Part shown: positions 1 to 64,000 of the stretch, in pieces
Layout of the letters: every line of letters starts with the position of its first letter
How positions within the stretch are numbered: the first letter of the stretch is position 1
Program-made: the position numbers and the translations under genes
From: Burkholderia savannae
GTDB taxonomy: Bacteria; Pseudomonadota; Gammaproteobacteria; Burkholderiales; Burkholderiaceae
Assembly: GCF_001524445.2 (NCBI RefSeq)
Contig: NZ_CP013418.1
Span: forward strand, 62,001-126,000
Direction: 5' to 3'
DNA length: 64,000 nt
Notes under the pieces: generated by a model
What the model was told of the DNA's origin: nothing
The model's database searches: none
The model's input: only the letters and a program-made list of their open reading frames with translations

Positions 1-307
1 CTGTAGGCTGAGACAAAAGCGGCTTTCTGCATGATGGGGCCTTGCGTGTTGCGATGACGCGGGCGTCGTGGCACAACCGTGCCCGACCGCTCGAATATTG
101 AATCGAGAATAGTTCAAGCATCGCTACGCCGACATGCGGCTCTACCCGAGCCTGAGCGTCATGCGAGCGGCGATCCTCGGCCCGCGATCGCGCGGAAACT
201 TGATTCAGCCGCATGGCCCACGCATCGCGCGTCATTACAATCCGATGACGTCGCGCGCGATACGGCGCGCGATGCAGTGGTCCCCCTCAATACGAACGAG
301 ACGAATC
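1..307. other. Left-edge region without a recognisable gene
   Basis: No reading frame here resembles a known protein; the open frames are typical GC-rich background. It holds the 5' flank of the cytochrome b561 gene, which starts at 308. A short purine stretch lies just before that ATG, but no convincing promoter hexamers were found. Confidence 0.5.
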
Positions 308-844
308 ATGAATCGCATCCTTGCCGGCCAGGCGCGCTACAACCGTCCCGCCGTCTTCTTCCATTGGGCGATCTTCCTGCTCGTCGCGCTCGCGTATCTC
401 GCGATCGAGGTGCGCGGGCCGAAGGGCACCGACAGCCGGGTGTTCTGGTCGAACGTCCATTACCTTGCCGGCGCGCTCGTGCTGGCGTTTGCGGCGCTGC
501 GGATCGTCTGGCGCTTCGCGAGCCGCGCGCCGGACGAATTGCCGCAGCCGGCGTGGCTCGCGCTGCTCGCGAAGCTCGCGCATCTCGCGCTGTACGTGTT
601 CATCGTGGCGCAGCCGCTTCTCGGCATCATGACGCTGAACTTCGGCGGCAAGCCCGTGACGCTCGCATGGATCGACTGGTCGTTCACGCTGTTCAGCCCG
701 AATCCGGGCCTGCGCCCGGCGATCAAGGAAGCGCACGAATTGATCGGCAACGTGTTCTATTACGTGATCGGCCTGCACGCGCTCGCCGCGCTCTGGCATC
801 ACTTCGTGAAGCGCGACGAGACGCTGCGCAGGATGACGTTCTGA
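308..844 (+). CDS. Cytochrome b561 family protein
   Basis: Encodes a 178-residue integral membrane di-haem cytochrome of the bacterial b561 type, which passes electrons between the quinone pool and other acceptors in the inner membrane. The protein opens with RYNRPAVFFHWAIF, the usual first helix with a haem-ligand histidine (about residue 19), and has four hydrophobic helices. Further conserved histidines are seen in VHYLAGAL (helix 2) and in GLHALAALWHHF near the C-terminus. The frame is open well upstream, but the ATG at 308 puts the first helix at the normal distance from the N-terminus and matches family length. The physiological partner is not shown by the context; the next genes are copper-related. 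Confidence 0.85.
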   Translation: MNRILAGQARYNRPAVFFHWAIFLLVALAYLAIEVRGPKGTDSRVFWSNVHYLAGALVLAFAALRIVWRFASRAPDELPQPAWLALLAKLAHLALYVFIVAQPLLGIMTLNFGGKPVTLAWIDWSFTLFSPNPGLRPAIKEAHELIGNVFYYVIGLHALAALWHHFVKRDETLRRMTF

Positions 845-954
845 CGCGCTTGGTCTTCACGGCGCGCATCGTTGCGGATGCAACGATGCGCGTGCGCGGC
901 TGGCGCGCAGCCGCAGCCGCAGCCGCCCCGCAGCCGCCCCGCAGCCGCTGCAGC

Positions 955-1026
955 CCCGCACCCGCACCCGCACCCGCACCCGCACCCGCACCCGCACCCG
1001 CACCCGCACCCGCACCCGCACCCGCA
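955..1026. repeat. (CCCGCA)12 hexanucleotide microsatellite
   Basis: Twelve perfect tandem copies of CCCGCA, followed by degenerate copies (CCCGCG, ACTGCA, CCTGCA) to about 1080. It lies between the b561 gene and the DUF2946 gene. Because the unit is six bases, length change would not shift a frame. In the frame of the downstream gene it would read as alternating His-Pro, but translation there is doubtful. Confidence 0.97.
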
Positions 1027-1130
1027 CCCGCGACTGCACCTGCACCTGCACCTGCGACGGCGACGGCGCCTGCGCCTGCGGCGGAGACCGCGACCGCGAC
1101 CGCGACCGTTTCGCGCTATCCAAGCCCGCA

Positions 1131-1163
1131 AACATTCTGTAACATTCGGGCGGCTTTACATTC
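1131..1163 (+). promoter_or_regulatory. Direct ACATTC repeats upstream of the copper operon
   Basis: AACATTC occurs at 1131-1137 and again exactly 10 bases later at 1141-1147; a third copy, TACATTC, is at 1157-1163, 20 bases before the DUF2946 start. Helically phased direct repeats just before a metal-uptake unit resemble the boxes used by OmpR-type metal response regulators. Operator function is inference. Confidence 0.35.
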
Positions 1164-1183
1164 CCTTTACGCAACACCGCGCC

Positions 1184-1573
1184 ATGTCCAACCGATTCCG
1201 CAAACTGACTGCCTGGCTGGGCATGCTTGCGATCTGGTTGGCGATCGTCGCGCCGCTCGTCTCGCAGGCGAACGCGCGGCTCGCCGCGCGTTCCGATGCC
1301 GTGATCTGCGGCGACGAGCACCACGCTCGGGCGGCCGAAGCGGGCGTCGCGCCGGGCGATGCAGCGCACGGCGGCGCGCACCATGCGCTGCATCTCGACG
1401 CCTGCGGATATTGCGCATTCTTCGCGCACGGCCCGGCGATCGGCGTGGCCGCGCCCTCCGTCTTCTCCGCGCACGTGGCGGCCGTCGCGCCGGCCGTCTT
1501 CTCTCGCGCAGTCGAGCCTTCGCTCGAGCGCTACACGCGCGCCTATCCGCGCGCCCCGCCGAAAGACGCCTGA
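1184..1573 (+). CDS. DUF2946 family exported protein
   Basis: A 129-residue protein with an N-terminal hydrophobic segment (LGMLAIWLAIVAPLVSQANA) that looks like a signal peptide or anchor. It is followed by a His-rich stretch and the DUF2946 signature HLDACGYCAFFAH, with two cysteines spaced as CxxC. DUF2946 genes commonly sit next to TonB-dependent copper receptors, and here an OprC-like receptor starts 87 bases downstream, so a role in copper handling in the envelope is likely. The ATG at 1184 follows an AT-richer stretch after the hexamer repeat and places the signal peptide correctly. The frame remains open upstream through the repeat; a longer His-Pro product cannot be excluded but is unlikely. 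Confidence 0.75.
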   Translation: MSNRFRKLTAWLGMLAIWLAIVAPLVSQANARLAARSDAVICGDEHHARAAEAGVAPGDAAHGGAHHALHLDACGYCAFFAHGPAIGVAAPSVFSAHVAAVAPAVFSRAVEPSLERYTRAYPRAPPKDA

Positions 1574-1660
1574 ACGCCTGATTTCATTTCCATTCATGCC
1601 GTCCCCGCATCCGTTCGATCCGACGATCGCGCGGAAGGGGCGTCTTTCGAGTTTCGATTC

Positions 1661-3841
1661 ATGACATCCAAGTTCTTGTGTCACGCGCACGCCGCGCGTG
1701 GAGACCGTGCGCGCCGCCGGCGGCGCGCGATCAGCCTGACCGTCCCCGCGCTCGCGGCGGGCGCCTTCCACCTCGCGCCGGCCGTCGCGCAGACGGCCGG
1801 GCCGGGACACCGGCACGATGCGGCCGGCGCGACGAGCAGCACGACGAGCAATACGCCGACCAGCACGCCGGCGGACGCGCTCGTGCTGCCGACGATCGAG
1901 GTCGTCGCGGCGCCCGAATCGACGCCGCTCGTCGTCGTCACCGATCCGAAAACGCCGCGCCAGCCGCTGCCCGCGAGCGACGGCGCCGATTATCTGAAGA
2001 CGATTCCCGGCTTCGCGTCGATCCGCAGCGGCGGCACGAACGGCGATCCGGTGCTGCGCGGGATGTTCGGCTCGCGCCTGAACATCGTCGCGAACGGCAT
2101 GCCGACGCTCGGCGCGTGCCCAGGCCGGATGGACGCGCCGACGTCGTACATCGCGCCCGAGAGCTATGACAAGGTGACGGTCGTCAAGGGGCCGCAGACC
2201 GTCTTGTACGGACCGGGCGCGTCCGCCGGCACGGTACTGTTCGAGCGCGTGACGCCGCGCTTCAAGACGCCGGGCATGCGCTTCGAGGGCAGCGTCGTGG
2301 GCGGCTCGTTCGGGCGCAACGACCAGAACGTCGACGTGACGGCCGGCACGCCGGACTTCTACGGCCGCGTGAGCGCGAACCACGCGCATTCGCAGGATTA
2401 CGAGGACGGCAACGGCCGCACGGTGCCGTCGCAGTGGGACAAATGGAATGCCGACGCGGCGCTCGGCTGGACGCCCGACGACAACACGCGGCTCGAGTTG
2501 ATGGCGGGCACGGGCGACGGCTACGCGCGCTACGCGGGCCGTGGGATGGACGGCGCGCACTTCCGGCGCGAGACGTTCGGCTTGAAGTTCGACAAGAAGC
2601 ACATCGGCGACGTGCTCGACCGGATCGAGGCGCAGGTCTTCTACAACGAAGCCGATCACGTGATGGACAACTACACGCTGCGCATGCCCGATCCGACGAG
2701 CAGCATGCCGATGCGCATGGCGTCCGAAGTGCGTCGCCGCACGCTCGGCGCGCGCGTCGCGGCGACGCTGCGCTTCACCGACGCGTTCAAGCTCGTGACA
2801 GGCGTCGACGCGCAGTCGAACCGCCTCGATTCGCGCTCGGCGATGGGAATGCAGAACTACGGCGACATGCCGTGGAATCCGCAGGCGAACATGTGGAACG
2901 CGGGCGCGTTCGGCGAGCTGACCTGGTATGCGAGCGATGCGTCGCGCGTGATCGGCGGCGCGCGAATCGATTACGCGGCTGCGCGCGACAAGCGCGCGAT
3001 GATCAGCGGCATGATGATGAGCATGCGCAACCCGACGTTCGACGATCTGCGCTCGCGCGTGCTGCCGAGCGGCTTCGTGCGCTACGAGCGCGATCTCGCG
3101 TCGCTGCCCGTCACGTGGTACGCGGGAATCGGTCACACGGAACGCTTTCCTGATTATTGGGAACTGTTCTCGGCGAAGCGCGGGCCAGCCGGATCGGTCA
3201 ACGCGTTCTCGGCGATCGAGCCCGAGAAGACGACGCAGCTCGACGTCGGCGCGCAGTACAAGAGCGACAAGCTGGACGCGTGGGTGTCCGCGTATGCGGG
3301 CTACGTGCAGGATTTCATCCTGTTCGACTACGCGACGGGCCCGATGGGGCAGACGACCCAGGCGACGAACGTCAACGCGCAGATCATGGGCGGCGAAGTC
3401 GGCGCTTCGTGGCGACCGCTCGCGCCGTGGCGCTTCGATGCGTCGCTCGCGTATGCGTGGGGACGCAACGTGCAAAGCGGCGCGCCGCTGCCGCAGATGC
3501 CGCCGCTCGAAGCGCGCTTGGGCGTCGAATACTCGCGCGGGCCGTGGTCGGCGGGCGGGTTGTGGCGAGTCGTTGCGCCGCAACATCGCTATGCCCTGAA
3601 CGAGGGCAACGTCGTCGGCAAGGACTTCGGCCCGAGCGCCGGTTTCGGCGTGCTGTCGCTGCACGCGCAGTACAACGTGAGCAAGGCGGTGCAGATCTCG
3701 GTCGGCATCGACAACGTGCTCGACAAGGCTTATGCGGAGCACCTGAACCTCGCGGGCAACGCCGGCTTCGGCTACCCGGCGAACATGCCCGTCACGGAGC
3801 CCGGCCGCACCGCCTGGGTCCGCTTGAGCACCAAGCTCTAA
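1661..3841 (+). CDS. oprC: TonB-dependent copper receptor (OprC/NosA-like)
   Basis: A 726-residue outer-membrane beta-barrel receptor for copper. After a long signal peptide ending near AVAQ comes a plug domain with a TonB-box-like region (LPTIEVVAAPE) and the motif GACPGRMDAPTSYI; in OprC the Cys and Met of this CxxxM element bind copper. The plug ends with VKGPQTVLYGPGASAGTV, and the protein finishes with barrel strands and a terminal aromatic-rich segment (TAWVRLSTKL). Length fits the TonB copper receptor family. It lies directly after a DUF2946 gene, probably co-transcribed. Methionine-rich loops (MISGMMMSMRNP, and SSMPMRMAS) are consistent with copper contact. Confidence 0.9.
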   Translation: MTSKFLCHAHAARGDRARRRRRAISLTVPALAAGAFHLAPAVAQTAGPGHRHDAAGATSSTTSNTPTSTPADALVLPTIEVVAAPESTPLVVVTDPKTPRQPLPASDGADYLKTIPGFASIRSGGTNGDPVLRGMFGSRLNIVANGMPTLGACPGRMDAPTSYIAPESYDKVTVVKGPQTVLYGPGASAGTVLFERVTPRFKTPGMRFEGSVVGGSFGRNDQNVDVTAGTPDFYGRVSANHAHSQDYEDGNGRTVPSQWDKWNADAALGWTPDDNTRLELMAGTGDGYARYAGRGMDGAHFRRETFGLKFDKKHIGDVLDRIEAQVFYNEADHVMDNYTLRMPDPTSSMPMRMASEVRRRTLGARVAATLRFTDAFKLVTGVDAQSNRLDSRSAMGMQNYGDMPWNPQANMWNAGAFGELTWYASDASRVIGGARIDYAAARDKRAMISGMMMSMRNPTFDDLRSRVLPSGFVRYERDLASLPVTWYAGIGHTERFPDYWELFSAKRGPAGSVNAFSAIEPEKTTQLDVGAQYKSDKLDAWVSAYAGYVQDFILFDYATGPMGQTTQATNVNAQIMGGEVGASWRPLAPWRFDASLAYAWGRNVQSGAPLPQMPPLEARLGVEYSRGPWSAGGLWRVVAPQHRYALNEGNVVGKDFGPSAGFGVLSLHAQYNVSKAVQISVGIDNVLDKAYAEHLNLAGNAGFGYPANMPVTEPGRTAWVRLSTKL

Positions 3842-3865
3842 GCTTTCGCCGGTCCCTTCCTTTCC

Positions 3866-3897
3866 CCCGCATCGCGGTGCAGCATCCGCGATGCGGG
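3866..3897 (+). terminator. Stem-loop after the copper receptor gene
   Basis: A perfect 12-bp inverted repeat (CCCGCATCGCGG at 3866-3877 and its complement at 3886-3897) with an 8-base loop, 25 bases after the oprC stop. No T-tract follows, so it may be a weak or factor-dependent terminator or an mRNA-stabilising structure. Confidence 0.45.
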
Positions 3898-3949
3898 CGG
3901 TCTACCCGCTTCGCATCGCCGCTAGCGTCAATCGATTAGAGAGCCGCGT

Positions 3950-3974
3950 CTAACCGACGGAAAATTTTCGTTAG
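3950..3974. promoter_or_regulatory. Nested palindrome upstream of lipA
   Basis: CTAAC (3950-3954) and GTTAG (3970-3974) flank the perfect palindrome GAAAATTTTC (3960-3969). A related block (GTTAGCCGACG) follows near 3990. This is the AT-rich part of the 330-base gap between oprC and lipA, which otherwise holds no gene. It could be an operator of the lipase operon; this is inference only. Confidence 0.25.
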
Positions 3975-4114
3975 GCATGCTTCACTCCGTTAGCCGACGC
4001 AGGGGGGGCGTTCGTTTAAATCGTCAAAGATCGTCATCGAGCCCTAGGCAGCATCGTTGGGCCGTGCAACTGTGTCGGCGTGCGGGCTGCGTCTTCGCGC
4101 GGTGCGAAACGTAG

Positions 4115-5266
<1,152 letters not shown>

Positions 5267-5269
5267 TCG

Positions 5270-6304
5270 ATGAAGGGTGAAGGCGGCATCGCGCGACGCG
5301 TCGCGCTCTATGGGGCGGCCGGCGTCGTTGCGGCCGGCGCGGTTTGGTACGTCGTCGGCGCGCCGGCGAAGCACGATGCCGGCGCGGCCGGCGTCGCGCC
5401 CGCCGCCGCCGCGTCGGCGCCCGCCGTCGCGGCGGCGGGCGCCGATGCGGGTTCCGGCGCGAACGCGCTGCCGAAGTCGCTGGCGGGCTCGTCCGCGCCG
5501 CATCTGCCGCTCGATGCGCAAGGCCATCTCGCAAAAGTGCGCGCGGTGCGCGACTTCTTCGATTACTGCCTGAGCGCGCAGAACGAGCTGAGCCCGCAGG
5601 CGCTCGATGCGCTCGTCTCGCGCGAGATCGCCGCGCAGCTCGACGGCACGGTCGCGCAGGGCGAGGCGCTCGACGTGTGGAAACGCTATCGCGCATATCT
5701 TGCCGAGCTCGCGAAGCTGCCGGACGGCGGCGCGCCCGGCAACAAGTTCGATCTCGCGACGATGCAGCTCGCGCTCGATCAGCGCGCGTCGATCGCGAGC
5801 CGCACGCTCGGCGACTGGAGCGCGCCGTTCTTCGGCGCCGAGCAGCAGCGGCAGCGCTACGATCTCGCGCGGTTGAGGATCATGCAGGACGCGTCGCTGA
5901 CGGATGCGCAGAAGGCCGCGCGCCTCGCGGCGCTCGAGCAGCAGTTGCCGCTCGATCAACGCACCGAGCTCGCGCGTGAAAAGCAGCAGAAGGATGCGAT
6001 TGCGCAGATCGCGCAACTGCAGAAGTCGGGGGCGTCGCCCGACGAAATGCGCGCGCAGCTCGCGCAATCGCTCGGCGCGCAAGCCGCGGATCGCGTCGCG
6101 AAGATGCAGCAGGCGAATGACGCGTGGCGTGCGAAGTACGACGAGTATGCGGCGCAGCGCGCGCAGATCGATGCGCAGAATCTGGCGCCGCAGGATCGCG
6201 ACGCGCAGGTCGCGCAGCTGCGGCAGCGCTATTTCACGGAGCCGGGCGAGGCGCTGCGCGCGGCGTCGCTCGATCGCGGCGGCGCGGCGACGCAGACGCA
6301 ATAG
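5270..6304 (+). CDS. lifO: Lipase-specific foldase (Lif chaperone)
   Basis: A 344-residue membrane-anchored steric chaperone that folds LipA in the periplasm before type II secretion. It has a short cytoplasmic N-terminus, one membrane helix (about residues 9-28), an Ala/Pro-rich linker, and a periplasmic domain. The conserved foldase signature is visible as RAVRDFFDYCLSAQNEL (about residue 95). The rest is helical and rich in Gln, Arg and Ala (QKAARLAALEQQLPLDQR), as expected for the extended helical clamp around the lipase. It starts three bases after the lipA stop, so it is translated from the same mRNA. The C-terminus is charged and ordinary in length. Confidence 0.95.
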   Translation: MKGEGGIARRVALYGAAGVVAAGAVWYVVGAPAKHDAGAAGVAPAAAASAPAVAAAGADAGSGANALPKSLAGSSAPHLPLDAQGHLAKVRAVRDFFDYCLSAQNELSPQALDALVSREIAAQLDGTVAQGEALDVWKRYRAYLAELAKLPDGGAPGNKFDLATMQLALDQRASIASRTLGDWSAPFFGAEQQRQRYDLARLRIMQDASLTDAQKAARLAALEQQLPLDQRTELAREKQQKDAIAQIAQLQKSGASPDEMRAQLAQSLGAQAADRVAKMQQANDAWRAKYDEYAAQRAQIDAQNLAPQDRDAQVAQLRQRYFTEPGEALRAASLDRGGAATQTQ

Positions 6305-6312
6305 CGCGTCGG

Positions 6313-6341
6313 GCACGCGCGCATGCGGCATGCGCGCGTGC
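6313..6341. terminator. Perfect 14-bp inverted repeat between convergent genes
   Basis: GCACGCGCGCATGC (6313-6326), one base, then its exact complement (6328-6341). It sits nine bases after the lifO stop and about 100 bases beyond the end of the convergent MocR gene. There is no T-tract on either strand; a bidirectional or factor-assisted terminator is plausible. Confidence 0.45.
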
Positions 6342-6404
6342 GTGTGCGCATCCCTCGTTCGAGAGCGGGGCGCGCGCGTGCCCGGTTATGCCGCGTCTGC
6401 CGCG

Positions 6405-6449
6405 CATCACGCGCATCACGCACATCACGCACATCACGCACATCACGCG
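6405..6449. repeat. Five tandem copies of the 9-mer CATCACGCR
   Basis: CATCACGCG, three copies of CATCACGCA, then CATCACGCG. The last copy contains the stop codon of the MocR gene on the minus strand (6443-6445), so the array begins exactly at the 3' end of that gene. It is too short and lacks unique spacers, so it is not a CRISPR array. Confidence 0.95.
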
Positions 6450-7963
6450 ACACGCCGCTTCCCGCTTCGATCCAGATGCACTTCGATTGTTTGCGCGAGC
6501 GTATCGAACGCAGGCGCGATCCGCTCGTTCGGCACGCACGCATAGCCGAGCAGCAAGCCCTCGCGCGCCGTCTGCGCATGGTTGTAATACGTGGTGAGCG
6601 GACGCACGATCACGCCCGCGTCGAACGCGGTTTGCGTGATCGCACGATCATCGCAGCCGTTCGGCAGTCCGATCACGAGGTGCAGGCCCGCTTCGTCGCC
6701 CATCACCGGCAGCGCGTCGCCGAAGCGCGCGCGGATCGCATCGATCAGCAACTGCCGGCGCTCGCCGTACAGCGCGCGCATCCGGCGCACGTGCGACGTC
6801 AGATAGCCGTCCATGATGAACTCGGCGAGCACCGCCTGTTGCATCAACTGTCCTTCGCGATACAGCTCGGACAGCCCCGTCCTGAACGTTTCGACGAGAT
6901 GCTCGGGCACCACCATGTAGCCGAGCCGCAGGCTCGGGAACAGCATCTTGCCGAGGCTGCCGACGTAGATCACGCGGCCCGCGTCGTCGAGCCCCTGCAG
7001 CGACGCGAGCGGCCGGCTGCCGTAGCGGAACTCGCTGTCGTAATCGTCCTCGATGATCCAGCATTGATGCTGCCGTGCATATTCGAGCAGCATCCGCCGC
7101 CGTGCGAGGCTCATCACCATGCCGAGCGGATATTGATGCGACGGCGTGACGAGCGCGAGCCGCGGCGGATGCTTCAGGTCCTGCGCGCGCGGCGCGAGCC
7201 CTTCGTGATCGACGGGCACGGGCGCGAGCACGAGGCCCGCCGCTTGCAGCACGCTGCGCACGCCCCAGTAGCATGGCTCCTCGACCCACGCGCGATCGCC
7301 GACGTCCGCGAGGAGCCGCACCGACAGGTCGATCGACTGATGAATTCCGGTCGTGATGATGATCTGGTCGGGCGAGCATTTGACTGAGCGCGCGACGCGC
7401 AGATAGTCCGACAGCGCCCGGCGCAGCGGCCGGTAGCCGCCGCCCGGCGCGTAGGTGAGCAGCTCGGGATTCGCTTCCTTCCACAGCCGCGCCTGCAAGC
7501 GGCTCCACGTGCGCGCCGGAAACTCCGACACGTCAGGCACGCCCGGCATGAACGCCCCCCACTGGCGGCGCGACACGCCCGCGTGCTCGATGAGCTGCGC
7601 GCCGCGCGTCGACAGCGCGCCGTGCGCGCGCTGCCGCGCGGCGAGCGACTCGTCCGACGCGTGCGCGTGCGCGCCGGCTTGTGCGCGCATCGCCGCGGCG
7701 TCGGGGCGCGTATCGGCGACGTAGGTGCCGCTGCCCGTCGTCGTCAGCACGTAGCCTTCGGTCGTCAACTGGTCGTACACGTGCAGCACGGTATTGCGCG
7801 CGATCGCGAGATCGGTCGCGAGCGTGCGCGAGCTCGGCAGCTTGGTGCCGGGCGTGAGCTCCCCCGACAGGATCGCCTGCTGCATCAAGCGCAGCAGTTG
7901 CCGGTACATCGGCTCGGCCGAGTGCCGCTCGAGCCGCGCGGCGAGCCAGTCGGAGAGGATCAC
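6443..7963 (-). CDS. MocR-type GntR/aminotransferase regulator
   Basis: A 506-residue regulator fusing an N-terminal GntR winged helix (MYRQLLRLMQQAILSGEL, then GTKLPSSRTLATDLAIARNT) to a fold-type I aminotransferase domain. The PLP lysine is in GSLGKMLFPSLRLGY, and IIEDDYDSEFRY is the typical cofactor-side motif. MocR proteins sense PLP or amino compounds and control neighbouring genes. No ATG lies near the expected N-terminus; the start is probably the GTG at 7963 or the TTG at 7972. The gene is divergent from a polyamine-type ABC importer starting at 8081, so that operon is its likely target, as in GabR- and PdxR-like arrangements. The stop codon lies inside a 9-bp tandem repeat. Confidence 0.85.
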   Translation of the reverse strand: MILSDWLAARLERHSAEPMYRQLLRLMQQAILSGELTPGTKLPSSRTLATDLAIARNTVLHVYDQLTTEGYVLTTTGSGTYVADTRPDAAAMRAQAGAHAHASDESLAARQRAHGALSTRGAQLIEHAGVSRRQWGAFMPGVPDVSEFPARTWSRLQARLWKEANPELLTYAPGGGYRPLRRALSDYLRVARSVKCSPDQIIITTGIHQSIDLSVRLLADVGDRAWVEEPCYWGVRSVLQAAGLVLAPVPVDHEGLAPRAQDLKHPPRLALVTPSHQYPLGMVMSLARRRMLLEYARQHQCWIIEDDYDSEFRYGSRPLASLQGLDDAGRVIYVGSLGKMLFPSLRLGYMVVPEHLVETFRTGLSELYREGQLMQQAVLAEFIMDGYLTSHVRRMRALYGERRQLLIDAIRARFGDALPVMGDEAGLHLVIGLPNGCDDRAITQTAFDAGVIVRPLTTYYNHAQTAREGLLLGYACVPNERIAPAFDTLAQTIEVHLDRSGKRRVA

Positions 7964-7975
7964 GGTGTCCAAAGT

Positions 7976-8056
7976 GGTTCTACCGAAAATATTGAAATGG
8001 TTCCCTATTGTAGGACCGTGTGCGCCGTATAGTGAATCGCATCTCGAAATATCGAG
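7976..8056. promoter_or_regulatory. Divergent promoter/operator region, MocR gene / ABC importer
   Basis: Between the divergent starts lie an imperfect inverted repeat GGTTCTAC (7976-7983) / GTAGGACC (8010-8017) and a perfect one, CTCGA (8043-8047) / TCGAG (8052-8056). TATAGT at 8028-8033 could be a -10 element for the importer. The repeats are candidates for MocR binding. Sites are seen directly; function is inferred. Confidence 0.35.
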
Positions 8057-8080
8057 CCAGGACGAAAAGGGGACGGGACG

Positions 8081-9181
8081 ATGAAGACCGATGATGCGAT
8101 CGTCAGCTTTCGCGGCGTGCGCAAGACCTACGACGGCGAAACGCTCGTCGTCAAATCGCTCGATCTGGACATCCGGCGCGGCGAATTCCTGACGCTGCTC
8201 GGGCCGTCCGGCTCGGGCAAGACCACGTGCCTGATGATGCTCGCGGGTTTCGAATTCCCGACGGGCGGCGAGATTCGCCTCGACGGCGAGCTGCTGAACC
8301 ACGTGCCGCCGCATAAGCGCCACATCGGCATGGTGTTCCAGAATTACGCGCTCTTTCCTCATCTGACCGTCGCGCAGAACGTCGACTATCCGCTGAGCGT
8401 GCGCCGGATGCCCGCCGCCGAGCGCAAGACGCGCGTCGCCGCCGCGCTCGAGATGGTGCGGATGGAGCGCTTCGCGAAGCGCTATCCGGCGCAGCTGTCG
8501 GGCGGCCAGCAGCAGCGGATCGCGCTCGCGCGCGCGCTCGTGTTCGAGCCGAAGCTCGTGCTGATGGACGAACCGCTCGGCGCGCTCGACAAGCAACTGC
8601 GCGAACACATGCAGTACGAACTGAAGGCGCTGCACGAAAAGCTCGGGCTGACCTTCGTCTACGTGACGCACGATCAGGGCGAGGCGCTGACGATGTCCGA
8701 TCGCGTCGCGGTGTTCGACAAGGGCGTCGTGCAGCAGCTCGACACCGTCGATCGGCTCTATGAATCGCCGTGCAACGAATTCGTCGCGAATTTCATCGGC
8801 GACAGCAACCGGCTGCGCGGCACCGTCGCGAGCGTGAACGGCGAGTTCTGCGAATTCCGGCTCGACGACGGCACGCGTCTCGTCGGCCTGAACGCAGGCA
8901 GCGCGCAAGCGGGCGCGGCGGGCGTCGCGTGCATCCGCCCCGAGCGGATGAGCGTCGCGCCGGGCGGCGGCCGCGCGGCGAACGGTGCGGCAAACGCGCT
9001 GTCCGGCGAAGCGCGCAGTCTCATCTACTTCGGCGACCACGTGCGGATGCGCTGCGCGCTGCCGGGGCAGGACGAATGCTTCGTCAAGGTGCCGCTCGGC
9101 ACGGGCGCGCTCGACGCGTTCACGCCGGGCGCGCCGATCTCGCTCGAGTTCCGGCCCGAGCATCTGCGGGTTTTCGCATGA
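8081..9181 (+). CDS. ABC transporter ATP-binding protein (PotA-like)
   Basis: A 366-residue ATPase that powers an importer of the spermidine/putrescine class. Walker A is GPSGSGKTT (about residue 43), the Q-loop is in MVFQNYALFPHLTVAQNV, the signature is LSGGQQQRIALARAL, Walker B is LVLMDEPLGALD, and the switch histidine is in YVTHDQGEALTMSD. A C-terminal TOBE-type domain follows from about residue 250, as in PotA and PotG. It is the first gene of a four-gene operon with a binding protein and two permeases, preceded by a good ribosome site (GGGACG). The substrate is inferred from family only; GABA or other amine-containing solutes are possible. Confidence 0.9.
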   Translation: MKTDDAIVSFRGVRKTYDGETLVVKSLDLDIRRGEFLTLLGPSGSGKTTCLMMLAGFEFPTGGEIRLDGELLNHVPPHKRHIGMVFQNYALFPHLTVAQNVDYPLSVRRMPAAERKTRVAAALEMVRMERFAKRYPAQLSGGQQQRIALARALVFEPKLVLMDEPLGALDKQLREHMQYELKALHEKLGLTFVYVTHDQGEALTMSDRVAVFDKGVVQQLDTVDRLYESPCNEFVANFIGDSNRLRGTVASVNGEFCEFRLDDGTRLVGLNAGSAQAGAAGVACIRPERMSVAPGGGRAANGAANALSGEARSLIYFGDHVRMRCALPGQDECFVKVPLGTGALDAFTPGAPISLEFRPEHLRVFA

Positions 9182-9255
9182 TCGCGAGGCCGCGCGCCAC
9201 GCATCGCGTTTCGCACAACAACCACGCTTCATCACCTGTCACGAGAGGAAACATC

Positions 9256-10302
9256 ATGGACCACACGTTCTCCACGCCGCGCCGCGCGGTCGCGCTGCTG
9301 TCGCTCGCCGCGTTCTGCACGGCGGCGGGCGCGGCCGAGCTGACCGTCGTCAACTTCGGCGGCGCGAACGGCGACGCGCAGAAGGCCGCGTTCAACCAGC
9401 CGTTCGAGAAGGCGACCGGCAACAAGGTCACGACCGTCGAGTACAACGGCGAGCAGGCGAAGGTGAAGGCGATGGTCGAGGCGAAGCACGTGAACTGGGA
9501 CGTCGTCGAGGTCGAATCGGGCGATCTGAATCGCGGCTGCGACGAAGGGCTGTACGAGAAGCTCGACTGGACGAAGATCGCAAAGCAGTCCGATCTGATT
9601 CCCGAATCGCCGCAAACGTGCGGCGTCGGTTTCTTCGTCTGGTCGACGGCGCTTGCGTACAACGCGGACAAGCTGAAGAGCGCGCCCGCCGGCTGGGCCG
9701 ATTTCTGGGACGTGAAGAAATTCCCGGGCAAGCGCGGGATGCGCAAGGGCGCGCGCTACAACCTCGAGTTCGCGCTGATGGCGGACGGCGTCGCGCCGAA
9801 GGACGTCTACAAGGCGCTCGCGACGAAGGCGGGCCAGGACCGCGCGTTCAAGAAGCTCGACGAGCTGAAGCCGAACATCCAGTGGTGGGAGGCGGGCGCG
9901 CAGCCGCCGCAGTTTCTCGTCGCGGGCGATGTGGTGATGTCGACCGCGTACAACGGCCGGATCGGCGCCGCGCAAAAGGAAGGGAAGAACCTCAAGGTCG
10001 TCTGGAGCGGCAGCATCTACGATCTGGACTACTGGGCGATTCCCAAAGGCTCGCCGAACAAGGCGCTCGCCGAGCAGTACATCGCGTACACGCTCTCGCC
10101 TAAGCCGCAGCAGGCCTATGCGCAGCACATCTCGTACGGCCCCGCGAACGTCGCCGCGATCAAGGCGCTCGACGCGAAGACGCTTGCGAACCTGCCGAAT
10201 TCGCCGGCGAACGGCAAGAACGCGGTACTGCAGAACATCACGTTCTGGACCGATCACGGCGACGAGCTCGAGCAGCGCTTCGCCGCGTGGGCGTCGAAGT
10301 GA
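9256..10302 (+). CDS. Periplasmic solute-binding protein (PotD/PotF-like)
   Basis: A 348-residue extracellular binding protein of the spermidine/putrescine family. The signal peptide (RRAVALLSLAAFCTAAGA) is followed by the typical mature start ELTVVNFGGANGD. Family features include VEVESGDLNRGCDEGLYEKLDW, the CGVGFFVWSTALAYN segment, WADFWDVKKFPGKRGMRKG and the late WAIPKGSPNK segment. AGAGGAAA before the ATG at 9256 is a good ribosome site; the open frame upstream is not used. It hands substrate to the two permeases encoded next. Which amine it binds cannot be read from the sequence; the MocR neighbour hints at polyamine, GABA or a related amino compound. Confidence 0.9.
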   Translation: MDHTFSTPRRAVALLSLAAFCTAAGAAELTVVNFGGANGDAQKAAFNQPFEKATGNKVTTVEYNGEQAKVKAMVEAKHVNWDVVEVESGDLNRGCDEGLYEKLDWTKIAKQSDLIPESPQTCGVGFFVWSTALAYNADKLKSAPAGWADFWDVKKFPGKRGMRKGARYNLEFALMADGVAPKDVYKALATKAGQDRAFKKLDELKPNIQWWEAGAQPPQFLVAGDVVMSTAYNGRIGAAQKEGKNLKVVWSGSIYDLDYWAIPKGSPNKALAEQYIAYTLSPKPQQAYAQHISYGPANVAAIKALDAKTLANLPNSPANGKNAVLQNITFWTDHGDELEQRFAAWASK

Positions 10303-10401
10303 CGGCCGCATGAGCCGATGAAGCCACCGGCCGCGCGCGCCGCGATCATGGTGCGGCGCGCGCGGCGTTCCTTCGAACGGCGTTTCGGCCGGAGACAACC
10401 G

Positions 10402-11670
10402 TTGAATACGATGACGATCGCTACGCAGTCGGCGCCGCCGGCTCAATCGCTCAAGCGTGAACTGAAAGCGGCCGAGGCCAGGAAGCGCGCGACGGCGCTC
10501 TTGCTCGTCGCGCCGCTCGCGATATTCCTGCTGCTCGTGTTCGTGGTGCCGATCGGCGCGCTGCTCACGCGCGCCGTGCAGAATCCCGAGATCGCGACCG
10601 CGCTGCCGCACACGGTGGCCGCGCTGTCGAGCTGGGACCGCAAGGCGCCGCCCGCCGATGCCGCGTACGCGGCGCTTGCCGCCGACCTCACGCGGATCGC
10701 CGACGGCGAGGCGATGGGTGCGCTCGCGCGACGCCTGAACACCGAGATTCCCGGCTATCGGTCGCTCGTCGCGAAGACCGCGCGCGCGATGCCGTTGACG
10801 CGTGACGCAAACGCGCCGCTCGCGCCGGCCCAGGTACGCGCGAAGCTGATCGAGCTCGACGAGCGCTGGGGCGATCCGGCGTACTGGCAGGCGATCGCGA
10901 AGAACGGCAGCCGCTATTCGCCGTTCTATCTGCTCGCGGCGCTCGACCACCGGCAGGACGGCTTCGGCAGCGTCGTGCCCGCCGATCCCGATCAAGCGAT
11001 CTATCTCGCGATCTTCGGCCGCACGCTGCTGATCGGCTTCGCGGTCACGCTGTTCGCGCTCGCGCTCGGTTATCCGCTCGCATACTGGATCTCGACGTTG
11101 CCCGAGCGCCGCGCGAATCTCGCGATGATTCTCGTGCTGATTCCGTTCTGGACGTCGGTGCTCGTGCGCGTGGCCGCGTGGATCGTGCTGCTGCAAAGCG
11201 AGGGGCTCGTCAATCGCGCGCTGATCGACGTCGGGCTGATCTCGCAGCCGCTCGCGCTGCTGTTCAATCGCGTCGGCGTGTACATCTCGATGACGCACAT
11301 CTTGCTGCCGTTCATGATCCTGCCGCTCTACAGCGTGATGAAGTCGATTCCGCCGAGCTATCAGCGCGCGGCCGTGTCGCTCGGCAGCCATCCGTTCGCC
11401 GCGTTCTGGCGCGTGTACGTGCCGCAGACCTATCCGGGCGTGGGCGCGGGCGCGCTGCTCGTGTTCATCCTCGCGATCGGCTACTACATCACGCCCGCAT
11501 TGCTTGGCGGTCCGAATGATCAGATGGTCAGCTACTACGTCGCGTACTTCACGAACGTGACGATCAACTGGGGGATGGCGTGCGCGCTCGGCGGCCTGTT
11601 GCTCGCCGCGACGCTCGTGCTTTACGCGGTGTACGGCCGCTTCACGCGTTCGCAACCGAGCCTCGGTTGA
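10402..11670 (+). CDS. ABC transporter permease (PotB/PotH-like)
   Basis: A roughly 420-residue inner-membrane permease. One helix near residues 35-55 (ALLLVAPLAIFLLLVFVVPIG) is followed by a large periplasmic insertion of about 150 residues, then five helices; the EAA loop is in SIPPSYQRAAVSLGSHPFAAFWRVYVPQ (first part SIPPSYQRAAVSLGS). Long insertions after helix 1 are common in this permease subfamily. GGAGA at 10391-10395 is spaced seven bases from a TTG at 10402 but 16 from the next ATG at 10411, so TTG is preferred; the ATG would shorten the protein by three residues. The gene lies between the binding protein and the second permease. Confidence 0.87.
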   Translation: MNTMTIATQSAPPAQSLKRELKAAEARKRATALLLVAPLAIFLLLVFVVPIGALLTRAVQNPEIATALPHTVAALSSWDRKAPPADAAYAALAADLTRIADGEAMGALARRLNTEIPGYRSLVAKTARAMPLTRDANAPLAPAQVRAKLIELDERWGDPAYWQAIAKNGSRYSPFYLLAALDHRQDGFGSVVPADPDQAIYLAIFGRTLLIGFAVTLFALALGYPLAYWISTLPERRANLAMILVLIPFWTSVLVRVAAWIVLLQSEGLVNRALIDVGLISQPLALLFNRVGVYISMTHILLPFMILPLYSVMKSIPPSYQRAAVSLGSHPFAAFWRVYVPQTYPGVGAGALLVFILAIGYYITPALLGGPNDQMVSYYVAYFTNVTINWGMACALGGLLLAATLVLYAVYGRFTRSQPSLG

Positions 11671-11698
11671 GCGAAGACGGGTGAACAGGGAAACGAAC

Positions 11699-12538
11699 AT
11701 GAAACTGCTTGCGAAGCCGCTCTTTGCGCCGCACATGTCGGTGGTCGAGCGCGCGTGGTATTTCGCGCTGCGCGGCCTCGTCGTGCTGACGCTGCTGTAT
11801 CTGATCCTGCCTGTGCTCGCGATCGTGCCGCTGTCGTTCTCGTCGAGCACGTTCCTCGTCTATCCGATGCCGGGCTTCTCGATGCGCTGGTACGAGAACC
11901 TGCTCGCGTCCGACGAGTGGCGGATGGCCGCGAAGAACAGCTTCATCGTCGCGCCGGCGGCGACGCTCGTCGCCACCGTGCTCGGCACGCTCGCCGCGAT
12001 CGGCCTCACGAAGGCGGACTTTCGCGGCAAGGGCCTGCTGATGGCGGTGCTGCTGTCGCCGATGATCGTGCCCGTCGTCGTGGTGGGCGTCGGCATGTAT
12101 CTGTTCTTCGCGCCGCTCGGCCTTGCGAACACGTACACGGGGCTCATCTGCGCGCATGCGGCGATCGGCGTGCCGTTCGTCGTGACGACCGTCGCGGCGA
12201 CGCTGCAGGGATTCAACCAGAATCTCGTGCGTGCGAGCCTGTCGCTCGGCGCGAATCCGCTGACGACGTTCTTTCGCGTGACGCTGCCCGTGATCGCGCC
12301 GGGCGTGATGTCGGGCGCGCTGTTCGCGTTCGCGACGTCGTTCGACGAAGTGGTCGTCACGCTGTTCCTCGCGGGCGCCGACCAGACGACGCTGCCGCGC
12401 CAGATGTTCACCGGCATTCGCGAGAACATCAGCCCGACGATCGCCGCGCTCGCGACGATCCTCATCGTGTTCTCGACCTGTCTGCTGCTTGCGCTCGAAT
12501 GGCTGCGCGGGCGCAATGCGAAGCGCGCGGTGAGTTGA
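11699..12538 (+). CDS. ABC transporter permease (PotC/PotI-like)
   Basis: A 279-residue inner-membrane permease that pairs with the preceding one. It has six hydrophobic helices and the EAA loop QNLVRASLSLGANPLTTFFR, contacting the ATPase. The segment FSMRWYENLLASDEWRMAAKNS is characteristic of PotC/PotI proteins. The ATG at 11699 follows AGGGAAA at good spacing; a GTG 18 bases upstream is less likely. It ends the importer operon, 28 bases after the first permease stop, and is followed by a GC-rich hairpin. Confidence 0.9.
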   Translation: MKLLAKPLFAPHMSVVERAWYFALRGLVVLTLLYLILPVLAIVPLSFSSSTFLVYPMPGFSMRWYENLLASDEWRMAAKNSFIVAPAATLVATVLGTLAAIGLTKADFRGKGLLMAVLLSPMIVPVVVVGVGMYLFFAPLGLANTYTGLICAHAAIGVPFVVTTVAATLQGFNQNLVRASLSLGANPLTTFFRVTLPVIAPGVMSGALFAFATSFDEVVVTLFLAGADQTTLPRQMFTGIRENISPTIAALATILIVFSTCLLLALEWLRGRNAKRAVS

Positions 12539-12559
12539 GGCCGTGGTATTCGGAAGCAG

Positions 12560-12590
12560 GCGCGGCGCGCCTCCGGTCGCGCCGCGCTTG
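12560..12590 (+). terminator. GC-rich hairpin ending the importer operon
   Basis: GCGCGGCGCG (12560-12569) and its exact complement (12578-12587) with an 8-base loop, followed by only two T residues, 21 bases after the last permease stop. Three tandem CGCCTGC copies follow (12592-12612). It also lies downstream of the convergent sedolisin gene. Confidence 0.5.
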
Positions 12591-12664
12591 TCGCCTGCCG
12601 CCTGCCGCCTGCCGTCAATCGAGCGCCGCGCGGTTGCGCGCCGCGCTCGCCCACGAACGCCGGT

Positions 12665-14413
12665 TCAATTGAAGCCGCCCGAGCGGATCAGTTGGTTCAG
12701 GTTCGAGATGTCGATGCTGCCCCAGCCGGTCGGGTAGTCCCAGCCCTTCGACGCGTTGTAGCCGTAGCCCTGATAGCCGTTGTTGCCGGACGTGATGTCG
12801 TAGCGCACGAGCGACGCGTGCGTCAGGATCGAGTGATAGAAGCGCGCGGCCGGGAAGCCGAGGTTCGCGCCGTTCGCCGACAGGATTCGCGCCCAGAAGC
12901 CGCTGAAGATCGGCGCGGACAGGCTCGTGCCGCCGATCTGCTGCAACTGGCCGTAGTTGTAGATGTAGGCGCCGGTGCTTTGCGCGGCGTCGAACGACAC
13001 GTCGGGCAGTTTGCGGTGGCTGCCCGACTGCCACGACGGATTCGGCAGGATCGTGCTGATGCCGCCGCCCGTCGCCCACAGCTTGCCGTTGCCGTCGAGC
13101 CCTTCGTTCCACACGGTTTCGTTCGAGAACGCGCCCGACGACGACGTGTAGAGCGTCGTGCCGCCGATCGCGAGCACGTGCGGCGACGACGCGGGCCACG
13201 ATACCGAGTAGTTCGAACCGTCCGGATAGCCGCGGTTGTTGCATTCGTAGACGCCTTCGTCGCCTGACGACACCGCGAACGTCTGGCCCTGCGCGGCTGC
13301 CTGCGTGAAGATCTGCTCCTCGGCGGAGAGCGTGCCGTCGGCGTTCGCGTCGGTCTCGCACCAGCCGAGCGACACGTTGATCACTTTCGCCGCATTGTCC
13401 GACACGGCCTGGTTGAACGCCTGCGTGAGGCCGGTGTTGCCCGACGCGTTGAGGTCGGCCATGTAGAAGATCAGTTGTCCGACCTGACCGCCCGCGGAGC
13501 CGACGATCGACTGGCTGTCGAGATCCCATTCGCCCTGGCCTTCCTGATCGTCGCCGTAGTTGCCGCCCGAGCCGTTGGTCTGTACGGTTTGCGTCGACAC
13601 GTCCGGATAGCCGTTCGCGCTCGTGAACTGCTGCAGATCCGACAACGCTTGCGACACGCCGCCGATCGTCATGATGCCGACCGTCGCGTTCGTTGCGGTC
13701 GGCACGCCGGTCGCGTCGTAGAGCGCGGGGAATTCAGACGGATAGTGGCCCGTCGCCGTGCCGGACGCGAGCGCCTGCGGCTTCGCGATCGCGCCGATCT
13801 TCGAGAGCGGCCGCGCGCGCGCGACGTTCTGCAGGCCGAGCACGGAGCCGACGACATCGCCGAGCGCGCGCGGCACTTGCGCGCTCGACGCGTTCGCAAA
13901 GCCCGAGCGGCCCGCGTATTCGAAGTTCACGAGCGACGTGTTGAACGCTTGCTTCACCGTGCCCGCGGTGCCGCGCGCGGAGACTAGCATGCGGTTCGGC
14001 GCGACGCGAATGTCGACGAAGCCGCTCTTGCGCAGATAGTCGACGACTTGTTTCACCTGCGCGTTGGTGGGCGCGTAGTTCGACAGGAACTGCGCGCTCG
14101 TGATGAATTGCCGGTACTGCGAGCTATGCGGATCGTTGACGTTGCGCGCGATGGCCTTCAGTTGCTCGGCATTGCGCAGCTTCAGGCTGACCACGACGTG
14201 CGCCGCTTCGCCGGGCGCGACTTCGAGCGACGCGGCGTTCGCGTTGCGGGCGAGCGTCTCGATCTGCGCGTGATTCAAGAAAGCTTGGGTGTGCGTATCG
14301 ACCCAATCCGTCGCGCCGTATGCGACGCCGGCGGCGAACGCGAGCGGCCACACGCAGGCAAGGCGCCTGCACAGCGGGGAGAGGGTGAGTGCAAAATCGG
14401 CGGTCCTGTTCAT
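12665..14413 (-). CDS. Secreted S53 (sedolisin/pseudomonalisin) serine-carboxyl peptidase
   Basis: A 582-residue acid-active endopeptidase precursor. A signal peptide (to about residue 33, VAYGA) is followed by a Pro-kumamolisin activation domain (about 36-200) and a catalytic domain. The S53 triad is seen as Glu295 and Asp299 in GEWDLDS and Ser497 in GGTSLSAP; the oxyanion Asp385 is in SSGDEGVYE. The C-terminal segment with TSGNNGYQGYGYNASKGWDY and GWGSID matches the family calcium site. The ATG at 14413, after AAAGGA, gives a proper signal peptide; an upstream in-frame ATG would add 12 residues. The gene stands alone, with dyad repeats in its promoter suggesting regulated expression. Confidence 0.93.
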   Translation of the reverse strand: MNRTADFALTLSPLCRRLACVWPLAFAAGVAYGATDWVDTHTQAFLNHAQIETLARNANAASLEVAPGEAAHVVVSLKLRNAEQLKAIARNVNDPHSSQYRQFITSAQFLSNYAPTNAQVKQVVDYLRKSGFVDIRVAPNRMLVSARGTAGTVKQAFNTSLVNFEYAGRSGFANASSAQVPRALGDVVGSVLGLQNVARARPLSKIGAIAKPQALASGTATGHYPSEFPALYDATGVPTATNATVGIMTIGGVSQALSDLQQFTSANGYPDVSTQTVQTNGSGGNYGDDQEGQGEWDLDSQSIVGSAGGQVGQLIFYMADLNASGNTGLTQAFNQAVSDNAAKVINVSLGWCETDANADGTLSAEEQIFTQAAAQGQTFAVSSGDEGVYECNNRGYPDGSNYSVSWPASSPHVLAIGGTTLYTSSSGAFSNETVWNEGLDGNGKLWATGGGISTILPNPSWQSGSHRKLPDVSFDAAQSTGAYIYNYGQLQQIGGTSLSAPIFSGFWARILSANGANLGFPAARFYHSILTHASLVRYDITSGNNGYQGYGYNASKGWDYPTGWGSIDISNLNQLIRSGGFN

Positions 14414-14500
14414 CGAGTGTGTCCTTTTGAGAGAGTGCGACGTTGTCAAGCTCTGTCCCTTGTGGGGACGAGAGCGCGCTAAGCGTATGCGAGCACTCCG

Positions 14501-14556
14501 CTGTCCGGTAACTGACAGTTCGAATAGCTGTCACTGTTGACAGAGAAAAAATGACA
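14501..14556 (-). promoter_or_regulatory. Cluster of CTGTCA/TGACAG half-sites, lux-box-like
   Basis: Five half-sites lie 90-145 bases upstream of the sedolisin ATG: CTGTC 14501, TGACAG 14513, CTGTCA 14528, TGACAG 14538 and TGACA 14552. The pair at 14528-14543, CTGTCACTGTTGACAG, is a perfect six-base dyad over 16 bases with the CTGT-N8-ACAG form of LuxR-type binding sites in Burkholderia. Quorum-sensing control is inferred, not shown. Confidence 0.5.
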
Positions 14557-14773
14557 CGCCCGTTCACTATCTGAGTGATGAACGGATGATGAAAGGAAAA
14601 AGGACGGCGAATGAAATTTATTAGGATGATGAATGAAAGAGTGTGACGCGTGCGCGCGACATCTCTGATTTTCGACGGGTTCTTCTAGTAGTTTGCGTCG
14701 TGGCGACGGGCGGGGCCGACAGCACGGCGTCGATAAACGCCGTTGCCGATGCGCGCCTGCGCGCCGCCGTGGC

Positions 14774-14908
14774 TCACGGACGAAGCAGGTCGAAACCGGC
14801 GAACACGACGATGCCGCTCATCGCGATCATCGGCACCGAGTGCCGTCCCAGGTAGAGCATCGCGGCCGCTGACCAGCTCGCGATGAAGAACGCACCGATT
14901 CGCTTCAT
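14774..14908 (-). CDS. Small hydrophobic protein, possible
   Basis: A 44-codon reading frame whose product starts MKRIGAFFIASW, carries two hydrophobic stretches (about residues 5-20 and 24-40) and ends GFDLLRP. This is a plausible small inner-membrane protein with a Lys-Arg N-terminus, but the ribosome site is weak and no family is recognised. It is the only frame in the 14.5-15.7 kb gap with protein-like character. It might be chance. Confidence 0.35.
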   Translation of the reverse strand: MKRIGAFFIASWSAAAMLYLGRHSVPMIAMSGIVVFAGFDLLRP

Positions 14909-15747
14909 GACGGATTCGCGGCAACGGCCGCGTCGACAAATGGCGCGGAACCTGCCTCCGCGCGTGGCTCGATACATGGGCGCGAGTGACTGGATGCATT
15001 GCGCGCCGAAGCGCTCATTATAGGGTTTTCCCTTGGTCTGATGTTTGACGCATCGACGCAGGCGCGCCGACGCCAACGCATGCGCTCGCCGTGAGGACTT
15101 TTTAACGAAGCGCATCGTTAGGAAGACTTTCGATATCCGTGCGCGCGGGACGCATGCCGACGCCCGCATGCCGCGCGTGAGCGGTACGTCCATTACGTGA
15201 AGAGGGCGCGGGCGGCGCGGGCGCGATCGGCGGCGCACCGCGCCGATCGCGCCTACCAATTCTGGCAGTTGGGTATTCGCTTTGCCGCCGTCTAGATTGA
15301 TCTGGAATGCGTCGAACGGCGATGCTTCGGCATTCGAACGAACGATCGGGGAAAGGCCGGACGGCGTTCGACGAAGCATCGCATCCGTGCGGCCGCCGGC
15401 GATTTCGCGACGCGCTGCGCGAGTGCGCTCAACCGCGTCGGCGAGACCCCACCGAACCGGAAGCAGAAGGAGAAGACAAAAGCCGGAACGCCGACGAAAC
15501 GGGGCCGCACGCATCGACGATATCTGCCTCGCATGGGACGCTCGTCGCGGACGAAGCCGCATGCACGCCTGGCTTGATCGATTCGACGCGCAATGACTTG
15601 GCGCGAATGCTTCGTCGTCGAACAAGGTCGTGCGCGGCACCCGTCTTCGACGAGACAAGCGCCGCTGGCGGAAATCGCACGACCCGAATCACGACGACGC
15701 ACGGATGCGGTCGTGCCACACGAAAAATACATGACGGGGATCTTCAG
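14909..15747. other. Gap with no supported gene
   Basis: About 840 bases between the sedolisin area and the tyrosinase operon. Long frames on both strands are arginine-rich and of low protein character. No RNA gene or mobile element remnant was recognised. The right end holds the ribosome site (GGGGA) of the next gene. GC content is somewhat lower than in neighbouring genes. Confidence 0.5.
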
Positions 15748-16443
15748 ATGTTCCGCGCATCCAGCATCGGCTTCGTTCGGGCACGCTCGTCGCGCGCCGC
15801 CTGGCACGCGTTCGCGGGCTGGGCCGCTTGCGTGCTGCCCGTCGCCGTGTCGCACGCGCCGTTGTTCTCGCCATGGAACGCGGTGGCCGCGATCGCGTTC
15901 GCCGGCGTCGGGGCGATGCGCGCTTGCCCCGACGCGCGCGCCGACGTGTCGCACGACGCAATGCCCGATGTGCCGGGCGACGTGTTGCCCGACGTGTCGC
16001 CCGACGTGTCGCCGATAGCGGGCGCGATCGCGTTGAGCGGCGCACTGCTGGCGGATTTCGCGTCGACCTATCCGGAAGCGGTGCTCGCGTTGTGCAGCGG
16101 CGCGTCTTTCGTCGAGGGCTGGGCGCTGCACGTTCGCCTGTTCCCGTTCACGATTGCGGCGATGCTCGGGTTGAGCATCCTGTGCGGCGCGCGCGGCGAG
16201 CGAAAGCGGCGAGTCCGCTTGCCGAGGCGGATCGTCGACGTCGTCGTCGCGCTCGGCACGATGATGTTCGCGATGAACCTGTCGGCGATGCTGCTGAAGA
16301 CATGGGCCGATCTGGCAGGCTGGCCGTGGGGCGCGCACGGGCTCGTCTGCTCGATGCTGGTCGGCATGATGTTCCATCACGCGGCGACGCGGGCGATGGT
16401 CGATGCGATGAAGACAACGAGGGCAAGCCATGCGATCAACTGA
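15748..16443 (+). CDS. Hypothetical integral membrane protein
   Basis: A 231-residue protein I do not recognise. It has an N-terminal amphipathic stretch, a hydrophobic segment (WAACVLPVAVSHAPLF), a second one with AIAFAGVGAM, then an acidic low-complexity linker made of repeated PDV units (about residues 68-88), and at least three more hydrophobic segments. The C-terminal part (MLVGMMFHHAATRAMVDAMK) contains a paired histidine. GGGGA stands seven bases before the ATG. It overlaps the next gene by 14 bases, so translation is coupled and it belongs to the tyrosinase operon. The linker is encoded by tandem 12-bp repeats. A transport or copper-related role is conceivable but unproven. Confidence 0.65.
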   Translation: MFRASSIGFVRARSSRAAWHAFAGWAACVLPVAVSHAPLFSPWNAVAAIAFAGVGAMRACPDARADVSHDAMPDVPGDVLPDVSPDVSPIAGAIALSGALLADFASTYPEAVLALCSGASFVEGWALHVRLFPFTIAAMLGLSILCGARGERKRRVRLPRRIVDVVVALGTMMFAMNLSAMLLKTWADLAGWPWGAHGLVCSMLVGMMFHHAATRAMVDAMKTTRASHAIN

Positions 16444-17179
16444 TCTCTATCGAATCGGCATCGTCGTCTATGACGGCGTGGATCTGCTCGACGTCGCGGT
16501 GCCGCACGAACTGTTCGACTGGTTGGCGCGGATCGAGCCCGACGTGAACCCCGACGCGCCGCGTCGCGAAACGCACCTGATCTCGCTCGACGGGCCGTCC
16601 GTCACGACGCGCGACCGTGTGACGCTCGGCGGCGATCTGCCGAGCTTTCGCGATTGCGAGCACATCGATCTGCTCTGGGTGCCGGGGGGCGAGCCCGCCG
16701 AGTTGCAGCGCCTGATGCTCGATTCGGCGCGCATGGATTTCCTGGCGCGGCAGGCGGCGTTGGCGGACTATGCGGCTTCGGTGTGCGAGGGCGCGCTGCT
16801 CGCCGCCGCGGCCGGTTATCTGGACGGCTACAAGGCGACCACGCATTGGGCGTTTCGCTCCTGCCTCGCGCTGTTTCCGCGCATCGACGTGGTGCCGGGC
16901 TATCCGCGCTACGTCGTCGATCGCACGCGCATCACGGGCGGCGGCATATCGTCGGGGCTCGATGAAGCGCTGCAAATCATCGCGCTGCTGTCCGGCGAGC
17001 TCGTCGCCCGCAAGGTCCAGCTCAGCATCCAGTACAACCCCATTCCCCCATTTTCCGATGGCGATCCTTCAGTCGCTCGCCCGCCCGTGCTCGCGCCGGG
17101 CGAGGGCGGCACGTGCGCGTTTCCCGGCATGGCGCAGACCATCGCCCGGGTGCTCGCCGAACGGCTCGGTCATCGGTGA
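16430..17179 (+). CDS. DJ-1/PfpI family protein, isonitrile hydratase-like
   Basis: A 249-residue protein of the class I glutamine amidotransferase-like superfamily. The start IGIVVYDGVDLLDVAVPHELFD and the nucleophile elbow SVCEGALLAAAAGYLDG (Cys119), followed by KATTHW, match the isonitrile (cyclohexyl-isocyanide) hydratase subgroup, which hydrates isocyanides to N-formyl amines. No AraC-type DNA-binding domain follows, so it is an enzyme or chaperone-like protein rather than a GlxA-type regulator. It overlaps the upstream membrane-protein gene by 14 bases, and the tyrosinase gene starts 51 bases after its stop. The function in this operon is unknown; the actual substrate cannot be read from the sequence. 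Confidence 0.8.
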   Translation: MRSTDLYRIGIVVYDGVDLLDVAVPHELFDWLARIEPDVNPDAPRRETHLISLDGPSVTTRDRVTLGGDLPSFRDCEHIDLLWVPGGEPAELQRLMLDSARMDFLARQAALADYAASVCEGALLAAAAGYLDGYKATTHWAFRSCLALFPRIDVVPGYPRYVVDRTRITGGGISSGLDEALQIIALLSGELVARKVQLSIQYNPIPPFSDGDPSVARPPVLAPGEGGTCAFPGMAQTIARVLAERLGHR

Positions 17180-17230
17180 ATCCCGCGGCACGCCGAGGGC
17201 CCGCAACGCTACACGACAGAAGGAGTGGAC

Positions 17231-18850
17231 ATGTCCAACGTGAATGGATTGAGAGTGCGCCGGTCGGTGCGCGATCTTCAGAAGCTGTACGACAAGGGCG
17301 AGAAGAAGCCGCTCGAGGATCTCGTGCGCGCGTGGGCCGGCATCCAGGCGTTGCCGGCGTCGGATTTGAAATCGTTCTTCTCGCTCGGCGGCTATCACGG
17401 CCAGCCGTTCCAGTATCGGAAGCCGGTCGACGATCTGCCGCCCGAGGACATCTATCCGTACTGGGGCGGCTATTGCAACCACGGCAACGTGCTGTTCCCG
17501 ACCTGGCACCGGGTGTACGTCTACAAGCTCGAGGAAGCGCTGCAGAGCATCGTGCCGGGCGTGTCGATGCCGTTCTGGGACGAAACGGACAAGTACACGC
17601 TCGAGCACGGCATCCCGTCGATCCTGACCCAGGAGACGTTCGAGCTGGACGGCAAGAAGATCGACAATCCGCTGCGCTCGTTCGTGTTGCCCGAAGCGCT
17701 GTCGGATCGCCTGCCGGGCGACGGCAACATCTACGAGAAGCCGAAGGGGTACGTCACGGTGCGCTATCCGCTGTCCGGCCTCGTCGGAACGCCGGAGGCG
17801 CTCGAGCAGACGAAGATCCACAACGCGAAATTCCCGTCGCCGGAGCAGAACGCCGAACTGCTCAACAGCAACGTGAAGGCGTGGCTGAAGGGCAACTCGC
17901 CGACGCCGGACGATCCCAATCCGACTCGCGACGGCGTCTATGCAGAATACATCCGCTGCCTGTCCGCGCCGAATTACACGGTGTTTTCCAACACGACTTC
18001 GGCGTCCGTGTGGAACAGCTCGAACCCGGGCCTCGTCACGCCCGTCGAATCGCCGCACAACGACATCCATCTGGCCGTCGGCGGCTTCGATTTCGGCGGC
18101 GGGCCCGGCGACGAAGTCGGGCAGATCGCCGGCGCGAACGGCGACATGGGAGAGAACAACACGGCCGGCATGGACCCGATCTTCTTCTTCCATCACTGCA
18201 ATGTCGATCGCATGTTCTGGGTCTGGCAGAAGCAGACGGGCCATACCGACCATCTCGACATCATCCGCAACTACCCGGGCACGAACGCGAGCGATTCGCA
18301 GGGCCCGACGCCTGGCTTCGCCCCCGGCGAGTCGCTCAACCTCCAGACGCCGCTCAATCCGTTCAAGAAGCCCGACGGCGGAATCTACACGTCCGAGGAC
18401 TGCGTCAACATCGAGCACCAGCTCGGATTCACGTACGGCCCGGGCTCGCTCGACGACGTCACGTCCGAGCTGAAGCAGACGATGCTGGCCGCGCCGAGTG
18501 GAAACAGCACGAAGAAGCTGACGGTGACGGGCATCGATCGTGCGCAATTCCAGGGTTCTTTCGTGATGAAGGTGTACGCGACGGTGGCCGATCCGAACGG
18601 CAAGACGCGCGAGTATTACGTCGGCCACCAGGCGATCCTGAGCCGCTGGAACGTCGTGCATTGCGCGAACTGCCTGACGCATCTGGACGTCGTCGCGCAC
18701 TTCCAGCTGAGCATGATTCCGGCCGACGACGTGCCGAAAGCGGTGTTCCGGGTGGAAATCATCCATCGCGGCGGCGGCGTGCCGAGTGCGGCGAAGGCGG
18801 CCATCGATACGGTGTCCTCGTTGCAGCCGCGGTTCGAGGTGAGCGACTGA
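17231..18850 (+). CDS. Tyrosinase (type 3 copper monophenol/o-diphenol oxidase)
   Basis: A 539-residue binuclear copper enzyme that hydroxylates monophenols and oxidises catechols to quinones, the first step to melanin. The CuA histidines are His56 (GGYHGQ), His84 (CNHGN) and His93 (PTWHRVY); the CuB ligands are in SPHNDIHLAVGG (His276, His280) and FFFHHCNVDRMFW (His321/322). The C-terminal part from about residue 395 is a beta-rich domain, probably covering the active site. No signal peptide is present, so it is cytoplasmic unless carried out by a partner. AGAAGGAG precedes the ATG at 17231; a GTG within the ribosome site is not used. It resembles the B. thailandensis tyrosinase type. Confidence 0.95.
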   Translation: MSNVNGLRVRRSVRDLQKLYDKGEKKPLEDLVRAWAGIQALPASDLKSFFSLGGYHGQPFQYRKPVDDLPPEDIYPYWGGYCNHGNVLFPTWHRVYVYKLEEALQSIVPGVSMPFWDETDKYTLEHGIPSILTQETFELDGKKIDNPLRSFVLPEALSDRLPGDGNIYEKPKGYVTVRYPLSGLVGTPEALEQTKIHNAKFPSPEQNAELLNSNVKAWLKGNSPTPDDPNPTRDGVYAEYIRCLSAPNYTVFSNTTSASVWNSSNPGLVTPVESPHNDIHLAVGGFDFGGGPGDEVGQIAGANGDMGENNTAGMDPIFFFHHCNVDRMFWVWQKQTGHTDHLDIIRNYPGTNASDSQGPTPGFAPGESLNLQTPLNPFKKPDGGIYTSEDCVNIEHQLGFTYGPGSLDDVTSELKQTMLAAPSGNSTKKLTVTGIDRAQFQGSFVMKVYATVADPNGKTREYYVGHQAILSRWNVVHCANCLTHLDVVAHFQLSMIPADDVPKAVFRVEIIHRGGGVPSAAKAAIDTVSSLQPRFEVSD

Positions 18851-18972
18851 AGGCGGCCGAGTGCGGCCGAACGACGGCGGCGATGCCGCTCGCATCTTCG
18901 CCGGCGATTCTTTTACGTATGCACCCGGGCTCGGCCCAACAGCCGAGCCGGGCGCGACCAAGGAGGGCGAAC

Positions 18973-19407
18973 ATGAGCTACGACCCGGAAATCGGCAGCC
19001 TGGCGGGCATCTGGACGTACCGCAGCTTGATCAACAATCCCGACTTGTCGACGGATTTCGACAAGCTGGAGTTCGGCCGCGCGAACATCCAGATCGACAA
19101 GGCGCCGATGGGCGTCTTCAAGGGGCGCATCTACGGCGACGGCTGGGAGCTGACGCTGAGCGGCTACATCGACTACGGCGCGCCCAATACCGTGAGGTTC
19201 CAGGGGCGCGGCAAAGTGGGCGGCGAGGAGTGGATCTACGACTATGTCGGCTACCTGAGCCCGGCTTGGCCGAACGGCGTCAAGCAGCGGCCCGCGCTCG
19301 CCGGCTCGATCGTGCGCACCGCGCCGCATTCGAATGGAGCGGGCGGCGTCGCGCCCGCGGGCGTCGTGTGCTCGTGGTACGCGGTGCTCGACAAGCCGGC
19401 GAGCTGA
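18973..19407 (+). CDS. Small beta-rich protein encoded with tyrosinase
   Basis: A 144-residue soluble protein I cannot assign to a named family. It starts MSYDPEIGSLAGIWTYRSL and is rich in Gly and aromatic residues with a strand-like alternation (GRIYGDGWELTLSGYIDYG, then WIYDYVGYL). This suggests a lipocalin- or avidin-like small barrel. There is no signal peptide. It has one of the best ribosome sites in the window (AAGGAGGG) and follows the tyrosinase stop by 122 bases, so it is probably expressed from the same mRNA. Possible roles are a tyrosinase partner (copper delivery, inhibition or stability) or binding of a quinone product; all are inference. Confidence 0.7.
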   Translation: MSYDPEIGSLAGIWTYRSLINNPDLSTDFDKLEFGRANIQIDKAPMGVFKGRIYGDGWELTLSGYIDYGAPNTVRFQGRGKVGGEEWIYDYVGYLSPAWPNGVKQRPALAGSIVRTAPHSNGAGGVAPAGVVCSWYAVLDKPAS

Positions 19408-19896
19408 CGGCCGAATCGACCGATTCTCGCCTGTCAACGGCGGCGGGCTCGGCCGGGCCAGGCGCCGGCCTCGCACGCGTCGGCATGTCGGCATGTCGGC
19501 GCGTCGCGGGGCCGTTCAACGCTCATCACTTTCTCCCGCCCGTGCGCGGCGCAAACGTGCGCGGGCGCGATGCCGTCGCAGAGTCCCTGCGGATCGTCGA
19601 AGCCGGCCGTCGATCGCTGCGTCGATGCGCTCGGGCATCGGCGTATGCTTCTTAGGCGGATGCCACGACGCCCGTGCGCGGCACGGCGCGACACGGCGGC
19701 TCCTCTCTTGCCGCGGCGCGCGTATTGAACGATCCGGTTCGTCTTCCCGCCGTCATCGGATGGGGAATCGACGTGGCCGGTTGCCGCCGCCTCGGCCACG
19801 CGCCGACGTCGTTGGAACGAATGACCGAGGCGGGGCGGCGCCTCGATGCGCGGCGCCCGCCTGCGCGAAACGCCCGCCGCCGCGGCAAAGGACGCG
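19408..19896. other. Gap with no supported gene
   Basis: About 490 bases after the tyrosinase operon. Frames here are short or arginine-rich and not protein-like. Short direct repeats of CGGCATGT occur near 19480-19500. An AAAGGA ribosome site at the right end serves the DUF2784 gene. Confidence 0.5.
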
Positions 19897-20271
19897 ATGA
19901 CCTGGCTCGCCGATACCGTACTCGTCGTGCATGCGCTGATCGTGCTGTTCATCGTCGGCGGGCTCGTCGCGATCTGGGCGGGCGCCGCGCTCGGCTGGCG
20001 ATGGGTGCGCGACCGGACGTTCCGGCTCGTGCATCTGCTCGCGATCGGCGTGGTCGCCGCGCTGGCGGCGCTCGGCGTCGATTGCCCGCTGACCGTGCTC
20101 GAAGATCAGCTCCGCGCCGGCGCGCCGAGCGCGCAGGGCTTCGTGCAGCGCTGGGTCGGACGGCTGCTGTACTACGACTTGCCGGCGTGGGTGTTCACCG
20201 TCGCATACGTGCTGTTCGCGCTGATCGTGTGGCTCGCGTGGCGCCGGATTCCCGCGCGCAGGAACCGATAG
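19897..20271 (+). CDS. DUF2784 family membrane protein
   Basis: A 124-residue protein with about four membrane helices: an N-terminal one (LADTVLVVHALIVLFIVGG), one around AIWAGAALGWRW, one around LLAIGVVAALAALG, and the C-terminal YDLPAWVFTVAYVLFALIVW. The pattern VVHALIVLFIVGG, then CPLTVLEDQLR and the closing W-rich helix are typical of DUF2784, whose function is unknown. The ATG at 19897 follows AAAGGA at good spacing. It appears to be monocistronic, between the tyrosinase operon and the aidA-type genes. Confidence 0.8.
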   Translation: MTWLADTVLVVHALIVLFIVGGLVAIWAGAALGWRWVRDRTFRLVHLLAIGVVAALAALGVDCPLTVLEDQLRAGAPSAQGFVQRWVGRLLYYDLPAWVFTVAYVLFALIVWLAWRRIPARRNR

Positions 20272-20415
20272 TTGCCGCAACGGCAGCACCCGTTCGACCC
20301 GTTGCATGCGCGGCCGACCGGCGATCGCAGAACAGATCGCAGACCGGATCGTCGACGGCATCGATGCTCGTCTTCGTTGAGCGAGCGGCGCCGATGCCGA
20401 ATATCGGCAAAACGC

Positions 20416-20433
20416 GCCTGTGAGCTTTCGTAG
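20416..20433 (+). promoter_or_regulatory. Weak lux-box-like site upstream of aidA
   Basis: GCCTGTGAGCTTTCGTAG has the CTGT-AG-TT-AG skeleton of Burkholderia LuxR-type boxes but a poor right half. It lies about 130 bases before the aidA start. AidA genes are quorum-sensing targets in the B. cepacia complex, which is the reason for noting it. The rest of the gap 20272-20565 shows no gene. Confidence 0.25.
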
Positions 20434-20565
20434 TTGGACGCAGCCGCCGGCGGTTCGTACCTCGATGGATGCGGCATGCGAATGTTTCGTCATACGTAGG
20501 ATGCGATTCGATCGTCGACACGCATGTTCGCGTTGACTGGCTACCCATGACTACTTGGAGGCGCC

Positions 20566-21066
20566 ATGTCACGTGTGACCGATGTGCTCGTCGCAGTCGA
20601 TCCGGAAACCATCCTGCAGAATCATCCGAATGCGATGAATTCGGCGAATCCGTTGCTAAGCGATCCGAAGTACATCTACATGATCACCAACAACGATAAC
20701 GCGATCTCGGGGCAGGCCGGCGGCGAGCTGAATCTGAAGGCGGAGGTCGGCGACCTGATCCGGTGGCGCGAGCAGAGCATCTCGCTCGGCTTCGAAAAGC
20801 CGGTGATCTTCTACAAGTTCGTCGCCGACCAGGGCAGCGATCTGATCACGACGCCGACGCCGCGCATGGCGGAGACGTCGCTGCCGGTGCCGAACACGTC
20901 GGACCCGACGAAACCGAAATGCCAGACGGTGCGGAACTACTTCTGGTCGTCCGAAGTGCTGAAGCGCGGGAGCGTGACGTATCACTTCCAGTTCATGATT
21001 CTCGACCGCCGGTGCCAGATTTGCGGTTGCCATCAGTGGGACCCGTCCATCACGATCAAGTACTGA
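20566..21066 (+). CDS. aidA: AidA/PixA-type inclusion body protein
   Basis: A 166-residue soluble protein of the AidA/PixA family (PF12306 type). It begins VTDVLVAVDPETIL, continues with SDPKYIYMITN, GELNLKAEVGDLIRWREQS and EKPVIFYKF, and ends with the beta-rich VTYHFQFMILDR segment. PixA forms cytoplasmic inclusions in Xenorhabdus; AidA of the B. cepacia complex is linked to nematode killing and quorum sensing. No signal peptide is seen. CTTGGAGG precedes the ATG. A second family member follows in the same frame after the stop codon, so the two probably arose by duplication. Confidence 0.88.
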   Translation: MSRVTDVLVAVDPETILQNHPNAMNSANPLLSDPKYIYMITNNDNAISGQAGGELNLKAEVGDLIRWREQSISLGFEKPVIFYKFVADQGSDLITTPTPRMAETSLPVPNTSDPTKPKCQTVRNYFWSSEVLKRGSVTYHFQFMILDRRCQICGCHQWDPSITIKY

Positions 21067-21096
21067 CGTCGCGAGGGCGGGAATCCGATTCCGCCG

Positions 21097-21558
21097 GTGG
21101 TCGCCGTCGCCGTCGCCGTCGCGCTGCGTGGTGCGATCGCGCATGACAGCAAATATCTCTACGTGATTCGCGGCGGCGCCGAGCCGGCGCTCGGCCGCGA
21201 CGACGGGCGGATTGTCGCGCCGCTCATGCCCGGCGACGCGCTTCATCTGCGCGAGGGCGCGCTGTCGTATCTGGGCGAGAAGCGCGTGCTGTTCTATCGA
21301 ATGACGCCCGACGATGCGGGCGTCGTCGGCCCGATCGAGCTGCTGACGCGCGACGCGACGATCGTCGTGCCGAATCCGGGTGATCCGGAGCATCCGGAAA
21401 CGCGGGACGTCATCGAGCATGTCTGGCGCGTGCCGATCGTGGCTGTCGGCTCGACCGATTGCGACGTGGATTTCATGATCGCCGATCGCGCATGCACGTC
21501 GCTGGCGCACTTTACGTGGCGGGTCCGGATCGAGGCGCGCGGCGACGAGTCGTCGTAG
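21097..21558 (+). CDS. Second AidA/PixA-type protein, short N-terminus
   Basis: About 153 residues from a GTG at 21097. The body matches the AidA family (HDSKYLYVIRGG, LMPGDALHLREGALS, KRVLFYRM, then VDFMIADRACTSL), but the usual opening VxDVLVxVD is missing; in its place is VAVAVAVA encoded by GTCGCC repeats. There is no ribosome site near the GTG. The frame is in phase with the upstream aidA and separated from it by one stop codon and ten codons. Either the gene uses a weak GTG start and lacks the first strand, or the 5' end has been lost and it is a decaying copy. The aidA stop TGA at 21064 would have to be read through for a fusion. Confidence 0.6.
   Translation: MVAVAVAVALRGAIAHDSKYLYVIRGGAEPALGRDDGRIVAPLMPGDALHLREGALSYLGEKRVLFYRMTPDDAGVVGPIELLTRDATIVVPNPGDPEHPETRDVIEHVWRVPIVAVGSTDCDVDFMIADRACTSLAHFTWRVRIEARGDESS
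21100..21123. repeat. GTCGCC hexamer repeat
   Basis: Three GTCGCC units plus GTCGCG, encoding Val-Ala repeats, placed where the conserved N-terminal strand of an AidA protein should be. Slippage in this repeat may have remodelled the gene start. Confidence 0.85.
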
Positions 21559-21712
21559 TCGGCGCGCAAACGGATCGTGGCGCGCGGGGCGTTCGCGACG
21601 CTCGCGGGTGCCGGCGAGCGTGCGCCGGAGGTGTCGACGCGGATGCCGATGTCGATGCCTATGCGCTGCGAGGCCATGTGCCGGCCGCTCGAAGCATGCG
21701 CGGCGGCGCTTG

Positions 21713-21737
21713 AAAAAAAAGCCCGGCCAGGCCGGGC
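21713..21737 (-). terminator. Rho-independent terminator of acnA
   Basis: Read on the minus strand: stem GCCCGGCC, one-base centre, GGCCGGGC (21721-21737), followed by eight T residues (complement of the A-tract 21713-21720). It lies about 60 bases past the acnA stop and marks the end of the minus-strand TCA block. Confidence 0.9.
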
Positions 21738-21794
21738 TTCAAATCGACCGCGCACGCATTGCTGCGTTGCGCGGCCCCTGCAAAAACAGGATGC

Positions 21795-24512
21795 TTACGC
21801 TGCGAGCAGCGAGCGCAGCACGAACGGCAGGATGCCGCCGTGCTTGTAGTAGTCGACTTCGATCGGCGTATCGATGCGCAGCAGCACCGGCACGCGCTTC
21901 GTTTCGCCGTTCTTGCGATGGATCACGAGCGTGACGTCCTGTTGCGGCTTGAAGTCGTCGCCGAGCCCTTCGATGTCGTACGTTTCGTCGCCGGTGATGC
22001 CGAGCGACTGGATGCTGTCCGAGCCCTTGAACTGCAGCGGCAGCACGCCCATGCCGACGAGGTTCGAACGGTGGATACGCTCGAAGCTGCGTGCGATCAC
22101 GGCCTTCACGCCGAGCAACTGCGTGCCCTTCGCGGCCCAGTCGCGCGACGAGCCCGTGCCGTATTCCTCGCCCGCGAACACGACGGTCGGCGTGTCGGCG
22201 GCGACGTACTTCATCGCCGCGTCGTAGATCGACAGCTGTTCGCCGCTCGGCTGGTGGATCGTCAGGCCGCCCTCGACGCGCGAGCCGTCGGCCTTCGCCG
22301 GGATCATCAGGTTCTTGATCCGGACGTTCGCGAACGTGCCGCGCATCATCACGTCATGGTTGCCGCGGCGCGAGCCGTAGCTGTTGAAGTCGGCCTTCTG
22401 CACGCCGTTCTCCTTCAGCCACTTGCCAGCCGGCGAATCTTCCTTGATCGAGCCTGCCGGGCTGATGTGGTCGGTCGTGACGGAATCGCCGAAGATGCCG
22501 AGCGCGCGCGCGCCCTTGACCGTGACGATCTCGTCGGCCGGCTCCATCGAGAATTCCGTGCCGAAGAACGGCGGCTCCGCGATGTACGTCGACTTCGGCC
22601 AGTCGTAGACCTGGCCCGATTCGCCCTCGATCTTGCTCCAGAGGTCGCCCTTCTTCGTGAGCTGCGCGTAGTTCTCCTCGAACTTCTTCGGATCGAGCGC
22701 GTACTTGAGCAGCGCGTGGACTTCCTCGCTCGTCGGCCAGATGTCGCCGAGGTAGATGTCGCGGCCGCCCTTGCCCTGGCCGACCGGCTCGGTCATCAGA
22801 TCCTTCGTGATGTTGCCGGCGATCGCGTACGCGACGACGAGCGGCGGCGACGCGAGGAAGTTCGCGCGGATGTTCGGGTGGATGCGCGCTTCGAAGTTGC
22901 GGTTGCCCGACAGCACGGCCGCCGCGACGACGTCGTTCTTCGTGATCGCTTCGTTCAGCTCGGGCGTCAGGTCGCCCGCGTTGCCGATACAGGTCGTGCA
23001 GCCGTACGCGGCGACTTCGAAGCCGAGCTTCGCGAGGTAGGGCAGCAGGCCCGTCTTCGTCAGGTATTCGGTGACGATGCGCGATCCCGGCGCGAGCGAC
23101 GTCTTGATGTGCGGCGCGACGGTGAGGCCCGCTTCGACGGCCTTCTTCGCGAGCAGGCCGGCGGCGAGCAGCACGCTCGGGTTCGACGTGTTGGTGCACG
23201 ACGTGATCGCGGCGATCAGCACGTCGCCGTTCTTCACGGCGACGCCGTTGCTCGTCTTGTACTCGGCGGCGAGGTCGTCCGCCTTCTTCGCGAAGCCGTT
23301 TTCCGCGACGGGCTTCGAGAACAGATCGGTGAACGTCGACTTGACGTTGCCGATCTCGATGCGGTCCTGCGGACGCTTCGGGCCCGCCAGCGACGGCGCG
23401 ACGCTCGCCAGATCCAGCGTCAGCGTCTTCGTGTAGTCGATCTCGCCCGCCTTCGGAATGCCGAACAGGTCCTGCGCCTTGAAGTAGTTCTCGAACGCGG
23501 CGATTTCCGCCTTCGTGCGGCCCGTGCCCTTGAAGTAGTCGATCGTCTTCTCGTCGACCGGGAAGAAGCCCATCGTCGCGCCGTATTCCGGCGCCATGTT
23601 CGCGATCGTCGCGCGGTCCGGCAGCGCGAGCGTCTTCGTGCCTTCGCCGAAGAATTCGACGAACTTGCCGACGACCTTCTCCTTGCGGAGCATTTCAGTG
23701 ATCGTGAGCACGAGGTCGGTGGCCGTCACGCCTTCGCGCAGCTTGCCCTTCAGCTCGACGCCGACGACGTCGGGCGTGAGGAAGTACACCGGCTGGCCGA
23801 GCATGCCGGCTTCCGCCTCGATGCCGCCCACGCCCCAGCCGACCACGCCGATGCCGTTGATCATCGTCGTGTGACTGTCGGTGCCGACGAGCGTGTCGGG
23901 GTAGTAGACGGCGTCGCCGTCGTCCTTCTTCTTGTGGACGCCGCGCGCGAGGTACTCGAGGTTCACCTGGTGAACGATGCCGACGCCCGGCGGCACGACC
24001 TTGAACGTGTCGAACGCCTGCATGCCCCACTTCATGAACTGGTAGCGCTCGTTGTTGCGCTGGAATTCCAGTTTCATGTTCAGGTCGAGCGCGTCCTTCT
24101 GGCGGAAGTAGTCGATCTGCACCGAGTGGTCGACGACGAGATCCACCGGCACGAGCGGCTCGATCTTCTTCGGATTCTTGCCCGCGCGCTTCGCGACGCC
24201 GCGCATGGCCGCGATGTCGGCGAGCAGCGGCACGCCCGTGAAGTCCTGTAGCACGACGCGCGACACGACGAACGGAATTTCGTCGACGCGCTTCGCGTTC
24301 GGCTTCCAGTTGGCGAGCTGCTCGATGTGCTCTTCCGTGATCTTCTTGCCGTCGTAGTTGCGCAGCACGGATTCGAGCACGATGCGGATCGAGACCGGCA
24401 GGCGCTCGATCTTCGTCTTCAGTTCCTTGCCGAGCTTCGGCAGCGAGTAGAACTTGCCTTTGCCGGAACCGCTGTCGAATTCCTTGAGTGTTTTGTGGAG
24501 ATTGTGGGCCAT
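21795..24512 (-). CDS. acnA: Aconitate hydratase AcnA
   Basis: A 905-residue monomeric aconitase that isomerises citrate to isocitrate through a [4Fe-4S] cluster and may also act on 2-methyl-cis-aconitate. The cluster cysteines are in [13 protein letters not shown] and [10 protein letters not shown]. Other family features are [22 protein letters not shown] near residue 205-226 ([14 protein letters not shown]) and the swivelling C-terminal domain with [15 protein letters not shown] and [13 protein letters not shown]. The start [19 protein letters not shown] is the usual one. It lies 47 bases downstream of prpD on the same strand and ends before a strong terminator. The pairing links the TCA and methylcitrate cycles. 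Confidence 0.97.
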
Positions 24513-24559
24513 GGTGATTTCCTGGGTTTAAGGCTAGGAAAGAACTCTGTATTTGACGG

Positions 24560-26011
24560 CTAGATCACATACAGATCGACGTACTCATCGACCGGCATCG
24601 CTTCGAGCTTTGCCTGGTCCAGCGACACGTCGAGAATCGCTTGTTGCTGCTTCGCCGGGAACCGGCGCGCGAGATTCGCCCTGAACTTGTCGATGAGGAG
24701 CGGAATCCCGTCGGCGCGCCGCCGCATGTGGCCGATCGGATAGTCGACCGCCACTTCGGCGAGCGTCGATCCGTCGTCGAACTCGACCGCGAGCGCGTTC
24801 GCGATCGAGCGCCTCGTCGGATCGTGGTAATCCTTCGTGAACTGCGGGTCCTCGACGCACGTGATCTTCGCGCGCAACGCGTCGATCCGCGGATCGGCCG
24901 CGACCGCGTCCTCGTAGTCGGCGGCCGTGAGGCGGCCGAACAGCAGCGGCACGGCGATCATGTACTGGATGCAGTGATCGCGATCGGCCGGGTTCGCGAG
25001 CGGTCCTTGCTTGTCGATGATGCGGATCGCCGCCGCGTGCGTGCGCACCGTGATGCGGCGGATCTCGTCCGTCGAGCGGCCGGCGGCCGCGAGCTGCGCG
25101 TGCAGCGCCATCGCGGCCTCGACGGCCGTCTGCGCGTGGAATTCGGCCGGATACGAAATCTTGAACAGCACGTTTTCCATCACGTACGTGCCGTACGGGC
25201 GCTGGAAGCGGAACGGCCTGCCGCCGAACGACACGTCGTAAAAGCCCCAGGTCTTCGCGGTGAGCGCGGACGGATAGCCCATCTCGCCCGTCTTCGCGAT
25301 CAGCGCGAGGCGCACCGCGCGCGAGGTCGCGTCGCCCGCCGCCCACGACTTGCGCGAGCCGGTGTTCGGCGCGTGGCGGTAAGTGCGCAGCGCCTGGCCG
25401 TCGACGAACGCGAGCGACAGCGCGTTGATCAGCTCGTCGCGCGTGAGGCCGAGCAGGCGGCCGACGGCCGCGGTCGACGCGACCTTCACGAGCAGCACGT
25501 GGTCGAGGCCGACCTGGTTGAACGAATTCTCGAGCGCGAGGCAGCCCTGGATCTCGTGCGCGTGGATCATCGCGACGAGCACGTCCTTCATCGCGAGCGG
25601 ACGCTTGCCGGCCGCGATCGCGGTGCGCGACAGCCAGTCGGCCGTCGCGAGGATGCCGCCGAGGTTGTCGGACGGGTGGCCCCATTCGGCCGCGAGCCAG
25701 GTGTCGTTGAAGTCGAGCCAGCGGATCGCCGCGCCGATGTTGAACGCGGCCTGCACCGGATCGAGCTGGAATGGCGTGCCGGGCACCTTCGCGCCGTGCG
25801 GCACGATCGTGCCCGGCACGATCGGCCCCAGCAGCTTGGTGCAGGCGGGATACGACAGCGCTTCGAGCCCGCACCCGAGCGTATCGATCAGGCAGTGGCG
25901 CGCGGTTTCGAGCGCGAGCGCACTGTCGATGCGATGGTTCAGCACGTAGTCGGCGATATCGACTAGCACTGAATCCGGCTCTGGCCGGACGTTCGGGATC
26001 GGGGCGGACAT
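24560..26011 (-). CDS. prpD: 2-methylcitrate dehydratase PrpD
   Basis: A 483-residue member of the MmgE/PrpD family that dehydrates 2-methylcitrate to 2-methyl-cis-aconitate in propionate breakdown. Visible family motifs are [64 protein letters not shown] and the late [15 protein letters not shown]. The ATG at 26011, preceded by AGGAG, starts the usual [12 protein letters not shown]; an open extension upstream lacks a ribosome site. It lies between a small exported protein gene and acnA. No prpB or prpC is in the window, so the rest of the methylcitrate cycle must lie elsewhere. Confidence 0.95.
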
Positions 26012-26089
26012 CGAAGCTCCTGTCGACCAGTGTTGGCGCTTCGGCGCCGACTCTGGTCCCATGCAAGATGGTTGCTGTCGGGATCGACC

Positions 26090-26599
26090 TCAGTTCGCCG
26101 GCTTCAGCTCGTTCGACTGGGTCGGCGCGACGGCGTTGCCGGCCGCCATTTCGGGCGTCTGGCACTCGTCGGCGAGGCGGCTGTCGTCCTTGTCGCTGAA
26201 GAGCATGCCCTTCGTCGGGATCACGACGAGCTTCATGCCGCTTGCCGGGTCGTAGAACACGTCCGCGCCCGTCGTCGTCTGCTGGCGCGGCAGCTTGTAA
26301 TTCTTGTTGGCCCAGTGGACCGTGACGATCTGGTCGCGCTTCATGTCTCCGGCCAGGTCGTACGAAAGGCCGTCCTTGCACGACCATTTGACCGCGCCTT
26401 CCGGCATCGGATCGGTCTTCGCGGCGGCGCGCGCCTGCGCCTTCTTGCTGCGCGGGATCAGGTGACGCTTCGGCGCGGGGCGCTTCGGCGTGGCCTTCTT
26501 CGCGGTGGTGGACGAATCCTGAGCGAACGCGCTCGGCGCCGCGGCGAGCATCGTAGCGGACAGAGCGCCAATGACGGTGGCGATCAGCAGTTTCTTCAT
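26090..26599 (-). CDS. Exported protein, MliC-like lysozyme inhibitor fold suspected
   Basis: A 169-residue periplasmic protein. A clear signal peptide (MKKLLIATVIGALSATMLAA, cleaved near FAQ) is followed by a Lys/Pro/Arg-rich linker and a small domain: VKWSCKDGLSYDLAGDM, DQIVTVHWANKNYKL, DPASGMKLVVIPTKGML and LADEC. The two end cysteines, the central SG motif and the alternating strands resemble MliC/PliC, which inhibit c-type lysozymes. The match is by eye and partial. The gene sits between a CitE-like lyase and prpD on the same strand, 78 bases before prpD, an odd location for a cell-wall defence protein. Confidence 0.6.
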   Translation of the reverse strand: MKKLLIATVIGALSATMLAAAPSAFAQDSSTTAKKATPKRPAPKRHLIPRSKKAQARAAAKTDPMPEGAVKWSCKDGLSYDLAGDMKRDQIVTVHWANKNYKLPRQQTTTGADVFYDPASGMKLVVIPTKGMLFSDKDDSRLADECQTPEMAAGNAVAPTQSNELKPAN

Positions 26600-26747
26600 G
26601 GAGTCAGAACCTTACGTTTAATCGGTTGAAAGGGCGGACGCACAGCTCGTCCACCGGGTTGAACTGCACGCGCCCCGGAAGCGCGCAGCGGCCGCTATTT
26701 TCACCTATTTGGCCCGTCGAATTCAGTTTTTGCGCCCCGTGCACCGT

Positions 26748-27767
26748 TCATCGTTCGTGTTGCCCCGTCGTGCGTTCGTCTTCGCCGCGAAAGAGCGGCG
26801 CCGATGCGGCCGGCAGCGGCTGGCCGGCCGCGCGCGCGCGGCGCAGCACCGACCAGTAGTACCGGTAGCTCGCGCGGTCGTGCAGCGCGTCGCCGTGGCG
26901 CGTCGGCCCCCAGTCGGCGGCCTGCGCGGCGAGCAGGATCTCGGTCGCGCGCGCAATTTCGCCCGCGCGCGGCGCGAACGCCGCGACGATCTCGCGGATC
27001 TGCGCGGGATGGATGCTCCACATCCGCGTATAGCCGAATTCCTCGCGCGCGCGGCGCGCGTCGCTCGCGACGACGCGCATCTCGCGCACCTCGGTCGTCA
27101 CGTTGTGCGACGGCGTCTTGCCGTGCGCATGGCACGCGGCCGCGATCTCGAGCTTCGCGCGGCGCACGAGCGGATGGTCGAACTGGCCGGGCGCGCGCAT
27201 CGCGTCGTCCGGGATCGCGCCGTGATGCGCGGACACGAAGTCCATCAGGCCGAAGCTCAGCGTCGCGACGCCCGGCAGCGCGGCGATCCGCGCGGCGTCG
27301 GCGAGCGCGCCGTGCGTCTCGATCAGCACGTCGACGGGGATCGGCTGCGCGATGCCGAGCTCGACGCGCGAAGCCTCGATGAACGCGCACATCTCGGCCG
27401 CGTCGGCCGCGCCGCCGACCTTCGGCAGCGTCAGGTAGGCGGGCGGGCGCGCCGCGCGCAGGATGATGCGGACGTCGTCGCGCCAGTGGGCATGGGAAAT
27501 GTCGTGAATCCGGGCGCCGACGCGCCCGAAGCGGTTCGCATCGCCGCCGACGAGCGCCGCGACGAGCGCCGCGTGCTCGGCCTCGCGGCCGACGGCCGCG
27601 CCGTCCTCGCAGTCGAGCGTGATGTCGAAGACGGGGCCGAGCTCCGCCTGCAGCGCGAGCGATTTCAGCATCAGCTTTTCGCTGCCCGCGTAATGGTCGC
27701 AGCATGGCGGGATCGCGGGCGGCGCAACGCCTTCGTACAGCACTTCTGCGGGAGTGAGCGCGGACAT
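26748..27767 (-). CDS. HpcH/HpaI (CitE-like) CoA-ester lyase
   Basis: A 339-residue TIM-barrel lyase of the HpcH/HpaI or citrate lyase beta family, which cleaves or forms beta-hydroxyacyl-CoA bonds (malyl-CoA or citramalyl-CoA type). Key motifs are FDITLDCEDGAAVGRE (metal-binding acidic residues), LTLPKVGGAAD, VDVLIETHGAL, SFGLMDFVSAHHG and the closing MWSIHPAQIREI. The start MSALTPAEVLYEG is unambiguous. It lies between mdh and the small exported protein on the minus strand and is conserved beside mdh in many Burkholderia. The substrate is not evident; the TCA and methylcitrate neighbours suggest a C4-C5 acyl-CoA. Confidence 0.85.
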   Translation of the reverse strand: MSALTPAEVLYEGVAPPAIPPCCDHYAGSEKLMLKSLALQAELGPVFDITLDCEDGAAVGREAEHAALVAALVGGDANRFGRVGARIHDISHAHWRDDVRIILRAARPPAYLTLPKVGGAADAAEMCAFIEASRVELGIAQPIPVDVLIETHGALADAARIAALPGVATLSFGLMDFVSAHHGAIPDDAMRAPGQFDHPLVRRAKLEIAAACHAHGKTPSHNVTTEVREMRVVASDARRAREEFGYTRMWSIHPAQIREIVAAFAPRAGEIARATEILLAAQAADWGPTRHGDALHDRASYRYYWSVLRRARAAGQPLPAASAPLFRGEDERTTGQHER

Positions 27768-27900
27768 CGGTTCTTCTGCGTCAGGTCAGGATCGGGGCCA
27801 GCGTGAAAATCGGATTCGTGCGGGCTCTGCGACGGCGGCCGGCGTGCGGCGCCGGGCGTAAAGCCCGTGCGAATCGGATCGATTCGGGTGGCCGGCGCGG

Positions 27901-27960
27901 CCGGGCGCGACGCCCGGCTCGCCGGCCGTCCGGGCCGCCGCGGCGCGGCGGGCCCGGACG
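27901..27960 (-). terminator. Two GC-rich hairpins after mdh
   Basis: CCGGGCG/CGCCCGG with a three-base loop (27901-27917) and a larger near-perfect stem GTCCGGGCCGCCGC with its complement (27928-27959), just past the mdh stop. Neither has a T-tract. They may slow or end transcription between mdh and the lyase gene. Confidence 0.45.
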
Positions 27961-27967
27961 AAGCGCT

Positions 27968-28951
27968 TTACTTCAGCAGGTGGGCGACGCCGTCGCGCTC
28001 TTCGAGCAGCTCGGCGAGCGTGCCGTCCATCTTCTCGCGCGAGAACGCGTCGATCTCGAGGCCTTCGATACGCTTGTACTCGCCGTTTTCACAGGTGACG
28101 GGCACGCCGTAGATGATGTCCTCGGGGATGCCGTACGAGCCGTCCGACGGAATGCCCATCGTGACCCACTTGCCGTTCGTGCCGAGCACCCAGTCGCGCA
28201 CGTGGTCGATCGCCGCGTTCGCCGCCGACGCCGCCGACGACAGGCCGCGCGCCTCGATGATCGCCGCGCCGCGCTTGCCGACGGTCGGGATGAACGTGTC
28301 GCGGTTCCAGACGTCGTCGTTGATCAGCGTCAGCAGCGATTCGCCTTCGGCGGTCGCGAAGCGGAAGTCGGGGTACATCGTCGGCGAGTGGTTGCCCCAC
28401 ACGGCGAGCTTCTCGATCGACGCGACCGGCTTGCCCGACTTCGCGGCGAGCTGCGACAGCGCGCGGTTGTGGTCGAGGCGCAGCATCGCGGTGAAGTTCT
28501 TCTTCGGCAGATCCGGCGCCGACTTCATCGCGATGTACGCGTTGGTGTTCGCCGGGTTGCCGACGACGAGCACCTTCACGTCGCGGCTCGCGACCGCGTT
28601 CAGCGCCGCGCCCTGGACCGTGAAGATCTCGGCGTTCGCCGACAGCAGATCCTTGCGCTCCATGCCCTTCGAGCGCGGACGGGCGCCGACCAGCAGCGCG
28701 ACGTCGGCGTCCTTGAACGCGACCTTCGGGTCGTCCGTGATCACGACGCCCGCGAGCAGCGGGAACGCGCAGTCGTCGAGTTCCATCACGACGCCTTTGA
28801 CGGCGGCTTGAGCTTGCGGGAGGTCGAGCAGTTGCAGGATGACCGGCTGATCCTTGCCGAGCAGGTCGCCGTTCGCGATGCGGAACAGCAGCGAGTAAGC
28901 GATTTGACCTGCGGCGCCGGTGACGGCAACGCGCTTTGCGGGCTTAGCCAT
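27968..28951 (-). CDS. mdh: Malate dehydrogenase
   Basis: A 327-residue NAD-dependent malate dehydrogenase of the cytosolic-like type, converting malate to oxaloacetate. The nucleotide fold is [15 protein letters not shown], the substrate arginines are in [23 protein letters not shown] holds the conserved Asn, and the active-site histidine is in [12 protein letters not shown]. The ATG at 28951, with GGAGA upstream, starts [12 protein letters not shown]; a TTG or upstream ATG extension is not needed. It is divergent from the GntR regulator gene, 298 bases away, and leads the minus-strand TCA block. Confidence 0.97.
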
Positions 28952-29176
28952 TGAAAATCTCCAGGACATTGAGCGTGGGACGCTAGGGAAAACGCCATTT
29001 TATGCGCGTTACGCGAAGCGTTGCTTTAAAGCAGGGCGGAGGACTCGCGGCATGCATGCGCGACGACGCCTGAAGATAGGCAGAGGCACGTGGCCCGGGA
29101 CGCGCCGCAGCCCCGCGAACCCTTGCTCGCCCCGGAGTTTAGGAGCCGGCACGGGTAAAGTCAAACAGTATCTTAT

Positions 29177-29190
29177 GTCTTATATAAGAC
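29177..29190. promoter_or_regulatory. Perfect palindrome GTCTTATATAAGAC
   Basis: A 14-base perfect palindrome in the mdh-gntR intergenic region, 60 bases before the GntR start and about 225 before mdh. Its GT...AC ends fit the usual operators of GntR-family regulators, and a partial copy (TATCTTATGTCT) precedes it. Likely autoregulatory operator of the adjacent gene; inference. Confidence 0.5.
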
Positions 29191-29249
29191 AGATGTTTTG
29201 CAGGGAAAATTCTAGACGGAAAAGCGCGATTCGTGATGAAATGCGCGCC

Positions 29250-30050
29250 ATGACTTCCAATCAGGCGAGCGCACCCAATCCGAACGGCCAGGCCGGCTCC
29301 ACGCAGCCCGGCGGCGAGGCCGCGGCCGCGCCTTCGCCGACTTTCAGCCCGCTCTATCAGCAGATCAAGGCGCTCATCACGCAGAGCCTCGAGGCGGGCG
29401 AGTGGAAGCCCGGCGAGATCATCCCGAGCGAAGTGGAGCTCGCCGGCCGCTACAAGGTAAGCCAGGGCACCGTGCGCAAGGCGATCGACGAGCTCGCGGC
29501 CGACAACCTGCTCGTGCGCCGCCAGGGCAAGGGCACGTTCGTCGCGACCCACAGCGAGGAACGCGCGCAATTCCGGTTTCTGCGCCTGCTTGCCGACGAC
29601 GGCGCCGAGCATCCGCACGTGAGCCGCCTGCTCGAATGCCGGCGGATGCGCGCGCCCGCCGAGATCGCGCGCCAGCTCGACCTGAAGCCGGCCGACCCCG
29701 TCGTCCAGGTGCGGCGCGTGCTCGAGTTCGACGGCGTCGACACGGTGCTCGACGAGATCTGGCTGCCGGGCGCGATGTTCCGCGGGCTCACGTTCGAGCG
29801 CCTGAGCGATTACAAGGGGCCGCTCTACGCGATGTTTGAGAGCGAGTTCGGCACCCGGATGATCCGCGCGAGCGAGAAGATCCGCGCGATCGCGGCCGAG
29901 CCCGCCGTCGCGGATCTGCTCGGCGTGCCGCCCGGCTTCCCGCTCTTGTCGGTCGAGCGCGTGTCGTACACGTATGGCGATCGTCCCGTCGAAGTGCGGC
30001 GCGGATGGTATGTCACAACCGGGTACTACTATCAGAACGATTTGAGCTGA
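29250..30050 (+). CDS. GntR family (HutC type) transcriptional regulator
   Basis: A 266-residue repressor-type protein. After a flexible Gln/Pro/Ala-rich N-terminus of about 30 residues comes the winged helix FSPLYQQIKALITQSLEAGE with IIPSEVELAGRYKVSQGTVR and the wing RRQGKGTFVATH; a UTRA ligand domain follows, ending VSYTYGDRPVEVRRGWYV. Starts at 29241 (two extra residues) or 29250 are both possible, and neither has a clear ribosome site. It lies between mdh and sdhC with a palindrome in its promoter, so TCA genes are the likely targets. The effector is unknown; UTRA domains usually bind small metabolites. Confidence 0.9.
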   Translation: MTSNQASAPNPNGQAGSTQPGGEAAAAPSPTFSPLYQQIKALITQSLEAGEWKPGEIIPSEVELAGRYKVSQGTVRKAIDELAADNLLVRRQGKGTFVATHSEERAQFRFLRLLADDGAEHPHVSRLLECRRMRAPAEIARQLDLKPADPVVQVRRVLEFDGVDTVLDEIWLPGAMFRGLTFERLSDYKGPLYAMFESEFGTRMIRASEKIRAIAAEPAVADLLGVPPGFPLLSVERVSYTYGDRPVEVRRGWYVTTGYYYQNDLS

Positions 30051-30249
30051 GATTCGGGTTCAGGGTAAGGCGTAGCCTGAATCAAGGTAAGGCGAAACGA
30101 CAGGTAATTGCGTGCCCCATGCGCGTAGCACGTTTCGTGAAGCGTTTATACCGTGAAATGCAACGCTCCAGAGCAGAGCTTTCGCTGCAGCGCGAAATAA
30201 AAAGGCGCTAAAATCACGGATTAGTGTGACAACATAGTAGGGGTCTAGC

Positions 30250-30666
30250 ATGTCTGAAACAGTAAGAAAGCCGAGGCCGGAGTACCGGAACATCGGGTTC
30301 GGCGACATCACGCTCAAGTACCGTATGCCGCTCGCGGCTCGGGTTTCGATTCTGCACCGGGTCAGCGGCGCTCTGCTGTTCCTGTTCCTTCCTTTCCTGC
30401 TGTACCTCTTCGACCAGAGCCTGACGTCCGAACTCAGCTTCGAGGTCTTCAAGGCGTTCTTCTCCAACATCATCGTCAAGCTGATCGTCCTCGCGCTGTC
30501 GTGGGCGTTCCTGTTCCACTTCTGCGCCGGGATTCGCCATCTGCTGATGGACATGAACCACGACGCGGTGTCGAAGGAACGCGGCAAGAAGACGTCGGTC
30601 GTCGTGTTCGCGGTGTCGAGCATTCTCACGATCGCCGTCGCGCTCAAACTGTTCGGAGCATTCTAA
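30250..30666 (+). CDS. sdhC: Succinate dehydrogenase cytochrome b556 subunit
   Basis: A 138-residue membrane anchor of complex II, binding haem b and ubiquinone with SdhD. It has three helices (RVSGALLFLFLPFLLYLF, then KLIVLALSWAFLFHFCAGI, then VVVFAVSSILTIAVALKLF). The signature RPLSPH-like region appears here as KYRMPLAARVSILHRVSGA, and the haem histidine is in FHFCAGIRHLLMD. It is the first gene of sdhCDAB. TAAAAT at 30209-30214 is a possible -10 element; no good -35 was found. The next gene begins four bases after the stop. Confidence 0.95.
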   Translation: MSETVRKPRPEYRNIGFGDITLKYRMPLAARVSILHRVSGALLFLFLPFLLYLFDQSLTSELSFEVFKAFFSNIIVKLIVLALSWAFLFHFCAGIRHLLMDMNHDAVSKERGKKTSVVVFAVSSILTIAVALKLFGAF

Positions 30667-30670
30667 GAAA

Positions 30671-31039
30671 ATGGCAGCGAATAACCGTATCGGCTCGAAG
30701 CGCCTCGTCGTCGGCGCTCACTATGGTCTGCGCGACTGGCTCGCGCAGCGCGTCACCGCCTGCGTGATGGCGATCTACACCGTCATTCTGCTCGTCTGGT
30801 TCTTCACCGCGCGCGATTTCTCGTATGAGGGCTGGGCGTCGATCTTCGCGACGCAATGGATGAAGCTCGCGACCTTCGTCACGCTGCTTTCGCTCTTCTA
30901 TCACGCGTGGGTCGGCGTGCGCGACATCTGGATGGACTACGTCAAGCCCGTCGGTGTGCGCCTGCTGCTGCAATCGCTGACCATCGTCTGGCTGCTCGCG
31001 TGCGCGGGCTACGCTGCGCAGATTCTCTGGAGAGTTTAA
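30671..31039 (+). CDS. sdhD: Succinate dehydrogenase membrane anchor subunit
   Basis: A 122-residue three-helix anchor of complex II. Key residues are in HYGLRDWLAQRVTACVMAIY (quinone-site Arg and Trp region) and SLFYHAWVGVRDIWMDYVKP, where the histidine and YHxxxGxxDxxxDY-type motif ligate haem and shape the quinone site. The final helix is SLTIVWLLACAGYAAQILW. It is tightly packed, four bases after sdhC and four before sdhA, as in other betaproteobacteria. Confidence 0.95.
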   Translation: MAANNRIGSKRLVVGAHYGLRDWLAQRVTACVMAIYTVILLVWFFTARDFSYEGWASIFATQWMKLATFVTLLSLFYHAWVGVRDIWMDYVKPVGVRLLLQSLTIVWLLACAGYAAQILWRV

Positions 31040-31042
31040 AGA

Positions 31043-32818
31043 ATGGCTGCAATCAAAACTTCCCTGCCGCGTCGCAAGTTCGACGTGGTGATCGTCGGCG
31101 CGGGCGGCTCGGGGATGCGCGCGTCGCTGCAACTGTCGCGCGCGGGCCTCTCCGTCTGCGTGTTGTCGAAAGTGTTCCCGACCCGTTCGCACACGGTCGC
31201 CGCGCAAGGCGGGATCGGCGCGTCGCTCGGCAACATGAGCGAAGACAACTGGCACTACCACTTCTACGACACGATCAAGGGCTCCGACTGGCTCGGCGAC
31301 CAGGACGCGATCGAATTCATGTGCCGCGAAGCGCCGAACGTCGTGTACGAGCTCGAGCACTTCGGCATGCCGTTCGACCGTAACGCCGACGGCACGATCT
31401 ATCAGCGTCCGTTCGGCGGCCACACCGCGAACTACGGCGAGAAGCCGGTGCAGCGCGCGTGCGCGGCGGCCGACCGCACCGGCCACGCGCTGCTGCACAC
31501 GCTGTATCAGCAGAACGTCGCGGCGAAGACGCAGTTCTTCGTCGAATGGATGGCGCTCGACCTGATTCGCGACGCGGACGGCGACGTGCTCGGCGTGACG
31601 GCCCTCGAAATGGAAACGGGCGACGTCTACATCCTCGAAGGCAAGACCACGTTGTTCGCCACGGGCGGCGCGGGCCGGATCTTCGCGGCGTCGACCAACG
31701 CGTTCATCAACACGGGCGACGGCCTCGGCATGGCCGCGCGTTCGGGCATCGCGCTGCAGGACATGGAATTCTGGCAATTCCACCCGACCGGCGTGGCCGG
31801 CGCGGGCGTGCTGATCACCGAAGGCGTGCGCGGCGAAGGCGGCATCCTGCGCAACGCGAACGGCGAGCGCTTCATGGAGCGCTATGCGCCGACGCTGAAG
31901 GATCTGGCGCCGCGCGATTTCGTGTCGCGCTCGATGGACCAGGAAATCAAGGAAGGCCGCGGCGTCGGCCCGAACAAGGATCACGTGCTGCTCGACCTGT
32001 CGCACATCGGCGCCGAGACGATCATGAAGCGTCTGCCGTCGATCCGCGAGATCGCGCTGAAGTTCGCGAACGTCGACTGCATCAAGGAACCGATTCCGGT
32101 CGTCCCGACGATCCACTACCAGATGGGCGGCATTCCGACCAACATTCACGGCCAGGTCGTCGGCACGTCGCGCGACCACAAGGAGCCGGTCAACGGCTTC
32201 TACGCGGTGGGCGAATGCTCGTGCGTGTCCGTGCACGGCGCGAACCGTCTCGGCACGAACTCGCTGCTCGACCTCGTGGTGTTCGGCCGCGCGGCCGGCA
32301 ACCACATCGTCGAGCACGTGAAGAACCAGAAGGAGCACAAGCCGCTGCCCGCGGACGCCGCCGAATTCTCGCTGTCGCGCCTCGCGAAGCTCGAGAAGTC
32401 GACGTCGGGCGAGTACACGCAGGACATCGCGAACGACATCCGCGCGACGATGCAGAAGCACGCCGGCGTGTTCCGCACGTCCGCGCTGCTCGAGGAAGGC
32501 GTCGAGCAGATGGCGGGCCTGACGGAGCGCGCCGCCAACGTCCACCTGAAGGACAAGTCGAAGGTGTTCAACACCGCGCGTGTCGAAGCGCTCGAGCTCG
32601 CGAACCTGATCGAGGTCGCGCGCGCGACGATGGTGTCGGCGGAAGCGCGCAAGGAAAGCCGCGGCGCGCACGCGCACAGCGACTACGAGCACCGCGACGA
32701 CGAGAACTGGCTGCGCCACACGCTCTGGTACAGCGAAGGCGATCGCCTCGACTACAAGCCCGTCCAAATGAAGCCGCTGACGGTCGAGTCCGTGCCGCCG
32801 AAGGCGCGTACGTTCTAA
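31043..32818 (+). CDS. sdhA: Succinate dehydrogenase flavoprotein subunit
   Basis: A 591-residue catalytic subunit that oxidises succinate to fumarate with covalently bound FAD. The dinucleotide fold is IVGAGGSGMRASLQLSRAG; the FAD-linking histidine is in FPTRSHTVAAQGG. Substrate residues are in HPTGVAGAG and REGEGG-like GVRGEGGILRN, with the active-site arginine in FVSRSMDQEI and the C-terminal helical domain ending SVPPKARTF. Spacing to sdhB is 21 bases with a good ribosome site. Length is normal. Confidence 0.98.
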   Translation: MAAIKTSLPRRKFDVVIVGAGGSGMRASLQLSRAGLSVCVLSKVFPTRSHTVAAQGGIGASLGNMSEDNWHYHFYDTIKGSDWLGDQDAIEFMCREAPNVVYELEHFGMPFDRNADGTIYQRPFGGHTANYGEKPVQRACAAADRTGHALLHTLYQQNVAAKTQFFVEWMALDLIRDADGDVLGVTALEMETGDVYILEGKTTLFATGGAGRIFAASTNAFINTGDGLGMAARSGIALQDMEFWQFHPTGVAGAGVLITEGVRGEGGILRNANGERFMERYAPTLKDLAPRDFVSRSMDQEIKEGRGVGPNKDHVLLDLSHIGAETIMKRLPSIREIALKFANVDCIKEPIPVVPTIHYQMGGIPTNIHGQVVGTSRDHKEPVNGFYAVGECSCVSVHGANRLGTNSLLDLVVFGRAAGNHIVEHVKNQKEHKPLPADAAEFSLSRLAKLEKSTSGEYTQDIANDIRATMQKHAGVFRTSALLEEGVEQMAGLTERAANVHLKDKSKVFNTARVEALELANLIEVARATMVSAEARKESRGAHAHSDYEHRDDENWLRHTLWYSEGDRLDYKPVQMKPLTVESVPPKARTF

Positions 32819-32839
32819 GCCAGCGCAAAGGAATCTGAA

Positions 32840-33541
32840 ATGGCCAAACGCATTTTCGAAATCTACCGCTACGATCCGGACAAGGACGCCGCGCCGCGCA
32901 TGCAGTCGTACGAGCTGGAGATCCAGCACGAGCGGATGCTGCTCGACGCGCTCGTCAAGCTGAAGTCGGTCGACGAGACGCTGTCGTTCCGCCGCTCGTG
33001 CCGCGAAGGCGTGTGCGGATCGGACGCGATGAACATCAACGGCAAGAACGGCCTCGCGTGCCTGACGAACCTGAACGACCTGCCGCAGAAGATCGTGCTG
33101 CGTCCGTTGCCGGGCCTGCCCGTCGTGCGCGACCTGATCTGCGACTTCACGCAGTTCTTCAACCAGTACCATTCGATCCGTCCGTACCTGATCAACGACG
33201 AGCCGCCGCCCGAGAAGGAGCGTTTGCAGTCGCCGGAAGAGCGCGACGAGCTCGACGGCCTGTACGAGTGCATTCTGTGCGCGAGCTGCTCGACGTCGTG
33301 CCCGAGCTTCTGGTGGAATCCGGACAAGTTCGTCGGCCCGGCGGGCCTCTTGCAGGCGTATCGCTTCATCGCGGACAGCCGCGATCGCGCGACGGGCGAG
33401 CGCCTCGACAACCTCGACGATCCGTACCGTCTGTTCCGCTGCCATACGATCATGAACTGCGTCGACGTGTGCCCGAAGGGCCTGAACCCGACGAAGGCGA
33501 TCGGCAAGATCAAGGAATTGATGGTGCGCCGCGCGGTCTGA
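32840..33541 (+). CDS. sdhB: Succinate dehydrogenase iron-sulfur subunit
   Basis: A 233-residue electron-transfer subunit with three clusters. The [2Fe-2S] cysteines lie in [14 protein letters not shown] and GLACLTN; the [4Fe-4S] motif is [17 protein letters not shown], where the last cysteine serves the [3Fe-4S] cluster completed by [17 protein letters not shown]. It links SdhA to the membrane anchors. The sdhE gene starts two bases after the stop. Confidence 0.98.
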
Positions 33542-33542
33542 C

Positions 33543-33815
33543 ATGAGCGAATCGTCGCATCAATCCGACCCGCATCGCCGCGCGCGGCTTCGCTGGCGCG
33601 CGCGGCGCGGTCTGCTGGAGAACGATCTGATTTTCGAGCGTTTCTTTGCCAGACACGAGCACGACCTCAGCGACGCAGACGTGAGCGCACTGTCGCGCCT
33701 GCTGGATCTAAGCGACAACGACCTGATGGACTTGCTGCTCGCGCGCAAGGAACCAGAAGGCGACCTTGCCGGCCCGGACATGTCCAGGCTGCTGGAGATG
33801 CTGCGCAGCGTTTGA
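33543..33815 (+). CDS. sdhE: FAD assembly factor SdhE
   Basis: A 90-residue cytoplasmic helper that promotes covalent flavinylation of SdhA. The family signature RARLRWRARRGLLENDLIFE corresponds to the RGxxE motif (here RRGLLENDL), followed by helices with LSDADVSALSRLLDLSDNDL. It is slightly longer than E. coli SdhE at the N-terminus. The start lies two bases beyond the sdhB stop, so it belongs to the sdh operon, and gltA follows after 52 bases. Confidence 0.93.
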   Translation: MSESSHQSDPHRRARLRWRARRGLLENDLIFERFFARHEHDLSDADVSALSRLLDLSDNDLMDLLLARKEPEGDLAGPDMSRLLEMLRSV

Positions 33816-33867
33816 GAGCGTTGTGCCCGTTATCGAATCCGTTTCTATTTTCGATTGAGGATGTGTC

Positions 33868-35169
33868 ATGACCCCGTCTGATGTTAAAGCCACGCTATCG
33901 TTCAGCGATAATTCGCCGAGCGTCGAACTGCCGATCTACAAGGGGACGATGGGCCCGGACGTGATCGATATCCGCAAGCTGTACGGCCAGACCGGCAAGT
34001 TCACGTATGACCCGGGCTTCATGTCGACGGCGTCGTGCAACTCGGCGATCACGTACATCGACGGCGACAAGGGCGAGCTGCTGTATCGCGGCTACCCGAT
34101 CGACAATCTCGCCGAGAACGCGGACTTCCTCGAATCCTGCTATCTGCTGCTGAAGGGCGAGCTGCCGAACGAGGCGCAGAAGAAGGAGTTCGTCGCCACC
34201 GTCACGAAGCACACGATGGTGCACGAGCAGATGCAGTTCTTCTTCCGCGGCTTCCGCCGCGACGCGCACCCGATGGCGATCCTCGTCGCCGCGGTCGGCG
34301 CGCTGTCCGCGTTCTACCACGACTCGCTCGACATCAACGATCCGCGCCACCGTGAAGTGTCGGCGATCCGCATGATCGCGAAGCTGCCGACGCTCGTCGC
34401 GATGGCGTACAAGTACAGCATCGGCCAGCCGTTCGTGTATCCGCAGAACAATCTGTCGTATAGCGCGAACTTCATGCGCATGATGTTCGCGAACCCGTGC
34501 GAGGAATACCAGGTCAACGACGTGCTCGTGCGCGCGCTCGACCGCATCCTGATCCTGCACGCCGACCACGAGCAGAACGCGTCGACGTCGACGGTCCGTC
34601 TCGCGGGCTCGTCGGGCGCGAACCCGTTCGCGTGTATCGCGGCCGGCATCGCGTGTCTGTGGGGCCCGGCGCACGGCGGCGCGAACGAAGCCGCGCTCAA
34701 CATGCTCGAGCAGATCGGCACGCCGGACAACATTCCCGAGTTCATCAAGCAGGTGAAGGACAAGAACTCGGGCGTGAAGCTGATGGGCTTCGGCCACCGC
34801 GTGTACAAGAACTACGATCCGCGCGCGAAGCTGATGCGCGAAACGTGCTACGAAGTGCTGAACGAGCTGGGCCTGCACGACGACCCGCTGTTCAAGCTCG
34901 CGATGCAGCTCGAGAAGATCGCGCTGGAAGACGAATACTTCGTGTCGCGCAAGCTGTACCCGAACGTCGACTTCTACTCGGGCATCGTCCAGCGCGCGCT
35001 GGGCATCCCGACTTCGATGTTCACCTGCATCTTCGCGATGGCGCGTACGGTGGGCTGGATCGCGCAGTGGAACGAGATGATCGCCGATCCCGAGCAGAAG
35101 ATCGGCCGTCCGCGGCAGCTGTTCATCGGCGAAACGCCGCGTACGGCGAAGCCGATCGGTCAGCGCTGA
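33868..35169 (+). CDS. gltA: Type II citrate synthase
   Basis: A 433-residue hexameric-type citrate synthase condensing acetyl-CoA and oxaloacetate. Catalytic residues are in [15 protein letters not shown] and [15 protein letters not shown] (histidines) and in the late [14 protein letters not shown] (aspartate). The N-terminal beta domain begins with [17 protein letters not shown], normal for the type II enzyme that is inhibited by NADH. It closes the sdh cluster and is followed by a strong terminator. Confidence 0.98.
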
Positions 35170-35229
35170 TCGACGGCTTGCGCGGCGTGCGTGGCGTGCG
35201 GCTAGCCCGCCGCGCACCACGCTGCATCG

Positions 35230-35268
35230 AACACCCCGACGGTTCGCCCGTCGGGGTGTTTTATTTTC
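35230..35268 (+). terminator. Rho-independent terminator of gltA
   Basis: Perfect 13-bp stem AACACCCCGACGG (35230-35242) with its complement at 35248-35260, a five-base loop, then TTATTTTC. The T-tract overlaps the stop codon (35261-35263) of the convergent AraC-type gene. Confidence 0.95.
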
Positions 35269-36232
35269 GGCGACGCGTTTTGCCGCTAGACGAGCCGCGC
35301 TCGAGCGAAGGCGGGCGCACGTCGATGCTTGCGTCGCGCGCGGGCGCTTCGTCGGGCGTGCGGCCGTGCTCGGCGAGGAACTGCCGGTAGGCGCGCGGCG
35401 TCATCCGGCGCGCGGCGAGAAACTGGCGGTTGAAGTTCGCGAGATTCGCGTAGCCGGAGCGTGTCGCGACGAGCGACACGGGCCAGCCGGTCGACGCGAG
35501 CAACCGCGCCGCGTGCGCGAGCCGCAGCCGCTGCAGATAGCGGCCGATGCTTTCGCCGACGTGTTGCGCGAAGCGCCGCTGCAGCGAGCGCTCGGACAGG
35601 TGCGCGACCGCCGCGAGCTCGGCGACGCGCAGCGGCTCGTGAAAGCGGCGGTCGAGCAGATCGAGCACGCGGTCGAGCCGCTCGGCTTCGGGCGCGAGCG
35701 CCGCGTCGTCGGCGGCGCGGTAGGCGGCGGCGGTCGCGAGCGGCGTCGCCGGCGCGTCGGCGAGCAAAGCGAGCACGTCGAGCGCGGCCGCGAGCCGCAC
35801 GCGCGGCGCGCGATCGACGAGCGCGGGCAGCCGCGCGCGCATCTCGGCCGTGGCGTCGGACCCGAACGCGAGCCCGGGCGCGGCCCGGCGCAGCAGCGTG
35901 CGCAGGCCGGCGAATTCGGGGCAGCAGGCGGCGACGCGCTGCGCCCAGTCGCCGTCGAACCACACGACGAGCGCGACGAGCGGCGCATCCGGGTCGATAC
36001 GCTCGTCCGACGCCCACGTATGCGGCAGGTTCGGCGGCACGAGCACGAGGTCGTCGCCCGCGTAATCGGCGGCATGATCGCCGACGAAGCGTTTGCCGCG
36101 GCTGTTCAGCGTGAGCGTCAGCTCGTATTCGGGGTGGTGATGCCATTCGTACGGAATCTGCGCGAGCCGGCGCCGAAAGACGCGGACCGAGCAGCCGTCG
36201 GGGATCGCGACCCGTTCGTAGCGCGGCTTCAC
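35261..36232 (-). CDS. AraC family transcriptional regulator with cupin domain
   Basis: A 323-residue regulator. The N-terminal half is a cupin-type sensor (YEWHHHPEYELTLTLNSRGKR, then DLVLVPPNLPHTWAS), typical of the group that senses sugars or related small ligands. The C-terminal half has two helix-turn-helix motifs (LRVAELAAVAHLSERSLQRR and VSLVATRSGYANLANFNRQF) and an Arg/Lys-rich tail. It is divergent from a VOC-family gene 75 bases away, which may be its target. The stop codon lies in the T-tract of the gltA terminator. Confidence 0.88.
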   Translation of the reverse strand: MKPRYERVAIPDGCSVRVFRRRLAQIPYEWHHHPEYELTLTLNSRGKRFVGDHAADYAGDDLVLVPPNLPHTWASDERIDPDAPLVALVVWFDGDWAQRVAACCPEFAGLRTLLRRAAPGLAFGSDATAEMRARLPALVDRAPRVRLAAALDVLALLADAPATPLATAAAYRAADDAALAPEAERLDRVLDLLDRRFHEPLRVAELAAVAHLSERSLQRRFAQHVGESIGRYLQRLRLAHAARLLASTGWPVSLVATRSGYANLANFNRQFLAARRMTPRAYRQFLAEHGRTPDEAPARDASIDVRPPSLERGSSSGKTRRRK

Positions 36233-36307
36233 GCCGGCCTCCGTCCGCTCGCGCGGCGCGCGCGCGTGGCATCATCGCCGAATCTCGACGACACGAGAGG
36301 CACGCGA

Positions 36308-36697
36308 ATGTTTTCACATGTCTGCATGGGCGTAACCGATATCGAACGCGCTTTTGCGTTCTATGAGCCGTTGATGGACGCGCTGCGGCTCGAGCTCAAG
36401 TTTCGCGATCCGCACGGCTGGACGGGTTGGAAGCCCGTCGATGCGCCGCGTCCGCTGTTCCTGATCGGCCGGCCGTTCGACGGCGCGCCGCCCGCGCCCG
36501 GCAACGGCCAGATGACCGCGTTCCTCGCGGCCGACCGCGCGACAGTGGACCGCGTGTACGCGCTCGCCCTGCAGGCGGGCGGCGCGAGCGAAGGCGCGCC
36601 CGGCTTGCGGCCTCATTACCATCCGAACTACTACGGCGCGTACTTTCGCGATCTCGACGGCAACAAGCTGTGCGTATGCTGCCACGAGCCGGAGTAA
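36308..36697 (+). CDS. VOC (glyoxalase/bleomycin resistance fold) protein
   Basis: A 129-residue single-chain VOC protein. It starts MFSHVCMGVTDIERAFAFYE, where the histidine is the first expected metal ligand, and ends YYGAYFRDLDGNKLCVCCHE with a late glutamate that could complete a metal site. The length fits two beta-alpha-beta-beta-beta units acting as a dimer. The substrate is unknown; members are lyases, dioxygenases or binding proteins. It is divergent from the AraC gene and could be regulated by it. Confidence 0.85.
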   Translation: MFSHVCMGVTDIERAFAFYEPLMDALRLELKFRDPHGWTGWKPVDAPRPLFLIGRPFDGAPPAPGNGQMTAFLAADRATVDRVYALALQAGGASEGAPGLRPHYHPNYYGAYFRDLDGNKLCVCCHEPE

Positions 36698-36890
36698 GTG
36701 TGCGCGCCGCCGAACGGCGGCGGGAACGCGAGCACGTGTTCGCAAGATCTTTCGACGGCCGCCGCGCGCGCGGCGACGGCGCTCGCATGCGCGGGAGAGC
36801 GGCCGTCGCTGCGCGCGGCAAAATGGCAAACGGCGCCGTGCGCACGCGTCTAGAATGGCGACATTACATTTTTCTTGCGGGGTACGGCAT

Positions 36891-37235
36891 ATGCGCGCAA
36901 TGGGGCTTGTGGCGGCGTTGGCCTGTTCACTGTCGATCGAGGGCGCGGCCGCCGGCGTTGCCGAGGACAACGTGCTGAGGGCCGCGCGTGCGATGCCTGA
37001 GCGATCGGCGGCGGCCGACTGCCGGCAATGGGCGCAGCCCGTCCCCGTCCATGCGCAGGACGGCGCGTCGTCAGGCTGGGTGCGCGCGCTCGTCGCGATG
37101 GCCGCCTACAACGCCGCGGCGGCGTCGAGCACGCCCCGTTCGCGCGAGACGGCCCGATCGCTGTGCGACGAGCATCGCGCGGCGATGTTCTCGAGCGAAC
37201 ACTACATGTTCGCGCCGCCGACGATGGCGCGCTGA
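36891..37235 (+). CDS. Small exported protein of unknown function
   Basis: A 114-residue predicted secreted protein. The N-terminus MRAMGLVAALACSLSIEGAAAG is a credible signal peptide cleaved near AAAG. The mature part has two cysteines (ADCRQW and SLCDEH), probably a disulfide, and an Ala-rich middle. GCGGGG precedes the ATG at moderate spacing; another ATG 36 bases upstream is in frame but would spoil the signal peptide. No family is recognised. A gap of 294 bases without a gene follows. Confidence 0.5.
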   Translation: MRAMGLVAALACSLSIEGAAAGVAEDNVLRAARAMPERSAAADCRQWAQPVPVHAQDGASSGWVRALVAMAAYNAAAASSTPRSRETARSLCDEHRAAMFSSEHYMFAPPTMAR

Positions 37236-37529
37236 TCGCGCGGCGCGATTTCTCCACGCGAGCGGCGGCGGACAAGCCGCCCGCGCTCCACCGGGTGCGT
37301 TCGTCGCGACGGCGCGAGTCGTGCCGTCGCGCACGCGTCGCCGCTTCCACGCCCGCGCCGAGCTGCGCGGCCGTCACGTGGGCCTTCGCAGGACGCCTGT
37401 CCGGGCGATTGGCGTCATCGTATCGATAGTCGGCGCGATTGCATCGCTTCGAGCGGATCGGGCGATCTACGCTGAATGGGCGCGTCAAAGCACGCCGCAC
37501 CATCCAGAACCCGATCCAGGAGACATCCG

Positions 37530-38774
37530 ATGCCGTTCCCTATCGACGACCTCCCGGCGGCGATCCGCACGACGAAAGCGGTGCTGCGCGCCGCGCTGCC
37601 GAACCGCGCTCGGGTGTTTCGCGAGCTCGAAGGCGAAATCGCGCGGCAGGCCGACGCGATCCTCACCGATCGCGCGCAAGGCCGTGACACGATCGCCGTG
37701 CTGCGCTTCGCCGACATTGCCGCCGGCCGCGTCGATCCGGCGTCGCTCGCCGCGTTGAGAACGCGCGGCGCGTGCGTGATTCGCGGCGTGTTCGACGAAC
37801 GGCGGGCGAGCGACTGGAACGACGAGATCGCCGCGTACGTCGAGTCGAACCGGCTCGACGACAAGCTCGCGCATCGCGCCGAGGACCGCTATTTCGGCAC
37901 GCTCGCGTCGAGCAAGCCGCAGATCTACGGGATCTACTGGTCGAAGCCGCAGATCGCCGCGCGCCAGTCGCCCGAGCTGACGCAGGCGCGCGTGTTCCTG
38001 AACCGTCTGTGGCGCGCGCAGAGCGAAGGGCGCGTGCATTTCGATCCGGCGCGCGTGCCGGCCTACGCGGACCGCATCCGCCGGCGGCCGCCGGGCTCGT
38101 CGTCGCTCGGGCTGTCGCCGCACGTCGACGGCGGCTCCGTCGAGCGCTGGCTCGGGACGAATTTCCGGCGCGTCTATCGGCACGTGCTCGCGGGCGACTG
38201 GCGCGCGTACGATCCGTTCGACGCGGCGTTCCGGCCGGACGTCGAGGAGATTCCGTCGCCCGCCGTCTGCTCGATGTTCCGCACGTTTCAGGGCTGGACC
38301 GCGCTGACGCCGCAAGGGCCGGGCGACGGCACGCTGCAGTTGATCCCGATCGCGAACGCGATGGCCTACGTCGTGCTGCGCGCGCTGCAGGACGACGTGC
38401 CGGACGACGACCTGTGCGGCGCGCAGCCGGGCCGCGCGCTGTCGGTGCTGCCGGCGTGGCATGCGCCGCTGCTCGCCGCGCTCGTGCCGATTCCGCAGAT
38501 GCAGCCGGGCGACGCGGTGTTCTGGCACGGCGACGTCGTGCACGCGGTCGAGGACGCGCATCGCGGGACGGGCTACAGCAACGTGATGTACATCGCGTCG
38601 GCGCCCGGCTGCGCGAAGAACGACGCGTATCTGAAGCGGCAGTTGCCGAGCTTCCTGCGCGGCGAGAGCCCGCCGGATTTTCCGGCCGATCACTTCGAGA
38701 CCGATTTCACCGGGCGTGCCCAGGCGGGCGATTTGACCGAGCTGGGGCGCGAGCAGATGGGGTTCGGCTCGTGA
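37530..38774 (+). CDS. DUF1479 (YbiU-like) Fe(II)/2-oxoglutarate-type oxygenase
   Basis: A 414-residue protein of the DUF1479 family, which has the jelly-roll fold of non-haem iron oxygenases. Probable iron ligands are seen as SPHVDGGSVERW (His and Asp) and FWHGDVVHAVED (distal His). Other family segments are GACVIRGVFD near the N-terminus, IYGIYWSKPQ, and QGPGDGTLQLIPI. AGGAGA stands before the ATG at 37530. The substrate is unknown. The gene appears monocistronic and convergent with the PDH-type E1 gene. Confidence 0.85.
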   Translation: MPFPIDDLPAAIRTTKAVLRAALPNRARVFRELEGEIARQADAILTDRAQGRDTIAVLRFADIAAGRVDPASLAALRTRGACVIRGVFDERRASDWNDEIAAYVESNRLDDKLAHRAEDRYFGTLASSKPQIYGIYWSKPQIAARQSPELTQARVFLNRLWRAQSEGRVHFDPARVPAYADRIRRRPPGSSSLGLSPHVDGGSVERWLGTNFRRVYRHVLAGDWRAYDPFDAAFRPDVEEIPSPAVCSMFRTFQGWTALTPQGPGDGTLQLIPIANAMAYVVLRALQDDVPDDDLCGAQPGRALSVLPAWHAPLLAALVPIPQMQPGDAVFWHGDVVHAVEDAHRGTGYSNVMYIASAPGCAKNDAYLKRQLPSFLRGESPPDFPADHFETDFTGRAQAGDLTELGREQMGFGS

Positions 38775-38895
38775 ACCGCGGCGGCGGGGGGCCGCGCCGC
38801 CGATTCGTGCCGTCGCGCCGACGCGTCGCCGCCGCCGCGTCCGTCGTCCGTTTGTCGTCGAGATGCGCCGGCCCGCACGCGCCTCGCCGGCACCG

Positions 38896-41619
38896 TCACC
38901 GTTCCCACGGCGGCGTGCGCGACGCGTCCTGCTTGCCGTACCGCGCGATCGCATCGCGCACGACGGCGCGCGTCGCAATCCCGTCGTCGGCGAGCGCGTG
39001 CAGCGCGGCGATCACGATCGACGCGCGATCGACCTCGAAGAACGCGCGCAGCGCCTGGCGCGTGTCGCTGCGGCCGAAGCCGTCGGTGCCGAGCGTCACG
39101 TAGCGGCGCGGCACGTACGCGCGGATCAGCTCGGGCAGCGCGCGCGCATAGTCGGTCGCGGCGATCACGGGCCCTTGCGTCGCGGCGAGCGCCGACGTGA
39201 CGTAGGGCGTCGCGGGTTCGTGCGCTTCGTCGGCGTCGAAGAGGCGCTGCGCGCGCTCGGCCGCGATGCCGTCGCGCTGCAGCTCGGTGAAGCTCGTCAC
39301 GCTCCAGACGGCCGCGTCGATTTGCCAGTCGTCGCGCAACATGCGCGCGGCCGCCAGCACCTCGCCGAGGATCGCGCCCGAGCCGAGCAACTGCACGCGC
39401 GCGGCGGGCAGCGCCGCCGCGTCGAGCGGGTACATGCCCTTGAGAACGCCGTCGCGAACCGCGTCGGCGCGCGCCGCGGGCAGCGACGGCTGCGCATAGT
39501 TCTCGTTCGTGACGGTCAGGTAGTAGAACGTGTCGCGCTGCCGCTCGACCATCTCGCGCATCCCTTCGTCGACGATCACCGCGACTTCGTACGCGAACGC
39601 CGGGTCCCACGCGCGGCAGTTCGGCACCGTCGACGCGGCGAGATGGCTCGTGCCGTCCTGATGCTGGAGCCCTTCGCCGCCGAGCGTCGTCTTGCCGGAC
39701 GTCGCGCCGATCAGGAAGCCGCGCGCGCGCTGGTCGGCGGCGGCCCAGATCAGGTCGCCGATCCGCTGGAAGCCGAACATCGAGTAATAGATGTAGAACG
39801 GCAGCATCGGCAGGTCGTGCACGCTGTACGACGTCGCGGCGGCGATCCACGACGACATCGCGCCCGCCTCCGAAATCCCTTCCTCGAGGATCTGTCCGCG
39901 CGTGTCCTCGCGGTAGTAGAGCATCGAGCCGAGGTCTTCCGGCTCGTAGCGCTGGCCGAGCGGCGAGTAGATGCCGACCTGCCGGAACAGGTTCGCCATC
40001 CCGAACGTTCGCGCCTCGTCGGCCACGACGGGCACGATGCGAGGCCCGAGCGCCGCGTCCTTCAGCAGGCCGCCCAGCATCCGCACGATCGCCATCGTCG
40101 TCGACATCTCGCGGCCGTCGGCGTCGAGCGCGAATTGCCCCCAGGAAGGCAACGACGGCACGGTCATGGCCGTCGCCGCCGCCGCCCGCCTTCTGGGCAG
40201 GCAGCCTCCCAGGGCAGCCCGGCGCGCATGCAGATATCGCATCTCCGGGCTGTCTTGCGCGGGCTTGTAGAACCGGAGCTGCTCGACGTCGTCGTCGGAC
40301 AGCGGCAGCCGGAAACGGTCGCGGAACGCGAGCAGGTGCTCGACGTCGAGCTTCTTCTGCTGATGAGTGGTCATCCGGCCCTGGCCGATCGCGCCCATGC
40401 CGAAGCCCTTCATCGTCTTCGCGAGGATCACGGTCGGCCTGCCCTCGTGCCGCAGCGCGCTGTCGTATGCGGCGTACAGCTTGCGCGCGTCGTGGCCTCC
40501 GCGGCGCAGCCGGTCGATGTCCTCGTCGCGCAGATGCGCGACGAGCGAAGCAAGCGCGTCGTCCTGGCCGAAGAAGCGTGCGCGGTTGTATGCGCCGTCG
40601 TTCGCGGAGAAGGTCTGGAACTGGCCGTCGACGGTCTGCGCGAACGCGCGCGCGAGCGCGCCCGTCGCGTCGCGCGCGAAGAGCGCGTCCCAGTCCGAGC
40701 CCCACAGCACCTTGATCACGTTCCATCCGGCGCCCGCGAACTGCGATTCGAGCTCGTCGACGATGCGGCCGTTGCCGCGCACCGGGCCGTCGAGCCGCTG
40801 CAGGTTGCAGTTGATCACGAACACGAGATTGTCGAGCCCCTCGCGCGCGGCGAGCGACAGCGCGCCGATCGATTCGGGCTCGTCCATCTCGCCGTCGCCG
40901 AAGAAGCCCCACACCTTGCGGCCGTCGGTGCGCAGGAGGCCGCGGTTTTGCAGATAGCGCATGAAGCGCGCCTGATAGATCGCGTTGATCGGGCCGATGC
41001 CCATCGAGCCCGTCGGGAACTGCCAGAAGTCGGGCATCAGCCACGGATGCGGATACGAGCACAGGCCCGGCCCGGAGATCTCGCGCCGGTAGTGCTCGAG
41101 CTGCGACTCGCTCAGGAAGCCTTCGAGGAACGCGCGCGCATAGACGCCCGGCGACGAATGCGGCTGGAAGTAGACGAGATCGCCGCCCGACGCGCCGCCC
41201 GCGGCGCGAAAGAAGTGGTTGAAACCGACCTCGAACAGATCGGCCGCCGACGCGTAGCTCGCGATGTGCCCGCCGAGTTCGCCGTATGCGCGGTTCGCGC
41301 GGACCACCATCGCGAGCGCGTTCCAGCGCAGCACCGCCGCGAGGCGCGCTTCGAGCTCCAGGTCGCCCGGATACGGCGGCTGCGCGTCGAGCGGGATCGT
41401 GTTCACGTACGGCGTCGCGTTCGCGTGCGGCGCGGCGAGCCGGCGGCGCGCCGCGTGCTCGGCGAGCTGCGCGAGCAGGAACTGCGCGCGCTCGGCGCCC
41501 GCATGCTCGACGACGCCGTCGAGCGCGTCGAGCCATTCGGCGGTTTCCTGCGGATCGGTGTCGTCGTGGCGGCGCGCGGCCGTGCTGACCGGGCGAATAC
41601 CGTTCGATAAGTCGTTCAT
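38896..41619 (-). CDS. Homodimeric PDH-type E1 component (MdeB/AceE-like 2-oxo acid dehydrogenase)
   Basis: A 907-residue thiamine-diphosphate enzyme of the AceE family. The TPP motif runs from GDGEMDEPES to VINCNLQRLDGPV; other conserved parts are YVNTIPLDAQPPYPGD, GGHIASYASAADL, HPWLMPDFWQFPTGSMGIGP and LAKTMKGFGMGAIGQG. No E2 or E3 gene is adjacent, so it must borrow them or act separately. The divergent neighbour is an Lrp-type regulator, the same layout as mdeR-mdeAB of Pseudomonas putida, where MdeB oxidises 2-oxobutyrate from methionine. That function is therefore plausible, but no methionine gamma-lyase gene is present here. A Pro/Arg/Ala-rich insertion (about residues 475-490) is unusual. 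Confidence 0.85.
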   Translation of the reverse strand: MNDLSNGIRPVSTAARRHDDTDPQETAEWLDALDGVVEHAGAERAQFLLAQLAEHAARRRLAAPHANATPYVNTIPLDAQPPYPGDLELEARLAAVLRWNALAMVVRANRAYGELGGHIASYASAADLFEVGFNHFFRAAGGASGGDLVYFQPHSSPGVYARAFLEGFLSESQLEHYRREISGPGLCSYPHPWLMPDFWQFPTGSMGIGPINAIYQARFMRYLQNRGLLRTDGRKVWGFFGDGEMDEPESIGALSLAAREGLDNLVFVINCNLQRLDGPVRGNGRIVDELESQFAGAGWNVIKVLWGSDWDALFARDATGALARAFAQTVDGQFQTFSANDGAYNRARFFGQDDALASLVAHLRDEDIDRLRRGGHDARKLYAAYDSALRHEGRPTVILAKTMKGFGMGAIGQGRMTTHQQKKLDVEHLLAFRDRFRLPLSDDDVEQLRFYKPAQDSPEMRYLHARRAALGGCLPRRRAAAATAMTVPSLPSWGQFALDADGREMSTTMAIVRMLGGLLKDAALGPRIVPVVADEARTFGMANLFRQVGIYSPLGQRYEPEDLGSMLYYREDTRGQILEEGISEAGAMSSWIAAATSYSVHDLPMLPFYIYYSMFGFQRIGDLIWAAADQRARGFLIGATSGKTTLGGEGLQHQDGTSHLAASTVPNCRAWDPAFAYEVAVIVDEGMREMVERQRDTFYYLTVTNENYAQPSLPAARADAVRDGVLKGMYPLDAAALPAARVQLLGSGAILGEVLAAARMLRDDWQIDAAVWSVTSFTELQRDGIAAERAQRLFDADEAHEPATPYVTSALAATQGPVIAATDYARALPELIRAYVPRRYVTLGTDGFGRSDTRQALRAFFEVDRASIVIAALHALADDGIATRAVVRDAIARYGKQDASRTPPWER

Positions 41620-41747
41620 GCGGGGCTCCGGGCGGGGCGGAAACTGGGAAGCGACAACGGCAGCAACAGCCGTCAAGGTTATCCACCGCGCCGCAGAATG
41701 TGCATCTCTTTTGGCTCGAATTTTGGTTTCGTGTAACGTGGTAATTC

Positions 41748-41768
41748 CTGAAAAATCGTCGTTTTCAG
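41748..41768. promoter_or_regulatory. Inverted repeat CTGAAAA-N7-TTTTCAG
   Basis: Perfect 7-bp arms at 41748-41754 and 41762-41768 in the 161-base divergent region, ending 12 bases before the Lrp-type start. Lrp proteins bind AT-rich dyads of this kind, so it is a candidate site for autoregulation and control of the E1 gene. Confidence 0.5.
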
Positions 41769-41780
41769 AAGATTTGCACT

Positions 41781-42308
41781 ATGAGCGCTCCTTCCCGCCG
41801 GCTGGACCGGATCGACATCGGCATCCTCAACCAACTGCAGCAGAACGCGCGGATCACGAACGCCGAGCTCGCGCGCGCGGTGAATCTGTCGCCGACGCCG
41901 TGCTTCAACCGCGTCCGCGCGCTCGAGAAGCTCGGCCTCATCAAGCAACAGGTGACGCTGCTGAATCCGGAGCCGCTCGGGCTGCGGATCAACGTGTTCA
42001 TCCAGGTGAGCCTCGAAAAGCAGGTCGAGGACGCGCTGCGCCGCTTCGAAGAAGCGATCGACAAGCGGCCCGAGGTGATGGAGTGCTATCTGATGTCGGG
42101 CGACGCCGATTACCTGCTGCGCGTCGTCGTGCCGAGCATGAAGAGCCTCGAGCGGTTCATCCTCGATCAGTTGACGACGATCCCCGGCGTGTCGAACATC
42201 CGGTCGAGCTTCGCGCTCAAGCAAGTCCGCTACCGGACCGCGCTGCCGCTGCCCGCGGGCGGGCTCACGCTCGCGGGCGACGACGACGAATCGAACGAAT
42301 GGGTGTGA
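41781..42308 (+). CDS. Lrp/AsnC family transcriptional regulator
   Basis: A 175-residue regulator with an N-terminal helix-turn-helix ([20 protein letters not shown], then [18 protein letters not shown]) and a C-terminal RAM ligand domain ([52 protein letters not shown]). It is divergent from the PDH-type E1 gene and, like MdeR or BkdR, most likely controls it in response to an amino acid. The C-terminal tail of about 15 acidic residues is longer than in typical Lrp. Confidence 0.92.
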
Positions 42309-42410
42309 GTGACGCCGCTCGCGCGTGCGTCTGCGGCGCTGCGCGCGCATCCGAATATTGCCGGGTAATCCTGATACCCGTATCGGCTGTACCACTCAAC
42401 TCACTGTTTT

Positions 42411-42440
42411 TTATAGGTTTTTTCGTTTGCCTGGTATAAA
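42411..42440 (+). promoter_or_regulatory. Probable leuC promoter with extended -10
   Basis: TGGTATAAA (42432-42440) is an extended -10 element in an AT-rich stretch, 72 bases before leuC; no clear -35 is needed with the TG motif. A dyad CGGGTA/TACCCG (42362-42380) lies upstream and could be an operator. Confidence 0.5.
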
Positions 42441-42511
42441 AATGCGCGCGTCGCGTGGCATAATCGAGCGCATCGAACGCTTGTTCGCCGTTATAACGAC
42501 CCCGCATACCC

Positions 42512-43921
42512 ATGGCACAGACTCTCTACGACAAATTGTGGAATTCGCACGTCGTCCACACCGAAGAGGACGGCACCGCATTGCTCTACATCGATCGCCA
42601 GTTGCTGCACGAAGTCACGAGCCCGCAGGCGTTCGAGGGGCTGAAGCTCGCGCAGCGCCCGGTGTGGCGAATCAGCGCGAATCTCGCGGTGTCCGATCAC
42701 AACGTGCCGACGACGGACCGCAGCCACGGCATCGCCGATCCGGTGTCGAAGCTGCAGGTCGACACGCTCGACGCGAACTGCGACGCGTTCGGCATCACCC
42801 AGTTCAAGATGAACGACGTGCGCCAGGGCATCGTGCACATCATCGGCCCGGAGCAGGGCGCGACGCTGCCGGGCATGACGATCGTGTGCGGCGATTCGCA
42901 CACGTCGACGCACGGCGCGTTCGGCGCGCTCGCGCACGGCATCGGCACGTCGGAAGTCGAGCATGTGCTCGCGACGCAGACGCTGCTGCAGAAAAAGAGC
43001 AAGAACATGCTCGTGAAGGTCGAGGGCCAGTTGCCGCGCGGCTGCACCGCGAAGGACATCGTGCTCGCGATCATCGGCAGGATCGGCACCGCGGGCGGCA
43101 CCGGCTACGCGATCGAATTCGGCGGCTCGACGATCCGCGCGCTGTCGATGGAAGGCCGGATGACGGTCTGCAACATGGCGATCGAAGCGGGCGCGCGCGC
43201 CGGCATGGTCGCCGTCGACGACACGACGGTCGAGTACCTGAAGGGCCGCCCGTTCGTGCCGACGGGCGCGGAATGGGATCAAGCCGTCGAGTACTGGCGC
43301 CAATTCACGTCCGACGAAGGCGCGCAGTTCGACCGCGTCGTCGAGCTGAACGCGGCCGAGATCGTGCCGCAGGTCACGTGGGGCACGTCGCCGGAGATGG
43401 TCACGTCGATCGACGGCCGCGTGCCCGATCCCGAGCGTGAAAAGGACCCGGTCAAGCGCGACGCGATGGAGCGCGCGCTCGCGTACATGGCGCTCACGCC
43501 GGACACGCCGATCGAGGCGATCAAGGTCGACAAGATCTTCATCGGCTCGTGCACGAACGCGCGCATCGAGGACATCCGCGCGGCCGCGTACGTGGTGAAG
43601 AAGCTGAATCGCCGCGTCGCGTCGAACGTGCGGCTCGCGATGGTCGTGCCGGGCTCGGGCCTCGTGAAGGCGCAGGCCGAGCGCGAAGGGCTCGACAAGG
43701 TGTTCACGGAAGCCGGCTTCGAATGGCGCGAGCCGGGCTGCTCGATGTGCCTCGCGATGAACGCCGACCGGCTCGAGCCGGGCGAGCGCTGCGCGTCGAC
43801 GTCGAACCGCAACTTCGAAGGCCGGCAGGGCCAGGGCGGCCGCACGCACCTCGTCAGCCCGGCGATGGCGGCGGCGGCGGCGATCGAAGGCCACTTCGTC
43901 GACATTCGCAAGCTGGGGTGA
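42512..43921 (+). CDS. leuC: 3-isopropylmalate dehydratase large subunit
   Basis: A 469-residue aconitase-fold subunit which, with LeuD, isomerises 2- to 3-isopropylmalate in leucine synthesis. The cluster cysteines are in [15 protein letters not shown] and in [35 protein letters not shown] carries the substrate-side residues. The start [15 protein letters not shown] is standard. It leads leuC-entericidin-leuD-leuB. Confidence 0.98.
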
Positions 43922-43923
43922 GC

Positions 43924-44067
43924 ATGAAGGCTTCGATCTTCCGGCGCGTCGCCGCCTTGCTCGCGCTGACGGGCTTCGTGCTCGGCCTTGCCGGCTGCAA
44001 CACGGTCGCGGGCATGGGCGAGGACATCAACGCCGCCGGCCGCGCGATCAAGCGCGCGGCGGACTGA
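43924..44067 (+). CDS. Entericidin A/B family lipoprotein
   Basis: A 47-residue lipoprotein precursor. After MKASIFRRVAALLALTG comes the lipobox LAGC, so the mature chain starts at the cysteine and has about 23 residues (CNTVAGMGEDINAAGRAIK), matching the entericidin core GxGxDI..AGxxI. Entericidins are small envelope lipoproteins associated with stress and cell lysis control. The gene begins two bases after the leuC stop and lies 77 bases before leuD, so it is transcribed with leucine genes. The position is conserved in Burkholderia relatives, by memory. Confidence 0.9.
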   Translation: MKASIFRRVAALLALTGFVLGLAGCNTVAGMGEDINAAGRAIKRAAD

Positions 44068-44144
44068 CGGCGCGCGCGAGCGCGCCGACTCGGGATTCGA
44101 TTTCGCCGGCCCGCGCGGCCGGCCTCCAATCTGGTTGACGGATC

Positions 44145-44795
44145 ATGGAAAAATTCAATGTGCATACCGGCGTCGTGGCGCCGCTCGATCGCGAGAACGT
44201 CGACACCGACGCGATCATTCCGAAGCAGTTCCTGAAGTCGATCAAGCGCACGGGCTTCGGCCCGAACGCGTTCGACGAGTGGCGCTATCTCGATCACGGC
44301 GAGCCCGGCCAGGACAACTCGAAGCGGCCGCTCAATCCGGATTTCGTGCTGAACCAGCCGCGCTACCAGGGCGCGTCGATCCTGCTCGCGCGCAAGAACT
44401 TCGGCTGCGGCAGCTCGCGCGAGCACGCGCCGTGGGCGCTGCAGCAGTACGGCTTTCGCGCGATCGTCGCGCCGAGCTTCGCCGACATCTTCTTCAACAA
44501 CTGCTACAAGAACGGCCTGCTGCCGATCGTGCTGAGCGAGCAGCAGGTCGACCATCTGTTCAACGAGACGTACGCGTTCAACGGCTATCAGCTGACGATC
44601 GATCTGCAGGCGCAGGTCGTGCGCGCGCCGGACGGCCGCGAGTATCCGTTCGAGATCACCGCGTTCCGCAAGTACTGCCTCGTGAACGGCTTCGACGACA
44701 TCGGGCTCACGCTTCGCCACGCGGACAAGATCCGCCAGTTCGAAGCCGAGCGGCTCGCGAAGCAGCCGTGGCTCAACAACCGGCTGATCGGCTGA
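44145..44795 (+). CDS. leuD: 3-isopropylmalate dehydratase small subunit
   Basis: A 216-residue swivelling domain that completes isopropylmalate isomerase with LeuC. Family motifs are [38 protein letters not shown] and [17 protein letters not shown]. Normal length. It follows the entericidin gene by 77 bases. Confidence 0.98.
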
Positions 44796-44886
44796 CGTTT
44801 TTCGTTTCTCGCGCGAGCGCGCGGCCGGGCACGGCGGCGCGCCCGCTTCGCCCGAAACCAATCCTCCATCTAGTCAGGAATTTCGC

Positions 44887-45954
44887 ATGAAGATTGCAGT
44901 GCTGCCCGGCGACGGCATCGGTCCGGAAATCGTCAACGAAGCGGTGAAGGTGCTGAACGCGCTCGACGAGAAATTCGAGCTCGAAACCGCGCCCGTCGGC
45001 GGCGCCGGCTACGAGGCGAGCGGCCATCCGCTGCCGGATGCGACGCTGAAGCTGGCGAAGGAAGCGGACGCGATCCTGTTCGGCTCGGTCGGCGACTGGA
45101 AATACGACTCGCTCGAGCGCGCGCTGCGCCCCGAGCAGGCGATCCTCGGGCTGCGCAAGCATCTCGAGCTGTTCGCGAACTTCCGGCCGGCGATCTGCTA
45201 TCCGCAGCTCGTCGACGCGTCGCCGCTCAAGCCCGAGCTGGTCGCGGGCCTCGACATCCTGATCGTGCGCGAGCTGAACGGCGACATCTACTTCGGCCAG
45301 CCGCGCGGCGTGCGCGCGGCGCCGGACGGCCCGTTCGCCGGCGCGCGCGAGGGCTTCGACACGATGCGCTATTCGGAGCCGGAAGTGCGCCGCATCGCGC
45401 ACGTCGCGTTCCAGGCCGCGCGCAAGCGGCAGAAGAAGCTGCTGTCGGTCGACAAGTCGAACGTGCTGGAGACGTCGCAGTTCTGGCGCGACGTGATGAT
45501 CGACGTATCGAAGGAATACGCGGACGTCGAGCTGTCGCACATGTACGTCGACAACGCGGCGATGCAGCTCGCGAAGGCGCCGAAGCAGTTCGACGTGATC
45601 GTGACGGGCAACATGTTCGGCGACATCCTGTCGGACGAGGCGTCGATGCTGACGGGCTCGATCGGCATGCTGCCGTCGGCGTCGCTCGACAAGAACAACA
45701 AGGGCTTGTACGAGCCGTCGCACGGCTCCGCGCCGGACATCGCGGGCAAGGGCGTCGCGAACCCGCTCGCGACGATCCTGTCGGCCGCGATGCTGCTGCG
45801 CTATTCGCTGAACCGCGCCGAGCAGGCGGACCGGATCGAGCGTGCGGTCAGGAAGGTGCTCGAGGCGGGTTACCGGACGGGCGACATCGCGACGCCGGGC
45901 TGCAACAAGGTCGGCACGGCGACGATGGGCGACGCGGTCGTCGCGGCACTGTAA
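44887..45954 (+). CDS. leuB: 3-isopropylmalate dehydrogenase
   Basis: A 355-residue NAD-dependent beta-decarboxylating dehydrogenase giving 2-oxoisocaproate for leucine. Motifs are [47 protein letters not shown] and the NAD loop [18 protein letters not shown]. The catalytic lysine and tyrosine lie in DKSNVLETS and DTMRYSEPE. It ends the leu genes; a 328-base gap with a leader ORF precedes asd. Confidence 0.98.
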
Positions 45955-46046
45955 GCGCCGCGAGCGCGGCGCGCGTTCGACGCGGCGCGTCGTCGCAACA
46001 AGGACGGGCGGCTCCGAAAACGGGGTCCGTCCGGTTTTAGCGGCCG

Positions 46047-46075
46047 TTGTGCGGCCACCGAGGTTTGTGTAGACT
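46047..46075 (+). promoter_or_regulatory. Possible asd promoter
   Basis: TTGTGC (46047-46052) and TAGACT (46070-46075) are spaced exactly 17 bases. The predicted transcription start, about seven bases after the -10, falls at or near the ATG of the leader ORF at 46082, so a leaderless start is possible. The hexamers are only partial matches. Confidence 0.35.
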
Positions 46076-46081
46076 CGAACG

Positions 46082-46198
46082 ATGGCGACTTCCCTGATCT
46101 CCCCGGTCTCGAAACTCCACGGCAATCAAGCCCGTGCGGGTGCGCGCGCCATCGTCATCGGCAAAATCATCATCACGAAAACGATCACGAAAATCTGA
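46082..46198 (+). CDS. Putative leader peptide of asd, rich in Ile, Thr and Lys codons
   Basis: A 38-codon frame beginning MATSLISPVSKLHG and ending with KIIITKTITKI directly before TGA. The last 11 codons are only Lys, Ile and Thr, the products of the aspartate pathway that asd serves (methionine is missing). A GC-rich hairpin follows within 16 bases of the stop. This is the layout of transcription-attenuation leaders such as thrL. No ribosome site is visible; the ATG could be at the 5' end of the mRNA. The peptide itself would have no function beyond ribosome stalling. Confidence 0.5.
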   Translation: MATSLISPVSKLHGNQARAGARAIVIGKIIITKTITKI

Positions 46199-46213
46199 TC
46201 GTCGTCCGTCGTG

Positions 46214-46259
46214 CCCGCCTGTTTCCCCGCGCGGTCGCGCCGGGGGCGGAAAAGGCGGG
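46214..46259 (+). promoter_or_regulatory. Compound hairpin between leader ORF and asd
   Basis: Outer stem CCCGCCT (46214-46220) with AGGCGGG (46253-46259), inner stem CCCCG/CGGGG around a CGCG pair. No T-tract follows; the asd ribosome site AAAGGG begins about 11 bases later. It could act in attenuation or by hiding the ribosome site. Confidence 0.45.
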
Positions 46260-46282
46260 GAAGCTCCAGCAAAGGGTTAGTC

Positions 46283-47404
46283 ATGAACGTAGGTCTCGTA
46301 GGTTGGCGCGGCATGGTCGGCAGCGTGCTGATGCAGCGCATGCAGGAAGAAGGCGATTTCGATCTGATCGAGCCGGTGTTTTTCAGCACCAGCAACGCGG
46401 GCGGCAAGGCGCCGTCGTTCGCGAAAAACGAGACCACGCTCAAGGATGCGACGAGCATCGACGACCTGAAGAAGTGCGACGTCGTCATCACGTGCCAGGG
46501 CGGCGACTACACGAACGACGTGTTCCCGAAGCTGCGCGCGGCCGGCTGGAACGGCTACTGGATCGACGCGGCGTCGTCGCTGCGGATGAAGGACGACGCG
46601 GTGATCATCCTCGATCCGGTGAACCTGAACGTGATCAAGGACGCGCTCGTCAACGGCACGAAGAACTTCATCGGCGGCAACTGCACGGTCAGCCTGATGC
46701 TGATGGCGCTGGGCGGCTTGTTCCGCGAGAACCTCGTCGACTGGATGACGGCGATGACGTACCAGGCCGCGTCGGGCGCGGGCGCGCAGAACATGCGCGA
46801 GCTGCTCGCGCAGATGGGCACGCTGAACGGCGCGGTTGCGGCGCAGCTCGCCGATCCGGCGTCGGCGATCCTCGACATCGATCGCCGCGTGCTCGCCGCG
46901 ATGACGAGCGACGCGATGCCGACGAGCCAGTTCGGCGTGCCGCTCGCGGGCTCGCTGATTCCGTGGATCGACAAGGATCTCGGCAACGGGATGTCGAAGG
47001 AAGAATGGAAGGGCGGCGCGGAAACGAACAAGATCCTCGGCAAGCCGGCGATGGGCGAGCCGGGCTCGATTCCGGTCGACGGCCTGTGCGTGCGGATCGG
47101 CGCGATGCGCTGCCACTCGCAGGCGCTCACGATCAAGCTGAACAAGGACGTGCCGCTCGACGAGATCAACGGCATCCTCGCGTCGGCGAACGACTGGGTG
47201 AAGGTCGTGCCGAACGAGCGCGAAGCGTCGATGCGCGATCTGTCGCCGGCGAAGGTGACGGGCACGCTGTCGGTGCCGGTCGGCCGCCTGCGCAAGCTCG
47301 CGATGGGTGGCGAATACCTGTCGGCATTTACCGTCGGCGATCAATTGTTGTGGGGTGCGGCCGAGCCGCTGCGCCGGATGCTGCGCATTCTGCTCGACAA
47401 GTAA
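46283..47404 (+). CDS. asd: Aspartate-semialdehyde dehydrogenase
   Basis: A 373-residue NADPH-dependent enzyme at the branch to lysine, threonine, isoleucine and methionine, and to diaminopimelate for the wall. The cofactor motif is [18 protein letters not shown]; the nucleophile cysteine is in [15 protein letters not shown] and the catalytic histidine in [22 protein letters not shown] lies before the ATG at 46283. The gene is flanked by a leader ORF upstream and an intrinsic terminator downstream, so it is its own unit between leuB and fimV. Confidence 0.98.
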
Positions 47405-47440
47405 AGTAAACTACGCGATTACGACGCGTACACAACCCGA

Positions 47441-47475
47441 AAGCGTCGCGTTTCACGCGACGCTTTTTTTATTTG
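47441..47475 (+). terminator. Rho-independent terminator of asd
   Basis: Stem AAGCGTCGCG (47441-47450), five-base loop, complement CGCGACGCTT (47456-47465), then a run of seven or more T residues. It separates asd from fimV. Confidence 0.95.
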
Positions 47476-47539
47476 CGGTCCGATTTTGTCTTATTCCAAA
47501 CGCGAACCCAGGCCGCGTAACGCCGCGGCGACCAAGCCG

Positions 47540-50251
47540 ATGACGCTTCGATTCCTTTCTTCGACGACGATCTCCGATGGCCTGCCGAGCGCGCGACGCG
47601 CCGTCGCGGTCGCCATCCTCGCGCTCGCCGGCGCGACGGCTGCGCACGCGGCGCCCGATGCGGCGAGCGCCGCCGCGGGCGACCAGGCCGCGCCGCTCAC
47701 GATCACCGTGCGACCCGGCCAGTCGCTCAACGACATTGCTGTCGCCGTCACGCAGTCGCACGATCCCGCCGTGCTGGCCCGCGCGGGCCGCGCGCTCTTC
47801 GACGCGAATCCGCAGGCGTTCATGAAGCGCGATCCGAGCCGCTTGAAGATCGGCGCGCAATTGACGGTGCCCGCGCTCGACGCGACGGGCGCGGCGGCCG
47901 GCTTGGCCGCAAGCGGCGCGGCGGCGGGCGGCGCGCTCGCGTCGGCGGCGCTCGCGGCGTCGCATGCGGCCGCGTCGGCTGGGTCGGCCGGGTCGGCCGC
48001 AGCGGCCTCGCATCCGGTGGCGACGTCGGCGGCGTCGCACGTCGCCGCGGCAAGCGGCGCAACGTCATTGGCGGCGTTGGCGGCTTCCGGCGCAGCCGGT
48101 TCCGCGTCGACCGTGAACGGCGAGTCGGCGCCCGGCGCGGCGTCGGCGCATGCTTCGTCCGCGGCCGCTCAGGCGGCGGCGCCCGCCGCTTCGTCCGGTG
48201 TCGCCAGCGCGCACGTCTGGAGCGGCTCGATCCAGCAAGCGCCGGCGGGGGCGAACGGCGCGTCGGCGGCGGGCGCGGAGGCGCTGCTCGCTCCCGGCGC
48301 CGCAAATCAGATGCCTTCGGGCTCGGCAACGCAGGCCGCGACGGGCGCATCGCAAGCGCGGCCGTCGAGCCTGCAGCAATTGCTCGCGTTGAAGAATCGC
48401 GTCCTGATGGAGTTGCAGAAGCACGGGATCGGCAAGCCCGCCGCGAACCTTGCTCCGCCGCCGGCGCCCGCCGCCGGAAGCGCGCAGAAATCGCAGGCTG
48501 GTGCCGAGGCTGGGGCGGCGACGTCCGCGGTGGCCGGCTCCGAAACCGCAGGCTCCGAAACGGCGGGCTCAGAGGCCGCGGTCGGATCTGCCGCTGGACC
48601 GGCGACGAACGCCGCTTCCGCGCCGGCCGTGACGTCGCCCGCGAGCGTATCGCCGCGCGCGACGGCGCCGCAGGCGCCGTTCAACATGGGCGCCGCGATC
48701 GCGGTGGGCGCGGCCGTCGTCGCGCTGATCGCGGGCTTCGCGCTGCGCCGGCGCAAGAAGGGGCCGTCCGCTGACGCGATCGAGCCGGGCGCGTTCACGC
48801 CGGCCCCGGCGCTCGATCCGGATGCGGTCGCGGCCATTGCCGGCGCGCCGGCCGAACCCGAAGCGGCGGAAAAGACGCACGAAGCGGGCGAACAGGGCGC
48901 GAACGCGGCTGCTCGGCACGCATTGCCGATCGTGCCGCCCGTCGAAACCGACAAGGCGTCGGCGAAGGGCGAATCGATGTTGTCGTCGGCGGCCGGCCCG
49001 GACCTCGAGCCGGCTCGCGAGCCGCATGCGCGAGCAGCCGAGCCGTTGACGCTGAAGATGCCGCAGGCGGACGAGCCCGGCAGCGCGCCGTTCGCGGCCA
49101 AATCGGCGGCCGAATCGGCGGCCAAATCGGCGGCCGAGGCGGCGGCCGAGGCGGGCGTCCCGCCGACCGGCGCGAAGCCGGCGCCGTACGCATGGCGACA
49201 GGCGTTCCCGCGCGACGCGATCGCCGCGCTCGACAGCCTCGATATGCCGCTGCCGCCGCGCGAGTCGGCGCCTGACGACATCGGCCAAGAAGTGCAATCG
49301 CAACCTGCCGAACCGGCGGGTTCGAATGCTTCCCAGGATGCAACTAACGGTCAAGCCGACGCGCATCGGCCGATTGGCGCGGAAGCGCCGCGTGAAGCGG
49401 GAGCGCTTGGCGAAGCAAAGCCGGTGGCGGATCGGAATGAGGGCGAACCGTTCGACGATGAAATGCATGCGGCCCGCCCATGGGTTGCCGAGCCGCTGCA
49501 TGCCACGCCGCCGGGCGGAATCGAGCCTGCCGAAACGGTAGCGCGGGCGGCTGAGTCGTCGGCGACCGAACCACTGGGCGAAGCCGCGCGGGGGCAGGAT
49601 GCGCGATCGACCGAGCCGCGATCGTTCGCGACGGAAGCGGGCTCGACGCATTCCGCCGGTCAGCAGGCGGCTCGCGCCGAAGCGACGGAGCCGCAAGCGC
49701 CGACGCTGATCGGAGCGGCGCCGGATGTGCACGAGCGGGCGCACGAGCAGGCGCACGCGCAGCGGCAGGCCGGCGCCGTGCCGCAGCAAGCCGCCGTGCC
49801 GCACGAGGCCGCCGTGCCGGGCATCGAACTGCCGAACGCGCCGTTGACCGCACATGTCGAGCCGCCGCCGGCGGCTGCGCAGCCCGGCGCAGCGTTCGCT
49901 GCACCCGCGCCGGTGCCGGCGTCGTCGAGCAGCGAACCGGCCCGCGAGCCGGCTGCGCCATCGCAGTCCCCGTCCCCGAACTCGCCGCCGCTCGGCGTCG
50001 CGCAATTCGGCGCGCTGAACCTCGACTTCGATCTGGAACTGCCGGCTGGCCCGAGCGCGTCGCTGCCGGCATTCACGCCCGAGGCGCTCGCGAAGATCGC
50101 GCGCAACAAGCTCGAGCTCGCGTCCGAATACGTCGAGCTCGGCGATCTCGCCGGCGCGCGCACGCTGTTGCACGAGGTGATCGAAGCCGGTCACGCCGAC
50201 ACGCGCGACGAAGCGCGCGTGATGCTCGCCAAGCTCGCCGATCTGTCGTGA
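47540..50251 (+). CDS. fimV: FimV/HubP-like peptidoglycan-binding polar protein
   Basis: A 903-residue protein of the FimV family, tied to cell poles, type IV pili and type II secretion. A signal peptide ([19 protein letters not shown]) precedes a LysM-like domain ([20 protein letters not shown] ... [19 protein letters not shown]). Then follow a long Ala/Ser-rich periplasmic region, one membrane helix ([20 protein letters not shown], about residue 385-405), an acidic low-complexity cytoplasmic region, and the C-terminal FimV domain ([20 protein letters not shown] to [13 protein letters not shown]). The ATG at 47540 fits the signal peptide; an upstream TTG would add 18 residues. It overlaps truA by one base. 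The low-complexity parts contain repeats such as [13 protein letters not shown]. Confidence 0.9.
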
Positions 50252-51063
50252 TGAGAATCGCACTCGGCATTCAATACGACGGCGCGGCGTTCTGCGGCTG
50301 GCAGTCGCAGCCGCACGGCAAGACTGTCCAGGACGTGCTCGAGCGGGCGCTCGCCGAATTCGCGCAGACCTCGCTGCACACGACGGTCGCGGGCCGCACC
50401 GATACCGGCGTGCACGGCCTCGGCCAAGTCGTCCATTTCGACACGGAGCTCGATCGCGCGGATTTCTCGTGGGTGCGCGGCACGAACGCGTTCCTGCCGC
50501 CGACGGTCGCCGTGCAATGGGCGAAGCCGATGCCGGACACGTTCCACGCGCGCTTCGCGGCGTTCGAGCGCACCTATTACTATGCGCTGTACGTGCATCC
50601 GGTGCGCTCGCCGATGCTCGCCGCACGCGCGGGCTGGGTCCACATGCCGCTCGACGTCGATGCGATGCGCGAAGCCGCCGAGCACCTCGTCGGCGAGCAC
50701 GATTTCTCGGCGTTCCGCTCGTCGGAGTGCCAGGCGAAGTCGCCCGTCAAGCATCTGTACCAGATCGGCATCCGCCCCGACGGCGATTTCATCCATTTCC
50801 GCTTCCGCGCGAACGCGTTCCTGCACCACATGGTGCGCAACCTGATGGGCTGCCTCGTCGCGGTGGGGCGCGGCCGCTATCCGGCGTCGTGGCTCGCGCA
50901 AGTGCTCGAAAGCCGGGACCGCGACTGCGCGGCGCCGACCTTCATGCCCGAAGGGCTCTATCTCGCGCACGTCGGCTATCCGGCCGAATTCGCGGTGCCG
51001 CCCGCGCAGCTCGGCAGCGTGCCGTGGAGCAGCGTGTGGGCCGATCTGGACGGACGACCATGA
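50251..51063 (+). CDS. truA: tRNA pseudouridine(38-40) synthase
   Basis: A 270-residue enzyme that makes pseudouridine at positions 38-40 of tRNA anticodon arms. The catalytic aspartate is in [16 protein letters not shown]; other motifs are [26 protein letters not shown] and [17 protein letters not shown]. The ATG overlaps the fimV stop as TGATG. The conserved order fimV-truA-trpF also occurs in pseudomonads. Confidence 0.97.
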
Positions 51064-51791
51064 TGACCGACAAGACGAAGACAATGGACGATACGCTCGC
51101 CGCGGGTGCGCGCGACGACGTGCTTGCCGCCGCGCCGCCGCCGCGCACGCGGATCAAGCTCTGCGGGCTGTCGAAGCCCGGCGACGTCGATTGGGCGGCC
51201 GAGCTGGGCGCCGACGCGATCGGCCTCGTGTTCTACCCGAAAAGTCCGCGCGCCGTGACGATCGACCAGGCGGCCGCGCTTGCCGCGCGCGTGCCGCCGT
51301 TCGTGTCGGTCGTCGGATTGTTCGTCAATTCGACCGAGGACGAGATCGCGCGCGTCGCGAGCGAAGTGCCGCTCACGCTGCTGCAATTCCACGGCGACGA
51401 GACGCCCGCGCAATGCGCGTCGCTCGCCGCCGCGGCGCGCCTGCCGTGGCTGCGCGCGCTGCGCGTGGGCGTGGCGGCCAGGCCGGCCGATTTGGTAGAA
51501 TCGGCTCTTCACTATTCGGCAGCACGCGGCTTGTTGTTCGACACCCTCGTCGAGCACTACGGCGGCAGCGGCAAGGTCTTCGATTGGTCACTTATCCCAG
51601 CAGAGCTCGTGCGTCGGGCCGTTTTGAGTGGTGGGTTGAACGCGCAAAACGTCGGTGATGCGATCCGTCAGGTGCGCCCGTTCGCGGTCGATGTCTCGAG
51701 CGGCATCGAAACGCCGGGCGCGAAGGGCGTGAAGGATCGCGCCCGCATGGCGGCGTTCGTGCGCGCGGTGCGCGACGCGGACGCCGGGTGA
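51063..51791 (+). CDS. trpF: Phosphoribosylanthranilate isomerase
   Basis: A 242-residue TIM-barrel isomerase of tryptophan synthesis. RIKLCGLSKPGDVDWAAELG holds the catalytic cysteine; the catalytic aspartate is in VDVSSGIETPGAKG and FYPKSPRAV is also conserved. The N-terminus has about 30 residues more than E. coli TrpF (disordered, Ala/Thr-rich), so a later start is possible, but ATG at 51063 (or 51060) overlaps the truA stop and favours coupling. Confidence 0.95.
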   Translation: MTDKTKTMDDTLAAGARDDVLAAAPPPRTRIKLCGLSKPGDVDWAAELGADAIGLVFYPKSPRAVTIDQAAALAARVPPFVSVVGLFVNSTEDEIARVASEVPLTLLQFHGDETPAQCASLAAAARLPWLRALRVGVAARPADLVESALHYSAARGLLFDTLVEHYGGSGKVFDWSLIPAELVRRAVLSGGLNAQNVGDAIRQVRPFAVDVSSGIETPGAKGVKDRARMAAFVRAVRDADAG

Positions 51792-51860
51792 TGCCAGCCC
51801 GCGCGGCGGGCGCCGGAAACGAGAACCGGCGCGCCGCGCGGTCGAACCGAGAGTGACGTC

Positions 51861-53054
51861 ATGTACAACCTTCCCGATGATCGTGGCCATTTCGGCCCAT
51901 ATGGCGGCGTGTTCGTCGCCGAAACGCTGATTCACGCGCTCGACGAGCTGCGCGCCGCGTACGAGAAATTCAAGAACGACCCCGACTTCGTCGCCGAGTA
52001 CAACCGCGAACTGAAGCATTTCGTCGGCCGTCCGTCGCCGATCTATCACGCGCAGCGCTGGAGCGACACGCTCGGCGGCGCGCAGATCTACCTGAAGCGC
52101 GAAGACCTGAACCACACGGGCGCGCACAAGGTGAACAACGTGATCGGCCAGGCGCTGCTCGCGAAGCGGATGGGCAAGAAGCGCGTGATCGCCGAGACGG
52201 GCGCGGGCCAGCACGGCGTCGCGACCGCGACGATCTGCGCGCGCTTCGGCATGGAGTGCGTCGTCTACATGGGCGCGGAAGACGTGCGCCGCCAGGCCGC
52301 GAACGTCTATCGGATGAAGCTGCTCGGCGCGACCGTCGTGCCCGTCGAATCCGGCTCGCGCACGCTGAAGGACGCGCTCAACGAAGCGATGCGCGACTGG
52401 GTCACGAACATCGAGAACACGTTCTACATCATCGGCACGGTCGCGGGCCCGCACCCGTATCCGATGATGGTGCGCGACTTCCAGCGCGTGATCGGCGACG
52501 AGTGCAAGGTGCAGATGCCCGAGCTCGCCGGGCGGCAGCCGGACGCGGTGATCGCGTGCGTCGGCGGCGGCTCGAACGCGATGGGCATCTTCTATCCGTA
52601 CATCGACGATCAATCGGTGCAACTGATCGGCGTCGAGGCGGCGGGCGACGGCCTCGACACGGGCCATCACGCGGCGTCGCTGATCGCCGGCAGCCCCGGC
52701 GTGCTGCACGGCAACCGCACGTACCTGCTGCAGGACGACAACGGCCAGATCATCGAGACGCACTCGGTGTCGGCGGGCCTCGACTATCCGGGCGTCGGCC
52801 CCGAGCACGCGTGGTTGAAGGACAGCGGCCGCGCGCAGTACGTCGGCATCACCGACGACGAAGCGCTGAAGGCGTTCCACGACTGCTGCCGGATCGAGGG
52901 GATCATCCCGGCGCTCGAATCGAGCCACGCGATCGCGTATGCGACGAAGCTCGCGCCGACGCTGCCGAAGGACAAAGTCCTGCTCGTCAACCTGTCGGGC
53001 CGCGGCGACAAGGACATGCACACGGTCGCCGAGCGATCGGGCATCGCGCTCTGA
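51861..53054 (+). CDS. trpB: Tryptophan synthase beta chain
   Basis: A 397-residue PLP enzyme that joins indole and serine. The PLP lysine is in [44 protein letters not shown] and [12 protein letters not shown] are conserved. Standard length. It is followed, after nine bases, by a DNA methyltransferase gene rather than by trpA. Confidence 0.98.
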
Positions 53055-53063
53055 ACCCGAACG

Positions 53064-53912
53064 ATGCGTGACCTGATCGAAGAGCCGGCGGGCGGCGCGG
53101 CGAGCGGGGCGGAAGCGGTTCCGGCCGCGGACGCCGCTCGCGCGCTGCCGGCCGGCATCGAACTCATCAACCGCGATTTCCTGACTGAAGCCGCGAGCCT
53201 GCCGGACGCGTCGATCGACCTGATCGTCGCCGATCCGCCGTACGGGCTCGGCAAGGATTACGGCAACGACTCGGACAAGCGCTCCGGCGACGACCACCTC
53301 GCGTGGACGCGCGAGTGGCTCGAACTCGCGATTCAGAAGCTCAAGTCCACCGGCTCGATGTACGTGTTCTGCACGTGGCAGTACGCGCCCGAGATCTTCA
53401 GCTTCCTGAAGACGAGGCTCACGATGATCAACGAGATCATCTGGGACCGGCGCGTGCCGAGCATGGGCGGCACGACGCGCCGCTTCACGTCGGTGCACGA
53501 CAACATCGGCTTTTTCGCGGTGTCGAAGGGCTATTACTTCGATCTCGATCCGGTTCGCATCCCATACGACGCCGATACGAAGAAGGCGCGCTCGCGCAAG
53601 CTGTTCGAAGGCAGCAAGTGGCTCGAGCTCGGCTACAACCCGAAGGACGTGTGGTCCGTGTCGCGCCTGCATCGCCAGCATGCGGAGCGGGTCGACCATC
53701 CGACCCAGAAGCCGCTCGAGATCATCGAGCGGATGGTGCTCGCGAGCTGCCCGCCGGGCGGCCGCGTGCTCGATCCGTTCATGGGCAGCGGCACGACCGC
53801 GGTGGCCTGCGCGCGGCAGCGGCGCGGCTTCGTCGGCTACGAGATCAACGAAAGCTATTGCGCGATCGCGCGCGAGCGCGTGGCGGCGCTCGCGGCGCCG
53901 ATCGACGCGTGA
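53064..53912 (+). CDS. DNA (adenine or cytosine-N4) methyltransferase in the trp operon
   Basis: A 282-residue beta-class exocyclic amino methyltransferase. The catalytic motif is [13 protein letters not shown] (DPPY, about residue 55) and precedes the SAM-binding motif [15 protein letters not shown] (about 235), the order of beta-class enzymes. The region between ([20 protein letters not shown] and [18 protein letters not shown]) should hold the target recognition part. No restriction gene is near, so it is an orphan enzyme. It starts nine bases after trpB, and trpA begins 41 bases after its stop, so it is transcribed with tryptophan genes. The target sequence cannot be read here; DPPY fits N6-adenine or N4-cytosine. 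Confidence 0.93.
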
Positions 53913-53953
53913 GCGTCGCCGCGCGCGCGATAGCGTACGATTTGGAAAAAACC

Positions 53954-54769
53954 ATGTCCCGTATTCAGAACACCTTCGCCGCACTCGCCGCCCAAGGCCG
54001 TAAAGGGCTGATTCCGTTCATCACCGCGGGCGATCCCGATCCGGCGAAGACGGTCGAGCTGATGCACGCGCTCGCCGAAGGCGGCGCCGACGTGATCGAG
54101 CTCGGCGTGCCGTTCTCCGACCCGATGGCGGACGGCCCCGTGATCCAGCGCTCGTCCGAGCGCGCGCTCGCGAAGGGCGTGACGCTCGCCGGCGTGCTCG
54201 GCGACGTGAAGCGCTTCCGCGAGCGCGACCAGAAGACGCCCGTCGTGCTGATGGGCTATGCGAATCCGATCGAGCGGATGGGCGAGGACGCGTTTGCCGC
54301 GGCCGCGCGCGACGCGGGCGTCGACGGCGTGCTCGTCGTCGACTATCCTCCGGAGGAATCGCACGATTTCGCCGCGAAGATGCGCGCGGCGGGCATCGAT
54401 CCGATTTTCCTGCTCGCGCCGACGTCGACCGACGACCGGATCGCCGCCGTCGGCCACGTGGCGAGCGGCTACGTCTACTATGTATCGCTCAAGGGCGTGA
54501 CGGGCGCCGGAAATCTGGATGTTTCCAGCATTGCGGGTAAAATCCCGGCCATCAAGTCGCGCGTGCCGCTGCCGATCGGGGTCGGTTTCGGCATCCGCGA
54601 CGCCGCGACGGCGCGCGCGGTGGCCGAGGTGGCGGACGCCGTCGTGATCGGCAGCCGCCTCGTCCAGTTGCTGGAGCAGGCCGCGCCGGAGAACGCCGCC
54701 GCCGAACTCGAGGCGTTCGTCGCCGAGCTGCGCGCCGCGATCGACGGCGCGGCCGAGCCGGCCGCGTAA
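53954..54769 (+). CDS. trpA: Tryptophan synthase alpha chain
   Basis: A 271-residue TIM-barrel that cleaves indole-glycerol phosphate to indole. Catalytic Glu and Asp are in [17 protein letters not shown] (Glu near residue 50, Asp near 61); [17 protein letters not shown] is the phosphate site. The ATG at 53954 lies 41 bases after the methyltransferase stop. The frame is open upstream, but [12 protein letters not shown] is the standard start. Confidence 0.98.
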
Positions 54770-54852
54770 GCGACGCGCGGGACACGTCAACACAAGCTGA
54801 TCGCGGGCCGGGGGCAGAACGCCCGGCCCGCCACCGAACAGGAAACCATACG

Positions 54853-55725
54853 ATGAGCTGGCTCGACAAACTGTTGCCGCCGAAGATCAAGCAGACCGAT
54901 CCGAAAAGCCGCAAGGGGATTCCCGAGGGCCTGTGGGTCAAGTGCCCGTCGTGCGAAGCGGTGCTGTACCGTAACGACGTCGACGCGAATCAGCACGTGT
55001 GCCCGAAGTGCGATCACCACATGCGGATCGGCGCGCGCGAGCGCCTCGACGCGCTGCTCGATCCGGAGGGCCGCTACGAGATCGGCCAGGAGATCGTGCC
55101 GGTCGATTCGCTGAAGTTCAAGGACAGCCGCAAGTATCCTGATCGTCTGAAGGAAGCGATGGACGAGACGGGCGAGACCGACGCGATGGTCGTGATGGGC
55201 GGCGCGATCCACACGCTGCCCGTGGTCGCCGCGTGCTTCGAGTTCTCGTTCATGGGCGGCTCGATGGGCTCGGTCGTCGGCGAGCGCTTCGTGCGCGGCG
55301 CGCAGAACGCGCTCGAGCAGCAGGTGCCGTTCATCTGCTTCACCGCGTCGGGCGGCGCGCGGATGCAGGAAAGCCTGCTGTCGCTGATGCAAATGGCGAA
55401 GACCACCGCAATGCTGACGAAGCTCTCCGAGGCGAAGCTGCCGTTCATTTCGGTGCTGACCGATCCGACGATGGGCGGCGTGTCGGCGAGCTTCGCGTTC
55501 TTGGGCGACGTCGTGATCGCCGAGCCGAAGGCGCTGATCGGCTTCGCGGGCCCGCGCGTGATCGAGCAGACGGTGCGCGAGAAGCTGCCGGAAGGCTTCC
55601 AGCGCGCCGAGTTCCTGCTGACGACGGGCGCGATCGACATGATCGTCGACCGCCGCAAGATGCGCGACGAGATCGCGCAACTGCTCGCGCTCTTGCAGCG
55701 CCAGCCGGCCGACGCGCTGGCTTGA
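54853..55725 (+). CDS. accD: Acetyl-CoA carboxylase carboxyltransferase beta subunit
   Basis: A 290-residue subunit that transfers CO2 from biotin to acetyl-CoA with AccA. The N-terminal zinc ribbon has four cysteines ([10 protein letters not shown] and [10 protein letters not shown]); the crotonase-fold body includes [19 protein letters not shown] and [19 protein letters not shown]. Normal length. It ends the trp transcript before a terminator. Confidence 0.97.
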
Positions 55726-55751
55726 CGGCCGCGCGCATGATCGCACCACCG

Positions 55752-55791
55752 CGCGTCGCTCGGCTTGCGCCGAGCGGCGCGTTTGTTTTTT
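55752..55791 (+). terminator. Rho-independent terminator after accD
   Basis: A 13-bp stem (55752-55764 with 55769-55781, one G-U pair), four-base loop TTGC, then GTTTGTTTTTT. It sits between accD and folC, so folC needs its own promoter. Confidence 0.9.
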
Positions 55792-55837
55792 CGGCGGATT
55801 CTCCCGGACTCGCCGCTTTGACTCGCAGTTGAATTCG

Positions 55838-57151
55838 ATGAGCACTTTTCCCACTCTCGACGCGTGGCTCTCGCATCTCGAAAGCGCGCATCCCGTCGGC
55901 ATCGACATGGGCCTGACCCGCATCGGCCAGGTCAAGGACGCGCTGAAGCTCGCGTTCGCGTGCCCGGTGGTCACCGTCGGCGGCACGAACGGCAAGGGCT
56001 CGACCTGCGCGTTCGTCGAGACGATTCTCGTGCGCGCGGGCTATAAGGTCGGCTGCCACACGTCGCCGCATCTGCTGCGCTTTAACGAGCGCGCGCGCAT
56101 CGACGGGCGGATCGTCGAGGACGCCGAGCTGCTGCCGCACTTCGAGGCGGTCGAGGCGGCGCGCACGAGCCTGCCGGAGCCGGTGTCGCTCACGTATTTC
56201 GAGTTCACGACGCTCGCGATCATGCATCTGTTCGCGTCGCGCGGGCTCGACGCGGTGATCCTCGAAGTCGGGCTCGGCGGCCGGCTCGACGCGGTCAACG
56301 TGATCGACACCGATTGCGCGATCGTGACGAGCATCGACGTCGACCACATCGAATACCTCGGCGACACCCGCGAGAAGATCGCGTTCGAGAAGGCGGGCAT
56401 CTTCCGCGCCGGCAAGCCCGCGATCTGCGGCGACCCGGCGCCGCCGCAGACGCTCGTCGACCACGCGGCGGCGATCGGCGCGGATCTCTGGCTCGTCGGG
56501 CGCGACTTCCGCTTCGCGACGCAGCCGGGCAGCGAGCGCCAGCAATGGACGTACGTCGGCCGCGACAAGCGCTATCCGGCGCTCGCGTATCCGGCGCTGC
56601 GCGGCGCGAACCAGCTGCTCAACGCATCGGCCGCGCTCGCCGCGCTCGAGGCGCTGCGCGAGCGTCTGCCCGTGTCCGCGCAGGACATCCGGCTCGGGCT
56701 CGCGAACGTCGAGTTGCCGGGGCGCTTCCAGGTGCTGCCCGGCAAGCCGCTCGTGCTGCTCGACGTCGCGCACAACCCGCACGCGGCCGCGGTGCTTGCG
56801 CAGAATCTCGACAGCATGGGCTACTACCCGTACACGCACGCGGTGTTCGGCGCGATGGCCGACAAGGATCTCGCCGGAATCGTCGCGCGCCTGAAGGGCT
56901 CGATCGATCACTGGCATCTGACCGACCTGCCGTTGCCGCGCGCCGCGTCGGCTGACGTGCTGGAGCGCGTGCTGCGCGGCGCGGGCGTCGAGAGCGGCGC
57001 GCAGCACAGCGTCACGCGCCACGCGAGTCCGGCCGACGCGTTCCTCGATGCACTAAAAAGCGCATCCGACAATGATAGAATCTTGGTTTTCGGTAGCTTC
57101 TACACGGTAGCGGGCGTGATGCCCGTCGTGGACCGCCGCCATGACCACTGA
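55838..57151 (+). CDS. folC: Folylpolyglutamate/dihydrofolate synthase
   Basis: A 437-residue ATP-dependent ligase that adds glutamate to dihydropteroate and to folates. The P-loop is VGGTNGKGSTCAF, followed by TSPHLLRFNERARIDG and the Mur-ligase motif LEVGLGGRLDAVN; the C-terminal domain has LDVAHNPHAAAVL. The ATG at 55838 is preferred to the TTG nine bases upstream. It heads folC-SPOR gene-cvpA-purF. Confidence 0.96.
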   Translation: MSTFPTLDAWLSHLESAHPVGIDMGLTRIGQVKDALKLAFACPVVTVGGTNGKGSTCAFVETILVRAGYKVGCHTSPHLLRFNERARIDGRIVEDAELLPHFEAVEAARTSLPEPVSLTYFEFTTLAIMHLFASRGLDAVILEVGLGGRLDAVNVIDTDCAIVTSIDVDHIEYLGDTREKIAFEKAGIFRAGKPAICGDPAPPQTLVDHAAAIGADLWLVGRDFRFATQPGSERQQWTYVGRDKRYPALAYPALRGANQLLNASAALAALEALRERLPVSAQDIRLGLANVELPGRFQVLPGKPLVLLDVAHNPHAAAVLAQNLDSMGYYPYTHAVFGAMADKDLAGIVARLKGSIDHWHLTDLPLPRAASADVLERVLRGAGVESGAQHSVTRHASPADAFLDALKSASDNDRILVFGSFYTVAGVMPVVDRRHDH

Positions 57152-57180
57152 CTGACGAGTAGCTTCGGGTTCAGCCATAC

Positions 57181-58005
57181 ATGGGAATTTTCTCGTTCGG
57201 CAAGAAAGAGGACGACGCGCCGCAAAGGCGCGGGTCGCGGTCCGGCGCCCGGACCGTGCGCACCGAACGCGTGGAGCGCCGGTCGCGCCGCACCGAGCGG
57301 CCCGACACCGACGCACTGCTGCTCGATCCGACCCTTCCTGAAAAACAACGCGCGCGCCGGCGCCTCGTCGGTGCGATCGCGCTCGTCGTCGCCGCGGTGA
57401 TCGTGCTGCCGATGGTGCTTGATTCGCATCCGAAGCCCGTCACCGACGACGTCCAGATCGACATTCCGAACCGTCCGTCGCACCAGGCGGCCGCCGCGAA
57501 CGACGAAGACGCGTCGGACCTCCAGGCGGGCGTCGCGCACGACGAGCCGCCCGCGTCCGAAACGGCCGCGACCGCGAGCGTCGCGCCCGCCGCGCCGGCG
57601 CCGGCGCCCGCGCCCGCCGCGACCGCGAAGACGGACGCGAAGCACACGCAGGACGCGAAGCACACGCAAACCGCCGCCGCGAAGGCGCCGAGTGCCGCGC
57701 AGAAGCCGGCCGCGCAGCCGTCGCAGGATGCCGCGGCGGCGCGCGCCTCGGCCGACGGCGACGCGTCGTCGCCCGCATCGCCGCCAGGCGCGCGCTTCGC
57801 GCTGCAGCTCGGCTCGTTTCGCGACGACGCGACCGCCCGCGACTGGGCGGCGAAGTTGAAAGCGGCGGGCGTGCCCGCCTATGTCGAGCATCGCAAGCAG
57901 GCCGACGGCAGTACGGCTACACTGTTGCGCGCGGGGCCGTTCGCCGATCGCGCGGCCGCCTCCTCCGCGATCGCGAAGGTGCGCGAAGCGGGCCTCACGC
58001 AGTAA
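57181..58005 (+). CDS. SPOR domain protein (DedD-like)
   Basis: A 274-residue inner-membrane protein. The basic cytoplasmic N-terminus (RRGSRSGARTVRTERVERR) is followed by one helix (RLVGAIALVVAAVIVLPMVL, about residues 61-80), a low-complexity Ala/Pro linker and a C-terminal SPOR domain (RFALQLGSFRDDATARDW to FADRAAASSAIAKVREAG) that binds denuded glycan at the septum. The linker contains two copies of DAKHTQ from an 18-bp tandem repeat. It lies between folC and cvpA as in many gammaproteobacteria, where the equivalent is dedD. Confidence 0.9.
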   Translation: MGIFSFGKKEDDAPQRRGSRSGARTVRTERVERRSRRTERPDTDALLLDPTLPEKQRARRRLVGAIALVVAAVIVLPMVLDSHPKPVTDDVQIDIPNRPSHQAAAANDEDASDLQAGVAHDEPPASETAATASVAPAAPAPAPAPAATAKTDAKHTQDAKHTQTAAAKAPSAAQKPAAQPSQDAAAARASADGDASSPASPPGARFALQLGSFRDDATARDWAAKLKAAGVPAYVEHRKQADGSTATLLRAGPFADRAAASSAIAKVREAGLTQ

Positions 58006-58011
58006 AGGGCG

Positions 58012-58506
58012 ATGCTGACCGCTTTCGATTACGCCGTCCTGCTGGTGATCGGTCTGTCGGCGATGCGCGGCGCGTGGCGCGGCTTCGTCGGCGAGATCTT
58101 CGGCCTGATCGGCTGGATCGCCGCATTTTTGATCGCGTGCCGATTCGTCGGCGTCGTGCTGCCCTACATTCCGGCGACTTGGCCGGGCGGCGCGTTGACC
58201 CAGTGGGTCGTCGCGTTCGCGTTGATCGTCATCGGCGTCGTGCTCGTCGCGGGCGTCGCGAACGCGTTGCTGTCGCGGATCGCGCAGGCGACGGGCCTGG
58301 GCGGCGTCGACCGGTCGCTCGGCATGATGTTCGGCCTCGTGCGCGGCGTGCTGCTCGTGCTGCTGCTCGTCGCCGGGGCCGGCTTGACCGAGCTGCCGAA
58401 ACAGGATTTCTGGCGCGACGCGTTGTTGCGTCCGTTCGCCGAACAGGGCGTGCGCGAGCTGAAGCCGCTCTTGCCCGACGGGCTCGCTGCGTACATTCAC
58501 GTCTGA
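58012..58506 (+). CDS. cvpA: CvpA family membrane protein
   Basis: A 164-residue protein with four hydrophobic helices (AVLLVIGLSAMRGAWRGFVG, IGWIAAFLIACRFVG, VVAFALIVIGVVLVAG, FGLVRGVLLVLLLVAGAG). The motifs SAMRGAWRGFVGEIFGLIGW and GLGGVDRSLGMMFGLVRG are characteristic. CvpA was named for colicin V production and is related to envelope function. It starts six bases after the SPOR gene and precedes purF, the usual pairing. Confidence 0.93.
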   Translation: MLTAFDYAVLLVIGLSAMRGAWRGFVGEIFGLIGWIAAFLIACRFVGVVLPYIPATWPGGALTQWVVAFALIVIGVVLVAGVANALLSRIAQATGLGGVDRSLGMMFGLVRGVLLVLLLVAGAGLTELPKQDFWRDALLRPFAEQGVRELKPLLPDGLAAYIHV

Positions 58507-58558
58507 TCCGCGCGAGCGCACCGACCGAACCGTTTTTTGTATCGTTGAAGGACATGCC

Positions 58559-60094
58559 ATGTGCGGCATCGTAGGCGTTATCTCCCAGTCTCCGGTCAAC
58601 CAGCTCGTCTATGACAGCCTGCTGCTGCTGCAGCACCGCGGTCAGGACGCGGCGGGCATCGCGACGGCGGACGGCAGCAATTTCCACATGTACAAGGCGA
58701 ACGGCATGGTGCGCGACGTGTTCCGCACGCGCAACATGCGCAGCCTGCCCGGCACGGCCGGGATCGGTCAGGTCCGTTATCCGACGGCGGGCTCCGCGTC
58801 GAGCGAAGCCGAAGCGCAACCGTTCTACGTGAACGCGCCGTTCGGCATCATCCTCGCGCACAACGGCAATCTGACGAACTGGCAACAGTTGAAGGACGAG
58901 ATGTTCCGGATTGACCGCCGCCACATCAACACGAATTCCGACAGCGAAGTGCTGCTGAACGTGCTCGCGCACGAGCTGCAACTGTCGACGACGGGCCTCG
59001 AGCTCGATCCGGATTCGCTGTTCAAGGCGGTCGCGGGCGTGCACCGCCGCGCGCACGGCTCGTACGCGATCGTGTCGCTGATCGCGGGCTGCGGCCTGCT
59101 CGCGTTCCGCGATCCGTTCGGCATCCGCCCGCTTTGCATCGGCAAGCTCGAGACCGAGCAGGGCACCGAGTGGATCGTCGCGTCGGAATCGGTCGCGGTG
59201 GAGGGCATCGGCTTCGAGTTCGTTCGCGATGTGCAGCCGGGCGAGGCGGTCTTCATCGACGTGAACGGCAAGTTCCACAGCCGCCAGTGCGCGGACAAGC
59301 CGAGCCTGAACCCGTGCATGTTCGAGTACGTGTACCTCGCGCGTCCGGATTCGTGCCTCGACGGCGTGCCTGTGTACAACGTCCGCCTGCGCATGGGCGA
59401 CTACCTCGCCGAGAAGGTCAAGCGCGAGCTGCCGAACGTGCCGATCGACGTCGTGATGCCGATTCCCGATTCGTCGCGGCCGGCGGCGATGCAGGTGGCG
59501 GCGAAGCTCGGCGTCGAGTACCGCGAAGGCTTCTTCAAGAACCGCTACGTCGGCCGCACGTTCATCATGCCGGGCCAGGCGGTGCGCAAGAAGTCGGTGC
59601 GCCAGAAGCTCAACGCGATGAGCATCGAGTTCAAGGACAAGCACGTGCTGATCGTCGACGATTCGATCGTGCGCGGCACCACGTCGCACGAGATCGTGCA
59701 GATGGCGCGCGACGCGGGCGCGAAGTCGGTGATCTTCGCGTCGGCGGCGCCGCCCGTGAAGTTCCCGAACGTCTACGGCATCGACATGCCGACGCGCGGC
59801 GAGCTCGTCGCGCACGGCCGCACCGACGAGGAAGTCGCGAAGATCATCGGCGCGGATTACCTGATCTATCAGGACGTCGACGATCTGCGCCGCGCGGTGC
59901 GCGACATCAATCCGTCGCTCGAGCGCTTCGAGGCGTCGTGCTTCGACGGCGAGTACATCACGGGCGACGTCACGCCCGAGTATCTCGACGCGATCGAGCG
60001 CGCGCGTCTCGCGCCCGCGTCGCAGGCCGATCGCGATTCGAACGGCGAAGGCGCCGAGCGCTCGCAGATGAACCTGCAGCTGTCGGTCGAGTGA
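58559..60094 (+). CDS. purF: Amidophosphoribosyltransferase
   Basis: A 511-residue enzyme that starts purine synthesis from PRPP and glutamine. The N-terminal nucleophile Cys2 (MCGIVGV) is followed by LLLLQHRGQDAAGIA and the glutaminase body; the PRPP loop is DKHVLIVDDSIVRGTTSHEI. No long propeptide precedes the cysteine, as in E. coli. It is probably the last gene of folC-SPOR-cvpA-purF; a structured region follows. Confidence 0.98.
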   Translation: MCGIVGVISQSPVNQLVYDSLLLLQHRGQDAAGIATADGSNFHMYKANGMVRDVFRTRNMRSLPGTAGIGQVRYPTAGSASSEAEAQPFYVNAPFGIILAHNGNLTNWQQLKDEMFRIDRRHINTNSDSEVLLNVLAHELQLSTTGLELDPDSLFKAVAGVHRRAHGSYAIVSLIAGCGLLAFRDPFGIRPLCIGKLETEQGTEWIVASESVAVEGIGFEFVRDVQPGEAVFIDVNGKFHSRQCADKPSLNPCMFEYVYLARPDSCLDGVPVYNVRLRMGDYLAEKVKRELPNVPIDVVMPIPDSSRPAAMQVAAKLGVEYREGFFKNRYVGRTFIMPGQAVRKKSVRQKLNAMSIEFKDKHVLIVDDSIVRGTTSHEIVQMARDAGAKSVIFASAAPPVKFPNVYGIDMPTRGELVAHGRTDEEVAKIIGADYLIYQDVDDLRRAVRDINPSLERFEASCFDGEYITGDVTPEYLDAIERARLAPASQADRDSNGEGAERSQMNLQLSVE

Positions 60095-60129
60095 GCGCCC
60101 CGCGCACATGACCGAAAAGGCGTGATACG

Positions 60130-60195
60130 ATGAGGCCTTGCGTCGATTTGATTTCAGCTTGCGGACGCGGGGCAACCCAAAACAGCTAAAGCGAA
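60130..60195 (+). promoter_or_regulatory. Candidate SAM-II-like riboswitch leader of metZ
   Basis: P1-like stem GCGTC (60140-60144) with GACGC (60164-60168) encloses a loop containing GATTT and CTTGC; downstream, after a small GGG/CCC hairpin, comes AACAGCTAAAG (to 60191). GATTT, TTGC and GCTAAAG in this order are hallmarks of the SAM-II (metA) motif, which senses S-adenosylmethionine before methionine genes. The match is by eye; the extra hairpin is unusual. Confidence 0.5.
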
Positions 60196-60251
60196 GGCCG
60201 GTGAGCAGCGCCACGCCGGCCCGAGTCGATAGCTGTTCGTACCGCACACTA

Positions 60252-60285
60252 AGCCCGCTGATGCCGACGCATGAGCGGGCTTTTT
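60252..60285 (+). terminator. Intrinsic terminator in the metZ leader
   Basis: Stem AGCCCGCT (60252-60259) with AGCGGGCT (60274-60281), 14-base loop, then TTTTTG. It ends about 66 bases before metZ. It could end purF transcription, or be the attenuator controlled by the structured leader above. GGCCGG/CCGGCC (60197-60221) forms another stem between them. Confidence 0.85.
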
Positions 60286-60351
60286 GTTGGTCTGCGCATT
60301 CGCCGCGCGGCGCGCACGGCGGCGATGCGCTTGAAAACGGATGAACGGAAC

Positions 60352-61542
60352 ATGGACGATTCTCTCAACTTCGACACGCTCGCCGTGCGCTCGGGCACGC
60401 TGCGCAGCGAATTCAACGAACATTCGGAAGCGCTCTTCCTGACGTCGAGCTTCTGCTACGCGAGCGCGGCCGAGGCGGCCGAGCGCTTCAAGCATTCGGA
60501 AGACTATTACACGTACTCGCGCTTCACGAACCCGACCGTCACGATGTTCCAGGATCGCCTCGCGGCGCTCGAGGGCGGCGAGGCGTGCATCGCGACCGCG
60601 TCCGGGATGGCGGCGATCACGTCGGTCGTGATGGCCGCGTTGCAGGCGGGCGACCACCTCGTCAGCTCGCGCAGCCTGTTCGGCTCGACGCTCGGGCTGT
60701 TCGGGCAGATCTTCGCGAAGTTCGGCATCGAGACGACGTTCGTCGATCCGGCCGATCTCGACGCATGGCGCGCCGCCGTGCGCCCCGAGACGAAGATGTT
60801 CTTCCTCGAGACGCCGTCGAACCCGATGACCGAGCTCGCCGACATCGAGGCGATCGGCAAGATCGCGAAGGCGGCGAACGCGCTGTTCGTCGTCGACAAC
60901 TGTTTCTGCAGCCCGGTGCTGCAGCAGCCGCTCAAGCTCGGCGCGGACGTCGTGATGCACTCGGCGACCAAGTTCCTCGACGGCCAGGGCCGCGTGCTCG
61001 GCGGCGCGCTCGTCGGCTCGAAGGCGTTCATCATGGAGAAGGTGTTCCCGTTCGTGCGCACCGCGGGGCCGACGCTGTCCGCGTTCAACGCGTGGGTGCT
61101 GCTCAAGGGCATGGAGACGCTGTCGCTGCGCGTGAACCGGCAATCGGAGAACGCGCTCGAGATCGCCCGCTGGCTCGAGGCGCATCCGGCCGTCAAGCGC
61201 GTGTTCTATCCGGGGCTCGAATCGCATCCGCAATACGCGCTCGCGAAGCGCCAGCAGAAGTCGGGCGGCTCGGTCGTGTCGTTCGAGCTGAAGGGCGACA
61301 CGCCCGAGCAGCAGCGCGCGAACGCATGGCGCGTGATCGACGGCACGAAGATCGTGTCGATCACCGCGAATCTCGGCGACACGCGCACGACGATCACGCA
61401 TCCGGCGACGACGACGCACAGCCGCATCACGCCTCAGGCGCGCGAGGCGGCGGGGATCACCGAGGGGCTGATCCGGCTTGCGGTCGGGCTGGAGGACCCG
61501 GCGGACATTCGCGACGATCTCGCGCGGGGGCTCGAGGGCTGA
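60352..61542 (+). CDS. metZ: O-succinylhomoserine sulfhydrylase
   Basis: A 396-residue PLP enzyme of the Cys/Met metabolism family that makes homocysteine directly from O-succinylhomoserine and sulfide. The PLP lysine is in VVMHSATKFLDGQGR; YTYSRFTNPTVTMFQ, TASGMAAITSV and the late SITANLGDTRTTITHPATT are conserved. The start MDDSLNFDTLAVRSG is standard. It is preceded by a terminator and a candidate riboswitch, suggesting control by methionine or SAM. Confidence 0.96.
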   Translation: MDDSLNFDTLAVRSGTLRSEFNEHSEALFLTSSFCYASAAEAAERFKHSEDYYTYSRFTNPTVTMFQDRLAALEGGEACIATASGMAAITSVVMAALQAGDHLVSSRSLFGSTLGLFGQIFAKFGIETTFVDPADLDAWRAAVRPETKMFFLETPSNPMTELADIEAIGKIAKAANALFVVDNCFCSPVLQQPLKLGADVVMHSATKFLDGQGRVLGGALVGSKAFIMEKVFPFVRTAGPTLSAFNAWVLLKGMETLSLRVNRQSENALEIARWLEAHPAVKRVFYPGLESHPQYALAKRQQKSGGSVVSFELKGDTPEQQRANAWRVIDGTKIVSITANLGDTRTTITHPATTTHSRITPQAREAAGITEGLIRLAVGLEDPADIRDDLARGLEG

Positions 61543-61599
61543 CGCTGAAAATCTTGCGGCGCGCACGCATGCATGGCGCGTGGCGCGCGCGTCGAGCCG

Positions 61600-61655
61600 C
61601 ATCGCCTTGCTTCGCATCGCTTCGCTTTGTTTCGCCTTGCTTCGCTTCGCGCGGT
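61600..61655. repeat. Degenerate TTCGC/TTGCC short repeats
   Basis: A low-complexity stretch where pentamers TTCGC, TTGCT and close variants recur about ten times, in the 234-base gap between metZ and the cupin gene. No gene is seen in this gap. Confidence 0.6.
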
Positions 61656-61776
61656 GCCGCGCGACGCGTGGGAGCGAGCCGCGACACACCGCACCGGGCC
61701 GCGACGCGCCGCCTTCGGCGCGTTCGCGCCAACTGCTAAGCTGGCCGTTCGAATGCATCGAACCAGAAGCGTCCCC

Positions 61777-62138
61777 ATGTTTCAGGCCGGCATCGGCATC
61801 AATTTCGAAGCGGCGTTGCGCGACGTGGCCGAATACTGGTCGCCGCGCGTCGTCGGGCGCGTGAACGATCAGTACGTGAAGGTCGCGAAGCTGAAGGGCG
61901 AATTCACATGGCACAAGCACGCCGACGAGGACGAGATGTTCCACGTCGTCTACGGCAGCTTGCGCATTCGATTCGAGGATCGCGACGTCGTGCTGAACGC
62001 GGGCGACTTCTGCATCGTGCCGAAGCACACGATGCACAACCCGGTCGCCGGGGAAGCGTGCGGGATCGCGCTGATCGAGACCGTCGCGACGCTGCACACG
62101 GGCGACACGCCGCGGCCGCTCGCGAAGAGCATCGACGC

Positions 62139-62154
<16 letters not shown>
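61777..62154 (+). CDS. Cupin domain protein
   Basis: A 125-residue single-domain cupin. The first motif FTWHKHADEDEMFHVVYGSL supplies two histidines and a glutamate, and the second, DFCIVPKHTMHNPVA, a histidine for metal. No other domain is present, so it is a small-molecule binding or isomerase-like protein of unknown substrate. ATG at 61777 has an AGAAG ribosome site; an ATG at 61753 would add eight residues. The gene overlaps the end of the convergent rmd gene by 16 bases. Confidence 0.85.

Positions 62155-64000
<1,846 letters not shown>

Follow-up and report, generated by a model that had tools for sequence, protein, structure and literature searches.

A putative leader-peptide attenuator with threonine, isoleucine and lysine codons before asd in Burkholderia savannae and related genera

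The asd gene of Burkholderia savannae is probably governed by a cis-acting, ribosome-mediated leader-peptide attenuator, which would sense threonine, isoleucine and lysine. That an Ile/Thr/Lys leader attenuates asd was the original prediction for this DNA, and it found support in the window (the whole stretch of 64,000 nucleotides that was analysed) and in related genomes: 13 of the 16 C-terminal residues of the leader are Ile, Thr or Lys, and the codon run and the structure that follows it are conserved across genera. Asd acts at the branch point from which lysine/diaminopimelate, threonine, isoleucine and methionine are made; beyond aspartate semialdehyde, lysine lies on one branch and threonine and isoleucine on the other. 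Two marks of an attenuator are present, a short leader ORF before a biosynthetic gene and a run of end-product codons that is conserved as amino acids. The observations comprise the codon run and its conservation, the placement of a −10-like box before the leader and the covarying helices behind it.

The leader reading frame and its distribution

A 38-codon frame ending with KIIITKTITKI was indeed found, as had been proposed, its stop lying 84 nt ahead of the ATG of asd (Table 1). The assignment of asd comes from the NCBIfam equivalog TIGR01745 (score 643 bits, cut-off 402.9); the gene upstream of the leader ORF is leuB (NCBIfam equivalog TIGR00169). Among 362 ORFs of 15–90 amino acids in the window, leader ORF included, the next-best count of Ile, Thr and Lys was seven of 16 residues, and the maximum among 42,515 ORFs from 4 Mb of random sequence (third-order Markov model) was nine of 16. 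The codon run of the leader is beyond chance. The peptide had no match in Pfam or NCBIfam. Three database proteins match it, two of them annotated as hypothetical proteins (B. thailandensis and B. oklahomensis) and one without a name. No convincing second copy was found in the genome itself, either of the peptide (next-best match E 0.18) or of the RNA element (next-best RNA-model match E 7.1).

Table 1. Features around asd, in positions of the window
Feature	Position	Strand	Sequence or pairing	Remark
Candidate −35	46047..46052	+	TTGTGC, 17-nt spacer	Present in Burkholderia loci; weak
−10-like hexamer	46070..46075	+	TAGACT, within TGTGTAGACT	6 nt before leader ATG
Leader ORF	46082..46198	+	38 codons, ATG...TGA; translation MATSLISPVSKLHGNQARAGARAIVIGKIIITKTITKI	Probably leaderless; leader plus downstream motif in 156 loci
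Regulatory codon run	46163..46195	+	KIIITKTITKI (Lys, Ile, Thr)	Ile/Thr/Lys content over 156 leaders
Helix H1 (1:2)	46181..46202	+	ACGATCA 46181-46187 with TGATCGT 46196-46202	Spans leader stop codon
Helix S1 (2:3)	46210..46239	+	CGTGCCCGC 46210-46218 with GCGGTCGCG 46231-46239	Comparative pairing
Rival nested fold	46214..46259	+	CCCGCC 46214-46219 with GGCGGG 46254-46259	Encloses CCCG/CGGG inner stem
Helix S2 (3:4)	46222..46263	+	TTTCCCCGC 46222-46230 with GCGGGGAAG 46255-46263	Comparative pairing, RNAalifold
asd Shine-Dalgarno	46271..46276	+	AAAGGG	GG invariant in 63 A1 sequences
asd, aspartate-semialdehyde dehydrogenase	46283..47404	+		TIGR01745 equivalog above cut-off

The leuCDB-asd cluster also contains a gene for an entericidin EcnA/B-family protein of 47 amino acids (43924-44067, +; PF08085, E 2.4e-08), which lies between leuC and leuD. 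Just upstream of leuC an Lrp/AsnC-type regulator (PF01037) is encoded at 41781-42308 (+), a possible regulator of the leu cluster.

The leader together with the downstream motif TTCC[AC]CGC was found in 156 loci, some species being counted twice. In the genus of the window asd was located in 61 of 61 genomes, and all 50 of the loci that were read carry both leader and motif. The same holds for 21 of 21 loci of genus g3, which is probably Cupriavidus/Ralstonia, for 38 of 40 loci of g10, g13, g20 and g25 (in L192 and L198 the leader is present and was missed by the start or motif filter), and for 41 of 43 named loci of Burkholderia, Paraburkholderia, Caballeronia and Trinickia, where the exceptions are L071, cut before the asd start, and L072, without the element. 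Two of the eight g8 loci pass the filter, and L141, L143 and L146 carry the leader too; among other named loci the count is four of 37, every one Cupriavidus. Leader plus element were not found in the remaining 33 of these 37 (including Pandoraea, Massilia, Duganella, Limnobacter and Zoogloea), one of which, L101, carries its own kind of leader, nor in nine loci of g7 and g15–g17, 12 loci of g11, 10 other loci of the family, or any of the 55 further loci of the order in which asd was located, one of these having another kind of leader. When 399 genomes of the order were searched with a covariance model under strict filters, six strong matches came up, all in the window's own family. Sixteen weak matches (E 0.007–0.98) were obtained as well; the surroundings of six of these were read (L237, L238, L239, L242, L243 and L244), none of them lying at asd, and the others were taken as chance. 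Judged from these sequences, leader and element are kept across several genera.

Identity along the locus was profiled over 29 sequences of our choice, gaps being scored as mismatches. It amounts to 0.17 for the leuB end and gap, 0.88 for the −10 box, 0.62 for the leader, 0.79 for the structured region and 0.94 for the start of asd. The proposed check, conservation of the Ile/Thr/Lys run and hairpin amid varying surroundings, came out in favour of the prediction, as run and downstream structure are kept across genera and the bases from leuB to the promoter are not. In the 156 leaders, Thr accounts for 33% of the last 14 residues, Ile for 27% and Lys for 18.5%, and every leader has at least one Lys, at least two Thr and at least two Ile among its last 16 residues; Met, which the pathway yields as its fourth end product, contributes 0.1% to the run. 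Under a crude rule for choosing the start, ORF lengths range from 22 to 99 codons and mostly fall between 37 and 64, and the N-terminal half is recognisable across genera (e.g., HG.TAR). For 800 leader pairs of the same length, pN/pS was 0.64 in the last 12 codons versus 1.19 in the preceding 12 (codons −24 to −13). Between close pairs, 632 single-base non-synonymous changes from Ile, Thr or Lys codons were scored, of which 188 stay within these three amino acids (29.7% versus 18.0% expected); most of the 632 leave them (T to A 169, T to P 100, I to V 73, T to S 53), and a single scored change touches a Lys codon; the close pairs are not independent, and these counts describe and do not test.

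Leaders of this composition were also met elsewhere in the order. Screening 60 further loci, in 55 of which the start of asd was located, gave one more, L266, whose family f14 has the leader in three of three genomes with 11, 13 and 11 Ile, Thr or Lys among the last 16 residues, and the locus L101, from a metagenome-assembled genome, has another before asd with eight of 16. The sequence downstream of the f14 and L101 leaders differs from that of the window. Read from sequence, Thr/Ile/Lys leaders stand at asd in at least three lineages, and either descent with rebuilding or convergence could account for this. In f14 (L314–L316), the leader of L314 lies close behind leuB, and its ATG is preceded by AGGAAG, which resembles a Shine-Dalgarno sequence. 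At L101 (1380–1495), folding predicts that GCGCCCTT, which follows the leader, pairs with AAAGGGCG in the Shine-Dalgarno region of asd, and that CACGACGA, which belongs to the leader, pairs with TCGTCGTG; this predicted layout would be a cleaner translational-attenuator arrangement than the window's own. A search with the L101 leader gave weak matches, the best with E 0.011, in 188 of the 399 genomes.

Promoter and RNA helices around the leader

The −10/−35 pair with 17-base spacing that had been proposed to start the mRNA close to the ATG was confirmed in part. The pair TTGTGC-17-TAGACT is present, and its −10 side is conserved, with a mean pairwise identity of 0.88 for the stretch around the hexamer in the 29 sequences; the −35 side is not, its identity across genera being only 0.31, and a scan of the site for the sigma-70 consensus passed nothing. 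A box of the form TGTA.A[ACT]T followed 6–9 nt later by an in-frame ATG was found in 151 of 156 loci, as TGTAGACT, TGTATATT or near variants. Because of this position of the box, the leader ORF is probably leaderless, with a predicted transcription start on the A of its ATG or beside it. Leaderless transcripts are documented in B. cenocepacia in the excerpted text of one study (PMC4603805), and leaderless mRNAs are numerous as well in Cupriavidus metallidurans according to excerpts of another (PMC7563307). Start-site and short-5′UTR tables accompany two studies (PMC4603805, PMC5688073), and a table of 82 short 5′UTRs is mentioned for B. cenocepacia.

Three helices, H1, S1 and S2, were followed in two alignments: A1, which holds 63 non-redundant sequences, and A2, which holds 22 rows that we chose after viewing the g8 sequences and draws its variation from the small g8 genomes and the Cupriavidus group. 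In A1, 92–95% of cells pair in H1, 95.4% in S1, where an internal mismatch is retained in most sequences, and 99.6% in S2, the most conserved helix, with six of nine pairs invariant. Taken together, 96.5% of cells in the three helices pair versus 31–53% when the partners are slid. The number of pairs changed on both sides in A1 does not exceed that of shuffles (409 of 500 reach it), most positions being invariant. In A2, four of the eight S1 pairs are changed on both sides and 93.8% of cells pair versus at most 70.3% when slid; one of 500 shuffles reaches this count of double changes, and slid versions give 0–2. For S2 four of nine pairs are changed on both sides and 91.4% of cells pair versus at most 64.4%, 19 of 500 shuffles reach the count, and versions slid by one to three columns reach 2–4. 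By this test S1 is better supported than S2, because fewer shuffles and slid versions match its double changes. A C–G to U–A exchange in H1 was read by eye in L147.

S1 and S2 would interlock as an H-type pseudoknot, with a first loop of 3–5 nt in 62 of 63 sequences. A rival nested fold was found in the same region; in A1 its outer stem is paired at 91.7% and its inner stem at 90.6%, and in A2 the outer stem is paired at 88.2% with two pairs changed on both sides, a count that 46 of 500 shuffles reach. Since S1 and S2 can coexist, mutual exclusion rests on this nested fold. Approximate energies average −26.7 for the nested fold and −25.4 for the pseudoknot, the latter being lower in 23 of 63 sequences, as an estimate made with a rough pseudoknot penalty rather than by a proper pseudoknot calculation. 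RNAalifold applied to A1 predicts S2 together with a pairing of the asd Shine-Dalgarno, and H1 and S1 are absent from its prediction. Dinucleotide shuffles are predicted to fold with energies as good as those of the real sequence (z = 0.32 for 46199–46282 and z = 0.00 for 46074–46310), and the support that the sequences lend to the hairpin comes from comparison, not from energy. The compound GC hairpin claimed to follow the stop is present, but what is conserved looks like a pseudoknot set against a nested hairpin, and its energy is unremarkable.

Permutation of synonymous codons revealed no selection for the 1:2 pairing (mean z −0.28 in 25 leaders of our choice), and for CGTG with the leader, pairing came to 0.86 in the real codon order versus 0.83 in shuffled order, being higher in 69 of 112. 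Rfam searches of window positions 45000–47000 with E up to 5 gave three snoRNA-like matches only, all below gathering scores, and those of six loci with E up to 0.5 gave one unrelated weak match and no match to Thr_leader. Four g8 genomes of 1.1–1.2 Mb, probably endosymbionts, were examined as well, three of which retain part of the RNA element. S1 is paired at nine of nine positions in L145, at eight of nine in L147 (the usual mismatch excepted) and at five of nine in L146, which has a shifted stem ATTCTAAG/CTTAGAAT in place of S2. In L145 and L147 S1 persists where the leader ORF looks decayed, and in L140, also of 1.1–1.2 Mb, none of the element was seen upstream of asd.

Proposed mechanism and alternatives

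From these observations we infer the start site, the stalling, the switching and the output as follows. Transcription would begin at the leader ATG and a ribosome would initiate on the leaderless ORF. Under a shortage of charged tRNA for Thr, Ile or Lys, the ribosome would stall on the codon run (46163–46195) and keep helix 1:2, i.e., H1 and its extension, open. CGTG at 46210–46213 would then be free, S1 (2:3) could form beside S2, and expression of asd would be released. When all three are plentiful, a ribosome at the stop codon would sterically cover the start of S1; alternatively, the 1:2 pairing would cover it after release of the ribosome. With the start of S1 covered, the RNA would adopt the rival nested fold and asd would be turned down.

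Several results bear on the output. A terminator scan detected none at the site between leader and asd and did detect the one after asd, and at least five T in the 8 nt after S2 occur in only two of 63 sequences. An ordinary intrinsic terminator at this site is unlikely from the sequence because no U-tract follows the hairpin, and the expectation that the leader would work as known thr leaders do was not borne out in this part. For the same reason the output would most likely be translation initiation of asd or access of Rho rather than a standard intrinsic terminator. In the RNAalifold prediction, GYCY in the 5′ arm of S1 (columns 47–50) pairs with the asd Shine-Dalgarno, the fourth pair being broken in 11 of 63 sequences, and this predicted pairing suggests translational control of asd. 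Ribosome positions simulated for 13 loci caused no consistent change in the openness of the asd Shine-Dalgarno.

A classical transcription attenuator, in which S2 and the inner stem form a terminator that has a poor U-tract and S1 serves as antiterminator, would suit the 1:2, 2:3, 3:4 topology, the position of S2 as the most conserved helix and the long hairpin that L146 has in its place; the negative terminator scan and the rarity of T after S2 speak against it, and we consider it unlikely. The pseudoknot could also be a riboswitch-like element for asd that binds a metabolite or protein, with the leader ORF as a second, separate device. The invariant TTCCCCGCGC and GGGGAA with covarying helices do resemble an aptamer, and in the two small genomes L145 and L147 the S1 helix outlasts the leader ORF. 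This reading is decidedly improbable, however, as there is no relevant Rfam match, leader codons and element are retained together in 156 loci, and such leaders are followed by different sequence in f14 and L101.

Incidental codon content would be expected if the leader were a functional small protein, or a uORF for translational coupling only. Recognition of its N-terminal half across genera and two database relatives annotated as hypothetical proteins agree with this, but pN/pS is higher in codons −24 to −13 than in the Thr/Ile/Lys end, Pfam and NCBIfam hold no match, and we give the idea very little weight. That the frame is a chance ORF before an ordinary intergenic hairpin, for which only the folding energy z near 0 argues, can hardly be believed at all, as the codon run exceeds those of all the random ORFs and its conservation across genera contradicts chance.

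The attenuator sensing Thr, Ile and Lys remains our preferred reading. A fuller version is possible and is put forward tentatively: a three-amino-acid attenuator that covers both branches beyond aspartate semialdehyde, with a leaderless ORF and a pseudoknot that acts on translation or Rho access, similar asd leaders having arisen or been rebuilt with different folds in at least three lineages of Burkholderiales. If true, a leader with codons for both branches would be a compact way of letting one gene add up several end products. Lacking a terminator, the asd leader, which is small and conserved over several genera, would serve as a test case for attenuation with another output.

Relation to known systems

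The E. coli thrABC attenuator (Rfam Thr_leader) has a Thr/Ile-rich leader peptide, and the leader described here shares such a peptide before a gene of the aspartate family. It differs in the Lys codons of its run, in the gene, asd, in its probably leaderless ORF, and in being without a visible U-tract terminator and a relevant Rfam match. In ermC-type translational attenuators, a ribosome stalled on the leader ORF makes the RNA ahead of the downstream start site pair anew. Both systems would share the stall and the change of pairing; stalling is induced by a drug there and would be induced by amino-acid limitation here, where release of the asd start site is the presumed consequence. Attenuators in proteobacteria were reportedly the subject of a comparative study in 2004. 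Among the matches listed for the open-access literature, no description of an asd leader attenuator in the Burkholderia group was found, and the 5′UTR may have been detected before.

A leaderless start is described for two other systems. According to excerpts of the source, the RNA of the trpLE(G) leader ORF in S. meliloti begins with ATG (PMC7298713), so that its leader peptide is leaderless, as is predicted for asd; that system has Trp codons, is a transcription attenuator and controls another gene. For C. glutamicum ilvBNC, the excerpted text describes a leader mRNA that is leaderless and has hairpins acting as anti-antiterminator, antiterminator and terminator (PMC11857589). The likeness to the asd leader would lie in the leaderless leader mRNA and the alternative hairpins, whereas the ilvBNC leader has a demonstrated terminator, codons for branched-chain amino acids and an actinobacterial host.
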